Translations under genes and position numbers: made by a program
Notes under the pieces: model-generated
What the model was told of the DNA's origin: nothing
Seen by the model: the letters and a program-made list of their open reading frames with translations, nothing else
Database searches by the model: none
Shown: positions 1 through 64,000 of the stretch, in pieces
Layout of the letters: the number at the start of each line of letters is the position of its first letter
Numbering within the stretch: the first letter of the stretch is position 1
NCBI GenBank assembly: GCA_025782575.1
Contig: JALGYY010000035.1
Location: forward strand, 528,670-592,669
Origin: a bacterium
Lineage (GTDB): Bacteria > Orphanbacterota > Orphanbacteria > Orphanbacterales > Orphanbacteraceae
Reading direction: 5' to 3'
Length of the DNA: 64,000 bases

Positions 1-93
1 CCTGATGATGTGACGGGAGCAAACCTGGACGCGGCGGGCGAAGATGAAGAGCCCAGCCCATCGCCCGCAGACACTGAATCAGCACCGAGGTAG
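1..93 (+). CDS. 3' end of an upstream gene, acidic C-terminal tail (partial)
   Basis: Reading frame 1 is open from the window edge to a TAG at 91-93 and encodes 30 residues rich in Asp, Glu, Ser and Pro, a plausible acidic C-terminal tail. The body of the gene lies outside the window, so no function can be given. If real, it ends just before or within the 5' part of the cytochrome reading frame that follows, which argues that the cytochrome begins downstream of its first possible ATG. Confidence 0.35.
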   Translation, partial: PDDVTGANLDAAGEDEEPSPSPADTESAPR

Positions 94-745
94 GTCGTCC
101 TTGGGTCGTTTGAGCAAAAGGAACTGGATTCCAGAGGGGCCAGTGGTGATGCCATTCGTCACAGCGATTCTGGTCACCCTGTTTCTGGCCTGCAGCGCAA
201 GTACGAGGCATCGCGTGATTTCCACCCTCTTTGACGGCGTTCCCCCCCTTGATACGGCGGGTGCGCAGACTATTGTCGATACACTTTCTACCGAGGTTGC
301 TTCCCCTGTCACCGAGCGGTCCACTTTCGAGGGAGTCTCGTATACACTCCACGCACCCTACGAAGAAAAAATGTGTACTGAGTGCCATCTGCTCGAAGGA
401 ACAGGAGCGTTCGGAAAGAGCGTTCGGTTGCGAGTTCCCATGAACGAGCTATGCATGGAATGTCACGACGACATGTCGATCGACGAACTGCGTAACACTT
501 ACGACTGGATACATGGTCCGGTGGCTGCCGGGGCATGCACAGGCTGTCACAGTCCTCACACGGCGCTCTATCCCGCTCTTCTCCTCGCGGAACCGGGAAG
601 GCCTCTCTGCATTCGTTGCCACGATGAGAACCGGCTGGCGGAGCAGGAGATTCATGAGGACAGTCAGATGAACTGTCTGACCTGTCATGCCGCCCATGGA
701 GCCGACGCGATCGCCTTCAACATGGCAGAAACGGTGGACGAGTGA
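44..745 (+). CDS. Multiheme c-type cytochrome lipoprotein (5 CXXCH)
   Basis: Contains five CXXCH heme-binding motifs (CTEC-H, CMEC-H, CTGC-H, CIRC-H, CLTC-H) arranged as in the doubled-CXXCH family. A hydrophobic stretch ending in LFLAC gives a lipobox, so the mature protein is probably a lipid-anchored periplasmic or outer-membrane electron carrier. The start is uncertain: the longest frame starts at 44, but a TTG at 110 (giving a short Lys/Arg n-region) or the ATG at 149 would place the lipobox Cys at a more usual 15-28 residues. Its stop overlaps the start of the beta-barrel gene by 4 nt, so the two are co-translated, pointing to a porin-cytochrome type conduit. Confidence 0.85.
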   Translation: MKSPAHRPQTLNQHRGRSSLGRLSKRNWIPEGPVVMPFVTAILVTLFLACSASTRHRVISTLFDGVPPLDTAGAQTIVDTLSTEVASPVTERSTFEGVSYTLHAPYEEKMCTECHLLEGTGAFGKSVRLRVPMNELCMECHDDMSIDELRNTYDWIHGPVAAGACTGCHSPHTALYPALLLAEPGRPLCIRCHDENRLAEQEIHEDSQMNCLTCHAAHGADAIAFNMAETVDE

Positions 746-2718
746 TGAGCCGGCCGGTTTACATCAAGCGACCTCATCTGCACCGGCTCATGCTCGCAGC
801 TGTTGTCGTTCTGTTCACCATACCGGCCGGACGATCCGAAGCCGCTCGCTCCGGTTCGGGGCAGATTCAACTCCTCCGCCTGAGCCGCTGGACTGGCAAC
901 CTGTCCATGGAAGCGGGCATTGCCGACTACAAAGTCGACCGTGACGGTCGGATCAGAGAAGAATCGAGGAATCTTTTCGCCCCCGGTCTCCAGCTTGCAA
1001 ATCGTGGATTTATCTATCACCCCCGGCTCGTCACGTTCAATGTGTCGGGTGATCTTGCCTGGTCCAGGCTGCGGGAATCCGAAAACTTCACCGGCTTCGA
1101 CCAGCGTACCAATAGCTGGCTCAATTCCTACTCGATGCGCTTTGCTTTTCTGCAGAAACGCCGATTCCATTTCGATTTTCAGCAGGACCGGCAACACAGC
1201 AGAGTGCGCGTTACTGATACGAGGAACACGAACGTGCTCGACCGAAAGCAGGTCCTATCCGCCTTCTGGCGCCAAGGGACCATACCCGTCGAATTCCGGA
1301 GAGAGACCGGTGTTCGTAGTACGACCGGACTCATTTCCTCCAAAGAGACCCGCAACGTCTCACGTATCCTGAGCCGCTACGCAAAGAGCCGCACACACGT
1401 TGGAGAGGTCAGCCTCAGACGGTCGCGAATCGAAAACAAGGACTATGACTACTTTAATACCCGATACGAGGCACATGTAGACGAGCGATTCATTCGCCCG
1501 AATTGGATGGGAGGGGCCCGGCTCCGTTGGTGGCGACTTGACACGCAAAATGATCGTACGGAATCGACCCGCGGTTCGGTCAGCGCCCGACGGGATCTGA
1601 TCTATGGGTTCCGGACGAGCGGTAACATTGAGGCCGAACGCTACAGAGGGAGTGCCACTCGGGAGGATCGGATTGACGGTCGCGCCTCTCTCGCTCACCA
1701 GCTCTATTCGAGTCTTGATACGGAGCTATCATTGCAGCTCGCAAGGTCAACACCGGTCGATGGAAGATTGCGCACGATTGACGGCAGATTCGAAACACGG
1801 TATCGGAAACGGATCCCCTATGGACGGCTCAATATAGCGGGATCGATTCGACGACTTGACAGGGATACAAATGCAGACGATGTCGAAGTGACTGTTGTGG
1901 AGCTGGTAATTCGATTCGGCCAGGCGGATGACTTCCTGTTCGAGGAAGCGGATATCATCACCGGCTCCGTCAGTCTTCTTGACTCGACCGGTACGATCGT
2001 CTATGCGCCGGGTTCAGACTATGAAGTCGTTCAGATCGGCCGGGCGACATTCCTTCGCAGGCGATCGGACGGTCGAATCGCACCAGATGCTTCAGTTAGG
2101 GTCAACTACCGGTACCTGGCCGGAATGGATGTGAGGGAAGTGTCGAATATCGTTACCGGTAGCTCCCGGATAACGACAGACGTGGGGCTCTACGCAAAAA
2201 TTGTCAAAAGCCGGCGGCGCCCGATCGATCCGACGAGCGAAGAACGAATCGGTCTGATTGAATCGACGAACCAGACCGTCGGAGCCGGATTGAGGCGAAA
2301 ATCCTGGGGAGCGGACTGGGAAGAAGCCCGATATGATGGGGAACCAATTCCCTGGAAGAGAACGCGGATTGTGGGAAGACTGTCCGGTGGAATTTTCCGC
2401 CGATTACGGTGGTCCGCCAGAGCCGACCGAGGGTGGAACGAATTCCCGGATCAGGGAGACCGTTTTGACTTCGGCGGTGCAGAGGCATCGCTGACCGCGA
2501 ATTACTATTTCGGCCGCACAACACTCACCGGACGCTTCAACCGACAGGAAACGGAATCGGGCGAGGTCGAGCGATGGCGTGCCGGATTTATCACCGTATT
2601 ACGTCTTCGGGTCGGGCAGATCACGCTGGAAGGCTTCGAAGGGGAGATCCACTCGGAAGCGACTGGCGGGGAACGTGATCGCAGTCTGGTCCTTCGCATC
2701 GATCGGAGAATCCCATGA
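742..2718 (+). CDS. Outer-membrane beta-barrel protein of a porin-cytochrome cluster
   Basis: A 658-residue protein with an N-terminal signal peptide (about residues 14-34) and long alternating amphipathic, Arg/Tyr/Trp-rich segments typical of outer-membrane beta strands. Around residues 390-460 a short globular insertion with a GSDYEV-type motif interrupts the strands. No enzymatic motif is visible. It overlaps the cytochrome before it and the beta-propeller lipoprotein after it by 4 nt each, so it is part of one operon with three multiheme cytochromes. By analogy with porin-cytochrome conduits, which thread cytochromes through an outer-membrane barrel, a role in moving electrons across the outer membrane is likely; this is inference from context, not from a recognised MtrB signature. 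Confidence 0.7.
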   Translation: MMSRPVYIKRPHLHRLMLAAVVVLFTIPAGRSEAARSGSGQIQLLRLSRWTGNLSMEAGIADYKVDRDGRIREESRNLFAPGLQLANRGFIYHPRLVTFNVSGDLAWSRLRESENFTGFDQRTNSWLNSYSMRFAFLQKRRFHFDFQQDRQHSRVRVTDTRNTNVLDRKQVLSAFWRQGTIPVEFRRETGVRSTTGLISSKETRNVSRILSRYAKSRTHVGEVSLRRSRIENKDYDYFNTRYEAHVDERFIRPNWMGGARLRWWRLDTQNDRTESTRGSVSARRDLIYGFRTSGNIEAERYRGSATREDRIDGRASLAHQLYSSLDTELSLQLARSTPVDGRLRTIDGRFETRYRKRIPYGRLNIAGSIRRLDRDTNADDVEVTVVELVIRFGQADDFLFEEADIITGSVSLLDSTGTIVYAPGSDYEVVQIGRATFLRRRSDGRIAPDASVRVNYRYLAGMDVREVSNIVTGSSRITTDVGLYAKIVKSRRRPIDPTSEERIGLIESTNQTVGAGLRRKSWGADWEEARYDGEPIPWKRTRIVGRLSGGIFRRLRWSARADRGWNEFPDQGDRFDFGGAEASLTANYYFGRTTLTGRFNRQETESGEVERWRAGFITVLRLRVGQITLEGFEGEIHSEATGGERDRSLVLRIDRRIP

Positions 2719-3647
2719 GGACTCTCGGTCGCTTGTCATCCACCTCAGTAGTCCGAACAGCAGCAACGCTAGCTCTTACGACTCTTCTGGCATGCGCTGC
2801 TGGGGGACTACCGAAATGGAAAAGTGTTCCCATGCCCCTTCACGATGAGGGCGCCCTGCAGATCAAACGTGCGTATGATACGAGCTTTCCCGTTCGCACT
2901 CTTGCGGTGGCGGACGGGAAAATTTTCACTCCCCCCGGCAATAAATCCGGAATTGTGTTCCGTCATGTCGATCGTGCCGGCCTGCTTTCCGAGCCCCAAC
3001 AATTTTCGAGCATCGGCCGACAGGTTCGTGCTTTGGCCGCAGCGTCCGATGGAAGAGTATGGACTGTCGTATCCGATGGTACTCAGGTGGTCGGCTACCG
3101 GCCCGATGGAACGGCGCAGCAATTTGCGCTACCAAGCGACGGTGAACCGGTCAAAGTTATTGCGCTGGCCTGGCAGCAGAGCCGGAGCCGCATCTGGGGA
3201 ATTGACCGCCTCGGTCACCGCCTCCTTCTCTGGGATACAGATCATCCGGAGGAGCCCCCGATCACCGTAGGAAAAAGGGGGCGCGCACCGGGCGACTTCA
3301 ACCACCCGAAAGACCTCGCCGTGCAACCGGACGGCTCCGTCGTCGTTCTCGACGCTCTCAATCTCCGAATTCAGAGATTCGATAGCGACGGCAGGTATCT
3401 CGGCTCCTTGCCGGCCGACTCGGCTCCTCCTCTGGAAAGGCCGCTCCTGATCGCCGCCGACGGCGACGGATCAGTCTGGGTCCTCGACGACGGCGAAGGG
3501 GTATTGCGGCGGATAGCGCGAAATGGATCTACAGAAACCCTTCTCTGGCCGGCAGCTCCGCCAGGTGCAACAGATATGACTTTCGACGAGGCGGGCCGCC
3601 TTTGGATCGCGACCCCCCTCGCCTCTCGTCTTTATATGTATGACTGA
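2715..3647 (+). CDS. NHL-type beta-propeller lipoprotein
   Basis: The N-terminus ends in LTTLLAC, a lipobox, so the protein is probably lipid-anchored. The rest is made of repeated blades with patterns such as GDFNHPKDLAVQPDGSVVVLD and DGDGSVWVLDDGEG, characteristic of NHL/SMP-30-like beta-propellers, about six blades in 310 residues. Similar propellers are common next to multiheme cytochromes, where they are thought to scaffold electron-transfer complexes. It overlaps its upstream neighbour by 4 nt and the next cytochrome frame by 8 nt. No catalytic residues can be assigned. Confidence 0.75.
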   Translation: MRTLGRLSSTSVVRTAATLALTTLLACAAGGLPKWKSVPMPLHDEGALQIKRAYDTSFPVRTLAVADGKIFTPPGNKSGIVFRHVDRAGLLSEPQQFSSIGRQVRALAAASDGRVWTVVSDGTQVVGYRPDGTAQQFALPSDGEPVKVIALAWQQSRSRIWGIDRLGHRLLLWDTDHPEEPPITVGKRGRAPGDFNHPKDLAVQPDGSVVVLDALNLRIQRFDSDGRYLGSLPADSAPPLERPLLIAADGDGSVWVLDDGEGVLRRIARNGSTETLLWPAAPPGATDMTFDEAGRLWIATPLASRLYMYD

Positions 3648-5352
3648 TGGAGATGGAACCAGAAAAGTGAAGATGTCGCATAGTTTGCCGAATCAACCAG
3701 GCCATCAGCTCCTACTCAGGATCGGTTTGGCGCTTGGTTCGATTCTCCTCTTCCCGCAGTTCGGGCTGAGTGGAGAGGACGGGCCCCGGGTTCGTGAAAT
3801 CGAAGGGACGATTCATAACCTTTCGACTACCGGACCCGGGGATACCCGGGCGATCGCGCTTGACGAAATCTGCAAGTTTTGTCACACCCCCCATGCGGGA
3901 AGCAATCAAGGTGTGCTCTTCAACAAACCCGATACACAGGCGCCCTTCATCGTCTACAACAGTCCATCGCTCGATGGGCTTGTCAATCCACCGGGACGGG
4001 AATCACGCCTTTGCCTCACTTGCCATGACGGAACGATCGCGCTTGGAGATCTTCTCTCAGAAGGAACTACCTGGGAGTTTCCTCCGGGCCGAGAATTTCT
4101 TGATTCAACAAGTGGTGGGCTCGATCCCATGCTTCGCGACGACCATCCTGTCAGTTTCCTCTATGACGCAGGCCTTGCCGCAGCCGATGAAAACCTCGCC
4201 CATCCCGCCACACTTCCCCCCGAGCTTCCGCTCTCTGCGGGACGTGTCGAATGCTCCACCTGCCACGCCGTTCACAACAACACTCTCGGATATTTCATGC
4301 AGGCACCCTGGACAGACGGATCGATGTGCGAGACCTGCCACGACCGCACCGGCTGGCTGTCGGCAGGACACCGGACTGCGAACCGGCCGGACCACATCGA
4401 CCCGGATCCTGCTTCCGGTTGCCGGAGTTGCCATCGGGTTCATTTCGCCAACCTCGACACGCCCCTGCTCAGTATCGGCTCCGAAGAGACAGGGTGCTAC
4501 CAATGTCATTCCACCCCGTCTGACCCCGGCAATCCGGCCGCCGTGGACGTAGCGGATGTGTTCGCACTTACGTATCACCATCCTGTGGAACAGACCTCCG
4601 GTGTGCATGAGCCTGATGAGGACCCGTTTTCCATGGTGGAACATGTGGAGTGCGCAGACTGTCATAATCCACACGCGGCACGAAGCGGAAGCGCCATGGA
4701 TGCGATGGCCGGAGTCTCGGGAATCGATGCGGGAGGCCTTCCTGTCGATCCCGCTCTGGATCCACAGGAGGTCTGCTATCGTTGCCACGGTCTCGCTCCG
4801 GAAACAGTCGAGGACGTCCCACGACTTTTCGGCGGTTCCTCGATTCGCGAGCAGTTCGGTACGGGGGCCTCCTCTTTCCATCCGGTCGATCGTGACGCGG
4901 CTGAAAGCTCCCCCTCCCTCAGGCCGGAGTGGCAGATGGCGAACCGCATCGACTGCATGGACTGTCACAACTCTCCCGCCGGCGGGGGTTTCGCTTCGGG
5001 TCCTCACGGCTCATCCTGGCCCTTCATTCTGGAGCGGGAGTACCGAGTGGACGGTACCGATACAGGGGGATTTCAGGATGCCGCGCTCTGCGACAAGTGT
5101 CACGACGTGGCCTGGATCATTGATGATCGAGGGCCGTTCGATGAGCATGGGAAGCATTTCAAGGAGGGTGTGCTCTGCGGCAGTTGCCATGCGGCGCATG
5201 GCGTCGTGGGTAACTATCCCCGGCTGATCAACTTTGACCTCCGGGTTGTTGAACCTTTCAATGGGGTCATCGAGTTCGTCCGCCCCTCCTCGGGGAATGG
5301 CTCCTGCACGCTTCGCTGCCACGGCGAGAAACACGACGATGAGAACTACTGA
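3640..5352 (+). CDS. Large multiheme c-type cytochrome (11 CXXCH plus one CX3CH)
   Basis: Eleven CXXCH motifs are visible along 570 residues, plus a terminal CTLRC-H (CX3CH) near residue 562. Many are followed by spaced His residues (for example CKFC-H-TPH, CSTC-H-AVH) as in doubled-CXXCH cytochromes. A hydrophobic segment at residues 24-42 is a signal peptide. The ATG at 3640 overlaps the previous gene; an internal ATG at 3673 would give a cleaner signal peptide, so the start is open. The next cytochrome starts inside its 3' end, so the operon continues. It is probably a periplasmic or surface electron carrier of the same conduit. Confidence 0.85.
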   Translation: MTDGDGTRKVKMSHSLPNQPGHQLLLRIGLALGSILLFPQFGLSGEDGPRVREIEGTIHNLSTTGPGDTRAIALDEICKFCHTPHAGSNQGVLFNKPDTQAPFIVYNSPSLDGLVNPPGRESRLCLTCHDGTIALGDLLSEGTTWEFPPGREFLDSTSGGLDPMLRDDHPVSFLYDAGLAAADENLAHPATLPPELPLSAGRVECSTCHAVHNNTLGYFMQAPWTDGSMCETCHDRTGWLSAGHRTANRPDHIDPDPASGCRSCHRVHFANLDTPLLSIGSEETGCYQCHSTPSDPGNPAAVDVADVFALTYHHPVEQTSGVHEPDEDPFSMVEHVECADCHNPHAARSGSAMDAMAGVSGIDAGGLPVDPALDPQEVCYRCHGLAPETVEDVPRLFGGSSIREQFGTGASSFHPVDRDAAESSPSLRPEWQMANRIDCMDCHNSPAGGGFASGPHGSSWPFILEREYRVDGTDTGGFQDAALCDKCHDVAWIIDDRGPFDEHGKHFKEGVLCGSCHAAHGVVGNYPRLINFDLRVVEPFNGVIEFVRPSSGNGSCTLRCHGEKHDDENY

Positions 5353-6358
5353 CCACGCAGCGTACCGCCTATCGGCTTTCCCTTACTGGAGACTCCTGGT
5401 CGGGGCTCTGCTCATTTTTGGGATGCCGGAACGAGCCCTTCCACAGGACGGCACTTCAACACTCCCCCCCGCATGGTCTGAAGGGATGGACTGCGCGTCC
5501 GCCGGATGCCACGGCCGGTTGATCGAGCAGCGTTATGTGCACGAGGCGATTGAGGAAGGCTGCGATCTCTGTCACGAAGAGACAGGCTCCCACGAATTCG
5601 ATCCGATCCCGGACGGCCAGGATCTCTGTCTCGATTGCCACGATGATGGGGAGGGAATCTGGGATCATGCCGACGGGGGAGCTGAATGCATCGACTGCCA
5701 CGATCCGCACGCTGCCCGGTGGTCACACCTGCTTCGGATGCCGGCCGGTCGGCTCTGCCAGGACTGCCACGGGCTGGGCGAAGAGGATGGGCTGGTATCG
5801 GTGCACCTTCCGGTGTCGGAGGGCCGATGCCTCGAGTGCCATCATCCGCACCGGACGGTCGACTCCCCCCTGCTCGCCCGCACGGCGGAGGAGCTCTGTG
5901 CCAAATGTCATCGGAGGATAATCTTCCCCGGCGTGGAAAGCCCGGAGCCTCATGGGGGTGACAATCCTGAGGGTTGCAACGAATGCCATGAAGTTCACGA
6001 ATCGACGTACCAGGCTCTTCTCAGTGACCAGTTCGCCGAGGGCCCCTATACGACCGACCCGGAATCGGACTACGCACTCTGCTTTGCCTGTCACGATTTG
6101 GACGACCTGCTGCAATCTGACGACACAGGCTTTATTTCAGATGATGGCCTGAATCTCCACGGAGCCCACGTGCTGATCGAAGGAAAAGGTCGGGGCTGCC
6201 GCACCTGTCACAAAATGCACGCCAATGACCTCCCTTACATGGCGAATTCCGGAATACATATGGGGAACTGGACCGCCGGAATGGCTCTCGTTATCACGGA
6301 CAGTTCCAAAACCTGTGCGCCCGCATGCCACGAACCACGATCCTACCTGTTCGAATAG
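5339..6358 (+). CDS. Multiheme c-type cytochrome (9 CXXCH plus CX4CH and CX3CH)
   Basis: The ATG at 5339 is chosen because it opens directly into a signal peptide (hydrophobic stretch WRLLVGALLIFGM) and overlaps the preceding stop by 14 nt; upstream codons in this frame are only a shadow of the previous gene. The mature part has nine CXXCH motifs, an atypical CASAGC-H (CX4CH) near its N-terminus and a C-terminal CAPAC-H (CX3CH). The C-terminal CX3CH matches the one at the end of the preceding gene, suggesting the two are related. Last gene of the porin-cytochrome operon; a small hairpin follows. Confidence 0.85.
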   Translation: MRTTDHAAYRLSAFPYWRLLVGALLIFGMPERALPQDGTSTLPPAWSEGMDCASAGCHGRLIEQRYVHEAIEEGCDLCHEETGSHEFDPIPDGQDLCLDCHDDGEGIWDHADGGAECIDCHDPHAARWSHLLRMPAGRLCQDCHGLGEEDGLVSVHLPVSEGRCLECHHPHRTVDSPLLARTAEELCAKCHRRIIFPGVESPEPHGGDNPEGCNECHEVHESTYQALLSDQFAEGPYTTDPESDYALCFACHDLDDLLQSDDTGFISDDGLNLHGAHVLIEGKGRGCRTCHKMHANDLPYMANSGIHMGNWTAGMALVITDSSKTCAPACHEPRSYLFE

Positions 6359-6371
6359 TGTTCCGATCAGC

Positions 6372-6387
6372 TGCGCCATAAGGCGCA
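6372..6387 (+). terminator. Short GC hairpin after the cytochrome operon
   Basis: TGCGCC, ATAA loop, GGCGCA: a perfect 6-bp stem 14 nt after the last cytochrome stop. It has no T-run, so it may be only a weak terminator or an RNA-stability hairpin. Confidence 0.35.
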
Positions 6388-6561
6388 TCTGCCGAAGCCA
6401 AAGGGCACAAAGCCTTATATCTACAGACATATCAATCTGCTCCCTCCTCCTCTAACTGGGGGGCGCTGCGGTCTCCAGGGGCGTCTTGAGCAGTATTGTC
6501 ATGCCCGGTCGCAAATTGGACCAAGCCTTGCTTTCCATTTCGTTCGGGAGAGTGTGGTGCA

Positions 6562-7386
6562 ATGAACTATCTGAATGACGTTACATTGTTCTGGCTCAGT
6601 TTCTGGCTGTACCTCGCCTCTTTTCTGGTATTCACAACCTACCTGGCCATCCGATCGGCCAACCTGGGTAAGATCGCCGCCGGTCTCCTCTTTCTCGGGT
6701 TTCTCCCTCACACCGGTGGGATTCTCACACGTTGGCAGCTGGCGGGCCAGGCTCCGCTCAGCAACATGTTTGAATACGCCAACATGATGGGATGGCTGAC
6801 CGTCGCCGCTTTCGCTGGAATTGTGGCGCGATATCGACGACTCATTCTGGGCACAATCGTTTCCCCCGCCATTCTGATGATCATTGTCTCCGCCTCGATG
6901 CTGCCCAAAGAGCTGAGTGCTCAGACCATGCCGGATCTGGGTCGCCACTGGCTGGCCATACACGTGGGCCTGACAGTTCTCGCGGAGGGGGCATTCGCAG
7001 TCGGAATGGCCATGGGAGTGACCTATCTTCTCAAATCACGAGCAGAGGGGCGAAATAGCATGGGGGCCTGGCACCGGATCCCTTCCCTCACCAGACTCGA
7101 TGCGGCGGGCTTCCGAGCGGTCGAGTTCGCATACCCTCTCTTCACTGTGGGTGCACTGTTTGCCGGATCCGTCTGGGCGCATGAAGCCTGGGGGGTCACC
7201 TGGGTATGGGAACCGAAGCAGATCAGTGCCATTGCTATCTGGACTTACTACACGGCTTGCTTTTACGCACGCCTCCAGCTCGGATGGCGGGGAAAGCGTT
7301 TCGCTCTGCTGAATGTGGGAGGCTTCCTTCTGATCCTGCTGTCGTTCGCCGTGAACCTGGTATTCGGCGGGGCACACGCGGCCTGA
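6562..7386 (+). CDS. ccsA: CcsA/ResC-type cytochrome c assembly (heme export) protein
   Basis: A polytopic membrane protein of about 274 residues with eight hydrophobic segments and the heme-handling segment WGVTWVWEPKQ, a variant of the tryptophan-rich WWD motif of the CcmC/CcmF/CcsA family. In System II cytochrome maturation this protein, with CcsB/ResB, moves heme to the periplasm and attaches it to CXXCH motifs. The ATG at 6562 is preferred over an upstream in-frame start because it has a GGGAG site 11 nt upstream and begins at the first membrane segment. It sits among cytochrome genes, as expected. No ResB partner is in this window. Confidence 0.88.
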   Translation: MNYLNDVTLFWLSFWLYLASFLVFTTYLAIRSANLGKIAAGLLFLGFLPHTGGILTRWQLAGQAPLSNMFEYANMMGWLTVAAFAGIVARYRRLILGTIVSPAILMIIVSASMLPKELSAQTMPDLGRHWLAIHVGLTVLAEGAFAVGMAMGVTYLLKSRAEGRNSMGAWHRIPSLTRLDAAGFRAVEFAYPLFTVGALFAGSVWAHEAWGVTWVWEPKQISAIAIWTYYTACFYARLQLGWRGKRFALLNVGGFLLILLSFAVNLVFGGAHAA

Positions 7387-7417
7387 GAGACCCTTCTCTC
7401 GATCGAGGGAGCGCCGG

Positions 7418-8197
7418 TCAATCCCCATTCTGCAGAAAGTATGACTGGAGAGCGGCAAATGTGATATTCCCCCGTGGCCGGGGTGGAGTGGGCGTCATCG
7501 CATGACAGCTCAGACAAAGGTCACTCCCACGATTGCTGAACTGCAATAGATCCTCGCCCGAACCGTACAGGTCGTGACACGTTCCGCACCCGACCGCTGC
7601 GTCTTCAAACAGAAGCTCGGCCGGCAGATCGGAAATAACGCGGTAACTCCTGGGCCGCACGGTGAGCGCATCAACATAGCGAACACCAACGGGATGACTG
7701 TTCGGCCCATCGAGGATCGGCATCAGTCCCTTCTGCTGCCGGGGAGTGCTGACAAATCGTACGTGTGCATCCGGGGCGGACGATCCGTCATGACAGGATG
7801 CGCACTTTCGGGAGTGAGATACCAGAGAGATCGCTCCCCTGGAATCAACCGTTGCCATATGTACCAGTGTCGATTCGTTCTCGTGCCGGCCCGCCCCATT
7901 AGGGTGACAGGTAACGCAAAGACTCCGACCCAGCTGGCTGGCAGGTGATGATCCGGTCGAAAAATGGTCGACATCAACGTGACAGGTCCCGCATGTGATC
8001 GTTCCATCGGCCGCAAGGGGGAGGTGCCTGCCGGACAATGGAGGAACGATACCCACGGGATGAGACATCAAGACCATTTCTCTGTGGCACTCGGCGCAGG
8101 TCGCCGGGGATGAGACCGGATCGGCTGCCAGACCGGACACCACGAATAGGAAAAGGGCTCCCCAAAGAGAGCAGACGGCACGATATCCTGCCCACAC
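7418..8197 (-). CDS. Hexaheme c-type cytochrome, secreted
   Basis: Six CXXCH motifs (CAEC-H, CGTC-H, CVTC-H, CASC-H, CGTC-H, CLSC-H) in 259 residues after a signal peptide (GALFLFVVSGLAADP). The start is a GTG at 8197 preceded by a strong AGGGAGG site 9 nt upstream. Several motifs precede paired His residues (HPVG, HSRK), typical of doubled-CXXCH proteins. It is convergent with ccsA, with 31 nt between stops, and lies downstream of the Rieske/cytochrome b/nonaheme operon on the same strand but 235 nt away, so it may be a separate unit. Probably a periplasmic electron acceptor of that complex. Confidence 0.82.
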   Translation of the reverse strand: MWAGYRAVCSLWGALFLFVVSGLAADPVSSPATCAECHREMVLMSHPVGIVPPLSGRHLPLAADGTITCGTCHVDVDHFSTGSSPASQLGRSLCVTCHPNGAGRHENESTLVHMATVDSRGAISLVSHSRKCASCHDGSSAPDAHVRFVSTPRQQKGLMPILDGPNSHPVGVRYVDALTVRPRSYRVISDLPAELLFEDAAVGCGTCHDLYGSGEDLLQFSNRGSDLCLSCHAMTPTPPRPRGNITFAALQSYFLQNGD

Positions 8198-8432
8198 GCT
8201 CCGATACCTCCCTCAGATGGCTTGAACTCACGATGCAATCGGGTCCGGAGAGACCTAAGAAAGGCAGGAACTATGCCATGGAGACTGTAGGAGCTAACTC
8301 GAAGAAACTATGAGGGTTATCACTATCAGGAGAAACAGGGGCAGGGCACAGGGGAGGGCGAATCGAGAGTGGTGTATGCAAACAGCATTGGCGGGGCACC
8401 GAGCCGCGTTTCAATACTCGAGGGAAGAGTGC

Positions 8433-9737
8433 TCAGGAACTTTCCATCTGGCGAATTCGGAAGAACAGAGCGATCACCAGAATCGTGATGAAAAGCGTGC
8501 CCATCCCGAAGCCCCGGCGGCGGAATGAGTACTCCTGGATCGTGGATTCGGCTATTTCTATCGCCGACTTCGACTTCTCCACCCCTTCCCGCGTCCGTGG
8601 CCCCACTCTCTCGGGATCGAAAGTGTGCACCAGCGTCCGCGCCTGGATGAGGCTCTGGTGAGCCTCCTGGAGAATGAACCCGATATCGACATCGTCCATT
8701 CCTTTAGTATTGACCTCTTCCTGCCGTTCGAGAGCAATTCCATAGACTTCCGTCAAAGAGTCGAGTTGTGCACGAATTCTTCCGGCCGCGTCAGAACCAT
8801 CGTCTCCATCGTCATGGCAATCCATGCAGACAGACGCGTCGCCGGTCCCGACCATCTCATCGGATGTGCGCGCGACACCATGGTTTCCGTGGCACTCTTC
8901 ACAACCGTGAAGCTCGCTATCCTCGAATGCCCTTGCCATCGGAGTAGCCTCAAAAAACTGCAGATTATTGACATGACAATGACCGCACACCTGTGTAACT
9001 GAGGAGATGCCCGGAGGAAGGGCCCCGTGATTCCCGTGACAGTCGTTGCACGCCGGCGCGCCCGTGTCTTCTTTCTCCAGCAGTGCAACGCCGTGAACGC
9101 TCTTTGCATACTGCTCGTACTGATCCGTCGGAATATCGTATCCCGCCATATGATCCGTGTCGCCATGACAGGAATTGCAGGTCGATGGCACGTTCAGGGG
9201 GTGCACGGATGACCGGGCGTCGCTTGCGGGGAGAACACCGTGGGCTGTATGGCAGCTCGTGCAATTGGCCACATTATCGTCGCCTGAGCTCAAGAGCTGT
9301 CCATGCAGGCTTGTGGAATAACGGTTCACCTGATCAGTCGGAATCCGGGGCTGATACCGGCGCATGAATTCAATATCAGAATGGCAGCGGCCACAGAACT
9401 CCGGCACCTCGCTCCGCGACGGCACACCAAGAAAGCCCGCCTCCTCTGACATGGATTCTTCGTCATCGTCGCTCGCCGGATCGCCCCCGTGACAACCGGC
9501 GCATGAGAGATTCGCCTGCATATGAATATCATCGATGAAGAAATGTTCGGGGAGGTTTTCGTCTTCGAGATGACACTGGTAGCACTGGTCGTTTTCGAGA
9601 AAAGCCCGGCGGGCTACCTCGGCATCAGAGGGGGCGACTTCCTCGTTTGCGGATACGCTCGTCCCGTCGGCAAGTGCGGCGCCAGAGACCAGCGCGAGAG
9701 CCAAGGTTATCATCGTACTTATCCGTAATGCCTTCAC
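8433..9737 (-). CDS. Nonaheme cytochrome c with C-terminal membrane anchor (bc-complex subunit)
   Basis: Signal peptide at residues 1-23, nine CXXCH motifs between about residues 52 and 330, then a helical linker and a transmembrane segment near the C-terminus (GTLFITILVIALFF). It follows the cytochrome b gene by 9 nt in a Rieske - cytochrome b - multiheme order. Complexes of this composition (quinol oxidase bc part plus a multiheme cytochrome instead of cytochrome c1) are known from Geobacter Cbc clusters, planctomycetes and others. It probably receives electrons from the Rieske protein in the periplasm and passes them on to the hexaheme or porin-cytochrome system. Confidence 0.85.
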   Translation of the reverse strand: MKALRISTMITLALALVSGAALADGTSVSANEEVAPSDAEVARRAFLENDQCYQCHLEDENLPEHFFIDDIHMQANLSCAGCHGGDPASDDDEESMSEEAGFLGVPSRSEVPEFCGRCHSDIEFMRRYQPRIPTDQVNRYSTSLHGQLLSSGDDNVANCTSCHTAHGVLPASDARSSVHPLNVPSTCNSCHGDTDHMAGYDIPTDQYEQYAKSVHGVALLEKEDTGAPACNDCHGNHGALPPGISSVTQVCGHCHVNNLQFFEATPMARAFEDSELHGCEECHGNHGVARTSDEMVGTGDASVCMDCHDDGDDGSDAAGRIRAQLDSLTEVYGIALERQEEVNTKGMDDVDIGFILQEAHQSLIQARTLVHTFDPERVGPRTREGVEKSKSAIEIAESTIQEYSFRRRGFGMGTLFITILVIALFFRIRQMESS

Positions 9738-9746
9738 CGTAAACCT

Positions 9747-10841
9747 CTAGACTAAGTAACCCCAGATCGTCATACCGATAATGAAGGTGACGCTGATGAT
9801 CCCGATTACCAGGATCGTGCGCCGGCTCTTCGCGGAGGGAATCGCCTTTTCCCAGAATGGTACGAACATCCAGGCGACGCCGACCAACCCGAAGCCGACG
9901 ATCCCGAGCACTTCCCCCTCGATCAGAAGCACATGCGCCGGAATCAGCTTGAGCGTTTGGAACATGAACATGAAGTACCATTCGGGGCGGATGCCTTCCG
10001 GTGCCGACGCAAACATGTCCGCTTTTTCCCCGATCTCCCAGGGGAAGTAGACGGACAGGTACAGAAGGATATTCAGCACGATCAACCACAGGAGCATGTC
10101 GCGCAGCAGGAAATTAGGGAAGAACGGGATCATTTTCTTGCGCTCTGGCGGCAGTTTTTCGACAAAGGATGGTTCATGCATGCCAAGGCGTTGCACGAAG
10201 ATCAGGTGCAGCCCCAACAGGACAGAGAATAGCGCCGGCAGGATCGCAATATGAATGGCATAGAACCGTGAGAGTGTGGCACCTGTGACGTCTTCGCCAC
10301 CTCGGAGCACCAGCTTCGCCATGTTGCCGATCAGCGGAACAGCCCCGGTGATATCCGTACCTACCTTCGTTGCAAAATAGGCCAGTTCGTTCCATGGGAG
10401 CAGATACCCTGTAAAACCAAATCCCATTGCCAGTGCGAGAAGGAGGAACCCGGTCATCCACGTAAGTTCACGGGGCTTCCGAAAAGCCCGCGCGAAGAAC
10501 GTACTGAACATATGAACAAACACAAAGAAAACCATGAAGTTCGCCGACCAGCTATGCAGAGAACGAATCAGCCAACCGAACTTCACCTTTGTTGTGATAA
10601 AGCGAACGCTCTCGAATGCAGTCGCCTCATCACCCTTATAATAGAGGATGAGAAGAATTCCGGTGATTACCTGTACGATGAATAGGAATAGCGCCACACC
10701 GCCCATGTAGTACCAGACAGTGTGACGGTGCATGGGCACCTTTTTGTGACGCAGGAATTCAATGAGCGGCGCGATTCTAAACCGTTCGTCCACCCACCCA
10801 AACAGGCGCTGTCCTATGCTGTCATGGCTTGACATGCTCAT
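9747..10841 (-). CDS. Cytochrome b (fused b6/subunit IV type) of a bc-like complex
   Basis: A 364-residue membrane protein. The b6-like half carries the heme-ligand His pairs in SLHSW / FVHMF and YAIHI / LGLHLI, and GYLLPW; the C-terminal half carries PEWY, the quinol-oxidation site motif. Both halves are in one chain, as in classical cytochrome b, but with only about seven helices. Its start overlaps the stop of the Rieske gene by 1 nt (10841), indicating translational coupling. It would oxidise menaquinol and pass electrons to the Rieske cluster. Confidence 0.92.
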   Translation of the reverse strand: MSMSSHDSIGQRLFGWVDERFRIAPLIEFLRHKKVPMHRHTVWYYMGGVALFLFIVQVITGILLILYYKGDEATAFESVRFITTKVKFGWLIRSLHSWSANFMVFFVFVHMFSTFFARAFRKPRELTWMTGFLLLALAMGFGFTGYLLPWNELAYFATKVGTDITGAVPLIGNMAKLVLRGGEDVTGATLSRFYAIHIAILPALFSVLLGLHLIFVQRLGMHEPSFVEKLPPERKKMIPFFPNFLLRDMLLWLIVLNILLYLSVYFPWEIGEKADMFASAPEGIRPEWYFMFMFQTLKLIPAHVLLIEGEVLGIVGFGLVGVAWMFVPFWEKAIPSAKSRRTILVIGIISVTFIIGMTIWGYLV

Positions 10842-11269
10842 CAGACGGCTGGACGAGAGACCAGGATCTCGTCGTTAACTACCTTGACCACATACTCGTC
10901 GAGCGGTCTCGGCGGCGGGCCACTGATATTGCGGCCCCGCGTATCGTACAAGCCGTTGTGACAGGCGCACCAGATCTGCTTGAGATCGGTCCGGTACTGT
11001 ACGATGCAGTCGAGATGGGTGCATGTGGCGTTGAGCGCCCGAAAGTCGCCTCCTTCAGTGCGTATCAGGATGACGGGCTTACGGCCGAACTTGACGATCT
11101 GAGCGGTATTGGGCCGAAAATCTGATGCCGTACCCGCTTTGACCGAACCGACATTAGCCTCGGCCACCTTGGGAGGCGTAAGGTAGCAAACGATCGGATA
11201 CAGCACACTCCCGATCCAACCGAGGAGGCCGCCCGCCAGAACCATATTTGTGAACTTCCGTCGATCCAT
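10841..11269 (-). CDS. Rieske 2Fe-2S protein
   Basis: The two cluster-binding boxes are CTHLDC and CACHNG, giving the Cys/His ligands and disulfide Cys pair of respiratory Rieske proteins. The N-terminus begins MDRRKF followed by a hydrophobic segment, consistent with a twin-arginine export signal/anchor. At 142 residues it is a typical size. First gene of the three-gene complex operon with cytochrome b and the nonaheme cytochrome; it transfers one electron from quinol at cytochrome b to the heme protein. Confidence 0.92.
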   Translation of the reverse strand: MDRRKFTNMVLAGGLLGWIGSVLYPIVCYLTPPKVAEANVGSVKAGTASDFRPNTAQIVKFGRKPVILIRTEGGDFRALNATCTHLDCIVQYRTDLKQIWCACHNGLYDTRGRNISGPPPRPLDEYVVKVVNDEILVSRPAV

Positions 11270-11565
11270 TTATCCACCCGGATAGCCTGACCACCCGGAG
11301 AGTGCCCCCCTGGCAACGCTCCGTCAAGATGGTTCAGTCATTCCCATGGCCAGGAACAAGAATACCCACGAATACCAACAGATGAATCATGGGTCCACTT
11401 TTCTTCTATGGAACAAAAAGTACCACTCCTGAACTCCTGCAGCAAGTTTTTTTTCCCTTTTTTCCACTTTTGAGTCGGACAGACCGGAGCGACTGTGAAA
11501 TCTGCCGGCGTCTATCGATCATCATTACATAGAGGAATGATGCCTCTGAGCCCGCGCGAGCAATC
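11270..11565. other. Non-coding stretch between the bc-like operon and the LVIVD gene
   Basis: No gene is visible. It must hold the promoter of the Rieske operon (minus strand). On the minus strand, just after the LVIVD gene, CATCATT...AATGATG (11520-11543) can form a 7-bp hairpin, and further on (11447-11465) there is a T/C-rich run in the plus sense (A-rich on the transcribed minus sense). These could together end the LVIVD transcript, but the evidence is weak. Confidence 0.4.
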
Positions 11566-13734
11566 TTATCTGGCAATCACCACGCGCCGGCTCGATCGGC
11601 TACTTCCGTTCGCCAGGCGAACAAAGTAGATCCCCGAGGAAACAGCGCGAAAATCATTATCAAGACCATTCCAATCAACCTGGTAATGCCCGGCACTCTG
11701 GCGGCCGTTTATGAGCGTTCTGACCAGCGCACCTCGAACATCGTACACACTCAGGTTCACCTCTCCCTGATGATCGATTTGATAGCTGATGGAAGTCTCT
11801 GACCTCGCCGGATTCGGAAAAGCCCGAATCGATGTGATTCCTCCTGCGAGTATATCCAACGGATAGAGGTCGGGCAGCGTAGTCGGTACAGGGTGCCCAT
11901 AAATCTGTAGCCCTCCCGTTCCATCGGCCACGTGAATTCCGCTGTCGGTCTTATGCACTCTAAAGGCAAGACCTGGTGTCTCGTGAAACCCGATTTCGAC
12001 CGGGTTGTTAGAGTTCGAGACATCAATCACGATCAACCCCTCTCCCTGATCCGTAACATATGCCGTATCGTTCGATACGAATATTCCGGAGGCGATAATC
12101 CCCGCCGGAGCGTAGCTTCCCTTCTCATTCGGGTTCGACGGATTCGAGATATTGATAATCCTGAGGCCGCCCCCGAAATCGGCAACATAGGCAAAGTTTC
12201 CGTCAACGAAAACACCAGCGACATAATCGGACGTTGCAATCGATGCGATTTCCCGGGGCGACGTCGGATCGGACACATCCACGACCCTGAGACCGTCAGA
12301 GCCGTTGGCTACGTAAGCGTAATCACCCTGCACATCGACCTGGCCCGACAAAGATGGGAGTGCGACGGATCCGACCTCCATCGGATTTACCGGATCGGTC
12401 ACATCGATTACACGGAGGCCGGCAGACAGGTCCGCCACATAGGCGTAGCCGTTCTGATAGGCGACACCCCTGGCATAATCGGGCGTCGTTTGAGAACCCA
12501 CTTCGACCGGCAAGGCGGGGTTAGATATGTCGATGATCCGAAGTCCCGAGTAGCGGGAGGCCACATAGGCGTAGTTTCCCCCGAGTGTGATATCGAGACC
12601 GATATCCGGTATCACCAGGGAACCGATCTCGAACGGGGCGGCGGGGCTGGTTACGTCCAGTACCGTGAAGCCCGCGGTCGAGTTGGCGGCATAGACAAAA
12701 CCGCCATCCCCTTCGATATCATACACAAGGCTCTTCGTTTCGATAGACCCCAGCCCGGCAGGGAGAGCGGGATTCGACAGATCGACAATGTGAAACTCCG
12801 TCCCGCCGGAAACATATGCGATCCCCCCGGAGACTTGAACATCGAGCGCGGCAATCGAATCCGATCCGATCTCCGCGATGAGCGCAGGATTCGTTACATC
12901 CAGTACGCGAAGACCGATAAACGGGTCGGCGACATAGGCCGTGCTGTCAACGACAAACACATCTCTCGAATTGCTTCCGGACCAGAACCCGAGATTGGGG
13001 AGGAAGATTTGGGTCAGATCGAGGATGATGAGATCACCGTTGTTCAACAGATACGCGCGATCTCTCAACACAAAGACGCTGGTTGAACTCTGAGACAGAT
13101 TGATGTCGAATCCGGTGCTGCTCAGCGAACCGTTCGGGTTGATCGCGAAACGGATGAAGTCGGAGCCGGCGACATAGAGGAAGTCCCCCTGGAGATAGAG
13201 ATCCCGGGATGGGCTACCGCCCGAACCGTTGAACCCCAGATCGACTGGGGCTGTCGGATCCGAAACATCGAGCCAATGGACGAAGCCGAAATCCGCGGCT
13301 ACATAGGCGGTGCTGTTCTTGACCGCTACCGCATGAACGGGGACCTCCACACCGAAATAGAAGACCTCATGCCTGCCGAGAAACTGTGGTGAAGTCGAAC
13401 TTGCTACGTCCCATATCTCGAGTCCCCCCTTCCCGCCGGCGAGGAAGATGCGTTGATTCGGAGCATCATAAAAAAGATCCTCCACTACCCCTCTTGTCTT
13501 AATCCCCTCCGACAGGGTGATCGGGCTTGCAGGATTTGACACATCAGCGATTATGACTACTCCGCCGGATCCGAAGAATGCAAGATCACGCACCGGATCG
13601 TATGCGACTCCTCTCGCCGCCCCGTAGGGCCACGCACCGGAAAACTCAATGTTGTTTGAATCAAATGCGAGAACGGGCGACGAGATCAAGACGAAAGCCA
13701 GAAAGAAGAACAGGGCATAGTCCGGTTTCTGCAT
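11566..13734 (-). CDS. Secreted LVIVD-repeat protein with FlgD/T9SS-like C-terminal domain
   Basis: The ATG at 13734 is chosen because it has a GGAG site 7 nt upstream and starts a clean signal peptide (FFFLAFVLISSPVLAF). The body is about a dozen LVIVD beta-propeller repeats of the form GxAYVADxxxGLRVIDVSNPxxP. The last 85 residues (FPNPARSETSISY...VYDVRGALVRTL...SGIYFVRL) are a FlgD-Ig-like domain of the kind used as a sorting or secretion domain in FCB-group bacteria. It is probably cell-surface or secreted. Neighbours are unrelated, so its role is unknown. Confidence 0.85.
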   Translation of the reverse strand: MQKPDYALFFFLAFVLISSPVLAFDSNNIEFSGAWPYGAARGVAYDPVRDLAFFGSGGVVIIADVSNPASPITLSEGIKTRGVVEDLFYDAPNQRIFLAGGKGGLEIWDVASSTSPQFLGRHEVFYFGVEVPVHAVAVKNSTAYVAADFGFVHWLDVSDPTAPVDLGFNGSGGSPSRDLYLQGDFLYVAGSDFIRFAINPNGSLSSTGFDINLSQSSTSVFVLRDRAYLLNNGDLIILDLTQIFLPNLGFWSGSNSRDVFVVDSTAYVADPFIGLRVLDVTNPALIAEIGSDSIAALDVQVSGGIAYVSGGTEFHIVDLSNPALPAGLGSIETKSLVYDIEGDGGFVYAANSTAGFTVLDVTSPAAPFEIGSLVIPDIGLDITLGGNYAYVASRYSGLRIIDISNPALPVEVGSQTTPDYARGVAYQNGYAYVADLSAGLRVIDVTDPVNPMEVGSVALPSLSGQVDVQGDYAYVANGSDGLRVVDVSDPTSPREIASIATSDYVAGVFVDGNFAYVADFGGGLRIINISNPSNPNEKGSYAPAGIIASGIFVSNDTAYVTDQGEGLIVIDVSNSNNPVEIGFHETPGLAFRVHKTDSGIHVADGTGGLQIYGHPVPTTLPDLYPLDILAGGITSIRAFPNPARSETSISYQIDHQGEVNLSVYDVRGALVRTLINGRQSAGHYQVDWNGLDNDFRAVSSGIYFVRLANGSSRSSRRVVIAR

Positions 13735-13897
13735 GGGGTTCTCCAGGAAAAAGGTATCTCGTTCCATGAGTATTCGCTCGGGGGATCGCACCCCATAACA
13801 CTTACGAGACTGAAGCCGAGATGTGACTGCAAACGATCAAGATTGGTCACAGTCGATGAGGGGGATAGTTCAAGTATGCCACAAAGCGAGCGAATGA

Positions 13898-16321
13898 TCA
13901 GCCGCGGGAAATTCGCTCTGCCAGAGGCCGGAACTGGAGGCCATAGAACATCTCCAGATACCGCCGGGATTCCGCACGGTCCATGTCAGTAACGTAACGC
14001 CAGAAGCCGTAGACTCGGGACAGAGTCATCAGACGCTCAGCGTAGCTGGCCCAGGTATAGCGCTCCGCCACACGAGCCAGCGCCCCTTCGGAAACGGCGC
14101 TCCAGGCAGCAGGATCCTTTTGACATCGCACCAGAAATTCGGCCATTCGGGAAGCCGCTTCGTCACCATGGTTCGGATCGATGTGGAATCCCGAGATCCC
14201 CTCTTCGATGATCTCCAGAGGACCGCCGAAGCAGGTGGCGAATACGGGGAGTCCCGTGCTCATCGCTTCGATCACTGTCAGACCGAATGCTTCAAAGAGC
14301 GCCGGCTGGACGAATAGGCCACCCGTGTCAGCGACGAAACGATACAGTTCCCCATTTCGCTCACGATCGACCTGCCCCTCGAGCCAACGAACCTGCCCGT
14401 CCAGATCATATTGATCTAAAAGACTGTGCATCTTATCAATCTCATGCTTTTCTTCATCATCGGCGGACCGATCAGGATCGATGAAGCCGGATGCAAGCAA
14501 GACGTTGGCGACGCTCCGAAGTTTATCGTTCCTGGCATACCACTCCACAAATCCCGTCAGATTCTTCACCTTGTCCATGCGGGCAATGGAAAAGATCAAC
14601 GGTAGATCCCGATTGTTCAGCCGGCCGCGGCTGTCTCCGTCACCCGGTCCACCGAAAACCTGTGCCTCAATGCCGGGTAGTAGATGCTTCAAGCGACGTT
14701 TATCATCTTTCGGCGGAAAATAGACCGTCGGATCAACACCGGGCGAAACAATGTTGAACTTGGGATCGAAGACATTGATCCCGTGCACTACCCGATAGAG
14801 CCCAGGCATTGTAAATGCGGTGTGGGCCTCGTACTGTCCCACTGTATCTTCGGCACCGGCGATTTCCTGGTATGTCGATGTGATAATGAAGTCAGCCGTA
14901 TTCATGGCGATCACATCCGCGGTAAACTGACAGGAAAAGTGATACTGGTCTTCGTTCTCACGCCAGTAGAGATCGGATAGCAGATACTTGGTCTTCTCCA
15001 GGGCATGGGCAATATTGCACTGGGTAATGCCCAGCCTCTGAGAAAGCAGTGAGGCGACCAGATTGCCGTCGGAGTAGTTTCCGATGATCAGATCGGGCCG
15101 GCACTGCAGTTCAGCCAGGATCTCTCGCTCCGCATCAACGGAAAACTGCTCCAGGTACGGCCATATTTCGAAGCGGGATACCCAATGTTGTAAAGGCTCC
15201 CCTCCCGATCCCCGGAAGGGCACACGTAGAATGCGGGAATGCTCCGTTCCGGCGATCGGTTCGATATGCTGATTGCAGGTTGTTCCGTCAGCCTCGGGAA
15301 TGAGCCTCGTGACAACAATTATCTGCGGCTGAATAGCAAGACCCTGTTCGGCGAGCCCGAGTCGCATCTCCTTCTCGAGCGCCCGTACCTGATCGAGGAT
15401 ATACACGACCTGGCCACCCGTATCCGGCCTGCCGAGTACGCCGCTCTGTCCGAACCATCCGTGAGGAGACAGAATGCAGATCGAAAAAATCATGGGGATA
15501 CGAGCGAGAAATCGCTCCAGGGTATCGGGGGACGGCGCCTCCAGCACCTCCAGAAGCAGCTGCATGGTCTCCCGCACAATCCGGGCATCACGCCCCCATC
15601 CCGGCTCGAACCCGAGACCGTGCAATTCCTGGCTGAATTTCATACACGGTGTGTCGATCGGTAAGGCTGCGAGCTTCCGATCGGCATTGCGCAGTGCTTC
15701 ACGCAGCGAGCGGACATCGGCGATCGTCGGGCTGAGCATCAATTGCTGCTCCCCCATCCGATGTACGAGAAGAAAATTCAGGAGGCTGGCGGGACCCTTC
15801 CCGCGCTTGTCGAAGAGACCGCTTGAAAGGCGGCGGCTCATGAACTCCACCCCCCGACCGATGGATCGCGCCTCCTGCAACTTGGTGAACTCGCGCGAAA
15901 AGGGTTCGAGATCGACTTCCAGCGTCCATTCCGTATCATCATGGCTGCCGTTAACGAGTCGCTCTTTTGCCTCCAGAAACTCCACAGTCGTAATTTCGCG
16001 CACACTAGGCGGCTCCAACTGCATGCAGACGTAACCCCAGCGGGCTACGCTGGTGCGAAGCGCAAAATAAATCTTTCCGCCGTCAACGGCTGCTTCCTGG
16101 ACCCATCCGAATAGGCTCTCCAATGGAGTCCCGCTGAGATCACAACTGTATTCGTCTCCGCATACCTCAGAAAAGGCGTCCCGGAGATCGCTTCTCAGCA
16201 GAAAGGGTCGTCCGAGCTCCTGCAGATGGTGAATGATCATGTGTACAGTGCGGGGCTCTTTCTCCAGGAAGATACCCATCTCATCGATAAATCCGGGGTT
16301 CAGGCTCATGAAGTCTCCCAT
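13898..16321 (-). CDS. Sucrose synthase
   Basis: At 807 residues it matches the length and layout of sucrose synthases: an N-terminal regulatory/EPBD region (about 1-260), then the GT-B catalytic part with GRPDTGGQVVYILDQ, IITSTYQEIAG, SPGVDPTVYFPP, ARMDKVKNLTGFVEWY and the EX7E segment EAFGLTVIE. It converts sucrose plus NDP reversibly to NDP-glucose and fructose. The stretch GQVDRERNGELYR keeps Gln and Asn six residues apart, as in the plant nucleotide-binding QN motif, hinting at UDP use (from memory, not verified). Its start overlaps the fructokinase stop by 16 nt; last gene of the sucrose operon. Confidence 0.93.
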   Translation of the reverse strand: MGDFMSLNPGFIDEMGIFLEKEPRTVHMIIHHLQELGRPFLLRSDLRDAFSEVCGDEYSCDLSGTPLESLFGWVQEAAVDGGKIYFALRTSVARWGYVCMQLEPPSVREITTVEFLEAKERLVNGSHDDTEWTLEVDLEPFSREFTKLQEARSIGRGVEFMSRRLSSGLFDKRGKGPASLLNFLLVHRMGEQQLMLSPTIADVRSLREALRNADRKLAALPIDTPCMKFSQELHGLGFEPGWGRDARIVRETMQLLLEVLEAPSPDTLERFLARIPMIFSICILSPHGWFGQSGVLGRPDTGGQVVYILDQVRALEKEMRLGLAEQGLAIQPQIIVVTRLIPEADGTTCNQHIEPIAGTEHSRILRVPFRGSGGEPLQHWVSRFEIWPYLEQFSVDAEREILAELQCRPDLIIGNYSDGNLVASLLSQRLGITQCNIAHALEKTKYLLSDLYWRENEDQYHFSCQFTADVIAMNTADFIITSTYQEIAGAEDTVGQYEAHTAFTMPGLYRVVHGINVFDPKFNIVSPGVDPTVYFPPKDDKRRLKHLLPGIEAQVFGGPGDGDSRGRLNNRDLPLIFSIARMDKVKNLTGFVEWYARNDKLRSVANVLLASGFIDPDRSADDEEKHEIDKMHSLLDQYDLDGQVRWLEGQVDRERNGELYRFVADTGGLFVQPALFEAFGLTVIEAMSTGLPVFATCFGGPLEIIEEGISGFHIDPNHGDEAASRMAEFLVRCQKDPAAWSAVSEGALARVAERYTWASYAERLMTLSRVYGFWRYVTDMDRAESRRYLEMFYGLQFRPLAERISRG

Positions 16322-17202
16322 TGGACCGCAAAGGATTCATAGAACTCGCGTCTGTCGGTTGTTGCCCCCCGAAGTCCGAGGACAGCGGCGGCAAACTGCT
16401 GGGCCCGTTCCATTATTATCGGCCAACCCCACCCCCGGCCCAATCCGAGAATGACCACGCTGCTGAAGGCGTCACCCGCCCCTACTGTATCCGTGATCGT
16501 GAGCTTTCCTGCAGGCTCCACACGATACTTCCATCCATCCTTACCATGGGCCTCCGCTCCTCCAGGACCGAGCGTGAGGATCAGCACATCCAGCGAGGAA
16601 TCTGAAAGCAGACGAGTGATCCGCTCTTCACGCCCGGCGCCGTCAATCGCGAGTTCATCGAGTTCCGACTCGTTCAGTTTGGCCCACCGCGCGGAGTGCA
16701 GCCAGCCGAGGACGCCTGCACGATCCCACCATGGATCACGCAGATTCACATCGACAAAAACCGGCATGTCGGCGCGGCTCTTCAACGATACCAGAGCACG
16801 GCGCGAAGCCTCCATCCGGAGCGCGAGACTGCCGTGATAGAGCAATCGAGCATGATGAGCTACGGGCATCTTCTCCGCCGCGATGAAATCATACGCCCGT
16901 TCCGTCTCGATCCGAAAGCGGGGCTCACCGTCTTCGAGCATGACGGTCACGGTACCCGTCTCGTGCTCCCCATCGCTCTGCACACCGGAAATCGTCATGC
17001 CCCAATCATTCATGGCTGATCGAATCCGCCGGCCAAGCTCGTCCTCACCGACTCGGGAAACAAGAAGGGGCGGCATGCCGAGTGCCTGTAGATTCCATGC
17101 CACGTTGAATGGCGCACCGCCGAGGACCTCTTCCCCGTCGGGGAACCGATCGAAGAGTACCTCGCCGAAGATCAGGGGACCATTCAAGAACTGATCGCTC
17201 AC
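16306..17202 (-). CDS. PfkB-family fructokinase
   Basis: 298 residues with both PfkB signatures: GGAPFNVAWNLQALG near the N-terminus and DTVGAGDAFSSV near the C-terminus, which holds the catalytic Asp and the anion hole. The GEVLFDRFPDG opening is typical of fructokinases rather than ribokinases. In this operon it would phosphorylate the fructose released by sucrose synthase to fructose-6-phosphate, feeding it back to sucrose-phosphate synthase. It overlaps the phosphatase gene by 4 nt upstream and the sucrose synthase gene by 16 nt downstream. Confidence 0.88.
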   Translation of the reverse strand: MSDQFLNGPLIFGEVLFDRFPDGEEVLGGAPFNVAWNLQALGMPPLLVSRVGEDELGRRIRSAMNDWGMTISGVQSDGEHETGTVTVMLEDGEPRFRIETERAYDFIAAEKMPVAHHARLLYHGSLALRMEASRRALVSLKSRADMPVFVDVNLRDPWWDRAGVLGWLHSARWAKLNESELDELAIDGAGREERITRLLSDSSLDVLILTLGPGGAEAHGKDGWKYRVEPAGKLTITDTVGAGDAFSSVVILGLGRGWGWPIIMERAQQFAAAVLGLRGATTDRREFYESFAVQWETS

Positions 17203-18047
17203 GCGCCCTCCTCAGAGATTACTTCCAGCATTCCGGGGTGGAAGTGTTCGATTCCCTCGAAAATGCCTGCGCCATAGTTTCCGTTCCGGCCCGACCCGCT
17301 TCCCTTGGCGAGATAGAGCGCATCCGCCAGGCCTGCTCGCAGAGCATCCCGTGAAGCTCTCTGCTTCAGCTCCTCTGTTGCGTTCGCCACTACCACCGAC
17401 GGAATCGGACTCACCAATACCGGCAGGTCATTCCCACTGTCACCTGCGAAGAGGGTCTCTTTCAATTCAAACCCCAATTGATTCATCAAGAACTCGATGG
17501 CCAGGCGCTTATTCGCTCGCCGGGGAAGAATATCAAGCAATCCGACCTGTGCCACTTCGTCAACACTCCATACCACGTTAGCCGCCACACCAGCAGCAGC
17601 AAGGCGGGCGCGCACGGTTCCGGTCAGGACTGAAGAATCAGCCGGCAGGGCGGCATGGAAGCTCACCTTGAATCGGCTCTGCCGCGACTCGTCCTGCAGC
17701 TCCAGGCCTCGAATCTCACCAACCATATCGCGAACGTCAATATTGCGATCGGGCCAGTCAACACCGATGACCGCGTCCCACGACGGCCACCTTTTCCAGG
17801 TCTCACGGTCAGGTTCAGCAATGGTGGTTCCTACATCGCCGATCAGATAGTCGGGAAGCGGAAGTTCATACTCGGCCAGTGCCGCATTCACAAGCCCGGT
17901 ACCTCGACCGGTGACGTAGGCGAGTGTGATCCTCGGATCGGTAACCATGCGACGAAAAATCTTTCGCACCCCCGGCGACTCAGGGGCTTCCCCGTTCGGC
18001 AACAGAGTCCGATCCAAATCGGTACAGAGCAAGAGGCGATCGCTCAT
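17199..18047 (-). CDS. Sucrose-6-phosphate phosphatase (HAD family)
   Basis: 282 residues with HAD motif I as CTDLDRTLLPNG (nucleophile and acid Asp), a Lys region (RANKRLAIEFL) and motif IV GDSGNDLPVL, as in the S6PP/HAD-IIB sucrose phosphatases. It removes the phosphate from sucrose-6-phosphate to give sucrose. The gene overlaps the sucrose-phosphate synthase stop by 4 nt, so the two enzymes are co-translated. The synthase itself also has a HAD domain, so phosphatase activity could be duplicated. Confidence 0.87.
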   Translation of the reverse strand: MSDRLLLCTDLDRTLLPNGEAPESPGVRKIFRRMVTDPRITLAYVTGRGTGLVNAALAEYELPLPDYLIGDVGTTIAEPDRETWKRWPSWDAVIGVDWPDRNIDVRDMVGEIRGLELQDESRQSRFKVSFHAALPADSSVLTGTVRARLAAAGVAANVVWSVDEVAQVGLLDILPRRANKRLAIEFLMNQLGFELKETLFAGDSGNDLPVLVSPIPSVVVANATEELKQRASRDALRAGLADALYLAKGSGSGRNGNYGAGIFEGIEHFHPGMLEVISEEGA

Positions 18048-20194
18048 GATTCGGGGTTACGGCAATCGCCGAAAAAGTCATAGTGGTCGATTGCTTCCAG
18101 TATGCCAGCCGCATGCGACTTCTTTGCGAGCAGGACACGGTCGATGTCGGTCAGGCTGGAGAGCTCCTCGTGGTGGCGGTTGGCGACTACGACTGCCAGC
18201 GTGTTTCCACGCATCATATCCTCATCAGCGCCCGACCCACCCGCGACCAGCACCCGTTCAAGCGGAACATCCCACCCGGCGGCAAACCAACGAAGCGCCG
18301 CCCCCTTCGAGGCCCGCACAGGTACGATATCGAGGTACTGGCCGAAGGAAAGGGTCATATTGACCGTCTGTTCGTTTTGCCTCAGGAGGATTTCGATCTC
18401 TTCCAGACCGGGGGCCAGCGCGGGATCATAGTAGTAGCTGATCTTGTACTTGCCCCGCTCACGCTTGGGCTGCAACTCGAGGCCGGGCAGGTCCGAAAGC
18501 AACCTCTTAACAGCCCAACTGTTCCAGAGGTGATCGATGTGGCTCCGCCAGGTGACATCTTGTGTGAGGCTGGGCGCGTAATAGATGTCAGTTCCGAGAC
18601 TGGTGATCAGCACATCCGGCCGGGGGATGTCGTACTCGCGCATGACTCGCAGCGCCGAGTCGAGTCGGCGCCCGGTGGCGATACCAAAAGTCATGCGCTT
18701 CCGATTGGCTTCTACCAGCTCGATAAATTTCTTTAACGGCCCGCGATCGCCGAGCAGTGTCTTGTCCAGATCGCTGAAGACCGCCCGATCCCGAAACCGG
18801 CCAGACCATTTGGGAATGGGAACGCTCGGTTCAGGTACCTTGGCTAACAATAATCGCTTGACCTCGGGGACATAGTCGGTTGTATGGCTCTCCCAGGAGT
18901 AGTGCTCCCGTACGCCGCTCAGACCATTCGCGGCGAGCTCATCCCACCGGTCGCGATTCGATAAAACTCTGAGAAGGGCTGCGGTGATCGCCTTAGAACT
19001 CAGGGGGTCGATCAACTCGCCGTTTCGGCAGTTGTTGATAATATCAGTGGGGCCGCCGTCGTCGGTCGCCACGATCGGGAGCCCGCTGGCAGCCGCTTCC
19101 AGAAGAGTCAGACCGAAAGGTTCAGTCAGTGCCGGGTTTATGAAGACGCCCCGGCTTAGAGCGGCGAGCCGATACAACACCGAAACATCGTCGGCGCGGT
19201 GGTGTTTCGGGTAAGCGACCCGACCATAAAGGTCCTGCTGGTCGATGGTGAGGAGGATATCGGTCAGAACCTCCTGCGGCCCGGGATCCATATCGCGAAC
19301 ATCGTTCCGGTTCCCCGCAACGATTACCAGGTTGGCCAGCCTCTGCAACTCTCGCGACTCGCCGTAAGCCCTGAGCAATCCTCCGATGTTCTTCCGCGCG
19401 TCCGGACGGGATAGAGCCAGGATCATCGGTTTTTCAGGAGCCTGGAGAAAACGCCTGAGCTGCTGATAGATCGTGACTCGCCGTTCGTTTCCGAGCGGGG
19501 GGAAGAATCCCTGAAGATCGACGCCTGGCGGTACCACTTTCATCTGTTCAGGACGGTAGTAATCGTACAACTGATACTGGGATTCCACTTCCTGGCGTGT
19601 ACTCGTGATGACAAGATCAGCCGTACCTAATGTACTTTCTTCCGCAGCGATTCGCCTTGAAATCTTGTAACGCTCCTCCAGCTTCTCCCGCGAGAACCCA
19701 GCTGCCAGCAGGCGGCTGCGTTTAACCCGGCCGAGGGAGTGTCCTGTGAATATCAATGGGAGCCCGAGTTGCCCGGCCAGTCGTGAACCGACATAACCGG
19801 CGTCGGCATAATGGGCATGGATCACTTGAGGCGGACGGTCCTGATTCTGAAGATAGTGAAGAGCGTCATCGATGAAGCCGTCGAGACAGTCCCAGAGTTC
19901 TTCTTTAGGAAGGTAGGAACCATCGCCGCAACTGAAGCGAACGATGCGTACATTCCGGCTGAGTTCTTCTTCGGGTTGGGCGTAGTCACTGCTCAGCGTG
20001 GAGTCGTGAACAGACTGCGTGAGGAGGTCAACCCGCCTGACATCGGGATGTTCGCCAAGGGCGCGAGCCAGTTCAACCACGTATCTCGTCTGGCCGCCCG
20101 TATCGGCATCACGGCCAAGTTCGAGCTCACGTCCCCGAATCAGACCATGGATGCTGATCAGAACGAGGTAGAGTTGTTCGTCTCGTTGTTCCAT
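18044..20194 (-). CDS. Sucrose-phosphate synthase with C-terminal HAD domain
   Basis: The first 460 residues are a GT-B glycosyltransferase of the sucrose-phosphate synthase family: HGLIRGRELELGRDADTGGQ at the N-terminus, VVPPGVDLQGFFPP, and the EX7E region NPALTEPFGLTLLEAA. The remaining 250 residues are a sucrose-phosphatase-like HAD domain with SDLDKTLLG and GGSGADEDMM, so the DxD nucleophile pair is retained and the domain may be active. It makes sucrose-6-phosphate from NDP-glucose and fructose-6-phosphate. First gene of the sucrose operon, preceded by a good sigma-70-like promoter. Confidence 0.93.
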   Translation of the reverse strand: MEQRDEQLYLVLISIHGLIRGRELELGRDADTGGQTRYVVELARALGEHPDVRRVDLLTQSVHDSTLSSDYAQPEEELSRNVRIVRFSCGDGSYLPKEELWDCLDGFIDDALHYLQNQDRPPQVIHAHYADAGYVGSRLAGQLGLPLIFTGHSLGRVKRSRLLAAGFSREKLEERYKISRRIAAEESTLGTADLVITSTRQEVESQYQLYDYYRPEQMKVVPPGVDLQGFFPPLGNERRVTIYQQLRRFLQAPEKPMILALSRPDARKNIGGLLRAYGESRELQRLANLVIVAGNRNDVRDMDPGPQEVLTDILLTIDQQDLYGRVAYPKHHRADDVSVLYRLAALSRGVFINPALTEPFGLTLLEAAASGLPIVATDDGGPTDIINNCRNGELIDPLSSKAITAALLRVLSNRDRWDELAANGLSGVREHYSWESHTTDYVPEVKRLLLAKVPEPSVPIPKWSGRFRDRAVFSDLDKTLLGDRGPLKKFIELVEANRKRMTFGIATGRRLDSALRVMREYDIPRPDVLITSLGTDIYYAPSLTQDVTWRSHIDHLWNSWAVKRLLSDLPGLELQPKRERGKYKISYYYDPALAPGLEEIEILLRQNEQTVNMTLSFGQYLDIVPVRASKGAALRWFAAGWDVPLERVLVAGGSGADEDMMRGNTLAVVVANRHHEELSSLTDIDRVLLAKKSHAAGILEAIDHYDFFGDCRNPES

Positions 20195-20237
20195 TTCTGA
20201 ACCTGTGTGGAACTGTTCATTGCGTTATCGGGAAAGT

Positions 20238-20266
20238 ACTATAGCGAAAATCGGGAGGCTACTCAA
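20238..20266 (-). promoter_or_regulatory. Predicted sigma-70-type promoter of the sucrose operon
   Basis: On the minus strand TTGAGT (20266-20261), a 17-nt spacer, and TATAGT (20243-20238), about 44 nt upstream of the sucrose-phosphate synthase start. Spacing and both hexamers are close to consensus for a housekeeping promoter; transcription start not verified. Confidence 0.5.
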
Positions 20267-20432
20267 TGCTATCGGTGGAGGTATTTTGGGGGAGGAAAAA
20301 AGGAACTGATCAGACTCATGATGAATAGAGACTCCTATAGACGGTCGCTCTTCCAATGTACCGAGACCGTTCCAAGAAACCGTACCACATTCACAGAGAA
20401 TCGTTTTGTGTGAATTGCCCCGCCTCGAGCAT

Positions 20433-20622
20433 CAAATCCGGATTCGACATCTCCGAGCGACTGCCCCGGACGCTTCTGGATGGGGAACGTCGTTCAGGTG
20501 CGTACGAAGTTGTATGGGATGGTCGGAATGATTCTGGTGAGGGAGTCGCGTCAGGAATTTGGTTCCTCCGCCTTGTAAGCCACGCGGAGTCATTGGTGCG
20601 CCGGATGACGCATTTCAAGTAG
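20433..20622 (+). pseudogene. Remnant of a FlgD/T9SS-like C-terminal domain
   Basis: The frame ending at 20622 encodes a recognisable C-terminal FlgD-Ig-like domain: RTLLDGERRSGAYEVVWDG, GVASGIWFLRLVS and a terminal basic stretch. It matches the end of the LVIVD protein in this window, but only about 62 residues remain and nothing upstream continues as a secreted protein, so it is the 3' relic of a lost surface-protein gene. No start codon or RBS supports it as a gene of its own. Confidence 0.6.
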
Positions 20623-20752
20623 GCGACATTCCTGTCTCACGAGAATCTTCCAGCGCGTTTCGGAATGAGATCGACCCAAAAGGTGGTATAGTGGAAGTTG
20701 TTCTACAGCCCTTCACCTGATTCGATTGAAACCAAACCGGGGAGGTTTCGCC

Positions 20753-21322
20753 GTGTCCGATCCAGCATCAACAGCAGGGACCCGCCGCCGGGGCTCGGGG
20801 AGCATCCTGCTGGCAGCATTATTTCTTGCTGCTGTCGTTTCAAACACCTCCTGTCGTACCGGGGAGATGACGTGGGCGGGTGTTAAAGAAGATGTACGCG
20901 ACAAGTACCCCACAGTCGTTCAGCTCGCCACTCCCGAGCTTGCATCCTGGCTTCAGTCCGACAGCACATCGCCGCCGATTCTGCTGGACGTCCGTCAAGC
21001 CGATGAATATCAGACCAGCCATCTCAAAGGGGCTCTTCTCGCGACAGATCTGGAAGATGCCTTGAAACACCTCGATGACAAATCGCCGGGCCGGCCCATT
21101 GTTCTTTACTGCTCGGTAGGTTATCGGTCGAGTGAATTAGCCGGGAAGCTCCAGAAGAAGGGTTTCACTCGCGTGTACAATCTGGAGGGATCCCTCTTCC
21201 AGTGGGCAAACGAAGGTCGCCCGGTTTTTCGAGGAGAAGAACAGGTCCATGAGGTCCACCCTTTCGATCGTCGATGGGGAGTGTTGTTGAAGACGGAGTA
21301 CTGGCCCCGATCGTACGAGTAG
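20753..21322 (+). CDS. Rhodanese-domain membrane-anchored protein
   Basis: A 189-residue protein with an N-terminal hydrophobic segment (LLAALFLAAVV) followed shortly by Cys, giving either a lipoprotein signal or an anchor. The rhodanese fold is seen as ILLDVRQADEYQTSHLKGA and the active-site loop YCSVGYRSS, so the catalytic Cys is present. Rhodaneses carry persulfide sulfur; exact substrate unknown. A GTG at 20753 is chosen as start because a near-perfect GGGGAGG site lies 7 nt upstream; the ATG at 20726 would lie upstream of that site. Confidence 0.82.
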   Translation: MSDPASTAGTRRRGSGSILLAALFLAAVVSNTSCRTGEMTWAGVKEDVRDKYPTVVQLATPELASWLQSDSTSPPILLDVRQADEYQTSHLKGALLATDLEDALKHLDDKSPGRPIVLYCSVGYRSSELAGKLQKKGFTRVYNLEGSLFQWANEGRPVFRGEEQVHEVHPFDRRWGVLLKTEYWPRSYE

Positions 21323-21332
21323 CCAGGTGCCC

Positions 21333-22727
21333 TCAGCTCCCGACGATCACGGAATCCGAATCCAATATCAACTCCCTTACCTTGAGATCAGGATCGTCGG
21401 CCGTGGCCAGATCGACGATTCTCTGCTGCTTGTCGGCGATTGGATTCCCCGTAAAGTCGTGGGTGATCCGCACCAGGGGTCGATCCAGCTCCGAGCCGGT
21501 TTCAACGACCACGCCAAGGGTTTCATCCGATAGCCTGACCTGGTTTCCTGGGGGGTAGAGTCCCAGAGTGCGAACGAATTGAGTCAGCAGGTAGGGATCG
21601 AACGCCCCCTCGTCTTTCAGCATGATGTCGTACGCTCTTTGCGGTGTCATGGGCGACTTGTATGGTCGGATTGCGGTGAGTGCCTCGTAAACATCGCATA
21701 CATGTAGAAGAGCCGTTACCATGGAGCGCTCGGCCCACTGGGGTTTGAGTGGGTAACCGCCGCCATCGAAGCGAATGTGGTGCCCCCATGCGGCGGCGAC
21801 AGTCATAGGCGTAGCGTTTCTGTGCTCCAGGAGAATCTCCGCACCGAGGGGCGCGTGGGACTGCATGATCCGGTGCTCTTCCTCGGTCAGGCGACCGGGC
21901 TTGAATAGGATCTCGTCCGGGATCTTGCTCTTCCCTACATCGTGCAGCAGACCGGCGGTCCCCAATTCCAGCAGCTTTTCTTCGCTCATGCCGAGCTTGC
22001 CGCCCATGAAGACGGCGAGCACCGCCACTCGCACCGAGTGGCCGACAGTATAGCTGTCAAACTCCGGATAATGCACGAGCAGCATCATATCGGTGAAGCT
22101 GGCGCTCACACTGTGCAGGAGGCGTTCGCTCACGGAGCAGGCTTCGTCGATGTCGATAGAACGGTCGAACGCTGCATTGCCATGTGCCGCCGTTACCGTG
22201 TTGAAAAGGGCCTGATACATCAGGATAGGAGAGTCCAGATAGTTGCCCCCCCCATCCTTTCCACGCCAGGGGGTCTGTTCGTCGTCTCCGGCAATGTCGA
22301 TTTCACCATCGTGATGAGCGGCCAGTTCGATGCTTCTGATACCCCTGGAGGCGAAAAGTTCGCGGGCATCCTGGAGGCTGTCGACAGGATCCTGAAGTTC
22401 TTCTGAGAGCGCCAGCAGACGATCGACTTCCTCGCTCGTGATTCGATCGGAGAATCCGAGCCCGCCACTATTAAGATTCTCCACGAATGCGACGAGCTGC
22501 CCGCCCGCGATGCTCGGCCCGACGAGATAGCGTCCTTCGTAAACGAGCTTGCCCTGTACTACACCGACAAAGAGAGATTCCTTTGATGTTTCGGCAAGGA
22601 TCTCTTGCAGAATCGAGACGAAATCGCGGCTATAGGCCTTCACCTTGGGGTGGCCGGCGAAGTAAAGTCTGCGCTGCGCGATGCCACTGTTCAGCAGGAT
22701 CAGGAGCCTGTCGAGTTTGGCGTGCAT
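21333..22727 (-). CDS. HD-GYP domain protein, probable cyclic-di-GMP phosphodiesterase
   Basis: 464 residues. The C-terminal half is an HD-GYP domain: HSVRVAVLAVF, GLLHDVGKSKIPDEIL, HAPLGAEILLEH, HHIRFDGGGYP, with all metal-binding His/Asp residues present. Such enzymes hydrolyse cyclic-di-GMP or related dinucleotides. The N-terminal 130 residues form a separate domain (GHPKVKAYSRDF...VQGKLVYEGRYLVGP) that resembles the N-terminus of the protein encoded just upstream. The two genes are 12 nt apart on the same strand and probably form an operon. Confidence 0.88.
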   Translation of the reverse strand: MHAKLDRLLILLNSGIAQRRLYFAGHPKVKAYSRDFVSILQEILAETSKESLFVGVVQGKLVYEGRYLVGPSIAGGQLVAFVENLNSGGLGFSDRITSEEVDRLLALSEELQDPVDSLQDARELFASRGIRSIELAAHHDGEIDIAGDDEQTPWRGKDGGGNYLDSPILMYQALFNTVTAAHGNAAFDRSIDIDEACSVSERLLHSVSASFTDMMLLVHYPEFDSYTVGHSVRVAVLAVFMGGKLGMSEEKLLELGTAGLLHDVGKSKIPDEILFKPGRLTEEEHRIMQSHAPLGAEILLEHRNATPMTVAAAWGHHIRFDGGGYPLKPQWAERSMVTALLHVCDVYEALTAIRPYKSPMTPQRAYDIMLKDEGAFDPYLLTQFVRTLGLYPPGNQVRLSDETLGVVVETGSELDRPLVRITHDFTGNPIADKQQRIVDLATADDPDLKVRELILDSDSVIVGS

Positions 22728-22739
22728 GAATTCCCCCCT

Positions 22740-24746
22740 CTAATCCCTGGTCCCGGCCGATGTCTCACGTGCCGCTTCTCTACATCCGATCGGCCAGTCG
22801 TGCAGGATCAGGAAGCGCCGACCACGGGCAATGCCCCGCAGAATTGCTCCTGCATTCGGAACGGGCAGGTGAGCGATGGCCCGGATCGTCTCCAGAACCC
22901 AAGGCTCCCCACGCCGGCTGCGGGCGAGTTTCGGAAGAGCCCCTGCGATGAGCCGTCCTGCACCCTGCGCCAGGACGGCCGTCGGCTCCTCGTTGTTAGT
23001 CTGCCGGAGTAGCTCGGCCAGGATCCGGCGATGGCGCGAATGGTATTCACCAAGCAACGGTACGATAGCCTTGCATAGACGATCGGGCGGCTTGCGAAGC
23101 ATGCTCTGCAGGATAGACTCGCCGAGCGAATCCGTACGAGACCGCTCAAGAAGCTCACCGAAGATCGGGCATAAGGTCGCCGGCAAAGGTGTAAAGATAT
23201 CCGGCACGATTTTGTCGTCCCGAAGCGCTTCCAGGCGCTCAAGTCTGGGCACTCCATTCAACATGACCTTCTCGGGCAGCTCGGTCATCAACGTGTACGA
23301 ACGGGCGAGCAGGCGAGAATCCTCGGGCCGCCCCATCAACAGGATTTCGTTCATGACGAATGGCCAGAGTGAACCAAGCTGCTCGACTGTGGCACCTTGA
23401 GCTACCTTTAGAATAAAGGGCAGCGCGGACTTACTTTCGAGACGATGCAGGTGATCGATGATCGACACCAGCATGTCTTCGAAGAGCGGATCGCTGTCGA
23501 GATCAAGTAGCGGGCGCAAACCGGCAACTAGGATATCCCACTCGGCAGGTCTCAATGGCGAGGCTAGAACGTCACTCATCAGTTGCCCGATTCTGACTTG
23601 AAGCTCGGGCTTAGGATCGCGTCCGAGTATTTGCAATAAAATTGACAGCTCTTCGCTGCGGTCGCTCAATGAGAGGCGGGGGCTGCCGCCTGCCAGGGCT
23701 GCACATCGGGACAGTAAAACGCGAATCTCATCGAGCGTGGATTCCGGTGAATCATCACCCTCACGCCCTGATTTTTTACCTTTGGTTGTATCGGCAGACT
23801 CATCGTCCGCGCCTGATTTTTTTGCATCTGACTTCTCGATCTCGGTCGGAGCGGACTGTCGCCGGTTCATCTCGACCAGGAGATCGATCGCTGAGTTGCT
23901 GTCATTCCGGTCCAGATCTTTTCTGATTGACTCGAAGATTGCCGAAATGGCGTCCACGTGCCGATCCGCCCGAGATCGACTGGGGGCAGCATGTTCATCG
24001 CTTCTATCAGCGTGGTTGCCGACGGTCCGCAGAGCAGCATCACCCTGTCCGGCCCGGACCACGCGTAGCAGTAGATTCTCGACGTCAACCCACCCCACCC
24101 TCGCCAGGGCACCACCCGGCTGCTGTTCCTCCCGGTCGGATCGGATACTTTCGAAAAGGCGGCGGCAGGTAGCGATCTGCTCTTCGGTAAGACCCTGCTT
24201 TGCCAGCGACGTCAGCAGATCCTCGATTCGTGGGTCGGTGCGGTTATCCGTGTCCCCACTATCCGCGCCGTCAACCTCCTGGCCTATGAACTTACGGGGT
24301 TTGATCCGAATCGACGTCGGCATGCCGTCGAAGTTGATCCGCTGGAAGTTGGAGACACTTGAAATCCGGGTGCGGAGAGCTAGAAGCCTGGACGCGAAGC
24401 ACTGCAGATCCGGGGGGGTAACTTCCTTATCGATCTCAACATGAGCGATTCCGAGAAGTTCCATCAGCTCCCCGAAGTCCCTGGCGCCCGGCACGCCGTT
24501 ATCGAGTTCGACGCCTTGTATACGAAGCACCCCCTTCAGGGGCTCGATTCGCAGACAGCGGGATTTGCCGACAACCCGGATCGTCGCGTTCAGAAATTGG
24601 GTAGCGGCCTCATCGCAAAGGGCGTGACCGGACGGGTAGTAGACTCCGATCTTGAAGATCCGATCCAGGGATTGCATGAGGTCGACCACCCCCCTGTGGG
24701 TGGAGGCCACCGCATTCCCGTGGGAAGTCAACGCAGGATCCCGCAT
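22740..24746 (-). CDS. Helical-repeat protein sharing a sensory-like N-terminal domain with its HD-GYP neighbour
   Basis: 668 residues. Residues 20-135 (YYPSGHALCDEAATQF...LKGVLRIQGVELDN...DLQCFASRLLALR) align by eye with the N-terminal domain of the HD-GYP protein downstream. A charged low-complexity linker (around 270-340) leads to a C-terminal region of Leu-rich helical hairpins resembling HEAT repeats. There are no catalytic motifs. As first gene of a two-gene operon with a cyclic-dinucleotide phosphodiesterase, it may be a partner or regulator of that enzyme; this is inference. Confidence 0.7.
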   Translation of the reverse strand: MRDPALTSHGNAVASTHRGVVDLMQSLDRIFKIGVYYPSGHALCDEAATQFLNATIRVVGKSRCLRIEPLKGVLRIQGVELDNGVPGARDFGELMELLGIAHVEIDKEVTPPDLQCFASRLLALRTRISSVSNFQRINFDGMPTSIRIKPRKFIGQEVDGADSGDTDNRTDPRIEDLLTSLAKQGLTEEQIATCRRLFESIRSDREEQQPGGALARVGWVDVENLLLRVVRAGQGDAALRTVGNHADRSDEHAAPSRSRADRHVDAISAIFESIRKDLDRNDSNSAIDLLVEMNRRQSAPTEIEKSDAKKSGADDESADTTKGKKSGREGDDSPESTLDEIRVLLSRCAALAGGSPRLSLSDRSEELSILLQILGRDPKPELQVRIGQLMSDVLASPLRPAEWDILVAGLRPLLDLDSDPLFEDMLVSIIDHLHRLESKSALPFILKVAQGATVEQLGSLWPFVMNEILLMGRPEDSRLLARSYTLMTELPEKVMLNGVPRLERLEALRDDKIVPDIFTPLPATLCPIFGELLERSRTDSLGESILQSMLRKPPDRLCKAIVPLLGEYHSRHRRILAELLRQTNNEEPTAVLAQGAGRLIAGALPKLARSRRGEPWVLETIRAIAHLPVPNAGAILRGIARGRRFLILHDWPIGCREAARETSAGTRD

Positions 24747-25144
24747 GGAGACCTTTCTCCTCGTATGGCCGTTAATGAGTCACGATCATGCGCCGTCGCG
24801 AGTGCGACCAGGCACAGAACACACCTCCCTCGGAGGATCGGTATTTCAATCGAGGACCTGAAGCCCCGTTGTCTTGTTCATTTTTTTGCCTGAATCGGCT
24901 TGACACCGAACTCCATGGTAGTAACCTTCCTCGCGAGAAGCGCAGTCTGGTCGGAGTCTTTGGGTGAAACGGGTTACGAAGACCGGCCACCCACTACCCC
25001 GAGCGGACCGACATGGCCGCCCGGCCGAAAAGTCGAGTCGTGCTTCAAATTCCCGGCAAAAAAGGAGCTGCGCCCGGACGCGGTTGCACACATTCGGGAT
25101 GGTGCCATGAGTCGGTCCGACCTGGCCCATCACAGGAGGCTCCA
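24747..25144. other. Divergent intergenic region, no gene seen
   Basis: Separates the minus-strand helical-repeat/HD-GYP operon from the plus-strand heme lipoprotein. Upstream in-frame codons of the latter reach back to 25013 but do not look like protein. It should hold promoters for both directions. No RNA gene or conserved element recognised. Confidence 0.4.
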
Positions 25145-26317
25145 ATGTACAGGATCACTCAGGTCGTTCTGGTCACTTCAATCGCGATGTTGATGACGAT
25201 CGGCATGGTACTGATCGGTTGTGAAGGGGATACGGGTCCTCCAGGCCCGGCCGGGCCCGCCGGCACTGACGGAGCCGACGGGGCCGACGGAGAGCAGGGC
25301 CTGCCGGGTGGGACGACTGAATACGACCTCACCAAGCTGAACGCGATCTCCGTTCCGATCGGGCCGTTCATGGATGGCCAAGTCGACGGAATCTGGGAGA
25401 CGGTGCCGGCGCTCGCCGTTCGGATGGGAGAAACGTCCGACGTTACCGATCCGTCCAGCATCAATGATTGTACCGGCTGCCACAATTACGATAGCGACGT
25501 CCAGGTCACGCTGCAGGCGGTCTACACTACGGATCGCCTCTTCATTCTGGCCATGTGGAATGATCCGACGGCAAGCTTCACTCGCGGTGGAGCCTGGGAG
25601 TTCGTCAGTAATGCATGGTCGAGGAGTGAGAACTCGGAACAATCGGAAGATCGCATCGGATTTTACTTCCCCATCGGAGATGTCACGGGCGATCCGTGGG
25701 ACACTGAAGGATGTATGGCGAAGTGCCACACCTACTGGCCTACCGATACCGATCCCCATGTCAGCACACATGGAATCGTAGACGATGCGTGGTTGGAGAC
25801 CGGCCGCGCCGATCTCTGGCACACCAAGGCGGCGCGCTGCGCTCCTGTGAGCTCCGCATTCGGATCGGGCCTGACAATAGACCCAATCACACATGAAGTC
25901 GTCGGAGGTTTCCTGTCACTGATCGGGTATGCCGATGACAAGCACGCGGGCCAGTGGGAACCGGATGCGACGAACGGAGAGGACGGCGGGCAGTGCGCAG
26001 GCGATCCCGACACAGGGGTGAGCGATGCTGACGCCGCCCTGTACTGGCCTGCCTACATGGCACTGGACGCCATTGTTCCGGAGCGCATTCTCCGCGAACC
26101 GGATGGGAGCCGGGCGGATATTGAGTTTGGCGGCACCTGGGACAACGGAATCTGGACAGTGGAACTGGCTCGTGATCTTGTCACCGGAAACGATGACGAC
26201 GTCCAGTTCGACGACATCAGCCTGGAGTATCTCTTCAACATTGCAACGTTCGAGAATTCCCGACACGGCTACGAGCACCGTACGTCGGCTAATCTCGATC
26301 TCAAGTTCATCGAGTAG
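25145..26317 (+). CDS. Ethylbenzene-dehydrogenase-like heme lipoprotein with CXXCH
   Basis: The ATG at 25145 follows AGGAGG (25134-25139) and starts a lipoprotein signal (IGMVLIGC lipobox). A short collagen-like run of GXX repeats (GPPGPAGPAGTDGADG) links to a domain with CTGC-H, an atypical CMAKC-H and the pattern of EB_dh/DOMON-like heme-b binding proteins (TTDRLFILAMWND, DRIGFYFPIGD, WTVELARDL). Proteins of this type bind heme and act in extracellular or periplasmic electron transfer. About 390 residues; single gene followed by a hairpin terminator. Confidence 0.8.
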   Translation: MYRITQVVLVTSIAMLMTIGMVLIGCEGDTGPPGPAGPAGTDGADGADGEQGLPGGTTEYDLTKLNAISVPIGPFMDGQVDGIWETVPALAVRMGETSDVTDPSSINDCTGCHNYDSDVQVTLQAVYTTDRLFILAMWNDPTASFTRGGAWEFVSNAWSRSENSEQSEDRIGFYFPIGDVTGDPWDTEGCMAKCHTYWPTDTDPHVSTHGIVDDAWLETGRADLWHTKAARCAPVSSAFGSGLTIDPITHEVVGGFLSLIGYADDKHAGQWEPDATNGEDGGQCAGDPDTGVSDADAALYWPAYMALDAIVPERILREPDGSRADIEFGGTWDNGIWTVELARDLVTGNDDDVQFDDISLEYLFNIATFENSRHGYEHRTSANLDLKFIE

Positions 26318-26335
26318 CTGACTGCTCATGGCAGG

Positions 26336-26363
26336 GCCCCTCCCGGAGTATTTCGGGAGGGGC
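26336..26363 (+). terminator. Strong hairpin terminator after the heme lipoprotein gene
   Basis: GCCCCTCCCG and CGGGAGGGGC form a perfect 10-bp GC-rich stem with an 8-nt loop, 18 nt after the stop. Only a short pyrimidine run follows, so it may act bidirectionally for the convergent comM fragment. Confidence 0.7.
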
Positions 26364-26408
26364 TTCGCCTGGTAGAACTCCACTCCACCGGCTAACCCCT
26401 AAGAAATT

Positions 26409-26918
26409 TCACCCCCTCCACCTCGGCCGGTCGAGCGACCGGTACTGGATTGCCTCGGCGATATGATCGGCACTGACATGCTCGGCACCGGCCAGATCCG
26501 CGATCGTTCTGGCGACTCGTAGGATGCGGTCGTGTGCACGCGCCGAAAGCTCGAGCTTTTCCATGGCCATGCCGAGGAGTTGGCGACCTTCGGTGCCGGG
26601 CACGGCGAAGCGTTGCAGCAATCGCCGCTCCATCTCCGCGTTGGTCCGAGCAGGGCAACCCGATTCGGCCATTGCACCAGGCCCGTCGCCGAGTCGCTCT
26701 GCCTGCACCCCCCGCGCCTGTACCACCCTCTTCCGAATCACTGCGGAACGCTCGCCGCTCCCCTCCCCCTTCTTCGAAAGCTCCTCGAAGGTCACGCGGG
26801 GCATCTCGATATGAATGTCGATCCGGTCGAGAAGGGGACCGGAAAGTTTACCGGCGTAACGGGCGATCATGGACGGGTCACAGGAGCAGCGCGTTTCACC
26901 ATAGTACCCGCAGGGACA
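26409..26918 (-). pseudogene. comM: comM/yifB C-terminal fragment (Mg-chelatase-like AAA ATPase), truncated
   Basis: Reading on the minus strand the recognisable protein starts at CPCGYYGETRCSCDPSMI and continues as ARYAGKLSGPLLDRIDIHIE to the normal C-terminus (ADLAGAEHVSADHIAEAIQYR). ComM normally has about 500 residues; roughly the first two thirds, including Walker A and B, are missing. The match stops exactly before the invariant CPCG; the expected preceding Asn-Pro is replaced by unrelated sequence. The junction at 26918/26919 coincides with the change from core to accessory DNA. In Acinetobacter comM is a known island insertion site. Confidence 0.85.
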
Positions 26919-27010
26919 CCGTTGCGTTGCCTTTTGCCGGTCTTGCGTTGCGTTGCAAGAAACCGCCTCTTCTAGATTATCCCAAGAAAATCAACACTTT
27001 AGGAGATCAC

Positions 27011-27379
27011 TTGAAGCGTCGGAGACTTGATTCGGGACTCCGTCAGAAGGACGCGGCGAAGCAATTAGGTGTCCGAGTGGACACGTTTCGACTCTGGGAA
27101 GGCAACGCAACCCTTGCGTTGCCGCAACACTGGCCCGGTTTGATCAAGTTCCTAGGTGGCTACCCGTTTCGGATCGGCAGATCTTTCCCCGAGAAGTTCC
27201 ATGCAGCCCGCTTGATTCGGGGGCTTACGCATCGGGAGATAGCTGAAGTTTTTGGCGTGGATCCGAGTAACGTGTCGCGGTGGGAACGGGGTATCCAGAA
27301 ACCCGCTAACCGCATTGCCCGTCAAGTACGAGATTGGCTCCAAGATGTGCTTCAGAAGACCCCGCAAAACTCAGGATGA
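27011..27379 (+). CDS. Small helix-turn-helix (XRE-type) regulator
   Basis: A 122-residue DNA-binding protein with two HTH-like halves: HLKRRRLDSGLRQKDAAKQLGV at the N-terminus and ARLIRGLTHREIAEVFGVDPSNVSRWERG at the C-terminus. The frame is open far upstream, but a TTG at 27011 with AGGAG (27001-27005) 5 nt before it gives a normal N-terminus of this family, which often starts (M)G/KxHLRKRR. It is the first gene inside the accessory region next to the comM junction. Repeats of TTGCGTTGC flank and lie inside it and may be its binding sites (inference). Confidence 0.75.
   Translation: MKRRRLDSGLRQKDAAKQLGVRVDTFRLWEGNATLALPQHWPGLIKFLGGYPFRIGRSFPEKFHAARLIRGLTHREIAEVFGVDPSNVSRWERGIQKPANRIARQVRDWLQDVLQKTPQNSG
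27101..27123. repeat. Perfect inverted repeat inside the HTH gene
   Basis: GGCAACGCAA, 3-nt loop, TTGCGTTGCC. The same TTGCGTTGC word occurs twice upstream (26922-26930 and 26943-26951), directly at the comM junction. Could be an operator or an end-binding motif of the inserted element. Confidence 0.5.
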
Positions 27380-27538
27380 ACCGAGGTCCTTGGGGAGAAG
27401 CGGTTGATGCGAGGCCCGAAGGAGAATGACGGGAGTTATCGCTTCTCTACAGCTCTCTCAGTTGTGTGCTCCGAAATGACCTGCCCCCTGAAGCCTGCCC
27501 AGATCGAATGTTGGGCCTTTTCTTGTGATCACGCCCCG

Positions 27539-27577
27539 GGGTTATCCCCCGATTTCACGGACACATACGAAAAGCCG
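27539..27577 (+). repeat. 39-bp IS-end-like repeat, copy A
   Basis: Matches 34156-34194 over 39 nt with one mismatch (starts GGGTTATCCCCCG). Here it lies 23 nt upstream of a truncated transposase start, so it is the left terminal region of an IS3-type element whose rest has been lost. Confidence 0.65.
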
Positions 27578-27600
27578 TATAATGGCTTTGGAGGTGTGTC

Positions 27601-27651
27601 ATGCCACGAAGAAAGTTTTCGGACGAATACAAGCTGGAGGCTGTCGCTCTC
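27601..27651 (+). pseudogene. IS3-family transposase OrfA, 5' fragment
   Basis: An ATG with a GGAGGTG site in front encodes MPRRKFSDEYKLEAVAL, the standard start of IS3-family OrfA (helix-turn-helix) proteins. Similarity ends after about 17 codons and the frame then reads unrelated residues. With the 39-bp repeat just upstream this is a decayed IS left end. Confidence 0.65.
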
Positions 27652-27900
27652 CCACGCGCGGCCCTCCTGGGGCTCGCTTCTCTTAGATAAGTCGTTCAAG
27701 CTCTTGTGCGTGCTCAAGGCTCGACTTTTCTTCTCCATGCTATGGTCCTATTATCTACGATCGATAAAACAATAGCACCCCAACCTCGTTCCTGCAATCC
27801 AATAGACTCTGGCCAAGACCGCTTATACATCGGACGATACCTCGGGATGCATACGGGATCGCCGGCGAGATTCGACTGTGCCCCACAAGCGTCCGACTCG

Positions 27901-28173
27901 CTATGGATTCTTGAATACTTCGTCGTGATCACCGACAACCCGCAGGTAAAGCGTTGCCCGGTAAAGCTGGAAGGTGAGTCGATACTTCATGGTCACGCTC
28001 GCTTCCCAGATGTCCGTCGTGCCCTGAATCCGCTTCGCTCGGAGGCTTGGGTGGTACGGCTTTTTCTCTTCCTTGGTCGCGAGAGGCCGGACCGTCTTGT
28101 CGACTCGCGTCTGGATGCTGGGCGAAAGTGATCGGTACGCCTTCTCGAAGGTCTTCGCGTAGACGACTTTCAT
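27901..28173 (-). CDS. RelE/ParE-type toxin (type II toxin-antitoxin)
   Basis: A 90-residue basic protein (MKVVYAKTFEKAYRSLSPSIQ...IWEASVTMKYRLTFQLYR...LRVVGDHDEVF) with the layout of the RelE/ParE/HigB superfamily: alpha hairpin followed by a beta-sheet ending in a His-Asp-containing strand. Its start overlaps the stop of the AbrB-like gene by 4 nt, the usual antitoxin-first arrangement. RelE members cut mRNA and ParE members poison gyrase; which applies here cannot be told. Confidence 0.8.
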   Translation of the reverse strand: MKVVYAKTFEKAYRSLSPSIQTRVDKTVRPLATKEEKKPYHPSLRAKRIQGTTDIWEASVTMKYRLTFQLYRATLYLRVVGDHDEVFKNP

Positions 28174-28463
28174 CGCCGTCGCTTTTGCCTTCCCTTGAGC
28201 TTGTCGATCGCCTGCTCGGCAGAATCGGCTTCGACAATTCTGCCCGATTGGAAGTCCTTGTCCGTATTATGTTCCATTTCGGTCCAGCGAGGACTCCAAA
28301 AATAGGCCTGTTCCGGGTCAATCTCAGGAGAGACGGAAAGGAGGATACCCTTCGGGGTGACTTCGAAATCGATGTACTGCCCCTCAACCAGGGGAAACCT
28401 GTCACGAATCTCTTGGGGGATCGTGATTTGGAAGCGTCGCCGGATGCGCGATTTCGTGGCCAT
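28170..28463 (-). CDS. AbrB/MazE-type antitoxin
   Basis: The first 50 residues (RIRRRFQITIPQEIRDRFPLVEGQYIDFEV) are a SpoVT/AbrB swapped-hairpin DNA-binding domain; the C-terminal part is acidic then basic (EADSAEQAIDKLKGRQKRRR) and probably wraps the toxin. At 97 residues it has normal antitoxin size. It is co-translated with the RelE-like toxin and likely represses its own promoter through the inverted repeats just upstream. Confidence 0.8.
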   Translation of the reverse strand: MATKSRIRRRFQITIPQEIRDRFPLVEGQYIDFEVTPKGILLSVSPEIDPEQAYFWSPRWTEMEHNTDKDFQSGRIVEADSAEQAIDKLKGRQKRRR

Positions 28464-28506
28464 CTCTATTATCCTGATGGGGCGTTGTGTTTAAGAATTC
28501 AGCTTT

Positions 28507-28533
28507 CTGATATTCAGAATATATGATTTTCAG
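28507..28533 (-). promoter_or_regulatory. Operator-like palindromes upstream of the toxin-antitoxin genes
   Basis: CTGA-TAT-TCAG and the overlapping ATATTC-A-GAATAT form nested inverted repeats about 45 nt before the antitoxin start, in AT-rich DNA suited to a promoter. Binding of the AbrB-like antitoxin here is inference. Confidence 0.45.
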
Positions 28534-28783
28534 ACTGCTGTCAAGCCCTCCTCCTGTTCCCCCGTGGAAGCGGCCGTTATCGCGTGGAGTTTGAGGGGGA
28601 TTGCACCTAATGAATAAAAGTGTGCAGTGCGCTGATTGGCGACAACTGTTTTTCCCGTTGGAATTTATAATTGTCGCTAATCACAAGGGAGGAAAAAGCA
28701 GTGGCAGTAGCTTAGCTAAATTGATATCATTGCCATAGTTTGGATGGGTGATTTCAACGCGGTGCTATACCCTGGGCCTTCAG

Positions 28784-29077
28784 ATGAGTAAACATTCTAG
28801 CCAGAAATACATATACAAGGAGCTAGTTGCAGAGGCGACCACCGCTCTGCGCCGAGGCCGCGTCTCGATTGCGACTTATGCACTCGAACACGCCCAGAGT
28901 TTTGAGAAGCACTGGAGCACCGCCGACGCTCTCCTGCTTGGACAGTGCTATCTACAGCTCAGACGTTTCCCTGACGCTATTCGCGTTTCTCGAGAGATCC
29001 TCAGCTCCCTGCCTAATTGCCAGCCTGCTCTTGAGTTGCAACAAGAGGCCGTAGCCGCGGCCGCATCCACAAACTAG
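28784..29077 (+). CDS. Small TPR-like helical protein
   Basis: About 97 residues with two or three tetratricopeptide-like helical pairs (AEATTALRRGRVSIATYALEHAQ, ADALLLGQCYLQLRRFPDAIR). A GTG at 28748 is an alternative start; neither start has a clear Shine-Dalgarno site. It precedes the 1,219-residue gene on the same strand with 259 nt between them, in which I see no other feature. A role as partner of that gene is possible but unproven. Confidence 0.5.
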   Translation: MSKHSSQKYIYKELVAEATTALRRGRVSIATYALEHAQSFEKHWSTADALLLGQCYLQLRRFPDAIRVSREILSSLPNCQPALELQQEAVAAAASTN

Positions 29078-29336
29078 TACTTCTGACTCCGCGAACTCGC
29101 TGTGGTACACTCATACACGTCATTGATGTAGTATTCTTGCTCGGGAGTTGAATACGGTGACTCGCCACATGGTTTGAGCCTCATTCTCTCCGCGTATTGT
29201 TCCTGGGGCAAGTTCCGAACATATTCACGATCGGCCACCGCCAATTGAGACAATCGATGCCCTAACCGGATGCTGCGGCCTGGCAGAGCGGCGTTTCTTA
29301 CAGTTTTGGCTCTAGACGTCTACACCGAGAAATCAA

Positions 29337-32300
29337 ATGGAACCTAGTTGGGATGAAGACCAGTACCTATTGCTCATCTACCGAGACGAGATGGCAGACA
29401 GAACAATCGCTGCCTCCCCTCTCACATCACCCAGCAAGACTATAGCCCTACATCGTTGGTCCGCTAACCCGGGACGGAACCCAGAGGATTTCGGTCTAAG
29501 CATAAAGGACCTACAAGAAGAGAGTAGAGCATCTGATCCGGTCCGACCAGGCCAAGACTCTCTCTTCAGTAATCTGAGCACTGGGGACTGGGTCGGAATT
29601 GATGGTCGACTAGGAATCGAGAAAGATCTTCGCCCTATTCCCCTAGGCTGTTCTGTGTGGGGATGGTGGCGCAAACCGTGGGAGGTGAATACGAGCCTTC
29701 TCACGCGATTGAAAGCGGTAACTCGGCATTTGAGACCTAAGGTGCTGCTTTACAATCAATATGTGCATCGATTGTATCATGCCACACTAGTGGACCTGTA
29801 TTTCAGTGAAACTCTCACCTCTGTAGTTTGCCCGCCTCAATGGCTTGTTTCTTGCCCCCAATACTACCGAAGGACGCCGCATCTGTGCGGAGCATTCTTT
29901 GTTCTGAAGATCGAGGAATCTGAAGCTGATGCAAAGATCCTTGGAGCAGATTTCTATATTGACTCTGCCACTTTTGGGGTCTCGCACGATAGTCACGTGA
30001 TTCCGACTCCAAGTGATATTGGCCAGGCGATTCCAGCGATCATTGATCGCAATCCCAATAGGATAAATCTCCGCACGGTGGAGCGAACAATACTTGTCGT
30101 CCGTTCGTATCCGCAGAAGGAAAAGACCGCCAGCCTACTAAGGGAGGACGTCGAAGATGTACAAGAGGATCTCCCCAAGGCTCTTGGGGAGACTAAGTGG
30201 CCTGATGTCTTAAGTGTACTGCGTAGCGCCTCGCCATCTGCCTGGCGGAAGCTTGCCACCAATCAGGAGGCAATCAAGACTCTGGGCGAGCGCGCACAGA
30301 TTGAGGGTTCACGGTTGACACGCCTTGACTTCTGGCTATTTGCGAGCGCTGTGACATCGCCTCATCTTCGCCCGATTCTTGAGACCTCCGGTAGAGACGA
30401 TTTCACGGGATTGGGAGTCGCCCTAAGATGCTGGGTGACTGAAGATGACGAAGAACGAGGGCGAGTAACTGCAGCTAAAGTTTTTGCCGAGGCATGGGGC
30501 ATGGCTCAAGGCCGATACAATCTCGCCGAGCTTCCGAATGGCTACTTCGAGAGATTGCCCGCTGTTGAGGCGATTGCGGCCGCTGTAAAGCATGATATCG
30601 GGAAGAAGTTCTATCGTGATCACCTTAGCCATAACGTGCGTGCCGCCCTGCTGAGCGCAAGGTTAATCGAGGAACGTTCGATAGATCTGGGCGAAGAAGT
30701 GAATGGTGCACTGATTGGGTTTCTTTCTGGCCTCTTGCATGATCTTGCTCTCCCACTCACGACATTCCCCAAAACTGTTAGCAGCCTTGCAGAAGCACTT
30801 CGCGAGGCACAGCATCAACCCGAAAATAGCCAGCAGAGTATTCAGCCACACGTATTACTTCTTGATCAGGAGATCCTAAGACGAAGCCTTAGCTACGTTG
30901 CTCTGCTCGCGTCAGTGCAGAATGTTCCTCATTCTATAGAAGCCAGTACACTCCGGCCTTGGGAAGACAGATCAGGCGCTCTGCAATTGACAGATGCAGG
31001 AGTCCTGATTGATGAGCTTCTTTGTGCCATCTCGGGGGACCACGCTTTGATTAGTGCCGCCCTCATATTCGACTACGCGGTCCATGGCGCGAAGGAGCAT
31101 GGCGACTTTGACAGTGGGGTCAAGACGCTTTTTCCGAGGATGACGGGTTCCGATTCAACTCCCGAGGGACGAGAGCTAGCCTGCATCCTTCAGTGCATAG
31201 CACTGCATGATAGGCGAGCTGCTGCTGAACACCATGGGGTTTTGGATGTGCCAACCACAACACCGCAACCTATTAGCATTCAGGACTTCACACTGCCATC
31301 TATTGTCGCGATTGCTGATGAGCTACAGGAGTGGGGGCGGTCACTGGGTAAGCCACACGAGATTGGAGCGATTGATGCCGATATTCGTATCAGCGAATCT
31401 AGCGTACGTGCCATATTTACCATGTCTAATCGCGCAGCAACATTCGAGTCCGTGCGCTTTTGCTTGTTGGAGTATCTTCTGGGGAAATTCAAGACCATTG
31501 GGCGAATTAGGATAACTAGCGCGTTCGATGCTGTGCTATCCTTGACCCTCAAAGTCACAAATCTGACTGCTTTCCACCTGGTGTACGTATGTAACGGAAT
31601 GAACAGCACGATTAAGTACAAGAGACCCGTGGAGCAATTGGATTTTTCCACATGGCCGAAAGGAGGTAATCTTCAACGGGAGGTAACAGGATCCAACGTG
31701 TCACACCTCGTTGCATTTCAGCGAGGCAGTAGGGCCGATGACAAGCGTGACTTCCTGAATATCAGCGGGGATGGTGCATATGTTGAGGAATTCGTGAAAT
31801 GGGCGCGCATGAACACCCCCCTCGAGTCCCTCTCCATTGAGGCAGGGAAGGTGGTGATCCGTCTCAAAGGCGGCTACAAAGTGTGGGGCAAGCCCCTAGC
31901 TTACAGATTCGGAAAGGTAAGTGCTTCCAGTATCCCAGCTACAGTATTCCCTCCATCCGGTAGGATCGGGCACATAGAGTTATCACTTCAAGGCGACAAC
32001 AGCAGTGAAGAAGAGATGCAGGGTCCTCCAGCTATTGACCCGCAGAAAACCCCACACCCGCATTTCCTAGATTTCGATTGGCGTTTTACATCACAGACGG
32101 CAGTAGCTTTGGTAGATGCTGCAAGACACCATGCGAACGGGAACATGATCGGCTATCTCGGGTGCCCGACCTTAGCACTCTGGCATGCCCGGAGGTATCC
32201 TGAAGAAGAAAACTGGCTTCTCCTAGACCGTGGTCACTTTTCATTAGCAGAGTGGCTCGATAACCAAATACCCAGATCACAATACGAACCACTCGATGTC

Positions 32301-32996
32301 TTCAATGATATTCCTACGAAGCTGCTTGGAAGGTTCTCTCTCGTACTAACAGACCCACCATGGTACGATCCTCACTATGAATCGTTTTGGCGAACCGCAT
32401 ACGCTCTACTAACCCCCAAGGGCGTCCTAGGCGTTAGTCATTATCCACGATCGCTGGATGAGCGGAAATTCGAATGGTTCAGGCTAAAACTGGCGAGGAG
32501 CGCGGCTAGAGCCATGCGAGAGTTCGGAGCGATAGAAATCGACTACGATATTCCCGAATTCGAATCCGCTGCCAATGGGCTGCATCGCAAATTCATGCAT
32601 CCAGCACTGGGTGTTTACCGCCCTGGGTTCATGGACTTCTATCGAATGCCTGATGAGAAACTTTCATGGGAGGACAAGCCAAGGAGACCTCTGCGCTTGG
32701 ATCCAGCGAGCGTTCTAACCCACAGCATTTCACTTGACGAAGGCCATCATTTGAGGTGTCGTCCCGTGAGTCAGCTGACGAATCAATTCCCACTTGAAGT
32801 CGAAGCCGTGCGTAGAGGTATCAAAAGATTAACTAGATTACCCGATGCATGGATCGCGTGGTCGTCCCGCAACCTGATCGTACGAAAAGCTGCTACTACC
32901 AGGGAGGGCGACCGTCTGGAGTCACTTTCTGATCTGGCCAAGTTTGTTATAGAGAAGGAACAGCCGAACGCCGATATTCACACATTGCCAGAGTAG
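29337..32996 (+). CDS. 1,219-residue protein with HD-like and N6-adenine-methyltransferase-like regions, candidate defence protein
   Basis: Not a family I can name. Residues 1-250 form a beta-rich domain. Around 425-470 there is an HD-type pattern: HLSHNVRAALLSARLI then GLLHDLALPL. Around 1005 the segment LVLTDPPWYDPHYESFWRTA followed by LLTPKGVLGVSHYPR is a DPPW-type methyltransferase catalytic loop, though the expected SAM-binding motif I is not obvious. The combination in one chain, its place in a defence-like island and the lack of a classical restriction partner suggest a nucleic-acid modifying or nucleotide-hydrolysing defence protein (inference). Single-gene unit, closed by a hairpin. 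Confidence 0.75.
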   Translation: MEPSWDEDQYLLLIYRDEMADRTIAASPLTSPSKTIALHRWSANPGRNPEDFGLSIKDLQEESRASDPVRPGQDSLFSNLSTGDWVGIDGRLGIEKDLRPIPLGCSVWGWWRKPWEVNTSLLTRLKAVTRHLRPKVLLYNQYVHRLYHATLVDLYFSETLTSVVCPPQWLVSCPQYYRRTPHLCGAFFVLKIEESEADAKILGADFYIDSATFGVSHDSHVIPTPSDIGQAIPAIIDRNPNRINLRTVERTILVVRSYPQKEKTASLLREDVEDVQEDLPKALGETKWPDVLSVLRSASPSAWRKLATNQEAIKTLGERAQIEGSRLTRLDFWLFASAVTSPHLRPILETSGRDDFTGLGVALRCWVTEDDEERGRVTAAKVFAEAWGMAQGRYNLAELPNGYFERLPAVEAIAAAVKHDIGKKFYRDHLSHNVRAALLSARLIEERSIDLGEEVNGALIGFLSGLLHDLALPLTTFPKTVSSLAEALREAQHQPENSQQSIQPHVLLLDQEILRRSLSYVALLASVQNVPHSIEASTLRPWEDRSGALQLTDAGVLIDELLCAISGDHALISAALIFDYAVHGAKEHGDFDSGVKTLFPRMTGSDSTPEGRELACILQCIALHDRRAAAEHHGVLDVPTTTPQPISIQDFTLPSIVAIADELQEWGRSLGKPHEIGAIDADIRISESSVRAIFTMSNRAATFESVRFCLLEYLLGKFKTIGRIRITSAFDAVLSLTLKVTNLTAFHLVYVCNGMNSTIKYKRPVEQLDFSTWPKGGNLQREVTGSNVSHLVAFQRGSRADDKRDFLNISGDGAYVEEFVKWARMNTPLESLSIEAGKVVIRLKGGYKVWGKPLAYRFGKVSASSIPATVFPPSGRIGHIELSLQGDNSSEEEMQGPPAIDPQKTPHPHFLDFDWRFTSQTAVALVDAARHHANGNMIGYLGCPTLALWHARRYPEEENWLLLDRGHFSLAEWLDNQIPRSQYEPLDVFNDIPTKLLGRFSLVLTDPPWYDPHYESFWRTAYALLTPKGVLGVSHYPRSLDERKFEWFRLKLARSAARAMREFGAIEIDYDIPEFESAANGLHRKFMHPALGVYRPGFMDFYRMPDEKLSWEDKPRRPLRLDPASVLTHSISLDEGHHLRCRPVSQLTNQFPLEVEAVRRGIKRLTRLPDAWIAWSSRNLIVRKAATTREGDRLESLSDLAKFVIEKEQPNADIHTLPE

Positions 32997-33042
32997 ACGG
33001 TAGGATTCCCGGGTTAAAAGCAAACTCAAGGGAATATAGAGA

Positions 33043-33066
33043 AGCCCGGCACATAAGCGCCGGGCT
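33043..33066 (+). terminator. Hairpin terminator after the 1,219-residue gene
   Basis: AGCCCGGC, 8-nt loop, GCCGGGCT: perfect 8-bp stem 46 nt after the stop. Palindromic, so it could also end the small minus-strand frame that stops at 33083. Confidence 0.65.
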
Positions 33067-33082
33067 CGATCGGTTTACGCTG

Positions 33083-33472
33083 CTAGGTTCTCATATATAG
33101 CAACTGAAACACCTCACAACAAAGCGTTAACAACTTTCTGTCAGGAAGGATATTATCGTCCCCAAGCACGCTAACGTGGAAACACCTCAACCAATCACCT
33201 TTTTCTGACATGCTGTGCAGCTCGGCTCCCTGTGCCCTCGCAAATCTACGGATAGTAGGGAGCAGTCTTTGTGCCGTCCCGTAACACTCGATCACAAGGT
33301 CCATTCCACCTGGATGTGAATGAGGCCGATGCATACCCCGAATGGTAAAGGAACAACCAGATTCAAACTTCAGAGCAATGTTACTTCGTGTGAATAAAGG
33401 ACACAAGTTCGTACCCGCCTTTCTGCCACGAGCACGAACCTTCGTCCCCGACAGCCAGGGGGCCTTCTGCAT
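33083..33472 (-). CDS. Hypothetical protein, doubtful
   Basis: A 129-codon frame convergent with the large gene. The C-terminal 73 residues from an internal Met (DLVIECYGTAQRLLPTIRRFARAQGAEL...) look protein-like (alternating helix and strand), whereas the N-terminal part is basic and poor. No family recognised, no clear RBS. Nothing else occupies 33083-33590. Confidence 0.35.
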   Translation of the reverse strand: MQKAPWLSGTKVRARGRKAGTNLCPLFTRSNIALKFESGCSFTIRGMHRPHSHPGGMDLVIECYGTAQRLLPTIRRFARAQGAELHSMSEKGDWLRCFHVSVLGDDNILPDRKLLTLCCEVFQLLYMRT

Positions 33473-33595
33473 CAGTTCCCTTGGCTGCCGGGGACGCTCT
33501 TATTGTGTAAGAGCAGCATTCATGATACAACATTCATGCCATCAGTCAAGTCATATCCGCACTCAAAGAGCCGAAAAAGTTGAAGGAGCATAGCC

Positions 33596-33901
33596 ATGAA
33601 TTCCCAGGAATGTAGGCCACTTACATTTGAGTGTTTCCAAAAGCACATCCGAACAAATTACTATGAACGCGATGCAGAGCGTGGAATCCCATCAACATTT
33701 CTCTGGCTAATTGAGGAGATAGGCGAACTCGCTACGGCAATAAACACGCGCACCCCTTATCGCGACCCGGAGAATCTGCGCGAAGAATTCTCTGATGTGA
33801 TCGCCTGGGTCTTCACCTTGGCGAATCTGTGCGATATTGACCTAGCCGCAGCTATTCAGAAGAAGTATCTAACGGGTGTCGGCCCAGTCGGGTGGAAGTG
33901 A
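33596..33901 (+). CDS. MazG-like nucleotide pyrophosphohydrolase
   Basis: 101 residues containing the metal-binding pattern of the all-alpha NTP pyrophosphatase fold: WLIEEIGELATAI followed by REEFSDVIAWVFTLANLCDID, i.e. EExxE and ExxD pairs. AGGAG lies 7 nt before the ATG. MazG-type enzymes hydrolyse (d)NTPs or alarmones to monophosphates; stand-alone short versions are common in phages and mobile elements. It stands alone between the large HD/methyltransferase-like gene and an IS copy. Confidence 0.82.
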   Translation: MNSQECRPLTFECFQKHIRTNYYERDAERGIPSTFLWLIEEIGELATAINTRTPYRDPENLREEFSDVIAWVFTLANLCDIDLAAAIQKKYLTGVGPVGWK

Positions 33902-34196
33902 AGCAGGAGAAGGGCAACCGGTCAGCGATCGACGTCTCTTCACTCGGCATCGGGGGTGGCACATCTTCAAATGCCCTGCGCAATAGATTGCGAAAGGAAC
34001 AGCATAAGTAGCGGTATTCTCGATTTCAAGCCCAACGGATACAAACACCTCATCGAGCTTTTCCCGTGACTCTTACGCTGATCCTTGCGCGGCGCTCCCT
34101 CTCGGGGAGGGGTGCCTCGCTCGGCTTCTTCAATCTCTGCAGCTAAGAACCGTTCGGGTTATCCCCCGATTTCACGGACACATACGATAAGCCGCA
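33902..34196. other. Mobile-element debris with 39-bp repeat copy B
   Basis: No gene is seen. Positions 34156-34194 repeat 27539-27577 with one mismatch and are cut directly by the left end of the IS starting at 34197, so this looks like an older IS end into which a second IS inserted. Confidence 0.5.
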
Positions 34197-34258
34197 TGGA
34201 GTTCCCCTGGAATCGTGGACACCTCAAGGTCTAAACTGGTACCTGGAGGAGGATCCCC

Positions 34259-34540
34259 ATGGGACAACGATATTCCCCGGAATTCAAGGATGAGGCTGTC
34301 CGGCAAGTACTCGACAGAGGCTATTCGGTGGCCGAGGTTGCAGGGCGGCTCGGCCTATCGGCGCACAGCCTCTACAAGTGGGTGAAGGCGGTAAAGCCTG
34401 ATAAGAACGAGAAGCAAGCTGACGAGCTTCTGGAGTCGAAGCGGGAGAATATGAGACTTCGTGCGGAACTCCGGCGGGTTCAGGAAGAGCGCGACATCCT
34501 AAGAAAAGCCGCCGCGTACTTTGCCAGAGAGCACGAGTGA
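34259..34540 (+). CDS. IS3-family transposase OrfA
   Basis: 93 residues: helix-turn-helix (FKDEAVRQVLDRGYSVAEVAGRLGLSAHSLYKWV) followed by a leucine-zipper-like coiled coil (ENMRLRAELRRVQEERDILRKAAAYF). GGAGGAGG lies just before the ATG. It overlaps OrfB by 4 nt; in IS3 elements a frameshift makes the OrfAB transposase. Intact, but its partner is broken. Confidence 0.9.
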   Translation: MGQRYSPEFKDEAVRQVLDRGYSVAEVAGRLGLSAHSLYKWVKAVKPDKNEKQADELLESKRENMRLRAELRRVQEERDILRKAAAYFAREHE

Positions 34541-35398
34541 AGTACGCGTTCATCGACGCGCATCGATTCGAACATTCGATTCAATTGATGTGCCGGGTTT
34601 TGCGCGTGGCACGAAGCGGTTTCTATGCCTGGCTCAGGAGGCCGATCTCAGATCGGGAACTCGCGAACAAGCATTTACTCGAACCGATTCGCCAATCGCA
34701 CGCGGCGAGTGGTGGCGTGTACGGAAGTCCGCGCGTTTACGCTGACCTTCGTGAGGCAGGTGAGACGTGCAGTAAGAATCGCGTGGCGCGCTTGATGCGT
34801 TTGCACAAGATCCGTGGGGTCCGTGGCTACAAGCGGCCGCGTTATACTAATGGCCGACCCACAGCAATCGCTCCGAATCGGCTCGGCCGCAAGTTCACGG
34901 TTGAAGCGCCGAATCAAGTGTGGGTGACCGATATCACGTACATCCGAACGTGGCAGGGCTGGCTGTATCTCGCAACGGTCATGGATCTTTTTTCGCGCAA
35001 GATCGTCGGATGGTCGATGAAGCCGACGCTCAAGCGTGCGTTCGCACTCGATGCAATTCTGATGGCCGTGTGGCGACGGAGACCGAAGACGCAGGTGCTC
35101 GTGCATTCGGACCAGGGATCGCAGTACGGCAGCGACGATTGGTTCCGGTTCTGTCGCGAGCACAACCAGAAGCCGAGCATGAGCCGTCGTGGCAATGCTG
35201 GGACAATGCACCGGCGGAGTCGTTCTTCAGTTCGCTCAAGAAGGAACGAATCCGAAAGAGATATATCGGACAAGAAACGAAGCGCGTGCCGATGTGTTCG
35301 ATTACATCGAGATGTTCTACAATAAAGTGCGGAGGCACAGCCATCTCGGAGACGTGAGTCCGGAGGCTTTCGAGCTCGCCTCACAAACGACCCGATGA
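34537..35398 (+). pseudogene. IS3-family transposase OrfB with two frameshifts
   Basis: Begins as a normal OrfB (HTH_21 part, then the rve DDE domain with WVTDITYI and HSDQGSQY). Near 35196 a base appears lost between GGCAAT and GCTGGGAC, shifting the conserved CWDNAPAESFF into another frame; near 35260 a second single-base loss shifts the tail YRTRNEARADVFDYIEMFYN into the third frame, which ends at 35398. The third catalytic residue (Glu of ESFF) is therefore out of frame and the copy is probably inactive, unless these are sequencing errors. Confidence 0.85.
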
Positions 35399-35517
35399 GT
35401 GTCCATAAGAGCGGGGGAACTCCACTAACTTAACTCAACCGTCCGCTGAAACGGGGTAGAACCCTTCCTCACCATGAGCAACCTAAACTCACGAGGCCAA
35501 ATGTCAAGCCTTGGGCT

Positions 35518-38500
35518 CTATGGCTCGATGTGCTTATAGACTGGCCCGTTGCTGCCAATAGACCGAAACTCGTAGAATCCCGCCCTGGGTTCCAAGGTGC
35601 CAAACTTTTGTCTCATAATACGGTAGAGCCGTTCATCGCATGTGGAGATGATGAACTGGCGGCGAACACTACTGTGGCTCATTAGCAGGCCACGGATAAG
35701 CTCAACAAATGCGTAAGCGTTCAGGTCGTCGAAGTGCGTGACCGGGTCATCGAGGAGGACAGGGGTGAAAGACGACCAGGTCTGAGTTGAGGCAATCGCC
35801 AGGAACAGGCTTAACATCAGTACCTGCTCCTGAGATTCGCTGAAATAGTTCGTTGGGAGGAATTCTTTCCCTCCCTTGGTAACCAGGGCACGAAGATTGC
35901 CCTCGGAAGACTGTATACGTACTTTACCAAAGCCGTAAACAGGACGAAGTCGCTGCTGCAATACCGATACCATCGGACCGAGATTTGTGGTGTACGCATC
36001 TACCGCATCGGAGCGCGTCTGATTCAGTGACGAACCGATCTCCCTGAAGTATTTACGCCACCGACGGCAATGGGAGAGCTTGTCATGGAAGTCTCGCAAC
36101 TCGTTGTCTCGCACTTGTTGCTCTTTCTCGAGGGACGACAACTCGGACAATTGTGCGGCTATCTTGAGCATCTGCTCTAGTGCGTTGAGTTCGCTTTCGA
36201 CCGACTCACAAACCTCAAGTCTCTTCATGGCGTCATCGCGAGAATCGCCAATCTGCTCCAGGGTCGGCTCTGCTGGTAGACTACATTTGACGATGATTGA
36301 ATTGTACCGTATCAGGTGTTCCTTTATCGCTGTTTCTTGCTGTTCCAGATCGGCTTGCTCAGACTGAGACCGCAGCAGAGACTCGCCTAGTTCGCCGCCC
36401 TTGCTACCTTGGTCCTTGAGTTTTGCTTGGATTTCCTTTGCTTGTTTCTCGACATGTGAGAGCGTCTCGTCCAATGCGGTGACTCTTGTTGCCACCTCCA
36501 TCGCGTCGGCCGGCAACAGGAGATCTTGTCTCTTGGCTTCATCCCTCAGGCTCTGGATTTCCTGCCGGGTCTGGGCGAGCTGCTCTTCTGTGCCTCCAAT
36601 TGAAGAAACCAATGTGGCCAAGGACAGCTCGGACGAGCTTAGTGTGTGTTGCATGGCATCAAGCTTGCGCTGTAAACCTGTGGCCTTCGCCTCAAGTAAC
36701 TGGATCTCCTGCTCTTCCTCGCGCATCCTTAGTTGCGCCGCATCGCCAAGTTGGCTGGGGTCGGTTGGGAGATTCAGCGCTCGTACCCGGCCCTCAAACT
36801 CAGCCAAAAGAGCTTGTAGTTTGTCTCTCTCTTCCCTCGCAGCCCGGCCTTCGAGTCCCAACTGCCTTGCCTCTTCGGCGAGGACATGCTCGCGCTCAGC
36901 CAGTGCCGCGATTTCCTGCTTGATGCGTTCTTCCCTCTCCGCGGCCGCCTTTTGTTCCACAGGCACTGCTGCGCTTCGCGCTGTGATTGCGTCAAGTAAT
37001 CTATCCCGCGTGCCCAGATCCGACCCGCAGGTGGGACACGTAGCGTCACTGATAAACTCAGTTAGTTGACCAAGGAGAGCCGCCAGTTTTGCGTGGGAGG
37101 ATGAAATCTCCCGCGACTTCTTCTCGGCCTCCTTGGCAACCAAGTGAGTGGCGTTAAGCTGATCCGATAAAGACCGATGTTGGTTAGCATTTTCTTCGAT
37201 GCGGCGCTCCAACTCACGAAGCATGGTCTCGCTCCTAGCCAGCTCTATTCGCCACCGCATCCACCCAGTCATCATCTCGACCACATCACGAATCGTGGCC
37301 CAGCGGGTCCGAGCTTGGCTCAGAAATTCGGCATTCGTTCCGAGTCCTTCTTGGATCTCGAGGCGGGCACGGGTGGTTTCGGACAAAGACTTGCGGGTAT
37401 CATCCAGCCGGGCTCTTTCAGCCTGGAGAGCCGATGTCAGCTGAATCGCACTCGTTTCCATCGCTGTTACCCGTCCAGTGACGTTCGCTAGCCAAACCAA
37501 CCCTTCCCGCTCCTTTCGGGACCGCTCGATTCTAGCCAGTATTTCGTCGTATCGTTGACGCAGTTCGGCCTCGCCCTTTGTTAGGTCTTTCCGGTCTCGG
37601 CTGAGAGTCGAAATCTGAGCACGAACGGCCGCCACATGCTCTTGTATCCCCGGCAGCGTCGACTTCATGACAAGGGCGCCAGGAAGTTCGGATTCGAGTT
37701 GATTGAGTTCGCCAACCAGTGCCCGCAAGCGCGTATCCGCACCCGCTGCTTCCGTTCGCCATTCGCGAATATGCTCATCGGACACCGTATCTGGTATTCG
37801 AATCTTCACGCCTGCGGCTGTTCTGACTTTTTGCACGATCGTCTGGACAGTTTTCTGTATCGCTTCTGGCGCTTCTGCACCATTCAGACTTGCGCGAATT
37901 ATCTCTCGCCTCTTCCTCAGCAGATCGGCATCCTCGTTAAACTGTCTACGCTTCCCGGACAGTTCTTCCTCGCGCATCTGGATGACCCTGGCAACTTGGC
38001 CAGCCTTGCGGCTTCCGCGTACGTAGTCCTCAAGCGCCAACATTCTAGCCACGATGTCCGGCTCAAGTTGCGAGGTATTCCGGAACTTGGTTAGAAGCGC
38101 CTGGTAGTCTTGGCCAAAAAGGTGGCACGAGCGGAATAGACGTTCAAGGTTCTCCACACGCTCGGTTGCCTCTGAGTCCTGACCACAACCAAGCCATTTT
38201 AGGAGTCTCTTCCGATCAAAGCGTGCGCCGTCAACGTCTGCCTTGTCCCATCTTTCCGTGGTCCGCGTCACCGTGGTGTGTTTGTCGGTACTATCAGAGA
38301 CGGTCATGCGGACTTCTGCTTCCGCTGTCGCATCTAGGTGCTGGATAAGGTCCACCGGGCTCGGACCTGGGCCAAACTGCGCAGTGAACCGCCCCAGCCT
38401 GCCCGTGCAGACGAAGTCGATAGCATCGAACAATGACGTCTTCCCAAGACCGTTCGGGCCATATAAGACCGTCACGTCCGCACTCAGGTCGAACTGGTGG

Positions 38501-39186
38501 TGCCCCCTATAGGCACGGAATTCGCTGACATCCAACGAATCGATTCGTTTACCGGCAACCGGGATGGTAATTTCCTCGGGCTGCGCCCGTTCGCGCGTCT
38601 TGGTGGACTCCAGCGTAATTGGATCCTTACTGAGACAAGAGCTAGCAATGCCCTGATCAGAGGACCTTATCGACACCAGCTTGTCGGCCAGATCTGGCTC
38701 TACACCAGAAGCACGTAGCAGGTCTTGCGCGGCCCGAGGTCTCCCTAAGCTGACGGTACCTTGCCTATCAAGCGGGATGAACGGCAAGCGAAGAAGCCGT
38801 TGTTGCAGGCGATCAGGATCGTTGTCGGCTTCAATGACGAACTTCCGGCAAAAGTAAGTGTTGACCTCGACTGAGTTCCAGAACGCCATGTCCTCGTCTC
38901 TCATCGCAACCGGACAACAAACGAAAGACAGCGTACGCGATTCCCACTCATCGACGTGAATACGGTACAAATCCTTGAATGTCCCGTAGAGCTGTTCGTA
39001 TGTCGCCCTCGGCTCTTTCTGCCCGGCCACAACGAACCCAGCCACGTCCAACTCGCCAGTCACAAGTAGCAGCCCCGGGTCTGGTTCCGCAAGGCGATTC
39101 ATGTGCCACCCAATGCTAATAAGACTGCCGCCGAGGCACGCTTCTAGAGTCTTGTAGTAAGTTGCGAGTCCCTCAGAGGAGTTCAT
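35518..39186 (-). CDS. Rad50/SMC-like ATPase of a two-gene defence-like operon
   Basis: 1,222 residues from the ATG at 39186, which overlaps the nitrilase-fold gene by 14 nt; the open frame upstream of it is only shadow. Residues 1-225 form an extra N-terminal domain. Walker A is LYGPNGLGKTSL near residue 245; long coiled coils surround a zinc hook CPTC near 717; the signature LSLFLAIAS and Walker B VLLDDPVTHFDD (near 1145) close the ATPase. SMC-like ATPases with an enzyme encoded upstream are typical of Lamassu and ABC-three-component defence systems; the coupling here suggests DNA sensing with an enzymatic effector (inference). Confidence 0.88.
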   Translation of the reverse strand: MNSSEGLATYYKTLEACLGGSLISIGWHMNRLAEPDPGLLLVTGELDVAGFVVAGQKEPRATYEQLYGTFKDLYRIHVDEWESRTLSFVCCPVAMRDEDMAFWNSVEVNTYFCRKFVIEADNDPDRLQQRLLRLPFIPLDRQGTVSLGRPRAAQDLLRASGVEPDLADKLVSIRSSDQGIASSCLSKDPITLESTKTRERAQPEEITIPVAGKRIDSLDVSEFRAYRGHHQFDLSADVTVLYGPNGLGKTSLFDAIDFVCTGRLGRFTAQFGPGPSPVDLIQHLDATAEAEVRMTVSDSTDKHTTVTRTTERWDKADVDGARFDRKRLLKWLGCGQDSEATERVENLERLFRSCHLFGQDYQALLTKFRNTSQLEPDIVARMLALEDYVRGSRKAGQVARVIQMREEELSGKRRQFNEDADLLRKRREIIRASLNGAEAPEAIQKTVQTIVQKVRTAAGVKIRIPDTVSDEHIREWRTEAAGADTRLRALVGELNQLESELPGALVMKSTLPGIQEHVAAVRAQISTLSRDRKDLTKGEAELRQRYDEILARIERSRKEREGLVWLANVTGRVTAMETSAIQLTSALQAERARLDDTRKSLSETTRARLEIQEGLGTNAEFLSQARTRWATIRDVVEMMTGWMRWRIELARSETMLRELERRIEENANQHRSLSDQLNATHLVAKEAEKKSREISSSHAKLAALLGQLTEFISDATCPTCGSDLGTRDRLLDAITARSAAVPVEQKAAAEREERIKQEIAALAEREHVLAEEARQLGLEGRAAREERDKLQALLAEFEGRVRALNLPTDPSQLGDAAQLRMREEEQEIQLLEAKATGLQRKLDAMQHTLSSSELSLATLVSSIGGTEEQLAQTRQEIQSLRDEAKRQDLLLPADAMEVATRVTALDETLSHVEKQAKEIQAKLKDQGSKGGELGESLLRSQSEQADLEQQETAIKEHLIRYNSIIVKCSLPAEPTLEQIGDSRDDAMKRLEVCESVESELNALEQMLKIAAQLSELSSLEKEQQVRDNELRDFHDKLSHCRRWRKYFREIGSSLNQTRSDAVDAYTTNLGPMVSVLQQRLRPVYGFGKVRIQSSEGNLRALVTKGGKEFLPTNYFSESQEQVLMLSLFLAIASTQTWSSFTPVLLDDPVTHFDDLNAYAFVELIRGLLMSHSSVRRQFIISTCDERLYRIMRQKFGTLEPRAGFYEFRSIGSNGPVYKHIEP

Positions 39187-40972
39187 ATAGCCTCTTCTCA
39201 ATATCGGATTCGATATCCCCGTTGATGAACCAGTCGAGAACCTGCTGATAGCCCACATGCTTGATGTGGGTTTCGGGATCGGTGAATGTGATACCCTCAC
39301 TTCGCACGCTGGAGCCAGGGACGTCCGTGATTTTGCTCACTGTGCGCTCGCAGACCGGGGTATTGTCCTTGTCGCGAGTGACCAGGAACACGGGGTGATT
39401 CGGAATTGGCTCACGATTTAACCTAAAATGCTCTTTGCAGTCGATGTGCGAATGACCGCAAATCACTACTATGTCAAATGGCTTGCCGAGCACCTCTCCA
39501 CGCCCATGATTGCTGCCTTCAGATGCTGACAAAGTGCCGCCAACTGCAACTATCGTGCTTGCGTGGACGACACACGTTAGCGCATTTTCTTCCTGCATCG
39601 CCCAATCATCGGGAACGATGTTCCTGTGGTGATCTTCCTCCTTCATCAGCACGCAAGTAGCCATCAGCACGCGCTTCTCAACGCTTCCACATTCAATATC
39701 GCACCAACTCAACATGACTTCTCGTTGTTTTACCTCTGCTGTGGACTTTAGTGGCGCCTCCGGATACTGCTCGGCGAGAGAGCCTGTTACGTCAAGACAA
39801 TCATGGAGCCACTTGACACCTGCCGGCACTGGTTGACCAGGTGTTCTCGCATCGCTATCAGATCCCAGGGGGTGGACGGCAGGATTGTCCACAGGTGGCT
39901 TTCTGCCGGCTGCATCATGGCGAGCGAATTTGGGGACCCTGACCTGCATGGAGTGGATACAGGGTCCCATCTCACGAAAGACCGCATCCTGGCATCGCTT
40001 AAGAATGTCGGACTGGCGCAAATGCTCTGCCCTGTAACACACTGTCGCTGGTCTGTCGCTATCACAGTCGAATGTGTTCGGGTGGAAGACGAGGGCCGAG
40101 AAACCAAAGCTATCTCGGTGCGCCCGTCGGAATTCACTGGCGCTATTTGAGTGAACAACCACTGCGTCACGGCGTTCCACGAATGAGTACTTCCCAGAGT
40201 GGAAGAATTCGCTCGTCGCATTGAGAAATAGAGGGTTGCAGGGTTTCTTGTTGAACTGTGGCACGAAGACCCAATGAATGGGTCTCGGATCTGGTTTCCA
40301 GATTTCATCGATTCGCTCCAGAACACCGTCCAGTGCAGAGACTCCCCCATCCACTCCGATCCAGTCAAAACAGATGAGACAAAGAAACCGGCATGGATAG
40401 CCGTCCAATCCGTATTCTGCGCGGAAGATATATACACCCTGACCGGTCCGCATGCACAGACATCGGACTTGTTGCTCCTGCCGTGCCCGCGTGAGCTTGG
40501 GTTGGACGAACACCCGGACGTGGCCCGAGGCTTCTTTCACCCAAACGACGCAGCAATTCACCCACTCGGCGGCCGATAGGTCTTTTGGTTCGCTGCCTGG
40601 GAGGGGGTCCTCCGGCCTTAGCCGCTCCCAGACTGAGCTATATTGTTCGCAGTCCAAGCCGTCAACGCCCGCGATCACAATGCTGTTCGTTTGCCATAAA
40701 TCCTGGCGGATAGCAGCATCTACGATTTCCAAGCCACTCAAGCCGGGAAGCGAGTACTCAGGGAAGATCGTAAATTGTGCCTGTCTATCTAAGGCAACCT
40801 CAAGAGTCTGTCGCACAGCATCGCGTTGGATTCCCACACTCTCGGCCGGCCAGCAGTAAGGCTCCAGGTTGTCAAAACCCTTGATCAGCGGTTGCATGAG
40901 CACAATCGGGATGGAAGCCTGGGGGAAGGTCACCCCCAACGATACTTCCTTCACATCAATTCCATTGTTCAT
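39173..40972 (-). CDS. Nitrilase-fold (carbon-nitrogen hydrolase) protein, putative effector paired with the SMC ATPase
   Basis: About 599 residues. The N-terminal 300 residues show the nitrilase triad in order: Glu in FTIFPEYSLPG, Lys in FVQPKLTR, Cys in CLICFDW (near 72, 159 and 201). The C-terminal half is unrecognised, with VICGHSHIDCKEHF near its end. Nitrilases cleave amides or nitriles; an amidase-type effector with an SMC ATPase recalls the amidase subtype described for Lamassu-like systems. GTG at 40996 is an alternative start. No third small gene is present; that role may be taken by the ATPase's N-terminal domain (inference). Confidence 0.8.
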   Translation of the reverse strand: MNNGIDVKEVSLGVTFPQASIPIVLMQPLIKGFDNLEPYCWPAESVGIQRDAVRQTLEVALDRQAQFTIFPEYSLPGLSGLEIVDAAIRQDLWQTNSIVIAGVDGLDCEQYSSVWERLRPEDPLPGSEPKDLSAAEWVNCCVVWVKEASGHVRVFVQPKLTRARQEQQVRCLCMRTGQGVYIFRAEYGLDGYPCRFLCLICFDWIGVDGGVSALDGVLERIDEIWKPDPRPIHWVFVPQFNKKPCNPLFLNATSEFFHSGKYSFVERRDAVVVHSNSASEFRRAHRDSFGFSALVFHPNTFDCDSDRPATVCYRAEHLRQSDILKRCQDAVFREMGPCIHSMQVRVPKFARHDAAGRKPPVDNPAVHPLGSDSDARTPGQPVPAGVKWLHDCLDVTGSLAEQYPEAPLKSTAEVKQREVMLSWCDIECGSVEKRVLMATCVLMKEEDHHRNIVPDDWAMQEENALTCVVHASTIVAVGGTLSASEGSNHGRGEVLGKPFDIVVICGHSHIDCKEHFRLNREPIPNHPVFLVTRDKDNTPVCERTVSKITDVPGSSVRSEGITFTDPETHIKHVGYQQVLDWFINGDIESDIEKRLYELL

Positions 40973-41402
40973 AGTGCTAATCTCAGCTAGTGACACCGTA
41001 CATGGCCCATTTGCCCAAGTGTTTATAGGTCATTCGAATGGTATGCCGGCAGCGAACGATAACAATATAATCTCGCTTCATGGCTCCATATCGCCGTTCT
41101 ATTTCCTTTTTCACGGAACAAGCGAACTATCAAATAGATTTCGCCTTCCACCCTGTATAGATTGTACCGTATTGGGACGAGTATTTCAGGTGGGATCTCT
41201 AGATTCCAGAGTTATATATCTACAAACGCCGGTTCCCGATACCTTAGCCATTTCCCCGAGGCTATACTAACCACTCAGGCTGGGATTTCTCGCTCTCCCC
41301 GCGGATAATCTCGTCACTGTTGGCTTTTATGGTCGGTCACTACTGATACCCCTATCGCTAAACCGAAACGGTATCACCGACGACCATGATAAGTCCCTCT
41401 CC
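40973..41402. other. Intergenic region upstream of the nitrilase/SMC operon
   Basis: About 430 bases with lower GC than the surroundings, no convincing gene on either strand. It should hold the promoter of the nitrilase/SMC operon (minus strand). Confidence 0.4.
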
Positions 41403-41654
41403 TCACGTACGTTCCTGCAGCCAATCGACTATTCGAGCATAGTTACGGAGGTCGAGGCGCCACTGATGTCTCGTAGATTCCATCCTTTTAGCCTCTTTTG
41501 TGAAGTCGCTTGTGGTGGCGATCATCCCAAGCGTGCTTTGATACTCCTGATCTACCCAATACATGAGGCTACGGACGACCCCTATCCCGACCGGTCGATC
41601 GGGCCGATACTTTTTGCACTCGACCACCAGCTTTATGGGCTTTCCTTTGATCAG
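41403..41654 (-). pseudogene. C-terminal fragment of a PD-(D/E)xK (Mrr-like) nuclease, cut by an IS
   Basis: The 83 remaining residues read LIKGKPIKLVVECKKYRPD...GVVRSLMYWVDQE...GMIATTSDFTKEA...LRNYARIVDWL, which is the E-x-K core (VECKKY) and C-terminal half of restriction-endonuclease-like Mrr proteins. The frame runs into the inverted repeat of the IS at 41655. The N-terminal half, including the first catalytic Asp, is missing from this window. Confidence 0.75.
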
Positions 41655-41733
41655 TGACCTGACCCCCTGAAACCGGTCCGGATCGTAAGTTAGGATTTTG
41701 ATACGATCGGGCCAAATGAAAAGGGGTGTTAAT

Positions 41734-42012
41734 ATGCCTAGAAAGCGATATTCGGCTGAGCAGATCATCGGAAAGCTGCGGGAATCCGAAATCATGCAGA
41801 CGAAGGGGCTGACGATCTCGGACATCTGTCGGGAGCTTGGTGTGAGCGAGCAGACCTATTATCGGTGGCGACGTGAGTTCGGGGGCCTCGGAGTTGACCA
41901 GGCCAAGCGCCTGAAACAACTGGAGGGAGAGAACAAGCAACTGCGCAAGCTGGTTGCCGACCAAGCGCTCGACATGGCGATCCTGAAAGAGGCCGCCTCG
42001 GGAAACTTTTAG
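41734..42012 (+). CDS. IS3-family transposase OrfA
   Basis: 92 residues with HTH (YSAEQIIGKLRESE...LTISDICRELGVSEQTYYRWRREFGG) and a C-terminal leucine zipper. The stop at 42010 follows an AAACTTTTAG run; a -1 slip there reads LLGPTRRRQVVDHVRREL and joins OrfB, the programmed frameshift typical of the family. Confidence 0.92.
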   Translation: MPRKRYSAEQIIGKLRESEIMQTKGLTISDICRELGVSEQTYYRWRREFGGLGVDQAKRLKQLEGENKQLRKLVADQALDMAILKEAASGNF

Positions 42013-42032
42013 GCCCGACGCGCCGTCGCCAG

Positions 42033-42902
42033 GTGGTGGATCATGTCCGCCGGGAGCTGGCAGTGACGGAACGTCGGGCTTGTCGGGTGCTTGGGCAGGC
42101 TCGGTCAACCCAACGCCGCCGACCAAAAATCGCGGCCGACGAGGAGCGGCTGACGGAGTCGATCGTTGGTCTCGCGCGCGAGTACGGGCGGTATGGGTAT
42201 CGCCGAGTTACCGCGCTGCTCCGGCATGCCGGCTGGCGAGTGAACCACAAGCGAGTGGAGCGGATCTGGCGGCAGGAGGGTCTTCGGGTGCCGAAAAAAC
42301 AACCGAAGCGCGGGAGGCTCTGGCTGAATGACGGATCATGCGTCCGGAAAAGAGCGGAGCATGCGAATCACGTGTGGTCCTACGACTTCGTGATGGATCG
42401 TACCCGTGACGGCCGCGCGATCCGCATGCTGACGATCGTGGACGAGTATACGCGTGAGTGTCTGGCCATCGACGTAGGACGGAGGTTGAATTCGGAGAAT
42501 GTGCTTGCTCGGCTTGCGGATCTCTTTGTGCACCGGGGAACACCGCGATACATCCGGTCAGACAACGGACCGGAGTTCACGGCAAAGCGGGTGCGAGAAT
42601 GGCTCTCACGGGTGCAGGTGAACACGCTGTTTATTGAACCGGGAAGCCCTTGGGAGAACGGTTATGTGGAGTCGTTCAACGGAAAGCTCCGAGACGAGCT
42701 CTTGAACCGGGAGATCTTCTACACGCTGATCGAGGCCCAGGTGTTAATCGGAAGATGGAGAAGATTATACAATCACTTCCGGCCGCACAGTGCCCTGGGG
42801 TACAGACCGCCGGCACCGGAAGCGATCGATCCAGCTGTCAGGAAGATCACTTCCAGCGAAGTGGGAGAATGGAAGAAACTAACACAGGAAGTGGTACAGT
42901 AA
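42033..42902 (+). CDS. IS3-family transposase OrfB (DDE integrase domain), complete
   Basis: 289 residues; HTH_21 region (GRYGYRRVTALLRHAGW) and rve core with all three catalytic residues: Asp in WSYDFVMD, Asp in RSDNGPEF and Glu in VESFNGKLRDE. Coding actually begins around 42003 through the -1 frameshift from OrfA. No frame breaks, so this copy could be active. Confidence 0.92.
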   Translation: MVDHVRRELAVTERRACRVLGQARSTQRRRPKIAADEERLTESIVGLAREYGRYGYRRVTALLRHAGWRVNHKRVERIWRQEGLRVPKKQPKRGRLWLNDGSCVRKRAEHANHVWSYDFVMDRTRDGRAIRMLTIVDEYTRECLAIDVGRRLNSENVLARLADLFVHRGTPRYIRSDNGPEFTAKRVREWLSRVQVNTLFIEPGSPWENGYVESFNGKLRDELLNREIFYTLIEAQVLIGRWRRLYNHFRPHSALGYRPPAPEAIDPAVRKITSSEVGEWKKLTQEVVQ

Positions 42903-42916
42903 TGGGGGGCAGGTCA

Positions 42917-43169
42917 AAGCCTCTTTAAGGCCCAGTGTATCGATCTTCTTGATCTGCTCGTCCGTCTTCTCAGGTTCGAAGGCAAGAATATATGGATTCG
43001 GATGCCGGTCTCCAAAGTTGATGCTGATTAGACCTTCTCGCAGGAGTTCTTTGAGAAGTGGAGATATCTCATCGTGAGGTACATCCAAAGATGTGACGGA
43101 GAGACCATTGAAATCATGTGATCCGAGGTAGTGTGACACGACGGAATCGACGAGTTGGTCCTTTGTCAT
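42917..43169 (-). pseudogene. N-terminal part of an unknown gene truncated by the IS
   Basis: From the ATG at 43169 the frame reads TKDQLVDSVVSHYLGSHDF...ISPLLKELLREGLISINFG...ILAFEPEKTDEQIKKID, a winged-helix-like small domain, then enters the IS repeat. It starts 20 nt after the TIGR02391 gene and belongs to the LexA-led operon. I do not recognise the full-length family. It is out of frame with the nuclease fragment on the other side of the IS. Confidence 0.6.
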
Positions 43170-43188
43170 GATAGTCGAATCACGATTG

Positions 43189-43896
43189 TCAGGTCTTTCG
43201 GTCTGTAATCCGGAGGAGAACATTGGCGAAGTGAATCAGATCAGCGACCTCCTTCGGATCACTAAAATCGATATCCCTGTGGCTAGACGGATTCTTGAAT
43301 AGCGCAATGGCCCCTGCAAACAGATCGGACACACCCTGACGTTCGGCAGCCTCCCTCTTCATGTTGGTCAGCGGGCCGCCATTCGGCTGGAAAGCGTCGC
43401 GCATTAGCTTCTGTCCGATAGCGGAATCTGGGAGGCCAGCCTTCTTGCGAACTCGCACCTCAACCTCCTTGAAGGCCTGGAAGACGGCAGTCTCATAATC
43501 CCCACGAACAAATAGTGGTCGAACCTTGCGTACAAGAATGGGGTCTAGGTCTTCAGCCGGAAGAAGTGACGCCTTCTGGTACGATTGAAAATCCTCAGAT
43601 TCAAGAATCTGGCGTCCGCGACGCGTAATGAACGCCCAATCGCCCTGAGAGCCAGGAGAGGGTGCGATGAACAGCTCGCGTTCCAACCACATCCAGGCTT
43701 CCATGAGTTGGTGGATGAGTTGCTTCTGATAATCCCCAGCATATTCGACCAAATCAGGGCTCGTCCCTATCGTGTAGTTGTACCGATTGATCCTATCCTG
43801 AGGACCAAGATGCTTGAGGACAAACACGGCTAGTTCCTCTGGCTCCAGGTCGAGAGCAGTCTCGATCGGCGGGAAGATTTCTGAAAAGTTTGCCAT
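43189..43896 (-). CDS. TIGR02391/Ymh-family protein (HEPN-like)
   Basis: 235 residues. The C-terminal half (VRPLFVRGDYETAVFQAFKEVEVRVRKKAGL, FQPNGGPLT, LFAGAIALFKNPSSHRDIDF, HFANVLLRITD) is the conserved TIGR02391/Ymh domain, an all-helical HEPN-related fold; the NPSSHR motif is the candidate RNase-type residue cluster. Such proteins occur in mobile elements and some are suspected abortive-infection factors. Gap to the upstream small gene is 7 nt. Part of the LexA-led operon. Confidence 0.75.
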   Translation of the reverse strand: MANFSEIFPPIETALDLEPEELAVFVLKHLGPQDRINRYNYTIGTSPDLVEYAGDYQKQLIHQLMEAWMWLERELFIAPSPGSQGDWAFITRRGRQILESEDFQSYQKASLLPAEDLDPILVRKVRPLFVRGDYETAVFQAFKEVEVRVRKKAGLPDSAIGQKLMRDAFQPNGGPLTNMKREAAERQGVSDLFAGAIALFKNPSSHRDIDFSDPKEVADLIHFANVLLRITDRKT

Positions 43897-43903
43897 TCTC
43901 CGC

Positions 43904-44152
43904 TTATCCTAATTTCTTCTTCACGTCGGAAATAAGCTTCTCACAACATCCCTTGATGTCGAATCTGAGCTTATCGATACTCCGCCCAGATGCGACAATC
44001 TGCGCAGCCTGCCCATGTTCTGGACATCGGACGGTTGCTACCTTCTTCTTAATGTCGTCCTCGACCTTCTGGAGCAATGCCTTCTCCAGAGCATCTCCTA
44101 TCTGGTTGGGACGTACCTTTCGACCATTGAGTTTGAATGTGATATCGAACAT
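43904..44152 (-). CDS. Small hypothetical protein of the LexA-led operon
   Basis: 82 residues, basic, starting MFDITFKLNGRKVRPNQIGDALEKALLQKVEDDIKKKV, with Cys residues in RCPEHG and KGCCEK that could bind a metal. No family known to me. It lies 14 nt after the DUF2188 gene and 7 nt before the TIGR02391 gene, so it is certainly in the operon. Confidence 0.65.
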   Translation of the reverse strand: MFDITFKLNGRKVRPNQIGDALEKALLQKVEDDIKKKVATVRCPEHGQAAQIVASGRSIDKLRFDIKGCCEKLISDVKKKLG

Positions 44153-44166
44153 GTCATCTCCTGGTG

Positions 44167-44403
44167 TTAATGCTTCTTGTCCTTTGGAGGATTCGGGTCG
44201 TTTCCGAAACTGTCTTTGTCTCGGATCTTCCCATCTCGTCCATGAGTAACGAGTTCGACACGGTCTCGGCGTGCCATCGGGCGAGCCTTCTTATCCGCAG
44301 CCGCTTGCGTACGATGCTTCGATACTGGGGATTTGGATCCCTCTCTTTTTACTTCCCATCCACCATCTTTCGGGACGATATGGATGTTCTTCTTCTTTGG
44401 CAT
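44167..44403 (-). CDS. DUF2188 family protein
   Basis: 78 residues with the DUF2188 pattern: IHIVPKDGGWEVKREGSKSPVSKHRTQAAADKKARPMARRDRVELVTHGRDGKIRDKDSFGNDP. These small proteins have a two-layer beta structure and no known biochemical role, but are frequent on mobile elements. Its ATG overlaps the stop of the LexA-like gene by 1 nt (44403), giving tight coupling. Confidence 0.85.
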   Translation of the reverse strand: MPKKKNIHIVPKDGGWEVKREGSKSPVSKHRTQAAADKKARPMARRDRVELVTHGRDGKIRDKDSFGNDPNPPKDKKH

Positions 44404-45047
44404 TACGATTCTCCTTCTTGGTTAGGTATGGTTGCGATGACTACACCCTGAATGAGCACGTCTCGTTGCAGGATAATCGGTTTATGTTTCTTATTTGACG
44501 ACCTTGGGTGAAGGACGACCGCATCGCGTGAGACATGAAGCTCTTTTACCGTCGCCTTATCGTCGATCAAGGCCACAACCTTTTCACCATTCTCCGCAGT
44601 TTGCTGCTGCCGTACAAGTACGAGGTCGCCATTGTTGATGCCAGCCCTGTTCATGGAATCGCCCTGAACCCGGAGCAGGAAATATGTGTGGGGTCCTCGG
44701 GCAAGAGATTTGGATACGAGAATTTGTGCTTCGACATTCTCTTCGGCGAGAATTGGTGAGCCGGCCGCAACTGTTCCGATGAGCGGGATAGGGACTGTTT
44801 CAACTCGTCCTTCGAGGTCAGCATCGAGCGGGACCTTCACGATTCGTACATTTCTGGCCCCATGCCCTCGTCGGATGTAGCCCGCTTTCTCAAGGGCGTC
44901 AAGGAACTGGAGGACACTCCGAGTCGAGCTGAACCCGCCGTACTCCCTCATTTCCCGGACTGTTGGAGGTATGCCCTCTTTTCGCCGGTATTGGAGGAGA
45001 AGACGGAGGAATTCGAGCTGTCGTGCGGTTAATCTCTCTTTTTTCAA
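44403..45047 (-). CDS. LexA-like self-cleaving repressor 1
   Basis: 214 residues with a LexA winged helix-turn-helix (LTARQLEFLRLLLQYRRKEGIPPTVREM) and S24 peptidase domain: cleavage site Ala95-Gly96 (GTVAAGSP), nucleophile Ser131 (VQGDSMNRAG) and Lys168 (DDKATVKEL). Start is a TTG at 45047 with AGGA 7 nt upstream. It heads the operon with DUF2188, the 82-residue protein and the TIGR02391 gene, so those should be induced when it is cleaved, for example on RecA activation by DNA damage. Located in accessory DNA, so an element-specific copy rather than the host LexA (inference). Confidence 0.88.
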   Translation of the reverse strand: MKKERLTARQLEFLRLLLQYRRKEGIPPTVREMREYGGFSSTRSVLQFLDALEKAGYIRRGHGARNVRIVKVPLDADLEGRVETVPIPLIGTVAAGSPILAEENVEAQILVSKSLARGPHTYFLLRVQGDSMNRAGINNGDLVLVRQQQTAENGEKVVALIDDKATVKELHVSRDAVVLHPRSSNKKHKPIILQRDVLIQGVVIATIPNQEGES

Positions 45048-45071
45048 GGCGTTATCCTGATTACATGGATA

Positions 45072-45114
45072 TACTCATCTGTTTCAGAGTACCATGAGCC
45101 TTTGCACTCGTCAA
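45072..45114 (-). promoter_or_regulatory. Promoter and operator of the LexA-like repressor 1 operon
   Basis: On the minus strand TTGACG (45114-45109), 17-nt spacer, TACTCT (45091-45086). The -10 hexamer is part of a perfect inverted repeat TACTC-N10-GAGTA (45072-45091), placed exactly where a repressor would block transcription. Autoregulation by the adjacent LexA-like protein is inference. Confidence 0.55.
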
Positions 45115-45178
45115 GCGAATAGGGGGATCCACGATAGTGCGGTAAAGTACGTAATTCTAACCAGTTACCCAAATCACA

Positions 45179-45499
45179 ATGCTTAAGAAACCCGAATCAG
45201 TCCAGGATGATGCCAAGGAGCAACTTCGTGCGCCTACGCTTCTGTCTCAAGAGGACGTCGACGAATTCAAACGCATCATGAAAAAGGAGTGTGGAGAAGA
45301 ACTCTCAAACTCAGAAGCTTGGATCCGAGGAACAGAGTTAGTAAATATGTTTCGGATGCTTGCAGGTCCGATTCCTGAAGATCCGGAACGCAATTCTGTG
45401 CCGAAGTCGAAGGAGGTCACGGAAGCGAAACCTCAGCCCAGCCCAAAGTCATCCAATCCGACCAAGGGGAAACGGCGCCAACTATCTCTTGATCTCTAA
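45179..45499 (+). CDS. Small recombinase-associated protein (paralogue of the 54.1-kb gene)
   Basis: 106 residues. The core (LSQEDVDEFKRIMKKECGEE, SNSEAWIRGTELV, FRMLAGPIPEDPERN) aligns almost residue for residue with the 88-residue protein at 54074-54340, which sits directly upstream of the second serine recombinase. Such proteins are seen next to large serine recombinases in many uncultured bacteria; a role as directionality factor or regulator is a guess. Its last codons run into the left 180-bp repeat, and it is divergent from LexA-like repressor 1. Confidence 0.7.
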   Translation: MLKKPESVQDDAKEQLRAPTLLSQEDVDEFKRIMKKECGEELSNSEAWIRGTELVNMFRMLAGPIPEDPERNSVPKSKEVTEAKPQPSPKSSNPTKGKRRQLSLDL

Positions 45500-45670
45500 G
45501 CCTTCCCCCTCTTCCCCGATGTCCGGGATTCTGGTACTCTACCCAGGTCGTCGTCGACTTTGCTCGATGGTACGCTTGTATCGACAGTTAGCTCATCCAA
45601 GTCTGGTATCACGAAATATTCGCTAGTATTCGCGATCCAAGTTCGAACGTCGTCTACTGTGGTGTACCAG
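45491..45670. repeat. 180-bp direct repeat, left copy
   Basis: Matches 52383-52562. On the minus strand it encodes WYTTVDDVRTWIANTSEY... to SRTSGKRGKA, identical in reading frame to the C-terminus of recombinase 2 but preceded here by unrelated sequence, so it is a detached gene end. Confidence 0.9.
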
Positions 45671-45875
45671 CCAGGGTTAAGGTCTTGAACCCGACACCCC
45701 TGTGGAAACAAGAATCTAGCGCTAACGTCAGCGTCAAATCTTTACAATTCAGTGCTCAAACAGTCCCAAGTGCTAGGCACTTGAAAGGTTTGAACTCTCA
45801 CTGGTAGTCGGCAACACCGAGTCGGCTGTTTTTGACGTTCTGGAACCCATACAGGGTCACAAATCGCCGCCTTTT

Positions 45876-47336
45876 CTAGGATTCACGAGGCAACATTTCT
45901 TCCTGAAACGAGAAAGGACGGTGGAGGTCGCAGAAGAGGCGCTTCCCCCCGAGCGAAAACGTCCCAATAGTGGACAACACCATGCGGGTTTTCGTGTGGT
46001 CCTCATGTTGTAAGACCCGATGAATCCTCTCTGCGAGGGAGTCCGCGCTATCCACAGAGGGATGGTCGTTTTCCTCCTTCGGCGGAGCGCTCTCGGCCTG
46101 CCCGCTGAGTCGCCCGATGTCCTCCTGTAGAGTGGCTCTACGTTTTTCGTGTTCTCGAGCGTCGATCAGACCACGAACGCTGAGATCCGCTAATCGACGA
46201 AGCTGCATAATACTCTCCTCGAGAGCTTTCCTCGCAGACGCCCGGGCCACCTCATCGATGCTCCGATCCTCCCTCCTCTTTCGGACCTGCTGCTGAGCCC
46301 ATTTCTCGAGTTTTGGTGGTACTGTAACCCGATTCACGTACTCATGAATCTGTCGTTCAATTTCCGCGGCCGGCACGTACTTGCCCGGGCATCGAGTCGC
46401 GCCTTTCTTTGTGCAGTGATAGTAGACATAGCTCCGGCCGCTCGGTTTCACTATTTCGCTGGCCGTAACCGAGCAACCACATTCTCGGCAGGTCATGAGT
46501 TGCGTATAGGGAAACGAATGCTTTTTTGAAACTCGACGTCGCTTTCCGCCAAGTACTTCCTGCACTCGCTCGTACTGGCCCCGGGAGATCATTGGGGTGT
46601 GAGCACCGGCGTAGAGTTGTCCCGAGAACTCAATGACACCGTAGTAGAAGCGGGACTTCAGAATCCGGTAGAGACCGGATCGGGAAAGAGGGGAATTTCC
46701 CATGCGAGGAGTTTGTGGGGTTCGGAAGCCCCACTGCTCATTTACCACTCGGAGAAGTTTTGGTATTGGTGTCCCGGAAGCAGCAAGCTCCCAGATCTTT
46801 CGGACGAGGAGAAACCGCTCCGGATCGGGAGTGATCCGTTTGAGCGCCCGATCGTTCAGGTACCCGAGTGGCGCCTTTCTCGGTAACCACCCCCGTTCGA
46901 CTTTGGCCCTTAGACCCCTCTTCACGTCCTCGGCGAGGTCGTCGACGTACTTCTTCGCCATACCAAACTCGAGCTGCATCCAGAACTTGTCGTTCCCCGA
47001 GTTTTCGTATGTCCGCTGGGGTGTGACTATTCTTTGAAGCCTCCTCTCTTCCAAGGACCAGATCACAGCCCCGCCGTCTACGGGGTTGCGGGCTAGGCGG
47101 TCGAGTTTCCAGCAGAGGATCCCGTCTGCCTTGCCAGCGGAGATCTCCTTCAGCATAGCTTGGAAGACTTCTCTTCCGGGAGCTCGGGCAGATTCTGATT
47201 CGGAGAGAATCCTGGAGACCGTGAAACCGCGATCTTGGGCAAGACTGAGTAATTCTTTGATTTGAGAAGCGATAGAGAGGATCTGATGATCATCGCTCTC
47301 CGTAGATCTCCGGGCGTAGAGAATGTAGTCGGTCAT
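45876..47336 (-). CDS. Large serine recombinase 1
   Basis: 486 residues: resolvase domain with the catalytic Ser in YARRSTES (Ser11) and the Arg-rich pocket (CWKLDRLARNPVDGG), recombinase domain (APLGYLNDRAL...), zinc ribbon (CREC...CTKKGATRC) and a C-terminal coiled coil. Large serine recombinases integrate and excise elements between attP and attB without a host factor. Its start overlaps the small upstream gene by 4 nt. It diverges from the LexA-like repressor 2/CBASS operon and sits inside the repeat-bounded unit, so it is the likely mover of that unit. Confidence 0.93.
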   Translation of the reverse strand: MTDYILYARRSTESDDHQILSIASQIKELLSLAQDRGFTVSRILSESESARAPGREVFQAMLKEISAGKADGILCWKLDRLARNPVDGGAVIWSLEERRLQRIVTPQRTYENSGNDKFWMQLEFGMAKKYVDDLAEDVKRGLRAKVERGWLPRKAPLGYLNDRALKRITPDPERFLLVRKIWELAASGTPIPKLLRVVNEQWGFRTPQTPRMGNSPLSRSGLYRILKSRFYYGVIEFSGQLYAGAHTPMISRGQYERVQEVLGGKRRRVSKKHSFPYTQLMTCRECGCSVTASEIVKPSGRSYVYYHCTKKGATRCPGKYVPAAEIERQIHEYVNRVTVPPKLEKWAQQQVRKRREDRSIDEVARASARKALEESIMQLRRLADLSVRGLIDAREHEKRRATLQEDIGRLSGQAESAPPKEENDHPSVDSADSLAERIHRVLQHEDHTKTRMVLSTIGTFSLGGKRLFCDLHRPFSFQEEMLPRES

Positions 47337-47509
47337 GAGGACTGGCCGGTTACTACGTCTTCGGTGGTGATAGGGCCTGCTTCAGACAAGATCTCGAGGA
47401 GATGGATGAGGCGATGGGCAACAATCCCACGATCCGCTTTTGAGAGCTCATCGTCACCTTTTATATTGTGAAAGGCCGTGAACTCATTGTAATTAATGGC
47501 GTTAGGCAT
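47333..47509 (-). CDS. 58-residue protein coupled to recombinase 1
   Basis: The ATG at 47509 starts PNAINYNEFTAFHNIKGDDELSKADRGIVAHRLIHLLEIL and ends overlapping the recombinase start by 4 nt. Mostly helical, acidic then basic. No family known to me. Position and size suit a recombination directionality factor or a translational coupler (inference). Confidence 0.55.
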   Translation of the reverse strand: MPNAINYNEFTAFHNIKGDDELSKADRGIVAHRLIHLLEILSEAGPITTEDVVTGQSS

Positions 47510-47543
47510 AGGTCTTATCGTGAATAATCTTCGTCTTGGTATG

Positions 47544-47574
47544 TTGACAGAATGTGATGCATACAGTAGCATTC
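47544..47574 (+). promoter_or_regulatory. Promoter and candidate operator of the LexA-like repressor 2/CBASS operon
   Basis: TTGACA (47544-47549), 17-nt spacer, TAGCAT (47567-47572), only 6 nt before the ATG at 47579, so the mRNA may be leaderless or translation may begin at the ATG at 47597. GAATG (47550-47554) and CATTC (47570-47574) form an inverted repeat spanning the promoter. In the divergent space with recombinase 1, so binding could affect both. Confidence 0.55.
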
Positions 47575-47578
47575 ACCC

Positions 47579-48253
47579 ATGGATACGATATCGTCTATGT
47601 CAGACCAGCCTCAGCTAACCCCCCGGGAGCACAAGGCGTTACGCATCATCCGTGATTCAATCATGCACGGTAGAAATGGCATCTCGATCAGGAAACTCCA
47701 AAGGATTATGGGCTATCAATCTCCCAGAACGGCGGCCGTCATCATCGAGAGATTGTGCGCCAAGGGTTTTACGGTTCGGCGATCCGACGGCTCATTGAAG
47801 ATCCTGGCGGAACCGATTCGTGATCGGTTGATGGAGGAGACGGTCATGGTTCCGATCATGGGCACCGCACCATGCGGATCACCGTTCTTCGTGGAAGAAA
47901 ATGTCGATGCCATGATTCCAATCTCAACTCAGATCGCGAAGCCTCCCCATCGACACTTCCTACTTCGTACAGTCGGGGACTCGATGGAACTCGCAGGTAT
48001 TCGGGAGGGGGGTCTCGTGCTAGTACGGCAGCAGGAGTACGCAAGTGATGGCGATAGCGTCGTCGCCCTAGTAGACGGTGAAGTGACCATCAAGGAGTTT
48101 CGCCGCCTATCGAACGGAATTCTCTTGAGGCCTCGAAGTCGCGATCCCAAGAAACATCAACCTATGATGCTAACTCACGACCTTAGAATTCAGGGCATTG
48201 TGGTTGCTACCATTTCATCCGAAGATGCCGAATTGTTTTACCCTGAAACCTAA
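47579..48253 (+). CDS. LexA-like self-cleaving repressor 2, first gene of the CBASS operon
   Basis: 224 residues: winged HTH (LTPREHKALRIIRDSIMHGRNGISIRKLQRIM) and S24 peptidase domain with cleavage site Cys99-Gly100 (GTAPCGSP), Ser135 (TVGDSMELAG) and Lys172 (GEVTIKEF). A Cys-Gly cleavage bond is the UmuD type, while LexA usually has Ala-Gly. It is clearly related to repressor 1 across the C-terminal half. It lies 20 nt before the CD-NTase gene in the same direction, so it most likely controls expression of the CBASS genes and of itself. Confidence 0.9.
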   Translation: MDTISSMSDQPQLTPREHKALRIIRDSIMHGRNGISIRKLQRIMGYQSPRTAAVIIERLCAKGFTVRRSDGSLKILAEPIRDRLMEETVMVPIMGTAPCGSPFFVEENVDAMIPISTQIAKPPHRHFLLRTVGDSMELAGIREGGLVLVRQQEYASDGDSVVALVDGEVTIKEFRRLSNGILLRPRSRDPKKHQPMMLTHDLRIQGIVVATISSEDAELFYPET

Positions 48254-48273
48254 TTGCACGCTGAGGAACCACA

Positions 48274-49245
48274 ATGCCCAATCCAATCATTACACATACT
48301 GATATCGCGGAATTCTCTGAGTCTCACGTCAACCTCCCGTCGGACCTAGCGACGCTATATCGAGAGCAGGTAAATAGGCTACGAAAGCGACTAGAAAAGC
48401 ATATCGCAGAGAACCCCGGATTCGCCGTTGTAAAGATGTTGCATGCGGGAAGCGTTGCCAAGGGTACCGCACTGCGCTCGATCAACGACCTCGACGTAGC
48501 CATCTATGTCTCGAAGGAGGCGACTCCAACACGAGAGGAGGATCTCGTTCCATGGATTGGACAGCGTCTTCGTGAGGCGTATTCAAAATTGAGTCCTGAT
48601 CAAATCGACGACACACAGCCCCACTGTGTAACAATTCACTTTGAGAAACCGGACCTCGATATCGATGTAGTGCCCGTACTCTATGAAGGAGAGGCAAACG
48701 ATATTGGCTACCTTGTGAGCCGACATACTGGAGAACGTATTCTTACAAGCATCCCGCTACACTTGGACTTCATCCGGAAACGAAAAGGGGTCTGTCCTGT
48801 TGACTATGCTCAAATCGTTCGACTTCTAAAGTGGTGGGCTGTCCAACAGAAGGAGCTTGACCCTGAATTCAAATGCAAATCGTTTCTTCTTGAGCTCATC
48901 ACTGCCCATTTGCTGGACGGGGGTGAGGAGTTATCGGACTACCCGGGAGCGCTTGATCATGTCTTCACCTATATGGTCCGATCTGGCCTTGAAGAGCGTA
49001 TAGCCTTCACTGACTATTATCCAAAGAGCAAGCTCCCGGGGCCGACGGGGAATGCAATAGAGATCTTTGATCCTGTAAACCCCGAAAATAACATTACGGA
49101 CAAATACGAGACCGAGGATCGGGAGCGCCTTGTTTTTGCGGCCGAAAAGGCCGCCGATGCCATCTCGGAAGCAAGGTACTCCACCACAAAGTCACGGGCC
49201 GTCGAACGTTGGCAAGAAGTGCTTGGCCCAAGCTTCAGAGGATAA
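48274..49245 (+). CDS. cdn: CD-NTase (CBASS cyclic oligonucleotide synthase)
   Basis: 323 residues of the OAS-like nucleotidyltransferase superfamily: GS motif (Gly59-Ser60, AGSVAKGTAL), DxD metal site Asp72/Asp74 (INDLDVAIYV) and a third acidic residue near Asp131 (DIDVVPVL), then the helical OAS1-type C-terminal domain (DYAQIVRLLKWWAVQQ). On sensing phage it makes a cyclic di- or trinucleotide that activates Cap4. GAGGA lies 6 nt before the ATG. Next to HORMA and TRIP13 genes, so its activation depends on a HORMA-peptide complex. The product nucleotide cannot be read from sequence. Confidence 0.92.
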   Translation: MPNPIITHTDIAEFSESHVNLPSDLATLYREQVNRLRKRLEKHIAENPGFAVVKMLHAGSVAKGTALRSINDLDVAIYVSKEATPTREEDLVPWIGQRLREAYSKLSPDQIDDTQPHCVTIHFEKPDLDIDVVPVLYEGEANDIGYLVSRHTGERILTSIPLHLDFIRKRKGVCPVDYAQIVRLLKWWAVQQKELDPEFKCKSFLLELITAHLLDGGEELSDYPGALDHVFTYMVRSGLEERIAFTDYYPKSKLPGPTGNAIEIFDPVNPENNITDKYETEDRERLVFAAEKAADAISEARYSTTKSRAVERWQEVLGPSFRG

Positions 49246-49251
49246 CATCTC

Positions 49252-49758
49252 ATGACGTATACATTCACACAAACCAGCACCTTCACTCGTACCAGCGCCC
49301 GTTACCTTGCTTCGAAGGTGGCAACTGACCTCTACCGGCTCAATCGACTGTACGGAAGGCCGTCCGAGCCTCACATTGATAACTATAATGATGAGCTTGT
49401 TGAACTCTTGCTTGGAAACTATGTTCAATCGGTTGAGTATGGATTCAAGCGCCAAGAATATAGAATTCTGACCCTTTCCTACGAGGTTCAGACTGACGGG
49501 TCGCTGTCCGATAGCGATGCTGGAGGCATATATGCTCGCGCCTCGGACGTCCGGAGTGCTTCGTGGTTTTCCTATATGACGTATAGCGCAGCATGGTATC
49601 TTCTTTCGCACTACCAGCGTGCGTCAATTCAAGAACAGCTTCCTTTTCAACGCTCTGACTCTTTGGCGCCTCGAGATGGCAACGGATATTGGACTGCTGA
49701 CCGCGGATACTCGACGGACGGAACCATTCTGTCGCGACAGACTTTTAGACCATACTAA
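49252..49758 (+). CDS. cap7: Bacterial HORMA-domain protein (Cap7)
   Basis: 168 residues matching the bacterial HORMA family 1 pattern: start TFTQTSTFTRTSARYLASKVATDLYRLNRLYG, then LVELLLGNYVQSVEYGF, ASWFSYMTYSAAWYLLS, LPFQR and a C-terminal safety-belt tail (YSTDGTILSRQTFR). In type III CBASS, HORMA binds a closure peptide, associates with the CD-NTase and switches it on. It sits 6 nt after the CD-NTase and 2 nt before the TRIP13 gene. Confidence 0.9.
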   Translation: MTYTFTQTSTFTRTSARYLASKVATDLYRLNRLYGRPSEPHIDNYNDELVELLLGNYVQSVEYGFKRQEYRILTLSYEVQTDGSLSDSDAGGIYARASDVRSASWFSYMTYSAAWYLLSHYQRASIQEQLPFQRSDSLAPRDGNGYWTADRGYSTDGTILSRQTFRPY

Positions 49759-49760
49759 TT

Positions 49761-50702
49761 ATGAACTCTATTAACCCACAACTATTTGATGCCGTGCTCG
49801 AACTTCCAGATCCTACCCGCCAGCAACAATTTGACAGCCTTGTTGGCCTCGAATCCATCAAAGAAACCCTCGTCAAGGAGGGGACGGTTCTTCTAAACCC
49901 CACCCTCTTAGCTGACTGGAGCAATAAGTATCACAAGCAGGAACTTCCCTGCGTTCGTACCTTCAGGGAGCGCCCACCGCTAATCTTGTTCTCCGGAGAT
50001 GTCGGCACAGGCAAAACCAGTCTCGCCGAGAGCTTTGGAGATGCTATTGCGCGCCGGGAGAAAATCAAGATACGCGTGCTTCGCATGAGCCTCTTTACGA
50101 GGGGTCGCGGCGCGGTCGGAGAGATGACTCGGTTGATTTCTCAAGCATTCTCCGAGGTCGAGCAGATTGCTTCTCGAGGCATTCGCAAAGGTCTGAAGCC
50201 TGCCTCTGGTGTCATCCTCATCATTGATGAAGCCGACGCACTAGCACAATCCAGATCAGAGGAGCAAATGCATCATGAAGACCGCGCCGGCGTAAATGCC
50301 CTAATCCGTGGTATTGATATGCTGACCTCGGTCGATCTGCCCGTCATGGTCGTCATGTGCACCAATCGCGATAACGCAATGGATCCAGCCATCCTTCGCC
50401 GAGTTGCAACGCACCATGTTTTTAATCGACCAACCGCCGAGCAAAGAGTCGCCGTTTTCAAAGGCGCGTTTGGGAAAGTGCTTTCTGGTGACGAACTTGC
50501 TCGCATCGGAAAGCTCACTGGTCGATCCAATGGCCGAGAATACGGATTTACTTACTCAGATCTTCTTCAGCGACTCGTGCCAGCAGTTGTCATGAGCGCA
50601 TTCCCCGACCAGGCGATAACGCTGCCACTTGTTGAATCGGTGATTGAAAGGGAAGTCCCCACAGCCCCGTTTGACTCTTCCGGCAATCACAATGAGAAAT
50701 AG
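49761..50702 (+). CDS. cap6: TRIP13/Pch2-like AAA+ ATPase (Cap6)
   Basis: 313 residues: Walker A GDVGTGKTS (residues 79-87), Walker B LIIDEADAL near 155, sensor-1 VVMCTNRDNAMDPAILRR and a small helical C-terminal domain. In type III CBASS this remodeller opens HORMA and disassembles the HORMA/CD-NTase complex, keeping the system off in uninfected cells. Its stop overlaps the Cap4 start by 11 nt. Confidence 0.92.
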   Translation: MNSINPQLFDAVLELPDPTRQQQFDSLVGLESIKETLVKEGTVLLNPTLLADWSNKYHKQELPCVRTFRERPPLILFSGDVGTGKTSLAESFGDAIARREKIKIRVLRMSLFTRGRGAVGEMTRLISQAFSEVEQIASRGIRKGLKPASGVILIIDEADALAQSRSEEQMHHEDRAGVNALIRGIDMLTSVDLPVMVVMCTNRDNAMDPAILRRVATHHVFNRPTAEQRVAVFKGAFGKVLSGDELARIGKLTGRSNGREYGFTYSDLLQRLVPAVVMSAFPDQAITLPLVESVIEREVPTAPFDSSGNHNEK

Positions 50703-52137
50703 AGCCCTGAGCGCTAGGGGGGCCAGTATTCGCGGTGATGACTATCAACATCTCTGGGGATGGATAAAGGCGCTAAAGGTCCTTACTCCAGGATCAATTG
50801 TTACTGAGATTGGTATCGAGGATCCGAGAGCTAACGGCGCAGATGATGTCACCGTATACTACGCTGACGGTCGGAATGAACTCTATCAATGCAAATCAGC
50901 CGTAGACGGCCGAAAGATGTTTAATGTCGATTGGTTGATTGAGGATGATGTCCTTCTTCGCCTATTTGATGTATGGAAAAAACATTCTGACAACCTGGAT
51001 GGCCTCCAAATCGAACTTGTCACGAACAGACTTCCAGACACCAATGATCCTTTCTGTGACCTTCTCGACGGAAGAAGTCGAAAAGTTACCAACCTGCTCC
51101 ATACTGACGGCCCTCGTTCTCGAATAGGGAAAGTCAGGAAGCGGCTAACAGACGGTCTTCGCACAACCGATGCCGAACTTCGTGCCTTTCTTTCCCATGT
51201 TAGTTTTCGCATAGCCCTCTCCTTCGAGGATCTTGCTGAACGAGCGAGAGAGGAAATGGGGTATCGGGGGTTGCGTTCAGATCGCACCGACCTGGACCAG
51301 GGAATCGAACTAATCCGGAAATGGGTCACTTCCGGTAAACGCAACCTTTCGGCCCAAGAGGTTAGAGATGAGATTGGTACTCTTCAGCTGGAGCGAGAAG
51401 CCCCGTATACAACTCTTCTCATACAGGCACTTGATCGAGAACTCGCCCCTGGGGATGCCGACATTGTTTTTGATTGGGTAGATCTTTTCATCGGAGATGA
51501 CCCGCGATCTCGTCGTTTGCTCCATGACAATAGTGACTGGAACTCTAGAATCCGCCCCGAAATTAAGAAGGCTGCAGATGTACTGAATCGCGAGTCTCAC
51601 AGACGAGTTATTGTACGTGGATCCGCGCGTCTGCCACTATGGTTTACGGTTGGTGTGGAGTTCTCGCGAACTGCGGGATTCGATATTGCCTCAATGCAAG
51701 GTGGGCAAATCTGGGGATCCACTGGTGGCGAAATCAACCAGATGCGCCTAAGTACTCATCACGAACAGCTTCGAGATGGGAATAGCATCGCGATCGGGCT
51801 ATCGGTATCGACCGATCTCTCGGCTGATGTGCGCGAATATGTTGAGAATCACCTTCATGAAGTGGGTAGCGTATTCTTCCTTTCCCCAGAGAGGGGTCCA
51901 AGCAATGCCGCCATTCCTGATCCTAAAGCTGCTCGTGATCTGGCGTTCTCCGTTAGAGATCTCGTGCGAACGATAACACGGGAGAAGAAACCGCATACTT
52001 TGCACCTCTTCATAGCTACACCCCGAGGTTTCTCCCTTCTCCTTGGGCATCTGTGGGATCGAATGCCACACACTCAACTGTACGAGGATCTTGGCTCTCC
52101 TGGTGGTTATGCGCCTTCTTTTTCGATTTCCAACTAA
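50692..52137 (+). CDS. cap4: Cap4: nuclease-SAVED effector of CBASS
   Basis: The ATG at 50692 overlaps the end of the TRIP13-like gene and starts RNRALSARGASIRGDDYQHLWGW; codons before it are shadow. N-terminal about 150 residues are a PD-(D/E)xK-type DNA endonuclease with ADDVTVYY (Asp51/52) and ELYQCKSA (Gln66-x-Lys68). The C-terminal 200 residues (RVIVRGSARLPLWFTVGVEF ... HTLHLFIATPRGFSLLLGHLWDRM) are a SAVED ligand-binding domain. Binding of the cyclic oligonucleotide multimerises Cap4 and triggers double-stranded DNA cleavage, killing the infected cell. Last gene of the operon; a weak 6-bp hairpin (52145-52166) follows. Confidence 0.9.
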   Translation: MRNRALSARGASIRGDDYQHLWGWIKALKVLTPGSIVTEIGIEDPRANGADDVTVYYADGRNELYQCKSAVDGRKMFNVDWLIEDDVLLRLFDVWKKHSDNLDGLQIELVTNRLPDTNDPFCDLLDGRSRKVTNLLHTDGPRSRIGKVRKRLTDGLRTTDAELRAFLSHVSFRIALSFEDLAERAREEMGYRGLRSDRTDLDQGIELIRKWVTSGKRNLSAQEVRDEIGTLQLEREAPYTTLLIQALDRELAPGDADIVFDWVDLFIGDDPRSRRLLHDNSDWNSRIRPEIKKAADVLNRESHRRVIVRGSARLPLWFTVGVEFSRTAGFDIASMQGGQIWGSTGGEINQMRLSTHHEQLRDGNSIAIGLSVSTDLSADVREYVENHLHEVGSVFFLSPERGPSNAAIPDPKAARDLAFSVRDLVRTITREKKPHTLHLFIATPRGFSLLLGHLWDRMPHTQLYEDLGSPGGYAPSFSISN

Positions 52138-52382
52138 AGCAGGGGCCGATTCACGCAAAGATCGGCTTGTCCGATAAGCTTCCTTCTGGTTTTCACAGGA
52201 GGTCCTGTTTACCGAACTTCCGCCCCCCTCCTTTTCGCTTTTTCTTCTTGATAGGCTTTCTACATGATTTACTCTGGAGGGAATTAGATGCTTCACTGTA
52301 GAAGCATAGCCGTTGGATAGCGTCGAAATGTTCCTGGAAAGAGGTACGAATACCATCCACGGTAATCGACCAACTGTCCCTC

Positions 52383-52562
52383 GATCTTTAAGCCTTCCCC
52401 CTCTTCCCCGATGTCCGGGATTCTGGTACTCTACCCAGGTCGTCGTCGATTGTATTCGACGGTACACTTGTATCGACAGTTAGCTCATCCAAATCTGGTA
52501 TCACGAAATATTCGCTAGTATTGGCGATCCAAGTTCGAACGTCGTCTACTGTGGTGTACCAG
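52383..52562. repeat. 180-bp direct repeat, right copy
   Basis: Forms the 3' end of recombinase 2 and continues 5 nt past its stop. See the left copy at 45491-45670. The 245 bases between Cap4 and this repeat hold no gene that I can see. Confidence 0.9.
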
Positions 52563-54034
52563 TTGAAACTCGCGGCTGATTCCGCTACGAACGAGAACGG
52601 TTTCGCCAATGAAAACCGGACTTTTCGTCCCCTCAAGGTGTAGTTCAAACCTACTGTGTCGAGAATTTTTCGCTTCTGAACTTTTGTCCCCGCTGCGAAA
52701 ACTCGACCCGCCCTAACCGCAAACTCAATCGTCTTTTTCGTGAGCGCGTCGACTTCCTCCGAGCTCCTCGGACCGGCACCGATCTTCTCCTCCATTGCGC
52801 GACGACGGTCTTCCAGCGCTCGTTTCCTGCCGATGTAGACGTCGTCATCAACGAGTTCGCGAAGTCGCAGGGAAAGGAGGTTATCCACCTCCTGGTTTAC
52901 CTTCTCCAGAGATCTTTGCATTGACTGACGGACTTCTTCCCGTCTCGCCTTTTCGCGAGTCGATTCCTTTTCTAGCTGGCGCTTGATCCAATCATAGACT
53001 TTCTCTGGGATTCCAATTCGGGAGAGTTCCCCTTGCATCTGCCTCTCCAGATCGGGCCCAGAAATCGCCGGTTCCCGGCAAACGACATTTGCCTTTTGTC
53101 TCGAACACCGGTAGTAAACATATTTCAACCCGCTCGGCTTCGTATGTACTTCAGCGGTTATCGAGCCCCCGCAGAGTCCACACACGATGAGACCCGTGAA
53201 GGGGAAGCTGTGCTTCTTCGGTCGTGGGCGTCCTGGGCGCCCAAGAATATCCTGAACACGGTCAAATTCCTCCCGGGTAACCATCGGCGGATGCAAACCG
53301 GAAAATGTTTCTCCGGACCGGAGCTGTATGACTCCCATGTAGAAAGGGTTGGCGAACATACGGTATATCATTGACCGAGAGAGAGCTTTCCCTCCTTGGC
53401 GCTTGGACTTCCGAGTACGAAAACCCCATTCCTCATCGGCGATCTGCAGGATCTCCTTCGGCCTCATGGTGCCGGAGAGAAGAAGCTCCCACATCCGCCG
53501 AACATGGTCAAAGCGGTCAGGGTCCTTCTCGATGGTCTTCTCTAAGCGATTGTTGAGATACCCAAGGGGAGCAACTCCACTGAGCCAACCCTGCTTGAGT
53601 TTCGCGCGGATCCCCCTCCGAACGTTCTGCCGGAGGTCGTCGATAAACTTTGTCGCGATCCCGAGTTCAAAGTTCCCCATGAAACGGTCGTTTCCATCTC
53701 GGGTGTAGGTCCGGTCGCTTGTAACGATTTCATCCAACTTACCATCGGCCAGAGCTTGGAGGATGGATCCAGTATCCATATGGTTTCTGGAAAGGCGATC
53801 CATTTTCCAACAGAAGACGCCGCGAATCTCGCCCTTTTTGATGCGTCGCATGAGCTGGTCGAAGACTGGTCGGCCGGGGGCCTTGGCCGATTTCGCTTCC
53901 GAGAGAACCTCCGCAATGCGAATTCCTCTCCTCTCGGCAATACTTCGGAGTTCGTCGATTTGGGAATCGACCGAGAGTATCTGTCGGTCTTCCGATTCAG
54001 TGGATTTTCTGGCGTAGATGATGTGTGAAGGCAT
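52388..54034 (-). CDS. Large serine recombinase 2
   Basis: 548 residues: catalytic Ser11 in YARKSTESE, FCWKMDRLSRNHMDTG, recombinase domain (GVAPLGYLNNRLE...), zinc ribbon (CGLCGG ... CSRQKANVVC) and C-terminal coiled coil; about 40% identical by eye to recombinase 1. The last 58 residues are encoded by the right 180-bp repeat. Upstream by 39 nt on the same strand is the 88-residue associated protein. It probably mobilised the older element carrying the 54-59 kb module and perhaps the LexA-1 operon (inference). Confidence 0.93.
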   Translation of the reverse strand: MPSHIIYARKSTESEDRQILSVDSQIDELRSIAERRGIRIAEVLSEAKSAKAPGRPVFDQLMRRIKKGEIRGVFCWKMDRLSRNHMDTGSILQALADGKLDEIVTSDRTYTRDGNDRFMGNFELGIATKFIDDLRQNVRRGIRAKLKQGWLSGVAPLGYLNNRLEKTIEKDPDRFDHVRRMWELLLSGTMRPKEILQIADEEWGFRTRKSKRQGGKALSRSMIYRMFANPFYMGVIQLRSGETFSGLHPPMVTREEFDRVQDILGRPGRPRPKKHSFPFTGLIVCGLCGGSITAEVHTKPSGLKYVYYRCSRQKANVVCREPAISGPDLERQMQGELSRIGIPEKVYDWIKRQLEKESTREKARREEVRQSMQRSLEKVNQEVDNLLSLRLRELVDDDVYIGRKRALEDRRRAMEEKIGAGPRSSEEVDALTKKTIEFAVRAGRVFAAGTKVQKRKILDTVGLNYTLRGRKVRFSLAKPFSFVAESAASFNWYTTVDDVRTWIANTSEYFVIPDLDELTVDTSVPSNTIDDDLGRVPESRTSGKRGKA

Positions 54035-54073
54035 AGATGTTTGTGATTGGGTAGCTTACCGAAAACGGGCGAA

Positions 54074-54340
54074 TCAGGGCAAGTTGGACAACGTTCGAAC
54101 CCCGGAATCCGGCCCATTTCGCTCCGGATCCTCGGGAATGGGGCCGGCGAGCATCCGGAAAAGTCCGACGAGGTCTGTCGCGCGGTCCCATGCCTCCCGG
54201 TTCGTGAGTTCCACGTCGCATTCCTCCCGCATTAGGGCCTTAAACTCTTCGATATCCTCCTGTGTGAACAGGAAGCCTACCTCCGGCTTTTCGCCATCCT
54301 GGGCGTCTGAATCGTGCCGTTCTCGTACTTGTTTGCTCAC
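54074..54340 (-). CDS. Small recombinase-associated protein
   Basis: 88 residues; the core (FTQEDIEEFKALMREECDVELTNREAWDRATDLVGLFRMLAGPIPEDPERN) matches the 106-residue protein at 45179. It is directly upstream of recombinase 2 on the same strand. Function unknown; possible recombination accessory factor. Confidence 0.72.
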   Translation of the reverse strand: MSKQVRERHDSDAQDGEKPEVGFLFTQEDIEEFKALMREECDVELTNREAWDRATDLVGLFRMLAGPIPEDPERNGPDSGVRTLSNLP

Positions 54341-54497
54341 GTCCTAATATTACTAACTTCATGATTTTCAGTGGATCGGGGTTTTCGTTGCGCTGGCAGG
54401 ACTCGATCGCGAATCAAAGACTTATCCACAGTCTGTCTTGGAGAACCTACCTCCCACCAGGGCGTCATGGATCGCGGGGCAAGGTATTGTGAACCTC

Positions 54498-54773
54498 ATG
54501 AACATGCAAGTAACGCCGCGTGTCGGAGGGAAACTTGGTCGTTACCCGAACACGATCCGCAGGTACAGAATTCAGTCGGGCCTGTCGCAGCGAAAACTCG
54601 CGGCACTCACAGGCCACAGCCGGAGCACGATCTCTGCCTGGGAACGCGGACATGTGCTGCCATCCCTGGCGAACGCTCTCCAGCTCGCGAAGACGCTCGG
54701 GGCGCTCATCGAGACGCTCTACCACGAGCTCTACTCCACGGAGAGGCCTTCGAAACCTCAAACCACAGCGTGA
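54498..54773 (+). CDS. XRE-family HTH regulator
   Basis: About 91 residues with a classical Cro/CI helix-turn-helix: NTIRRYRIQSGLSQRKLAALTGHSRSTISAWERGHVLPSLANALQLAKTLG. Start chosen at the ATG at 54498 or 54504; the longer frame from 54438 lacks support. It diverges from recombinase 2 and its stop overlaps the next gene (TGATG), so it heads the recombination-module operon and probably regulates it. Confidence 0.82.
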   Translation: MNMQVTPRVGGKLGRYPNTIRRYRIQSGLSQRKLAALTGHSRSTISAWERGHVLPSLANALQLAKTLGALIETLYHELYSTERPSKPQTTA

Positions 54774-55375
54774 TGACGAAATCCGCGATTTTCGAACTCC
54801 TCCGTCCCGCCCTCGATGTGACGGATGCGCCGACAAAGCTCGGTCGTTCCCTCTGGCTCTATGCTCTCCTGATCACAGTCGCTAGTAATGAAGGCCGCGT
54901 GATCCGGACATCCGCTCGCCTGGCGAGTGACCTCTCTGTAGAGGAGAATACGATTCAAGACTGGCTGAAACGACTGGAGAAGCACAGCCTCATCCAGATC
55001 CAGTCGCCTCCCCCCTACCTTGTCACGAGACTGCGATTCTGGCCTAGTAGGGACCAGAATCGCAGCCCCAATCCCCCAAAAACAGCGGCGAAGCAAGCTA
55101 AGCATAAATATGTACCTGTCGGCAGCAGCAAGCTAGCTTCAAGCAAGGCAGGAGAGGTTGGGGGTTCGGGGGAAGGAGAGGATCTCGATCGAGCTGTCGC
55201 TTCGGAACTCGGCGTCAGCCGTGAAGAAATCGAACAATGGATCGCGGACTATCCCGAGACCATTGTCCAGAGAGCCCTCACCCGTGTCCGGAACACGCCG
55301 GAGAGTCAGATACGAAAATCAAAAGAAGCCCTCTTCCGGTTTCTCCTTACTCGCCTCACGAATGAACCCGAATGA
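54773..55375 (+). CDS. HTH protein, mobile-element module (copy 1 of a paralogous pair)
   Basis: 200 residues. N-terminal winged-helix region (GRSLWLYALLITVASNEGRVIRTSARLASDLSVEENTIQDWLKRLEKHSLIQI), a Lys/Ser-rich linker, and a C-terminal helical tail (EEIEQWIADYPETIVQRALTRV...IRKSKEALFRFLLTRL). Same layout as the next gene. Resembles replication-initiator or primase-associated HTH proteins of plasmids, but I cannot name a family. Starts on the overlapping ATG of the XRE gene stop. Confidence 0.65.
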   Translation: MTKSAIFELLRPALDVTDAPTKLGRSLWLYALLITVASNEGRVIRTSARLASDLSVEENTIQDWLKRLEKHSLIQIQSPPPYLVTRLRFWPSRDQNRSPNPPKTAAKQAKHKYVPVGSSKLASSKAGEVGGSGEGEDLDRAVASELGVSREEIEQWIADYPETIVQRALTRVRNTPESQIRKSKEALFRFLLTRLTNEPE

Positions 55376-55899
55376 CCCACCACAACCCCATTACTATTTC
55401 AATCTCGCAACGAATTCTTGAACATCCCGAAGCTATTCACCTCCGCCGGATGCGAGCAGCGATCTGGCTCTACCTCGTCCTGCTCGGCCGCATCGGGAGC
55501 GAGAGCGATGAGATTGAGATCGACCCCGCTGAAACCGCCCTTGCGATGGGCGTTCACGAGGGAACCATCCGGAGCTGGATCGGGCACCTTCGGAAATGGC
55601 GGTACGTGGATGCAAGGCGAACGAATGGCTCAGTCCTCGTCCGAGTGAGGCGCGCCGCTGCTACCACCGCGAGCGAGCCCCCTAAGAAGCCCAAACGGGT
55701 GTTCGCCGTAGAGAATCTCGCAAAATCACTCGGCGAGACCGATGACCGGGAAGCCCTTGAGCAGGTCTTGGAGGCTCACCCGGACGATGTCATCCGACAA
55801 GCACTTGCAAGAACCCTCGCGGTCCCGGAAGAGAAAATCCGGAAGTCTCGAACAGCCCTTTTTCTTTACCTCCTCAAACAACATGAAGAAGACAAATAA
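55372..55899 (+). CDS. HTH protein, mobile-element module (copy 2 of the pair)
   Basis: 175 residues with the same plan as its neighbour: winged helix (RMRAAIWLYLVLLGRIGSESDEIEI...VHEGTIRSWIGHLRKWRYVDAR), linker and C-terminal tail ending EEKIRKSRTALFLYLLKQ. Overlaps the previous gene by 4 nt and the RuvC-like gene by 17 nt. The duplication inside one operon suggests a heteromeric DNA-binding unit (inference). Confidence 0.65.
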   Translation: MTHHNPITISISQRILEHPEAIHLRRMRAAIWLYLVLLGRIGSESDEIEIDPAETALAMGVHEGTIRSWIGHLRKWRYVDARRTNGSVLVRVRRAAATTASEPPKKPKRVFAVENLAKSLGETDDREALEQVLEAHPDDVIRQALARTLAVPEEKIRKSRTALFLYLLKQHEEDK

Positions 55900-56377
55900 C
55901 ACGATCCTCGCCATCGATCCCGGGCTCCGGGAATTCGGTTTTGCCGTCCTCTCCGGAAAAAACCTCATCGATGCCGGAGCCCGGTCGCTCAAACTTGTCC
56001 CTCGGGAGAAGCGGGAAGCCTCCCTCCGCGCGCTCGTAGGTTCATGGATAGAGATACACAAGCCAAGCGTCATCGTTCTGGAAGCAACTCACTCCCACCC
56101 TATTCCCTGGCTCCATGATGTCCATCGCATGACGAGGAGAATCGAACGAATGGCTCGGTATCGGAATCTGTCCGTCGCCCGCTACGCTCCGCAGGCCGTT
56201 CGAAAAGACCTCCTCGGAAACGGCTGGGCAACGAAAAAGGAAGCCGCGGCGGCCATAGTGAGCAGATACCCCCGCCTCCGCGTTTATTTGACCCAGGACC
56301 AAAAGTGGAAGGAGCGGCTCTGGCTCAACATGTTTGACGCAATCGCTCTTGCTCTCCACCACCAAAGGACGCGCTAA
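55883..56377 (+). CDS. RuvC-like RNase H-fold nuclease 1
   Basis: 164 residues starting at the ATG at 55883: AIDPGLREFGFAVL (first Asp), VIVLEATHSHP (Glu), KKEAAAAIV and NMFDAIALALHH (terminal Asp), the arrangement of RuvC-type Holliday-junction resolvases. Probably resolves recombination intermediates of the element. Followed after 144 nt by a second, divergent copy. Confidence 0.82.
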   Translation: MKKTNNTILAIDPGLREFGFAVLSGKNLIDAGARSLKLVPREKREASLRALVGSWIEIHKPSVIVLEATHSHPIPWLHDVHRMTRRIERMARYRNLSVARYAPQAVRKDLLGNGWATKKEAAAAIVSRYPRLRVYLTQDQKWKERLWLNMFDAIALALHHQRTR

Positions 56378-56521
56378 CCGCCCTCCCAGACCGCCTCGTG
56401 CGGCTATGAGCGTATCCACTTGCGGAGCGCCGCTACCATGTTTCGTCGCTTCAGCGAGCAAGATACTGAGGCCATGCGTAGTCATTGGGAGGGCACCTCA
56501 ATTCGTAACCCCACAAACTTC

Positions 56522-57064
56522 ATGAAAAACACTGTTCTTGGAATCGACCCCGGAACCCGAGATATGGGAATCGCCGTTCTCGCTGGCGACGAACTCGTCG
56601 CCTACGGCGTCCACACCCTCCGCAATGGACATCGCCCCTACGACGTGATCGGGCAAGCGAGGAAGATCGTCCTCATGTACGTAGCCAAGTACAACCCCAG
56701 CGTCGTATCGCTCGAAAAACCGCTCCGGATGAGCCACAAACGCGCTGCCCTCCTAACCACAATTGTCGAGGAGCTCTCGGCTCGGACCCGTGATCTGCAA
56801 CTTGAGGTCGTCCAGCTGCAACCCAGCGAGATCCGTCAGGAGCTCCTCGGCAACCCCCGTGCGAACAAACTCCAGGTGGCCGAAACGATTGTAGAAAACG
56901 GCTTCGAGGAGTTGCGGGAAAAGCTGCCCCAGAAGCCCAAGCGCTCCGCCCTGGGGTACCGGCCGAAGGAGATGTACTGGTTTCATATGTTTGATGCGTT
57001 AGCAGCAGCGCTGGCGACCCAGGGTGCAGCTCTTCGAACGAAGAGTAGCGCGAGTCACACCTAA
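56522..57064 (+). CDS. RuvC-like RNase H-fold nuclease 2
   Basis: 180 residues from the ATG at 56522: LGIDPGTRDMGIAVL, VVSLEKPLRMSH, ANKLQVAETIV and HMFDALAAALA give the Asp/Glu/Asp set. It is a clear paralogue of the preceding gene. Tandem RuvC copies with distinct sequence suggest division of labour or substrate choice rather than a recent duplication. Confidence 0.82.
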   Translation: MKNTVLGIDPGTRDMGIAVLAGDELVAYGVHTLRNGHRPYDVIGQARKIVLMYVAKYNPSVVSLEKPLRMSHKRAALLTTIVEELSARTRDLQLEVVQLQPSEIRQELLGNPRANKLQVAETIVENGFEELREKLPQKPKRSALGYRPKEMYWFHMFDALAAALATQGAALRTKSSASHT

Positions 57065-57168
57065 GCCCCCCGACACAGTTCCATCCATCCCGTCTACGCT
57101 TTCAATTGAGCCCACAATCAGGGCTCCCTCCGTTCCTTTCACAACAAAACACGAGAAGGAGAATTCTC

Positions 57169-57843
57169 ATGAATCAGCAGATTCACTCGAATCCCGATGT
57201 TCCGATCGCCGAAAATGTGGAGACGATCACGAGAGACACCGGCTTCTACGCAGAGATTCTAACGAGAGCACACCAAGATGGTCTCTGCGAAGTGCAGACG
57301 ACGTTGAGTCAGATTCCGACGGAAGGGAACGAGCGGACAGCCATCGTGAAAGCGGAAGTCCGAACGAGCAAAGGTCTCTTCCATGCATACGGCGATGCTT
57401 CCCCGGAAAGCGTAGATACCGATTACCTGCCCCATCTCATTCGCGTAGCAGAGACCCGAGCGAAGGCTCGAGCACTCCGAGATGCGGTGAATATGGGAGC
57501 CGCGACCTTTGAGGGGTCGAATGGTGAATCGTCGACCATGAAAACAGGAGCAGCGGAAGCTGAGCCCCCCTCGGTATCGGCCAACGACACCCCTCCCCTT
57601 CCTGAAACAGCCGGCAGAACGGAAACCGGTCCAGCGCCAGAGGGATTCATCTCCCTCTCCGAAGCCCAGCGTCGATATCTGTATCGTTTGGTTGCGGCCC
57701 ACGGTTTCAAAGGAGAAGCCGCTGACGCAAGAATTCTGGAACTTTTCGGGGCATCAGCGTTTTCCGAGATTTCCAAATCTGCCGCAAGAGAGAAGATCGA
57801 TCGTCTGCTCCGAGAAGAAAGTAACCCCGCACCGACAGTGTAG
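57169..57843 (+). CDS. Recombination-associated protein, possibly Rad52-like annealing factor
   Basis: 224 residues; AGAAGGAGA lies 6 nt before the ATG. The conserved part FHAYGDASPESVDTDYLPHLIRVAETRAKARALRDAVNMG is found in many phage and plasmid proteins suspected to share the Rad52-type single-strand annealing fold. An acidic Pro-rich linker and a small C-terminal helical domain (LSEAQRRYLYRLVAAHGF) follow. Context of RuvC- and RadC-like genes supports a recombination role. Family assignment is from memory of the motif and is tentative. Confidence 0.6.
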   Translation: MNQQIHSNPDVPIAENVETITRDTGFYAEILTRAHQDGLCEVQTTLSQIPTEGNERTAIVKAEVRTSKGLFHAYGDASPESVDTDYLPHLIRVAETRAKARALRDAVNMGAATFEGSNGESSTMKTGAAEAEPPSVSANDTPPLPETAGRTETGPAPEGFISLSEAQRRYLYRLVAAHGFKGEAADARILELFGASAFSEISKSAAREKIDRLLREESNPAPTV

Positions 57844-57966
57844 TCGAACCCCGCAAACATCTCGCCTAGCTGCTGCACTGTCGCTCCCGCCAGGCGGGCT
57901 AGAGCCTGCCCATCGAGGGCCTGTCTCCCCCGAATCGGGAACGCCTCTCGATCGCTCCGACAATCG

Positions 57967-58003
57967 TATGGAGCTTCCGGCGAACCTTGCTGGAAGCTCC
58001 ATA
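57967..58003 (+). terminator. Long hairpin between the Rad52-like and RadC genes
   Basis: TATGGAGCTTCC and GGAAGCTCCATA form a perfect 12-bp stem with a 13-nt loop, ending in CTCTTCTT. A shorter hairpin CCCGCC-A-GGCGGG lies at 57886-57898. It probably ends or attenuates the upstream transcript and precedes a strong RBS for RadC. Confidence 0.5.
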
Positions 58004-58035
58004 CTCTTCTTCACCATCATTAAGGAGGTTATCTC

Positions 58036-58443
58036 ATGCCACTCGAGTGGAAACCTCGGGGCGATGTACTTCTTCGCGATCCGGCCGCCGTGTACGAAGT
58101 CATGCGAAAAAGGCGCCTTCCTCGGGACCGCGAAGTTTTCAGCGCGCTCCTGCTGGATGCTAAGAACCGCCTCGTTCGCGCCGTGACGGTGAGCGTCGGG
58201 ACTCTGACCGCTTCGCTCGTTCATCCACGGGAAGTCTTCAAAGCTGCAATCCGTCACTCCGCAGCCTCGATCATCCTCGTGCACAACCATCCGTCAGGTG
58301 ACCCGACGCCCTCCCGAGAGGACATCGAGGTCACGGAGAGGCTGGTCGAAGTCGGGAAGGTGCTCGGCATCGAACTCCTTGACCATGTGATCCTGGGTTC
58401 GAATGGGCGCTTCGAGAGCCTCCGTGAGACGGGGTACTTCTGA
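58036..58443 (+). CDS. RadC-like JAB/MPN domain protein
   Basis: 135 residues, only the JAB domain of Rad[50 protein letters not shown], with the zinc-binding HxH-(P)SGD signature. The N-terminal helix-hairpin-helix domain of chromosomal RadC is missing, as in most mobile-element versions. AAGGAGG is close upstream. Frequently linked to DUF932 genes on plasmids and integrative elements, as here. Confidence 0.88.
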
Positions 58444-58521
58444 TCGCCAAACCGCTACTTCAAGAATCTCGCTTCCTGGACGATCTGGGAAGTCTGTACT
58501 CAAAACGAAGGAGAATCTGCA

Positions 58522-59250
58522 ATGTCTGAACAACTTGTTCTGCACAGGGGAGGATGGGAAGCCTCAAAGGCGGATCTCGCCAGCGTTCCCGTCCCGGAAG
58601 AAACCGATTCCTACGTTCCTGTTCCCTACGCTCGGTTCATCGAGGAACTCGAGCTCCACATTCCTCGTTTCGGATTCTCGATCTCTGCCGAGCGCTTTGG
58701 CCTGAATCGAAGCGGATCCCAGATGTTCGGTGTCTTCACCTGCACCAATGGCAATAATCACCAGGGCTACGCCCTCGCGATCGGCCTCCGGAACTCGTAC
58801 GACCGATCGCTCTCAGTTGGGCTCGTGGCGGGCAGTCAGGTCTTCTGCTGTGATAATCTCGCCTTTTCGGGCGAGGCATCGATGCACCGAAAACACACGG
58901 CCAATGTCTTCAGGGACCTGCCTGACCTCATCTACCGGATGCTGTCCCAGGTCTCAACGATTCAGAGTCGCATCCACAAGGAGATCGCGGCGATGAAAGC
59001 GATGGAGGTTTCGGCACAATTCGCGGACCACCTGATGGTGGAAGCCGTGCGGGGGAATATCGTCCCAGCTTCTCGGCTGCCGAAGGTCATTCACGCATGG
59101 GAGAAGCCGCAATTCTCGGAGTTCGACCCGCGAACCGCGTGGTCGCTCTACAACGCGTTTACGGAGGTGCAGAAATCGCGGAGTCCACGAGTCCAGGTAG
59201 AGGGTAGCCTCCGCCTGACCGAGCTCTTTCGATCGTCCCTAAACCTCTGA
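58522..59250 (+). CDS. DUF932 family protein
   Basis: 242 residues with the DUF932 layout: VPVPYARFIEELELHIPRFGFSISAERFGLNRSGSQMFGVF, the NSYDRSLSVGLVAGSQVFCCDNLAFSGE block and a helical C-terminus. Phage/plasmid-like proteins of unknown activity, usually near RadC and recombination genes. AAGGAGA is 7-8 nt before the ATG. Last gene of the module, closed by a strong terminator. Confidence 0.85.
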   Translation: MSEQLVLHRGGWEASKADLASVPVPEETDSYVPVPYARFIEELELHIPRFGFSISAERFGLNRSGSQMFGVFTCTNGNNHQGYALAIGLRNSYDRSLSVGLVAGSQVFCCDNLAFSGEASMHRKHTANVFRDLPDLIYRMLSQVSTIQSRIHKEIAAMKAMEVSAQFADHLMVEAVRGNIVPASRLPKVIHAWEKPQFSEFDPRTAWSLYNAFTEVQKSRSPRVQVEGSLRLTELFRSSLNL

Positions 59251-59257
59251 CCTCTTT

Positions 59258-59284
59258 ATGGCCATCGCCACCGGCGATGGCCAT
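59258..59284 (+). terminator. Rho-independent terminator after the DUF932 gene
   Basis: ATGGCCATCGCC, 3-nt loop, GGCGATGGCCAT (12-bp perfect stem) followed by TTTC, 7 nt after the stop. Closes the 54.5-59.3 kb operon. Confidence 0.85.
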
Positions 59285-59618
59285 TTTCATCTCCATATCG
59301 GGTTTATCCGCAACCTTCGAGTCGGTTCTCACCGAGATAGCCTAGCCTTGAAACATCCAGCCAAGCGGATCTCATAGTAAGTCTCGCGAATTGCTTATTC
59401 TGATTATGAGGGATTGCTCTCGATACGCCTGCCCCTTTTGATTAAAGGGTGTAGCGGAACTAATGAAATTCTACCCGAACAGTCTTCTCGATTTCAAATC
59501 CAGAGAGATCGAAACGTCTTCGCAGATAACATCCTTAGCGCGGACCGGCTGAAAACCAGGGCTATGACGAACGACTTTGTCGGTTGAAAGCTCATGTAAA
59601 GCTTCCCACCATTCACCT
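59285..59618. other. Intergenic region with a hairpin repeat (59431-59480)
   Basis: No gene seen. Positions 59431-59480 (starting GCCCCTTTTGATTAAAGGG) recur imperfectly at 62577-62630, in the same orientation; see that entry. Confidence 0.45.
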
Positions 59619-60848
59619 TTACCCCTCCTTGATGAACGGCAAAAAATACTCCTTCCAATCGTCCCCCGGATAGATATCTATCAACTCGATGCCGCTCGCC
59701 TCTGCCAATTCAATTTTAATTGCTGCCTTTGCAGCATAGTCGGGATTCCCCATCAATCCGAAGTACTCGACGAAGATTCGCTTTGATGTCCCAAATATCT
59801 CCCAATCCGTCCTCATCTTGCTACCTGGATATCCGACCTCTTTGTCGTGCGGCACTCTATTCGCAAACAGATAATCGTCGATCTCTTTCTCTACAAGGGA
59901 CAGACAGAGATGTCCGTCCCTCGCCAAGACCATAGTCCCGATAGTCATTCTACGACTGCCCTCCGGAAGTATGCCGGATTGCACCAACGCAGAGAAGAAA
60001 CCTCCAAACTCGGCTGCATAACCGTGGGGAGTTCTCAATTTCCTAAAGATGTTCAACAGTTCCATCAGCGAATCGTGATCCCTATATAGGTAGACGAACC
60101 TATCGAAATCCTGAGTAGGTATTTCGCCCGTGAATTTGAACAGATCGTAGAGTCGCGCCAATCTAGTTCGCGGCGCCCCCCGCTTATAGTCCCTAAATAC
60201 GGACCCGAAACACTTTGGACAAATGCTTACAAAGAGATTCGGGTAAAGACAGTCCACGTATTTGGATCCGTATGATTCGTAGCTAAATATGTGCTTCTCT
60301 AAAGAATAGACTTTCTGGCAAAATTCGCATTCCCTTTTCCTGCTGATGCGACTCATTAAGCCGCGTACCTTCTTGGCAATCTCTTCGTCCCAAAATTCGC
60401 CATAACGACTAACTACATAATTGCACGTTCTACAGCGTGATGGCGGTACGCCCAAGGACCTAAGAATGTCGGGGTGAGTCTCTGTCAACCGATGTGATTT
60501 CGAACAATACGGGCACTCATACGATTTCTTGAGAGCCATATTATGAGACTCTACCCAGAGTCTTCTCGTTTCCTCGATTTCGAAGGCCCGATTGGCCAAA
60601 TAGTATTCGTAATATCTGACCTCCTTCTTGAATGAAGTCCCCAAGCGCTTGTCTATTTCTCGCATTATTCGATCGTGATATAGACTGAAGAACGTACCGT
60701 ATTTCTTGACGTAGTTTATAAGAATGGCATCGCAGCCAACATCCCAACGTTTGTCAATTACGTCTCTTCCTGGCGCATAATTATCTTCATTCGAAATTCG
60801 GTACCAGCCTCGATCGATTCCACCAAATTCCGGGCCATAATAACTCAT
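59619..60848 (-). CDS. Zinc-finger protein with C-terminal PD-(D/E)xK (Vsr-like) nuclease domain
   Basis: 409 residues. Cys pairs CPYC, CRTC, CEFC and CPKC between about 110 and 215 suggest zinc ribbons. The last 90 residues (EKEIDDYLFANRVPHDKEVGYPG, KMRTDWEIFGTSKRIFVEYFGLMGNPDYAAKAAIKIELAE) have the Asp...Glu-x-x-Lys-type spacing of Vsr/PDDEXK endonucleases. AAGGAG is 9 nt before the ATG. Lower GC than neighbours. It begins 43 nt after an attC site, as a cassette gene would. A DNA-recognising nuclease, substrate unknown. Confidence 0.72.
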   Translation of the reverse strand: MSYYGPEFGGIDRGWYRISNEDNYAPGRDVIDKRWDVGCDAILINYVKKYGTFFSLYHDRIMREIDKRLGTSFKKEVRYYEYYLANRAFEIEETRRLWVESHNMALKKSYECPYCSKSHRLTETHPDILRSLGVPPSRCRTCNYVVSRYGEFWDEEIAKKVRGLMSRISRKRECEFCQKVYSLEKHIFSYESYGSKYVDCLYPNLFVSICPKCFGSVFRDYKRGAPRTRLARLYDLFKFTGEIPTQDFDRFVYLYRDHDSLMELLNIFRKLRTPHGYAAEFGGFFSALVQSGILPEGSRRMTIGTMVLARDGHLCLSLVEKEIDDYLFANRVPHDKEVGYPGSKMRTDWEIFGTSKRIFVEYFGLMGNPDYAAKAAIKIELAEASGIELIDIYPGDDWKEYFLPFIKEG

Positions 60849-60861
60849 TCCCGAAATCTCC

Positions 60862-61497
60862 TTAGTGCCTCAATTGAGCGGCCCGAGCAAGCTTAACGTC
60901 AATCTTCAGCCGCGCCGTCCTCGGAGTCGGCTGTAAGCCTTGTTGGGCCTTTCGCTTCCGAAAAGCAAATCCGCCGAATCGACCCTCCCATGGTCGAAGA
61001 GCAACCCTACAGGAATCGAAGTCAACAATGGCCAGCTTCAGGCAGTCACTGAGAGTCTCAAACTTGGTTGTATCCCCCAAGCGTGCAAGCAGACGTAGCA
61101 CGAGAAGTGGCGCGTCCTGGGGCTTCGTGTTCTGATCCGCGAGTGCGTCCGCAACAGACTTAATCTCGTCCTGCTGTTCCTTTGTCAAATCCGACGCTTG
61201 CGACAGGCTCAACACTTCCGGCAGAAGCCTGCGCACATTTTCTAGCGCGGCAACGTCCACTCGCAATGAGATGCTGTCCAATTGGCCCTGTCCTCGGGCA
61301 AATGTCATGCCAGACTTGGTATTGGAAAACGCACCTTTAATGACATCGTCGAGTTCGATGGACTTGACCGCTGCGATATCGGTTGGCTTGTCGAGACCGG
61401 CAAGCCGCGACAGGAATTCCGCGACTTGCCCCCAATCGACCCCGAGGCTCATGTAGATCTGCGCGTCCACGGACCCGTCTGACACCTTGACCTGCAT
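60862..61497 (-). CDS. Hypothetical protein reading into an attC site
   Basis: 211 residues, mainly helical, no family recognised (SLGVDWGQVAEFLSRLAGLD...LPEVLSLSQASDLTKEQQDEIKSVADALAD). The last 30 residues (QQGLQPTPRTARLKI...) are encoded by the attC site, a common oddity of cassette genes. Its ATG follows directly on the TAG of the HNH gene (TAGATG), so the two are translationally coupled and possibly form one two-gene cassette, e.g. nuclease plus partner. Confidence 0.6.
   Translation of the reverse strand: MQVKVSDGSVDAQIYMSLGVDWGQVAEFLSRLAGLDKPTDIAAVKSIELDDVIKGAFSNTKSGMTFARGQGQLDSISLRVDVAALENVRRLLPEVLSLSQASDLTKEQQDEIKSVADALADQNTKPQDAPLLVLRLLARLGDTTKFETLSDCLKLAIVDFDSCRVALRPWEGRFGGFAFRKRKAQQGLQPTPRTARLKIDVKLARAAQLRH
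60891..60948 (-). repeat. Integron attC (59-be-like) recombination site
   Basis: 58 bp. On the minus strand it starts GCCCAAC (fits RYYYAAC) and ends GTTAAGC (fits GTTRRRY); inside, CAGCCG and CGGCTG form the inner stem with an unpaired centre. It lies between two same-strand genes, 43 nt before the next start, exactly where cassettes carry attC. No integrase gene is visible in the window. Confidence 0.7.
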
Positions 61498-61884
61498 CTA
61501 GGCGCCGCACATTGGACATCGTAGCGCGCAGGAGCCGTTCGGCTCTGCTGTTTCCACAGACATTCGTGATGTTACGCAAGCACAAGAGCAGTTGACGAAG
61601 TTCTGCTGGCGTCTGATCGATTCTAAGAGTCGGCGTTTTCGCTCCTTGAGTTCAGAAGCACTGAACTTCCGACCTGTTGGATGCTTGTCGTTGTAGCTCG
61701 CAACGACAGCGTGGCAGTTCCGGCAGAGGACTATCAGGTTATCTTCCTCGTCGCTTCCTCCTCTCTCCCTCGGAACGATATGGTGAATCTCCAGCGGGAT
61801 TAGCCACTTGTGGCATATGGCGCATGTCCTGTTACTCTCGAGGAGCAATTGGTCCACTGCCTCTTGAGGTATCGCCAAATCCAA
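61498..61884 (-). CDS. HNH endonuclease
   Basis: 128 residues. HNH core: CAICHKWLIPLEIHHIVPRERGGSDEEDNLIVLCRNCH, with the two CxxC zinc pairs and the catalytic HH. A second Cys-rich tail (CSCACV ... CPMCG) may bind zinc. Upstream of the 211-residue gene without any gap. HNH enzymes cut or nick DNA; here perhaps a defence or mobile-element nuclease. Confidence 0.82.
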   Translation of the reverse strand: MDLAIPQEAVDQLLLESNRTCAICHKWLIPLEIHHIVPRERGGSDEEDNLIVLCRNCHAVVASYNDKHPTGRKFSASELKERKRRLLESIRRQQNFVNCSCACVTSRMSVETAEPNGSCALRCPMCGA

Positions 61885-61919
61885 ATCTCCTGTGATGGCC
61901 CAAGCCTCGAATGAACCAT

Positions 61920-61960
61920 TTCGGGTTGGCCGTAGAGCGAAACGGCGCGGCTAACCCGAA
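61920..61960 (-). terminator. Hairpin between the two HNH genes
   Basis: TTCGGGTTGGCC and GGCTAACCCGAA pair with one mismatch over 12 bp around a 17-nt loop. Probably ends the transcript of the small HNH gene. The GTT/AAC order is reversed relative to attC, so it is not a second cassette site. Confidence 0.4.
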
Positions 61961-61999
61961 GTCCCGTTCGATTCGGTTGTTGGAGTCTGGGGTTTCCCT

Positions 62000-62248
62000 T
62001 CAGCCACCGAAGGTTCCTGTGCCGACGTGGCAATTCCAGCACAAGATCTCACAATTGCCGAGACCATCTCCACCCGAGGCGCTCATGTGGTGCGCCTCCC
62101 ATGAACCGCGCCCCTCTCTCCCTCTGTTCGCGAAGACCAGAGCCTTGTTGCAGACGCCGTAGTTGTGGTCATGCCTCTTGCGTCTGCACTTGCACTTACC
62201 GCCTGCCTGTCGCCATGCCTTTTCCACGGTTTCGCCTGAGAATGCCAT
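62000..62248 (-). CDS. Small HNH endonuclease-like protein
   Basis: 82 residues from the ATG at 62248, which has GGAGGAGAG just upstream. Contains CKCRRKRHDHNYGVC, WEAHHMSASGGDGLGNCEILCWNCH: the HH catalytic pair and two zinc-binding Cys pairs of a compact HNH domain. Likely a nicking nuclease; partner unknown. Confidence 0.72.
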   Translation of the reverse strand: MAFSGETVEKAWRQAGGKCKCRRKRHDHNYGVCNKALVFANRGREGRGSWEAHHMSASGGDGLGNCEILCWNCHVGTGTFGG

Positions 62249-62683
62249 CTTCTCTCCTCCACTGTTTTGACTCCAGCTACAATTCTGTTGCAAGCGCCCA
62301 GCGCAATAGGTTGCGTAGGGAGTGGTATATCTGGCGCGGCCCCCGCTCCTGATTAGATGAATAATATCATGCGAGCGAGTGGGTTCCGCATGAAAATGGT
62401 CCTCAAGCCCATATGGTGATAGGTCTCGGGATCGGTAATGTACTTGCTCGATGAGTAATTCGCTACAGCCGTTCGCTGTCCCCCTGGCAATGTACGACTA
62501 CATCTCGCTTCCCGGGCGGATGCCTCGCAATAGTCCTGTGGCCTGCAGGTTATGCGTGGGAGCTGTTGCGGGGAGTGCGCCTTTTGATTAAAGGGCGCAG
62601 AGGAACCAAGGGAATTCTACCCCGAGGAACGAGCCCGGCCCTAAGCCCAGTGAGCCGCTGCCGTCTATGCCGACACCCCCCGT
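62249..62683. other. Non-coding stretch with a hairpin repeat (62577-62630)
   Basis: No gene seen. 62577-62598 forms a stem (GCGCCTTT / AAAGGGCGC around TGATT) and the 54-bp block from 62577 resembles 59431-59480 in the same orientation, including a shared AATTCTACCC. The pair brackets the nuclease genes. Not recognised as a known element. Confidence 0.5.
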
Positions 62684-63592
62684 CTATTTGATGCGAACGC
62701 CATTAACCCACACCCTCTCGAACCTTGCGCCAAGCGTCTTGGACTCATTGGTTTCTAGGATTTCGCGTGCCCACCCAGCGGCGATATCGGCAGCCTGAAT
62801 CTCGTCAATTCCACGTGAATCTACTTCTCTGACAACGGGCTTCTCCGAATACTGCCCTTGAATTGGCAAGCCAGACCCAATGGCAGTAGCAATTGCATCG
62901 GCGGCATTGTTCAGCACCATTATTGTGGCGGGACTCTCGGTATCAAAGGCTCTTTCGGTTGAGAGCAACTCCGCGAAAAGCACGCGAGAAAGTGGAGAGC
63001 TATAGATATCTCGGGTGGTCGCTGTGAAAGATTTCAGGCCTTCCAAATCAAAGACAGCATGTGCGCGCGCCGCAAAGATCTTTGCCTGCCTTAGCCCCCC
63101 TCCAATTTGCTTTTGAATCTCATCCGGTGTGAATTCGTCTAGTGATACAATCGGATCATATCGAGCCCAGCGAACGGCCTTGCTCAGCTCGTGGGGCAAG
63201 TATGCCACGGGGGTATTTGCGATAAGTGCAGTCGCACATGTAGACAGTATGGCCTGCTCGCCAAAGCCTTCCTCGGGAATCCGTCTTTCCTCTCGAAACG
63301 CAAGTCGCACCTCGGCCTCCACGGGTCGCGGATCTATTGCTATTATCGTTGCTTGCCCGATCCCGTTCTCAATGCGAGCCCAGAGCTCGCACTCATCGCG
63401 GAGACGCGGTCGCGCATCCCGAAAGCCCCGGTACTTGAGCTCGTCGGTCACTAAAACTGCGCGGAGTTCTCTTACCCATTCGAGCGAGGCGTCGGAACGG
63501 AATTGTGCAAGGACATACTGACGACGCGCCCCGCCCTCGGTGGAGGTAGCGTCCGCAAAGGTTGTCGCAGCGGTTGGGATCACCAGTGCCAC
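62684..63592 (-). CDS. Hypothetical protein
   Basis: 302 residues, start a GTG at 63592 without clear RBS. The first residues (ALVIPTAATTFADA) look like the end of a hydrophobic segment, so the true start may be lost or lie behind a frame break. No catalytic motif is certain; the end IDEIQAADIAAGWAREIL recalls the C-terminal Asp region of DUF3800-type proteins, a weak resemblance. Expressed in the same direction as the nuclease genes. Confidence 0.55.
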   Translation of the reverse strand: MALVIPTAATTFADATSTEGGARRQYVLAQFRSDASLEWVRELRAVLVTDELKYRGFRDARPRLRDECELWARIENGIGQATIIAIDPRPVEAEVRLAFREERRIPEEGFGEQAILSTCATALIANTPVAYLPHELSKAVRWARYDPIVSLDEFTPDEIQKQIGGGLRQAKIFAARAHAVFDLEGLKSFTATTRDIYSSPLSRVLFAELLSTERAFDTESPATIMVLNNAADAIATAIGSGLPIQGQYSEKPVVREVDSRGIDEIQAADIAAGWAREILETNESKTLGARFERVWVNGVRIK

Positions 63593-63710
63593 TATTGCCG
63601 CACTCGCTCTATCTCATCAGCACTTGTCGGTTCATCGCGACTTTCTTTGATCTGCTGGACCAATATCAGGGCTCTCCTTTCTTGATCCTTCGGCATCGGG
63701 CCTCTTTTGG

Positions 63711-63980
63711 CTATTCGACAATCTGCCACTCTTTGATGATCGTTCCGTCCGCCTCTGTCCGCCAAGAGAATATCCAGGTTTGGCCTGTAGCCGTGTCAAT
63801 CTTGAACAAGGAGCTGACCTCTACGACACCGGCCCCCGTGCTAGCGGTAACCGTCGCAGCTAGAAGTTGATATTGTCCGGCCCCCTTTGTTGAGGCATCA
63901 GACGCCTGCAAGGCCCCCGGGAGGCCAAACAAGCAGACGGCAAAAAACCACGTTCGCAGATTCCCTGGCACTCTTCCCAT
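63711..63980 (-). CDS. Small secreted protein
   Basis: 89 residues with a signal peptide (TWFFAVCLFGLPGALQASDA) and AAGGAGAG upstream of the ATG, at the very end of the window. The mature part is a small beta-rich domain (QYQLLAATVTASTGAGVVEVSSLFKIDTATGQTWIFSW). No family recognised. Confidence 0.6.
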   Translation of the reverse strand: MGRVPGNLRTWFFAVCLFGLPGALQASDASTKGAGQYQLLAATVTASTGAGVVEVSSLFKIDTATGQTWIFSWRTEADGTIIKEWQIVE

Positions 63981-64000
63981 GGTTTTCTCTCTCCTTGGTT

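Follow-up and report, generated by a model that had tools for sequence, protein, structure and literature searches.

An integrative element in comM whose large serine recombinase gene is probably split by its own insertion

The interrupted comM gene

The window analysed here is a 64,000-nucleotide stretch (G000:C13:528670-592669) of a 4.88 Mb genome assembled in 49 contigs. The C-terminal third of comM lies in it on the minus strand at 26409..26918, running from the CPCG of the NPCPCG motif to the stop codon, and its translation reads CPCGYYGETRCSCDPS...RPRWRG*. A profile search places this fragment at TIGR00368 positions 344-499, and Pfam finds PF13335 (Mg_chelatase_C, E=1.8e-31) and the end of PF01078 in it, which bears out an initial annotation of this DNA that had comM intact from CPCG to the C-terminus and ending abruptly at 26918. 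The N-terminal part (TIGR00368 3-348), which was to be sought beyond the window, is not absent from the genome and lies on a separate contig at G000:C46:19840-20874; since the missing part is present there, comM has been cut and not degraded. The window thus holds one edge of the island, as had been supposed, and the far edge was located on C46, where the comM N-terminus and the second attachment site lie. Upstream of the C46 comM is a gene that resembles, as judged by eye, the one preceding comM in G002, a relative in the same family, and C46 therefore carries the native comM copy. Uninterrupted comM genes had been expected in relatives and exist in G002, G004 and G006, all of the same family, and the empty site in G002 reads ATGAATCCCTGTCCCTGC, which is the sequence expected without an insertion.

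Read along the comM strand, the N-terminal side finishes with AATCCC-TG-TTTGGACGTTGCC... and the C-terminal side opens with ...CAACGG-TG-TCCCTGCGGG. The sequence common to the two junctions is TG(T) and nothing longer, matching what is expected of a serine integrase; no target duplication beyond TG(T) was found at the two comM junctions, and the short duplications anticipated at both island ends accordingly failed to appear. The crossover core is assigned to 26917..26918 (CA on the plus strand, TG on the comM strand), these being the only bases common to both junctions here and in G003, which belongs to another genus of the same family. The two core bases TG belong to the codon for the first Cys of NPCPCG, and the joined target encodes N-P-C-P-C-G in frame, as in G002. 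The alternative cores AC and GG, tried by hand, were rejected as they leave comM out of frame, whereas TG restores NPCPCG and suits G003 too. An apparent split of comM in G001 consists of two overlapping contig ends (L045/L046) and is not counted as an insertion.

Island content and repeats

The initial annotation described an accessory region to the right of 26918, and IS3-type transposases, serine recombinases, Lamassu and CBASS are indeed present there. The island side amounts to 19.8 kb on C46 and 44.0 kb on C13, making the island at least 63.8 kb long; no direct overlap was found between the C13 and C46 ends, and further contigs may lie between the two parts. Cargo in the window includes IS3-type transposases on the plus strand at 34537..35325 (PF00665, PF13276) and 42033..42902 (PF00665, PF13683, PF13276), and the Lamassu genes lmuB (35518-39300, PADLOC PDLC03861, 1134 bits) and lmuA (39173-40996, PADLOC PDLC03850, 649 bits), both on the minus strand. 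A type III CBASS follows on the plus strand at 48274..52137, with cyclase, HORMA, TRIP13 and SAVED-PDDEXK effector genes recognised by Pfam and PADLOC. Two further large serine recombinases are encoded on the minus strand, at 45876..47336 and 52388..54034 (each with PF00239, PF13408 and PF07508), the former of a family different from that of the island integrase described below. LexA-like regulators and AbiTii make up other cargo.

Several repeats accompany these genes. The CBASS module is flanked by a 193-bp direct repeat (45478-45670 and 52370-52562, 93.8% identical). The two further serine recombinase genes, which share a strand, adjoin this repeat, and two LexA-like genes are close by; CBASS may form a nested cassette of its own. 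A 153-bp repeat (91.5%) occurs at 41655-41806 of the window and at L009:7302-7454 and is common to both island halves. Close to the island's left end, two copies of a 39-bp direct repeat (97%) are seen at 27539-27577 and 34156-34194, the second preceding the first IS3-type transposase.

The C46 part encodes a TrwB/TraG/HerA-like ATPase of about 1030 residues (L009:9706-12810). Relatives of this ATPase lie within 10 kb of the large serine recombinase (LSR) introduced below in 37 of 81 loci, some of them beside intact fused genes, and judged from this gene neighbourhood a transmissible element is therefore plausible. Relaxase or mating genes were not seen in the recovered, incomplete island, nor were phage structural genes in Pfam scans of it.

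The integrase at the far boundary and its spread

At the comM-N boundary on C46 lies the gene of an LSR (L009:18354-19868), with PF00239 (Resolvase) and PF07508 (Recombinase) above the Pfam cut-off and the PF13408 zinc ribbon just below it. The Ser of the catalytic region is invariant in 40 aligned LSR proteins, and the structure model of the L065 protein, taken up below, contains coiled-coil-like helices, as in large serine recombinases. The stop codon of the gene is situated about nine codons inside comM. Lying between comM-N and the island, the protein is 55-77% identical to LSRs that adjoin comM elsewhere; in G003 an LSR 77% identical stands at comM-N and a helix-turn-helix (HTH) protein, 49% identical to the one described below, at comM-C.

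A survey using one genome per species (84,980 species) returned 80 LSR loci, to which viral contigs added one more, giving 81. The comM N-terminal part adjoins the LSR, in antisense orientation, in 57 of these, with comM cut at nearly the same codon, near TIGR00368 position 350. The 57 loci fall in 18 named phyla, one of them archaeal and represented by a metagenome bin that may be contaminated. The sole viral-contig locus itself adjoins comM. Close relatives of the LSR were not found in phages and plasmids, where identity is at most 35% over short stretches, and the phage LSRs among the matches listed are at most 31% identical to it. The proposal that comM is an insertion hotspot is upheld by these repeated insertions in relatives and in many other phyla; that comM is a serine-integrase hotspot is already published, and the mechanism is not AbaR-like.

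An attachment site inside the integrase gene

What begins at the comM break in the window, where the initial annotation had pointed to TTGCGTTGC words, is the arm of an element attachment site (attP). The right arm, CCGTTGCGTTGCCTTTTGCCGG, occupies 26919..26940 and makes up an inverted repeat together with the C46 end. When the two element ends are joined, this inverted repeat is centred on the core and pairs 15 of 25 positions (17 in G003), and in both genomes no dyad elsewhere in the joined gene is better. The same joining yields one open frame of 649 residues (647 in G003) comprising the LSR and two HTH domains, with T-V-A-L-P-F conserved immediately past the core in both. The tail of this frame is encoded in the window on the plus strand at 26918..27379 and consists of a linker and two XRE-type HTH domains (HTH_31/HTH_3), homologues of which lie beside comM-C. 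The circular element is a reconstruction, contigs C13 and C46 not being physically joined.

Whether the common frame is incidental can be judged across the family. No stop codon occurs in the LSR frame over the final 90 nt before the core in any of the 54 loci with a recognisable core, and over the same stretch the other two frames have stops in 37 and 49 loci. Homologues of the HTH protein were sought in 45 of the LSR-locus genomes and lie beside comM-C in most of the genomes with matches. The reading phase is the same at both element ends in 22 of the 23 genomes in which both ends can be read, and each of the 22 matched pairs yields a fused frame that extends 94-233 residues past the core; the lone mismatch, L163 (G060), has an HTH gene that does not adjoin comM. 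The matched pairs form two phase classes (17 and 5), and the phase switches about five times on the LSR tree, L074 and L110, for example, being nested in clades of the opposite phase and changed at both ends. Such joint switching would not be produced by coincidence or by a common ancestry of spacing. Substitutions at the three codon positions (0.29/0.24/0.48 in the attP arm, 0.51/0.48/0.69 in the following linker) are highest at the third, a pattern that fits translation across the core. Several copies of the HTH tail follow one another within a single genome in G042 (G042:C1:71728-79286 and G042:C53) and in G055 (G055:C31:4747-14167), in the latter near comM-C, which suggests repeated insertions at one site.

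Intact LSR-HTH genes are also met in nature. In L064, L065, L104 and L106 the LSR and HTH parts form a single open frame in which the strongest dyad falls where the core is expected, and L082 is an open fusion too, although its dyad at the core is weaker and not the best in the ORF. The fusions are mixed among integrated LSRs in the tree (L104 with L099, L082 with L115, L065 with L080 and L081, L064 with L067), and comM is uncut in the four Patescibacteria that have fused genes (L065, L082, L104, L106). The patescibacterial L104, on a 329-kb contig, is close kin to the integrated copy L099 from another phylum. An open LSR-HTH frame in L204 (G079) has an unconfirmed attP and is kept apart from the confirmed fusions. 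In a structure model of the L065 protein the LSR extends to about residue 480, residues 482-527 are disordered and include the core at about residue 502, and beyond them come two helical domains, so that on this model integration is predicted to take off a tethered module and leave an ordinary LSR.

Proposed mechanism and its alternatives

We propose that an integrative element of at least about 64 kb entered comM by site-specific recombination, in which the LSR would have recombined attB, at the conserved NPC|PCG codons in comM, with the attP of the circular element by exchange at a TG core. The attP would lie within the integrase gene of the element itself, where the disordered linker between the LSR and the two HTH domains is encoded, and integration would therefore split comM and the integrase gene together. 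The HTH tail would thereby be moved to the far end of the element (26918-27379 in the window), and the integrated form would have an LSR of ordinary length that ends about nine codons inside comM, and an HTH tail that lacks a conserved start of translation. Both genes would be made whole again by excision. The tail would be made from the free circle only, as part of the integrase, and be lost on integration, forming a switch that reports the integration state; in the circular form it probably regulates the expression or the use of the integrase.

The anatomy of this proposal, that is the sites, the split, the in-frame fusion, its recurrence across phyla and the natural intact fusions, appears very nearly certain as far as comparison of genomes can carry it. 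The assignment of the tail as an integration-state switch is less certain than the anatomy and is put forward tentatively, being rather more doubtful than not when taken by itself. The reading as a whole, LSR insertion with a self-splitting integrase gene and the tail as a state switch, is considered likely. Counting against it, the two island parts are on separate contigs, some fused genes are on large contigs (L104, 329 kb), and the fusions of L093 and L174 are frame-broken just past the core and have been left out of the count of intact fusions.

The same anatomy could serve a different end if the tail governs the direction of recombination, as an attached directionality factor or its opposite, and not expression. 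Excision by serine integrases requires a partner protein, which lends this idea some appeal, and loss of the tail at integration would alter the enzyme exactly when its direction should change. However, an integrase with a directionality factor attached to it in the circle would tend towards excision at the very stage at which it has to integrate; XRE-type HTH domains, moreover, are usually DNA-binding regulators, and a role in direction seems unlikely though worth keeping in mind.

Less probable still, and by a clear step, is that the LSR gene simply extends into attP with its 3' end and the HTH protein comes from an independent gene that has a start of its own, the common frame being incidental. 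On the HTH side a TTG codon is often present 10 nt past the core and might provide that start; it is frequent because it is inside the attP arm. In 3 of 22 cases the integrated HTH side has a start codon preceded by a plausible ribosome-binding site, which is inconsistent for a dedicated start; the natural open fusions, the phase changes made at both ends together and the coding-like substitution in the linker ahead of any good start also argue against a separate gene. Separate production of the HTH protein after integration is nevertheless possible under the self-splitting model preferred here.

An AbaR-like transposon of the Tn7 family is scarcely credible as the island, for although the target is the same and comM of Acinetobacter is interrupted by islands that carry defence genes (PMC11472951), a serine recombinase stands at the boundary, only TG(T) is common to the junctions and no Tn7-type (tni-type) transposition gene is found among the scanned island ORFs. 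Misassembly or a binning chimera, which 49 contigs and comM halves on different contigs might bring to mind, can hardly be entertained, as the breaks are internal to both contigs and yield a precise attB and an attP with a dyad, and G003 and dozens of further genomes, isolates among them, are broken at the same codon.

Comparison with known systems

Mg-chelatase/comM genes are established targets of serine integrases, and Durrant et al. 2022 reported that 12.4% of predicted site-specific integrases target this family (PMC10083194). Those LSRs share the enzyme class and the comM target with the present one, and the main text of that study makes no mention of an HTH tail, an attP in the integrase gene or integrase splitting. 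The initial annotation likened the island to AbaR, and the likeness holds for comM as the target gene and fails for the agent, here a large serine recombinase that acts site-specifically at a 2-bp core. AbaR/Tn7-like islands in Acinetobacter comM are large and can carry CBASS-type and other defence systems (PMC11472951), but AbaR is a Tn7-like transposon and the present island a serine-integrase element.

The suicidal integrases of the SSV1 type also have attP in the integrase gene, which is split by integration and would be restored by excision (PMC8371274). They are of the tyrosine type, were called exclusively archaeal in that 2021 review and have their catalytic protein broken, whereas the integrases here are of the serine type, mostly bacterial and retain a whole catalytic part. 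Mycobacteriophage BPs has its attP inside the repressor gene and an integration-dependent immunity (PMC4557955), and there too an attP in a coding gene allows integration to trim a C-terminus and alter the state of the protein; BPs trims its repressor and the island its integrase. The phage WO sr1 prophages of Wolbachia have an LSR, a Mg-chelatase gene target and HTH_XRE genes at the opposite prophage end, the latter described as separate regulators (PMC9203015); no integrase fusion is reported for them, and they possess phage structural genes, of which the recovered part of the island showed none. A self-splitting serine integrase was not found in the literature, which was covered mostly without subscription papers and preprints, and the novelty is provisional.

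Implications

It seems somewhat more probable than the contrary that mostly bacterial self-splitting serine integrases exist at comM in at least 18 named phyla, passing from an LSR-HTH protein to a bare LSR on integration and so having a built-in sensor of state. They would be a serine-type counterpart, with many bacterial members, to the self-disrupting integrases that the 2021 review confined to archaea (PMC8371274). The proposal accounts for HTH genes beside broken comM copies and identifies one vehicle carrying Lamassu and CBASS into comM. Some carriers are cultured isolates, among them the Sphingobium, Phenylobacterium and Brevundimonas strains of L107, L121 and L138, and the proposal can therefore be tested at the bench. 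It offers a simple route by which an integration reaction may alter its own enzyme, of relevance to the keeping of the integrated state, and if true, recombination rewrites the very enzyme that carries it out and would give the element a built-in sensor of its own state.
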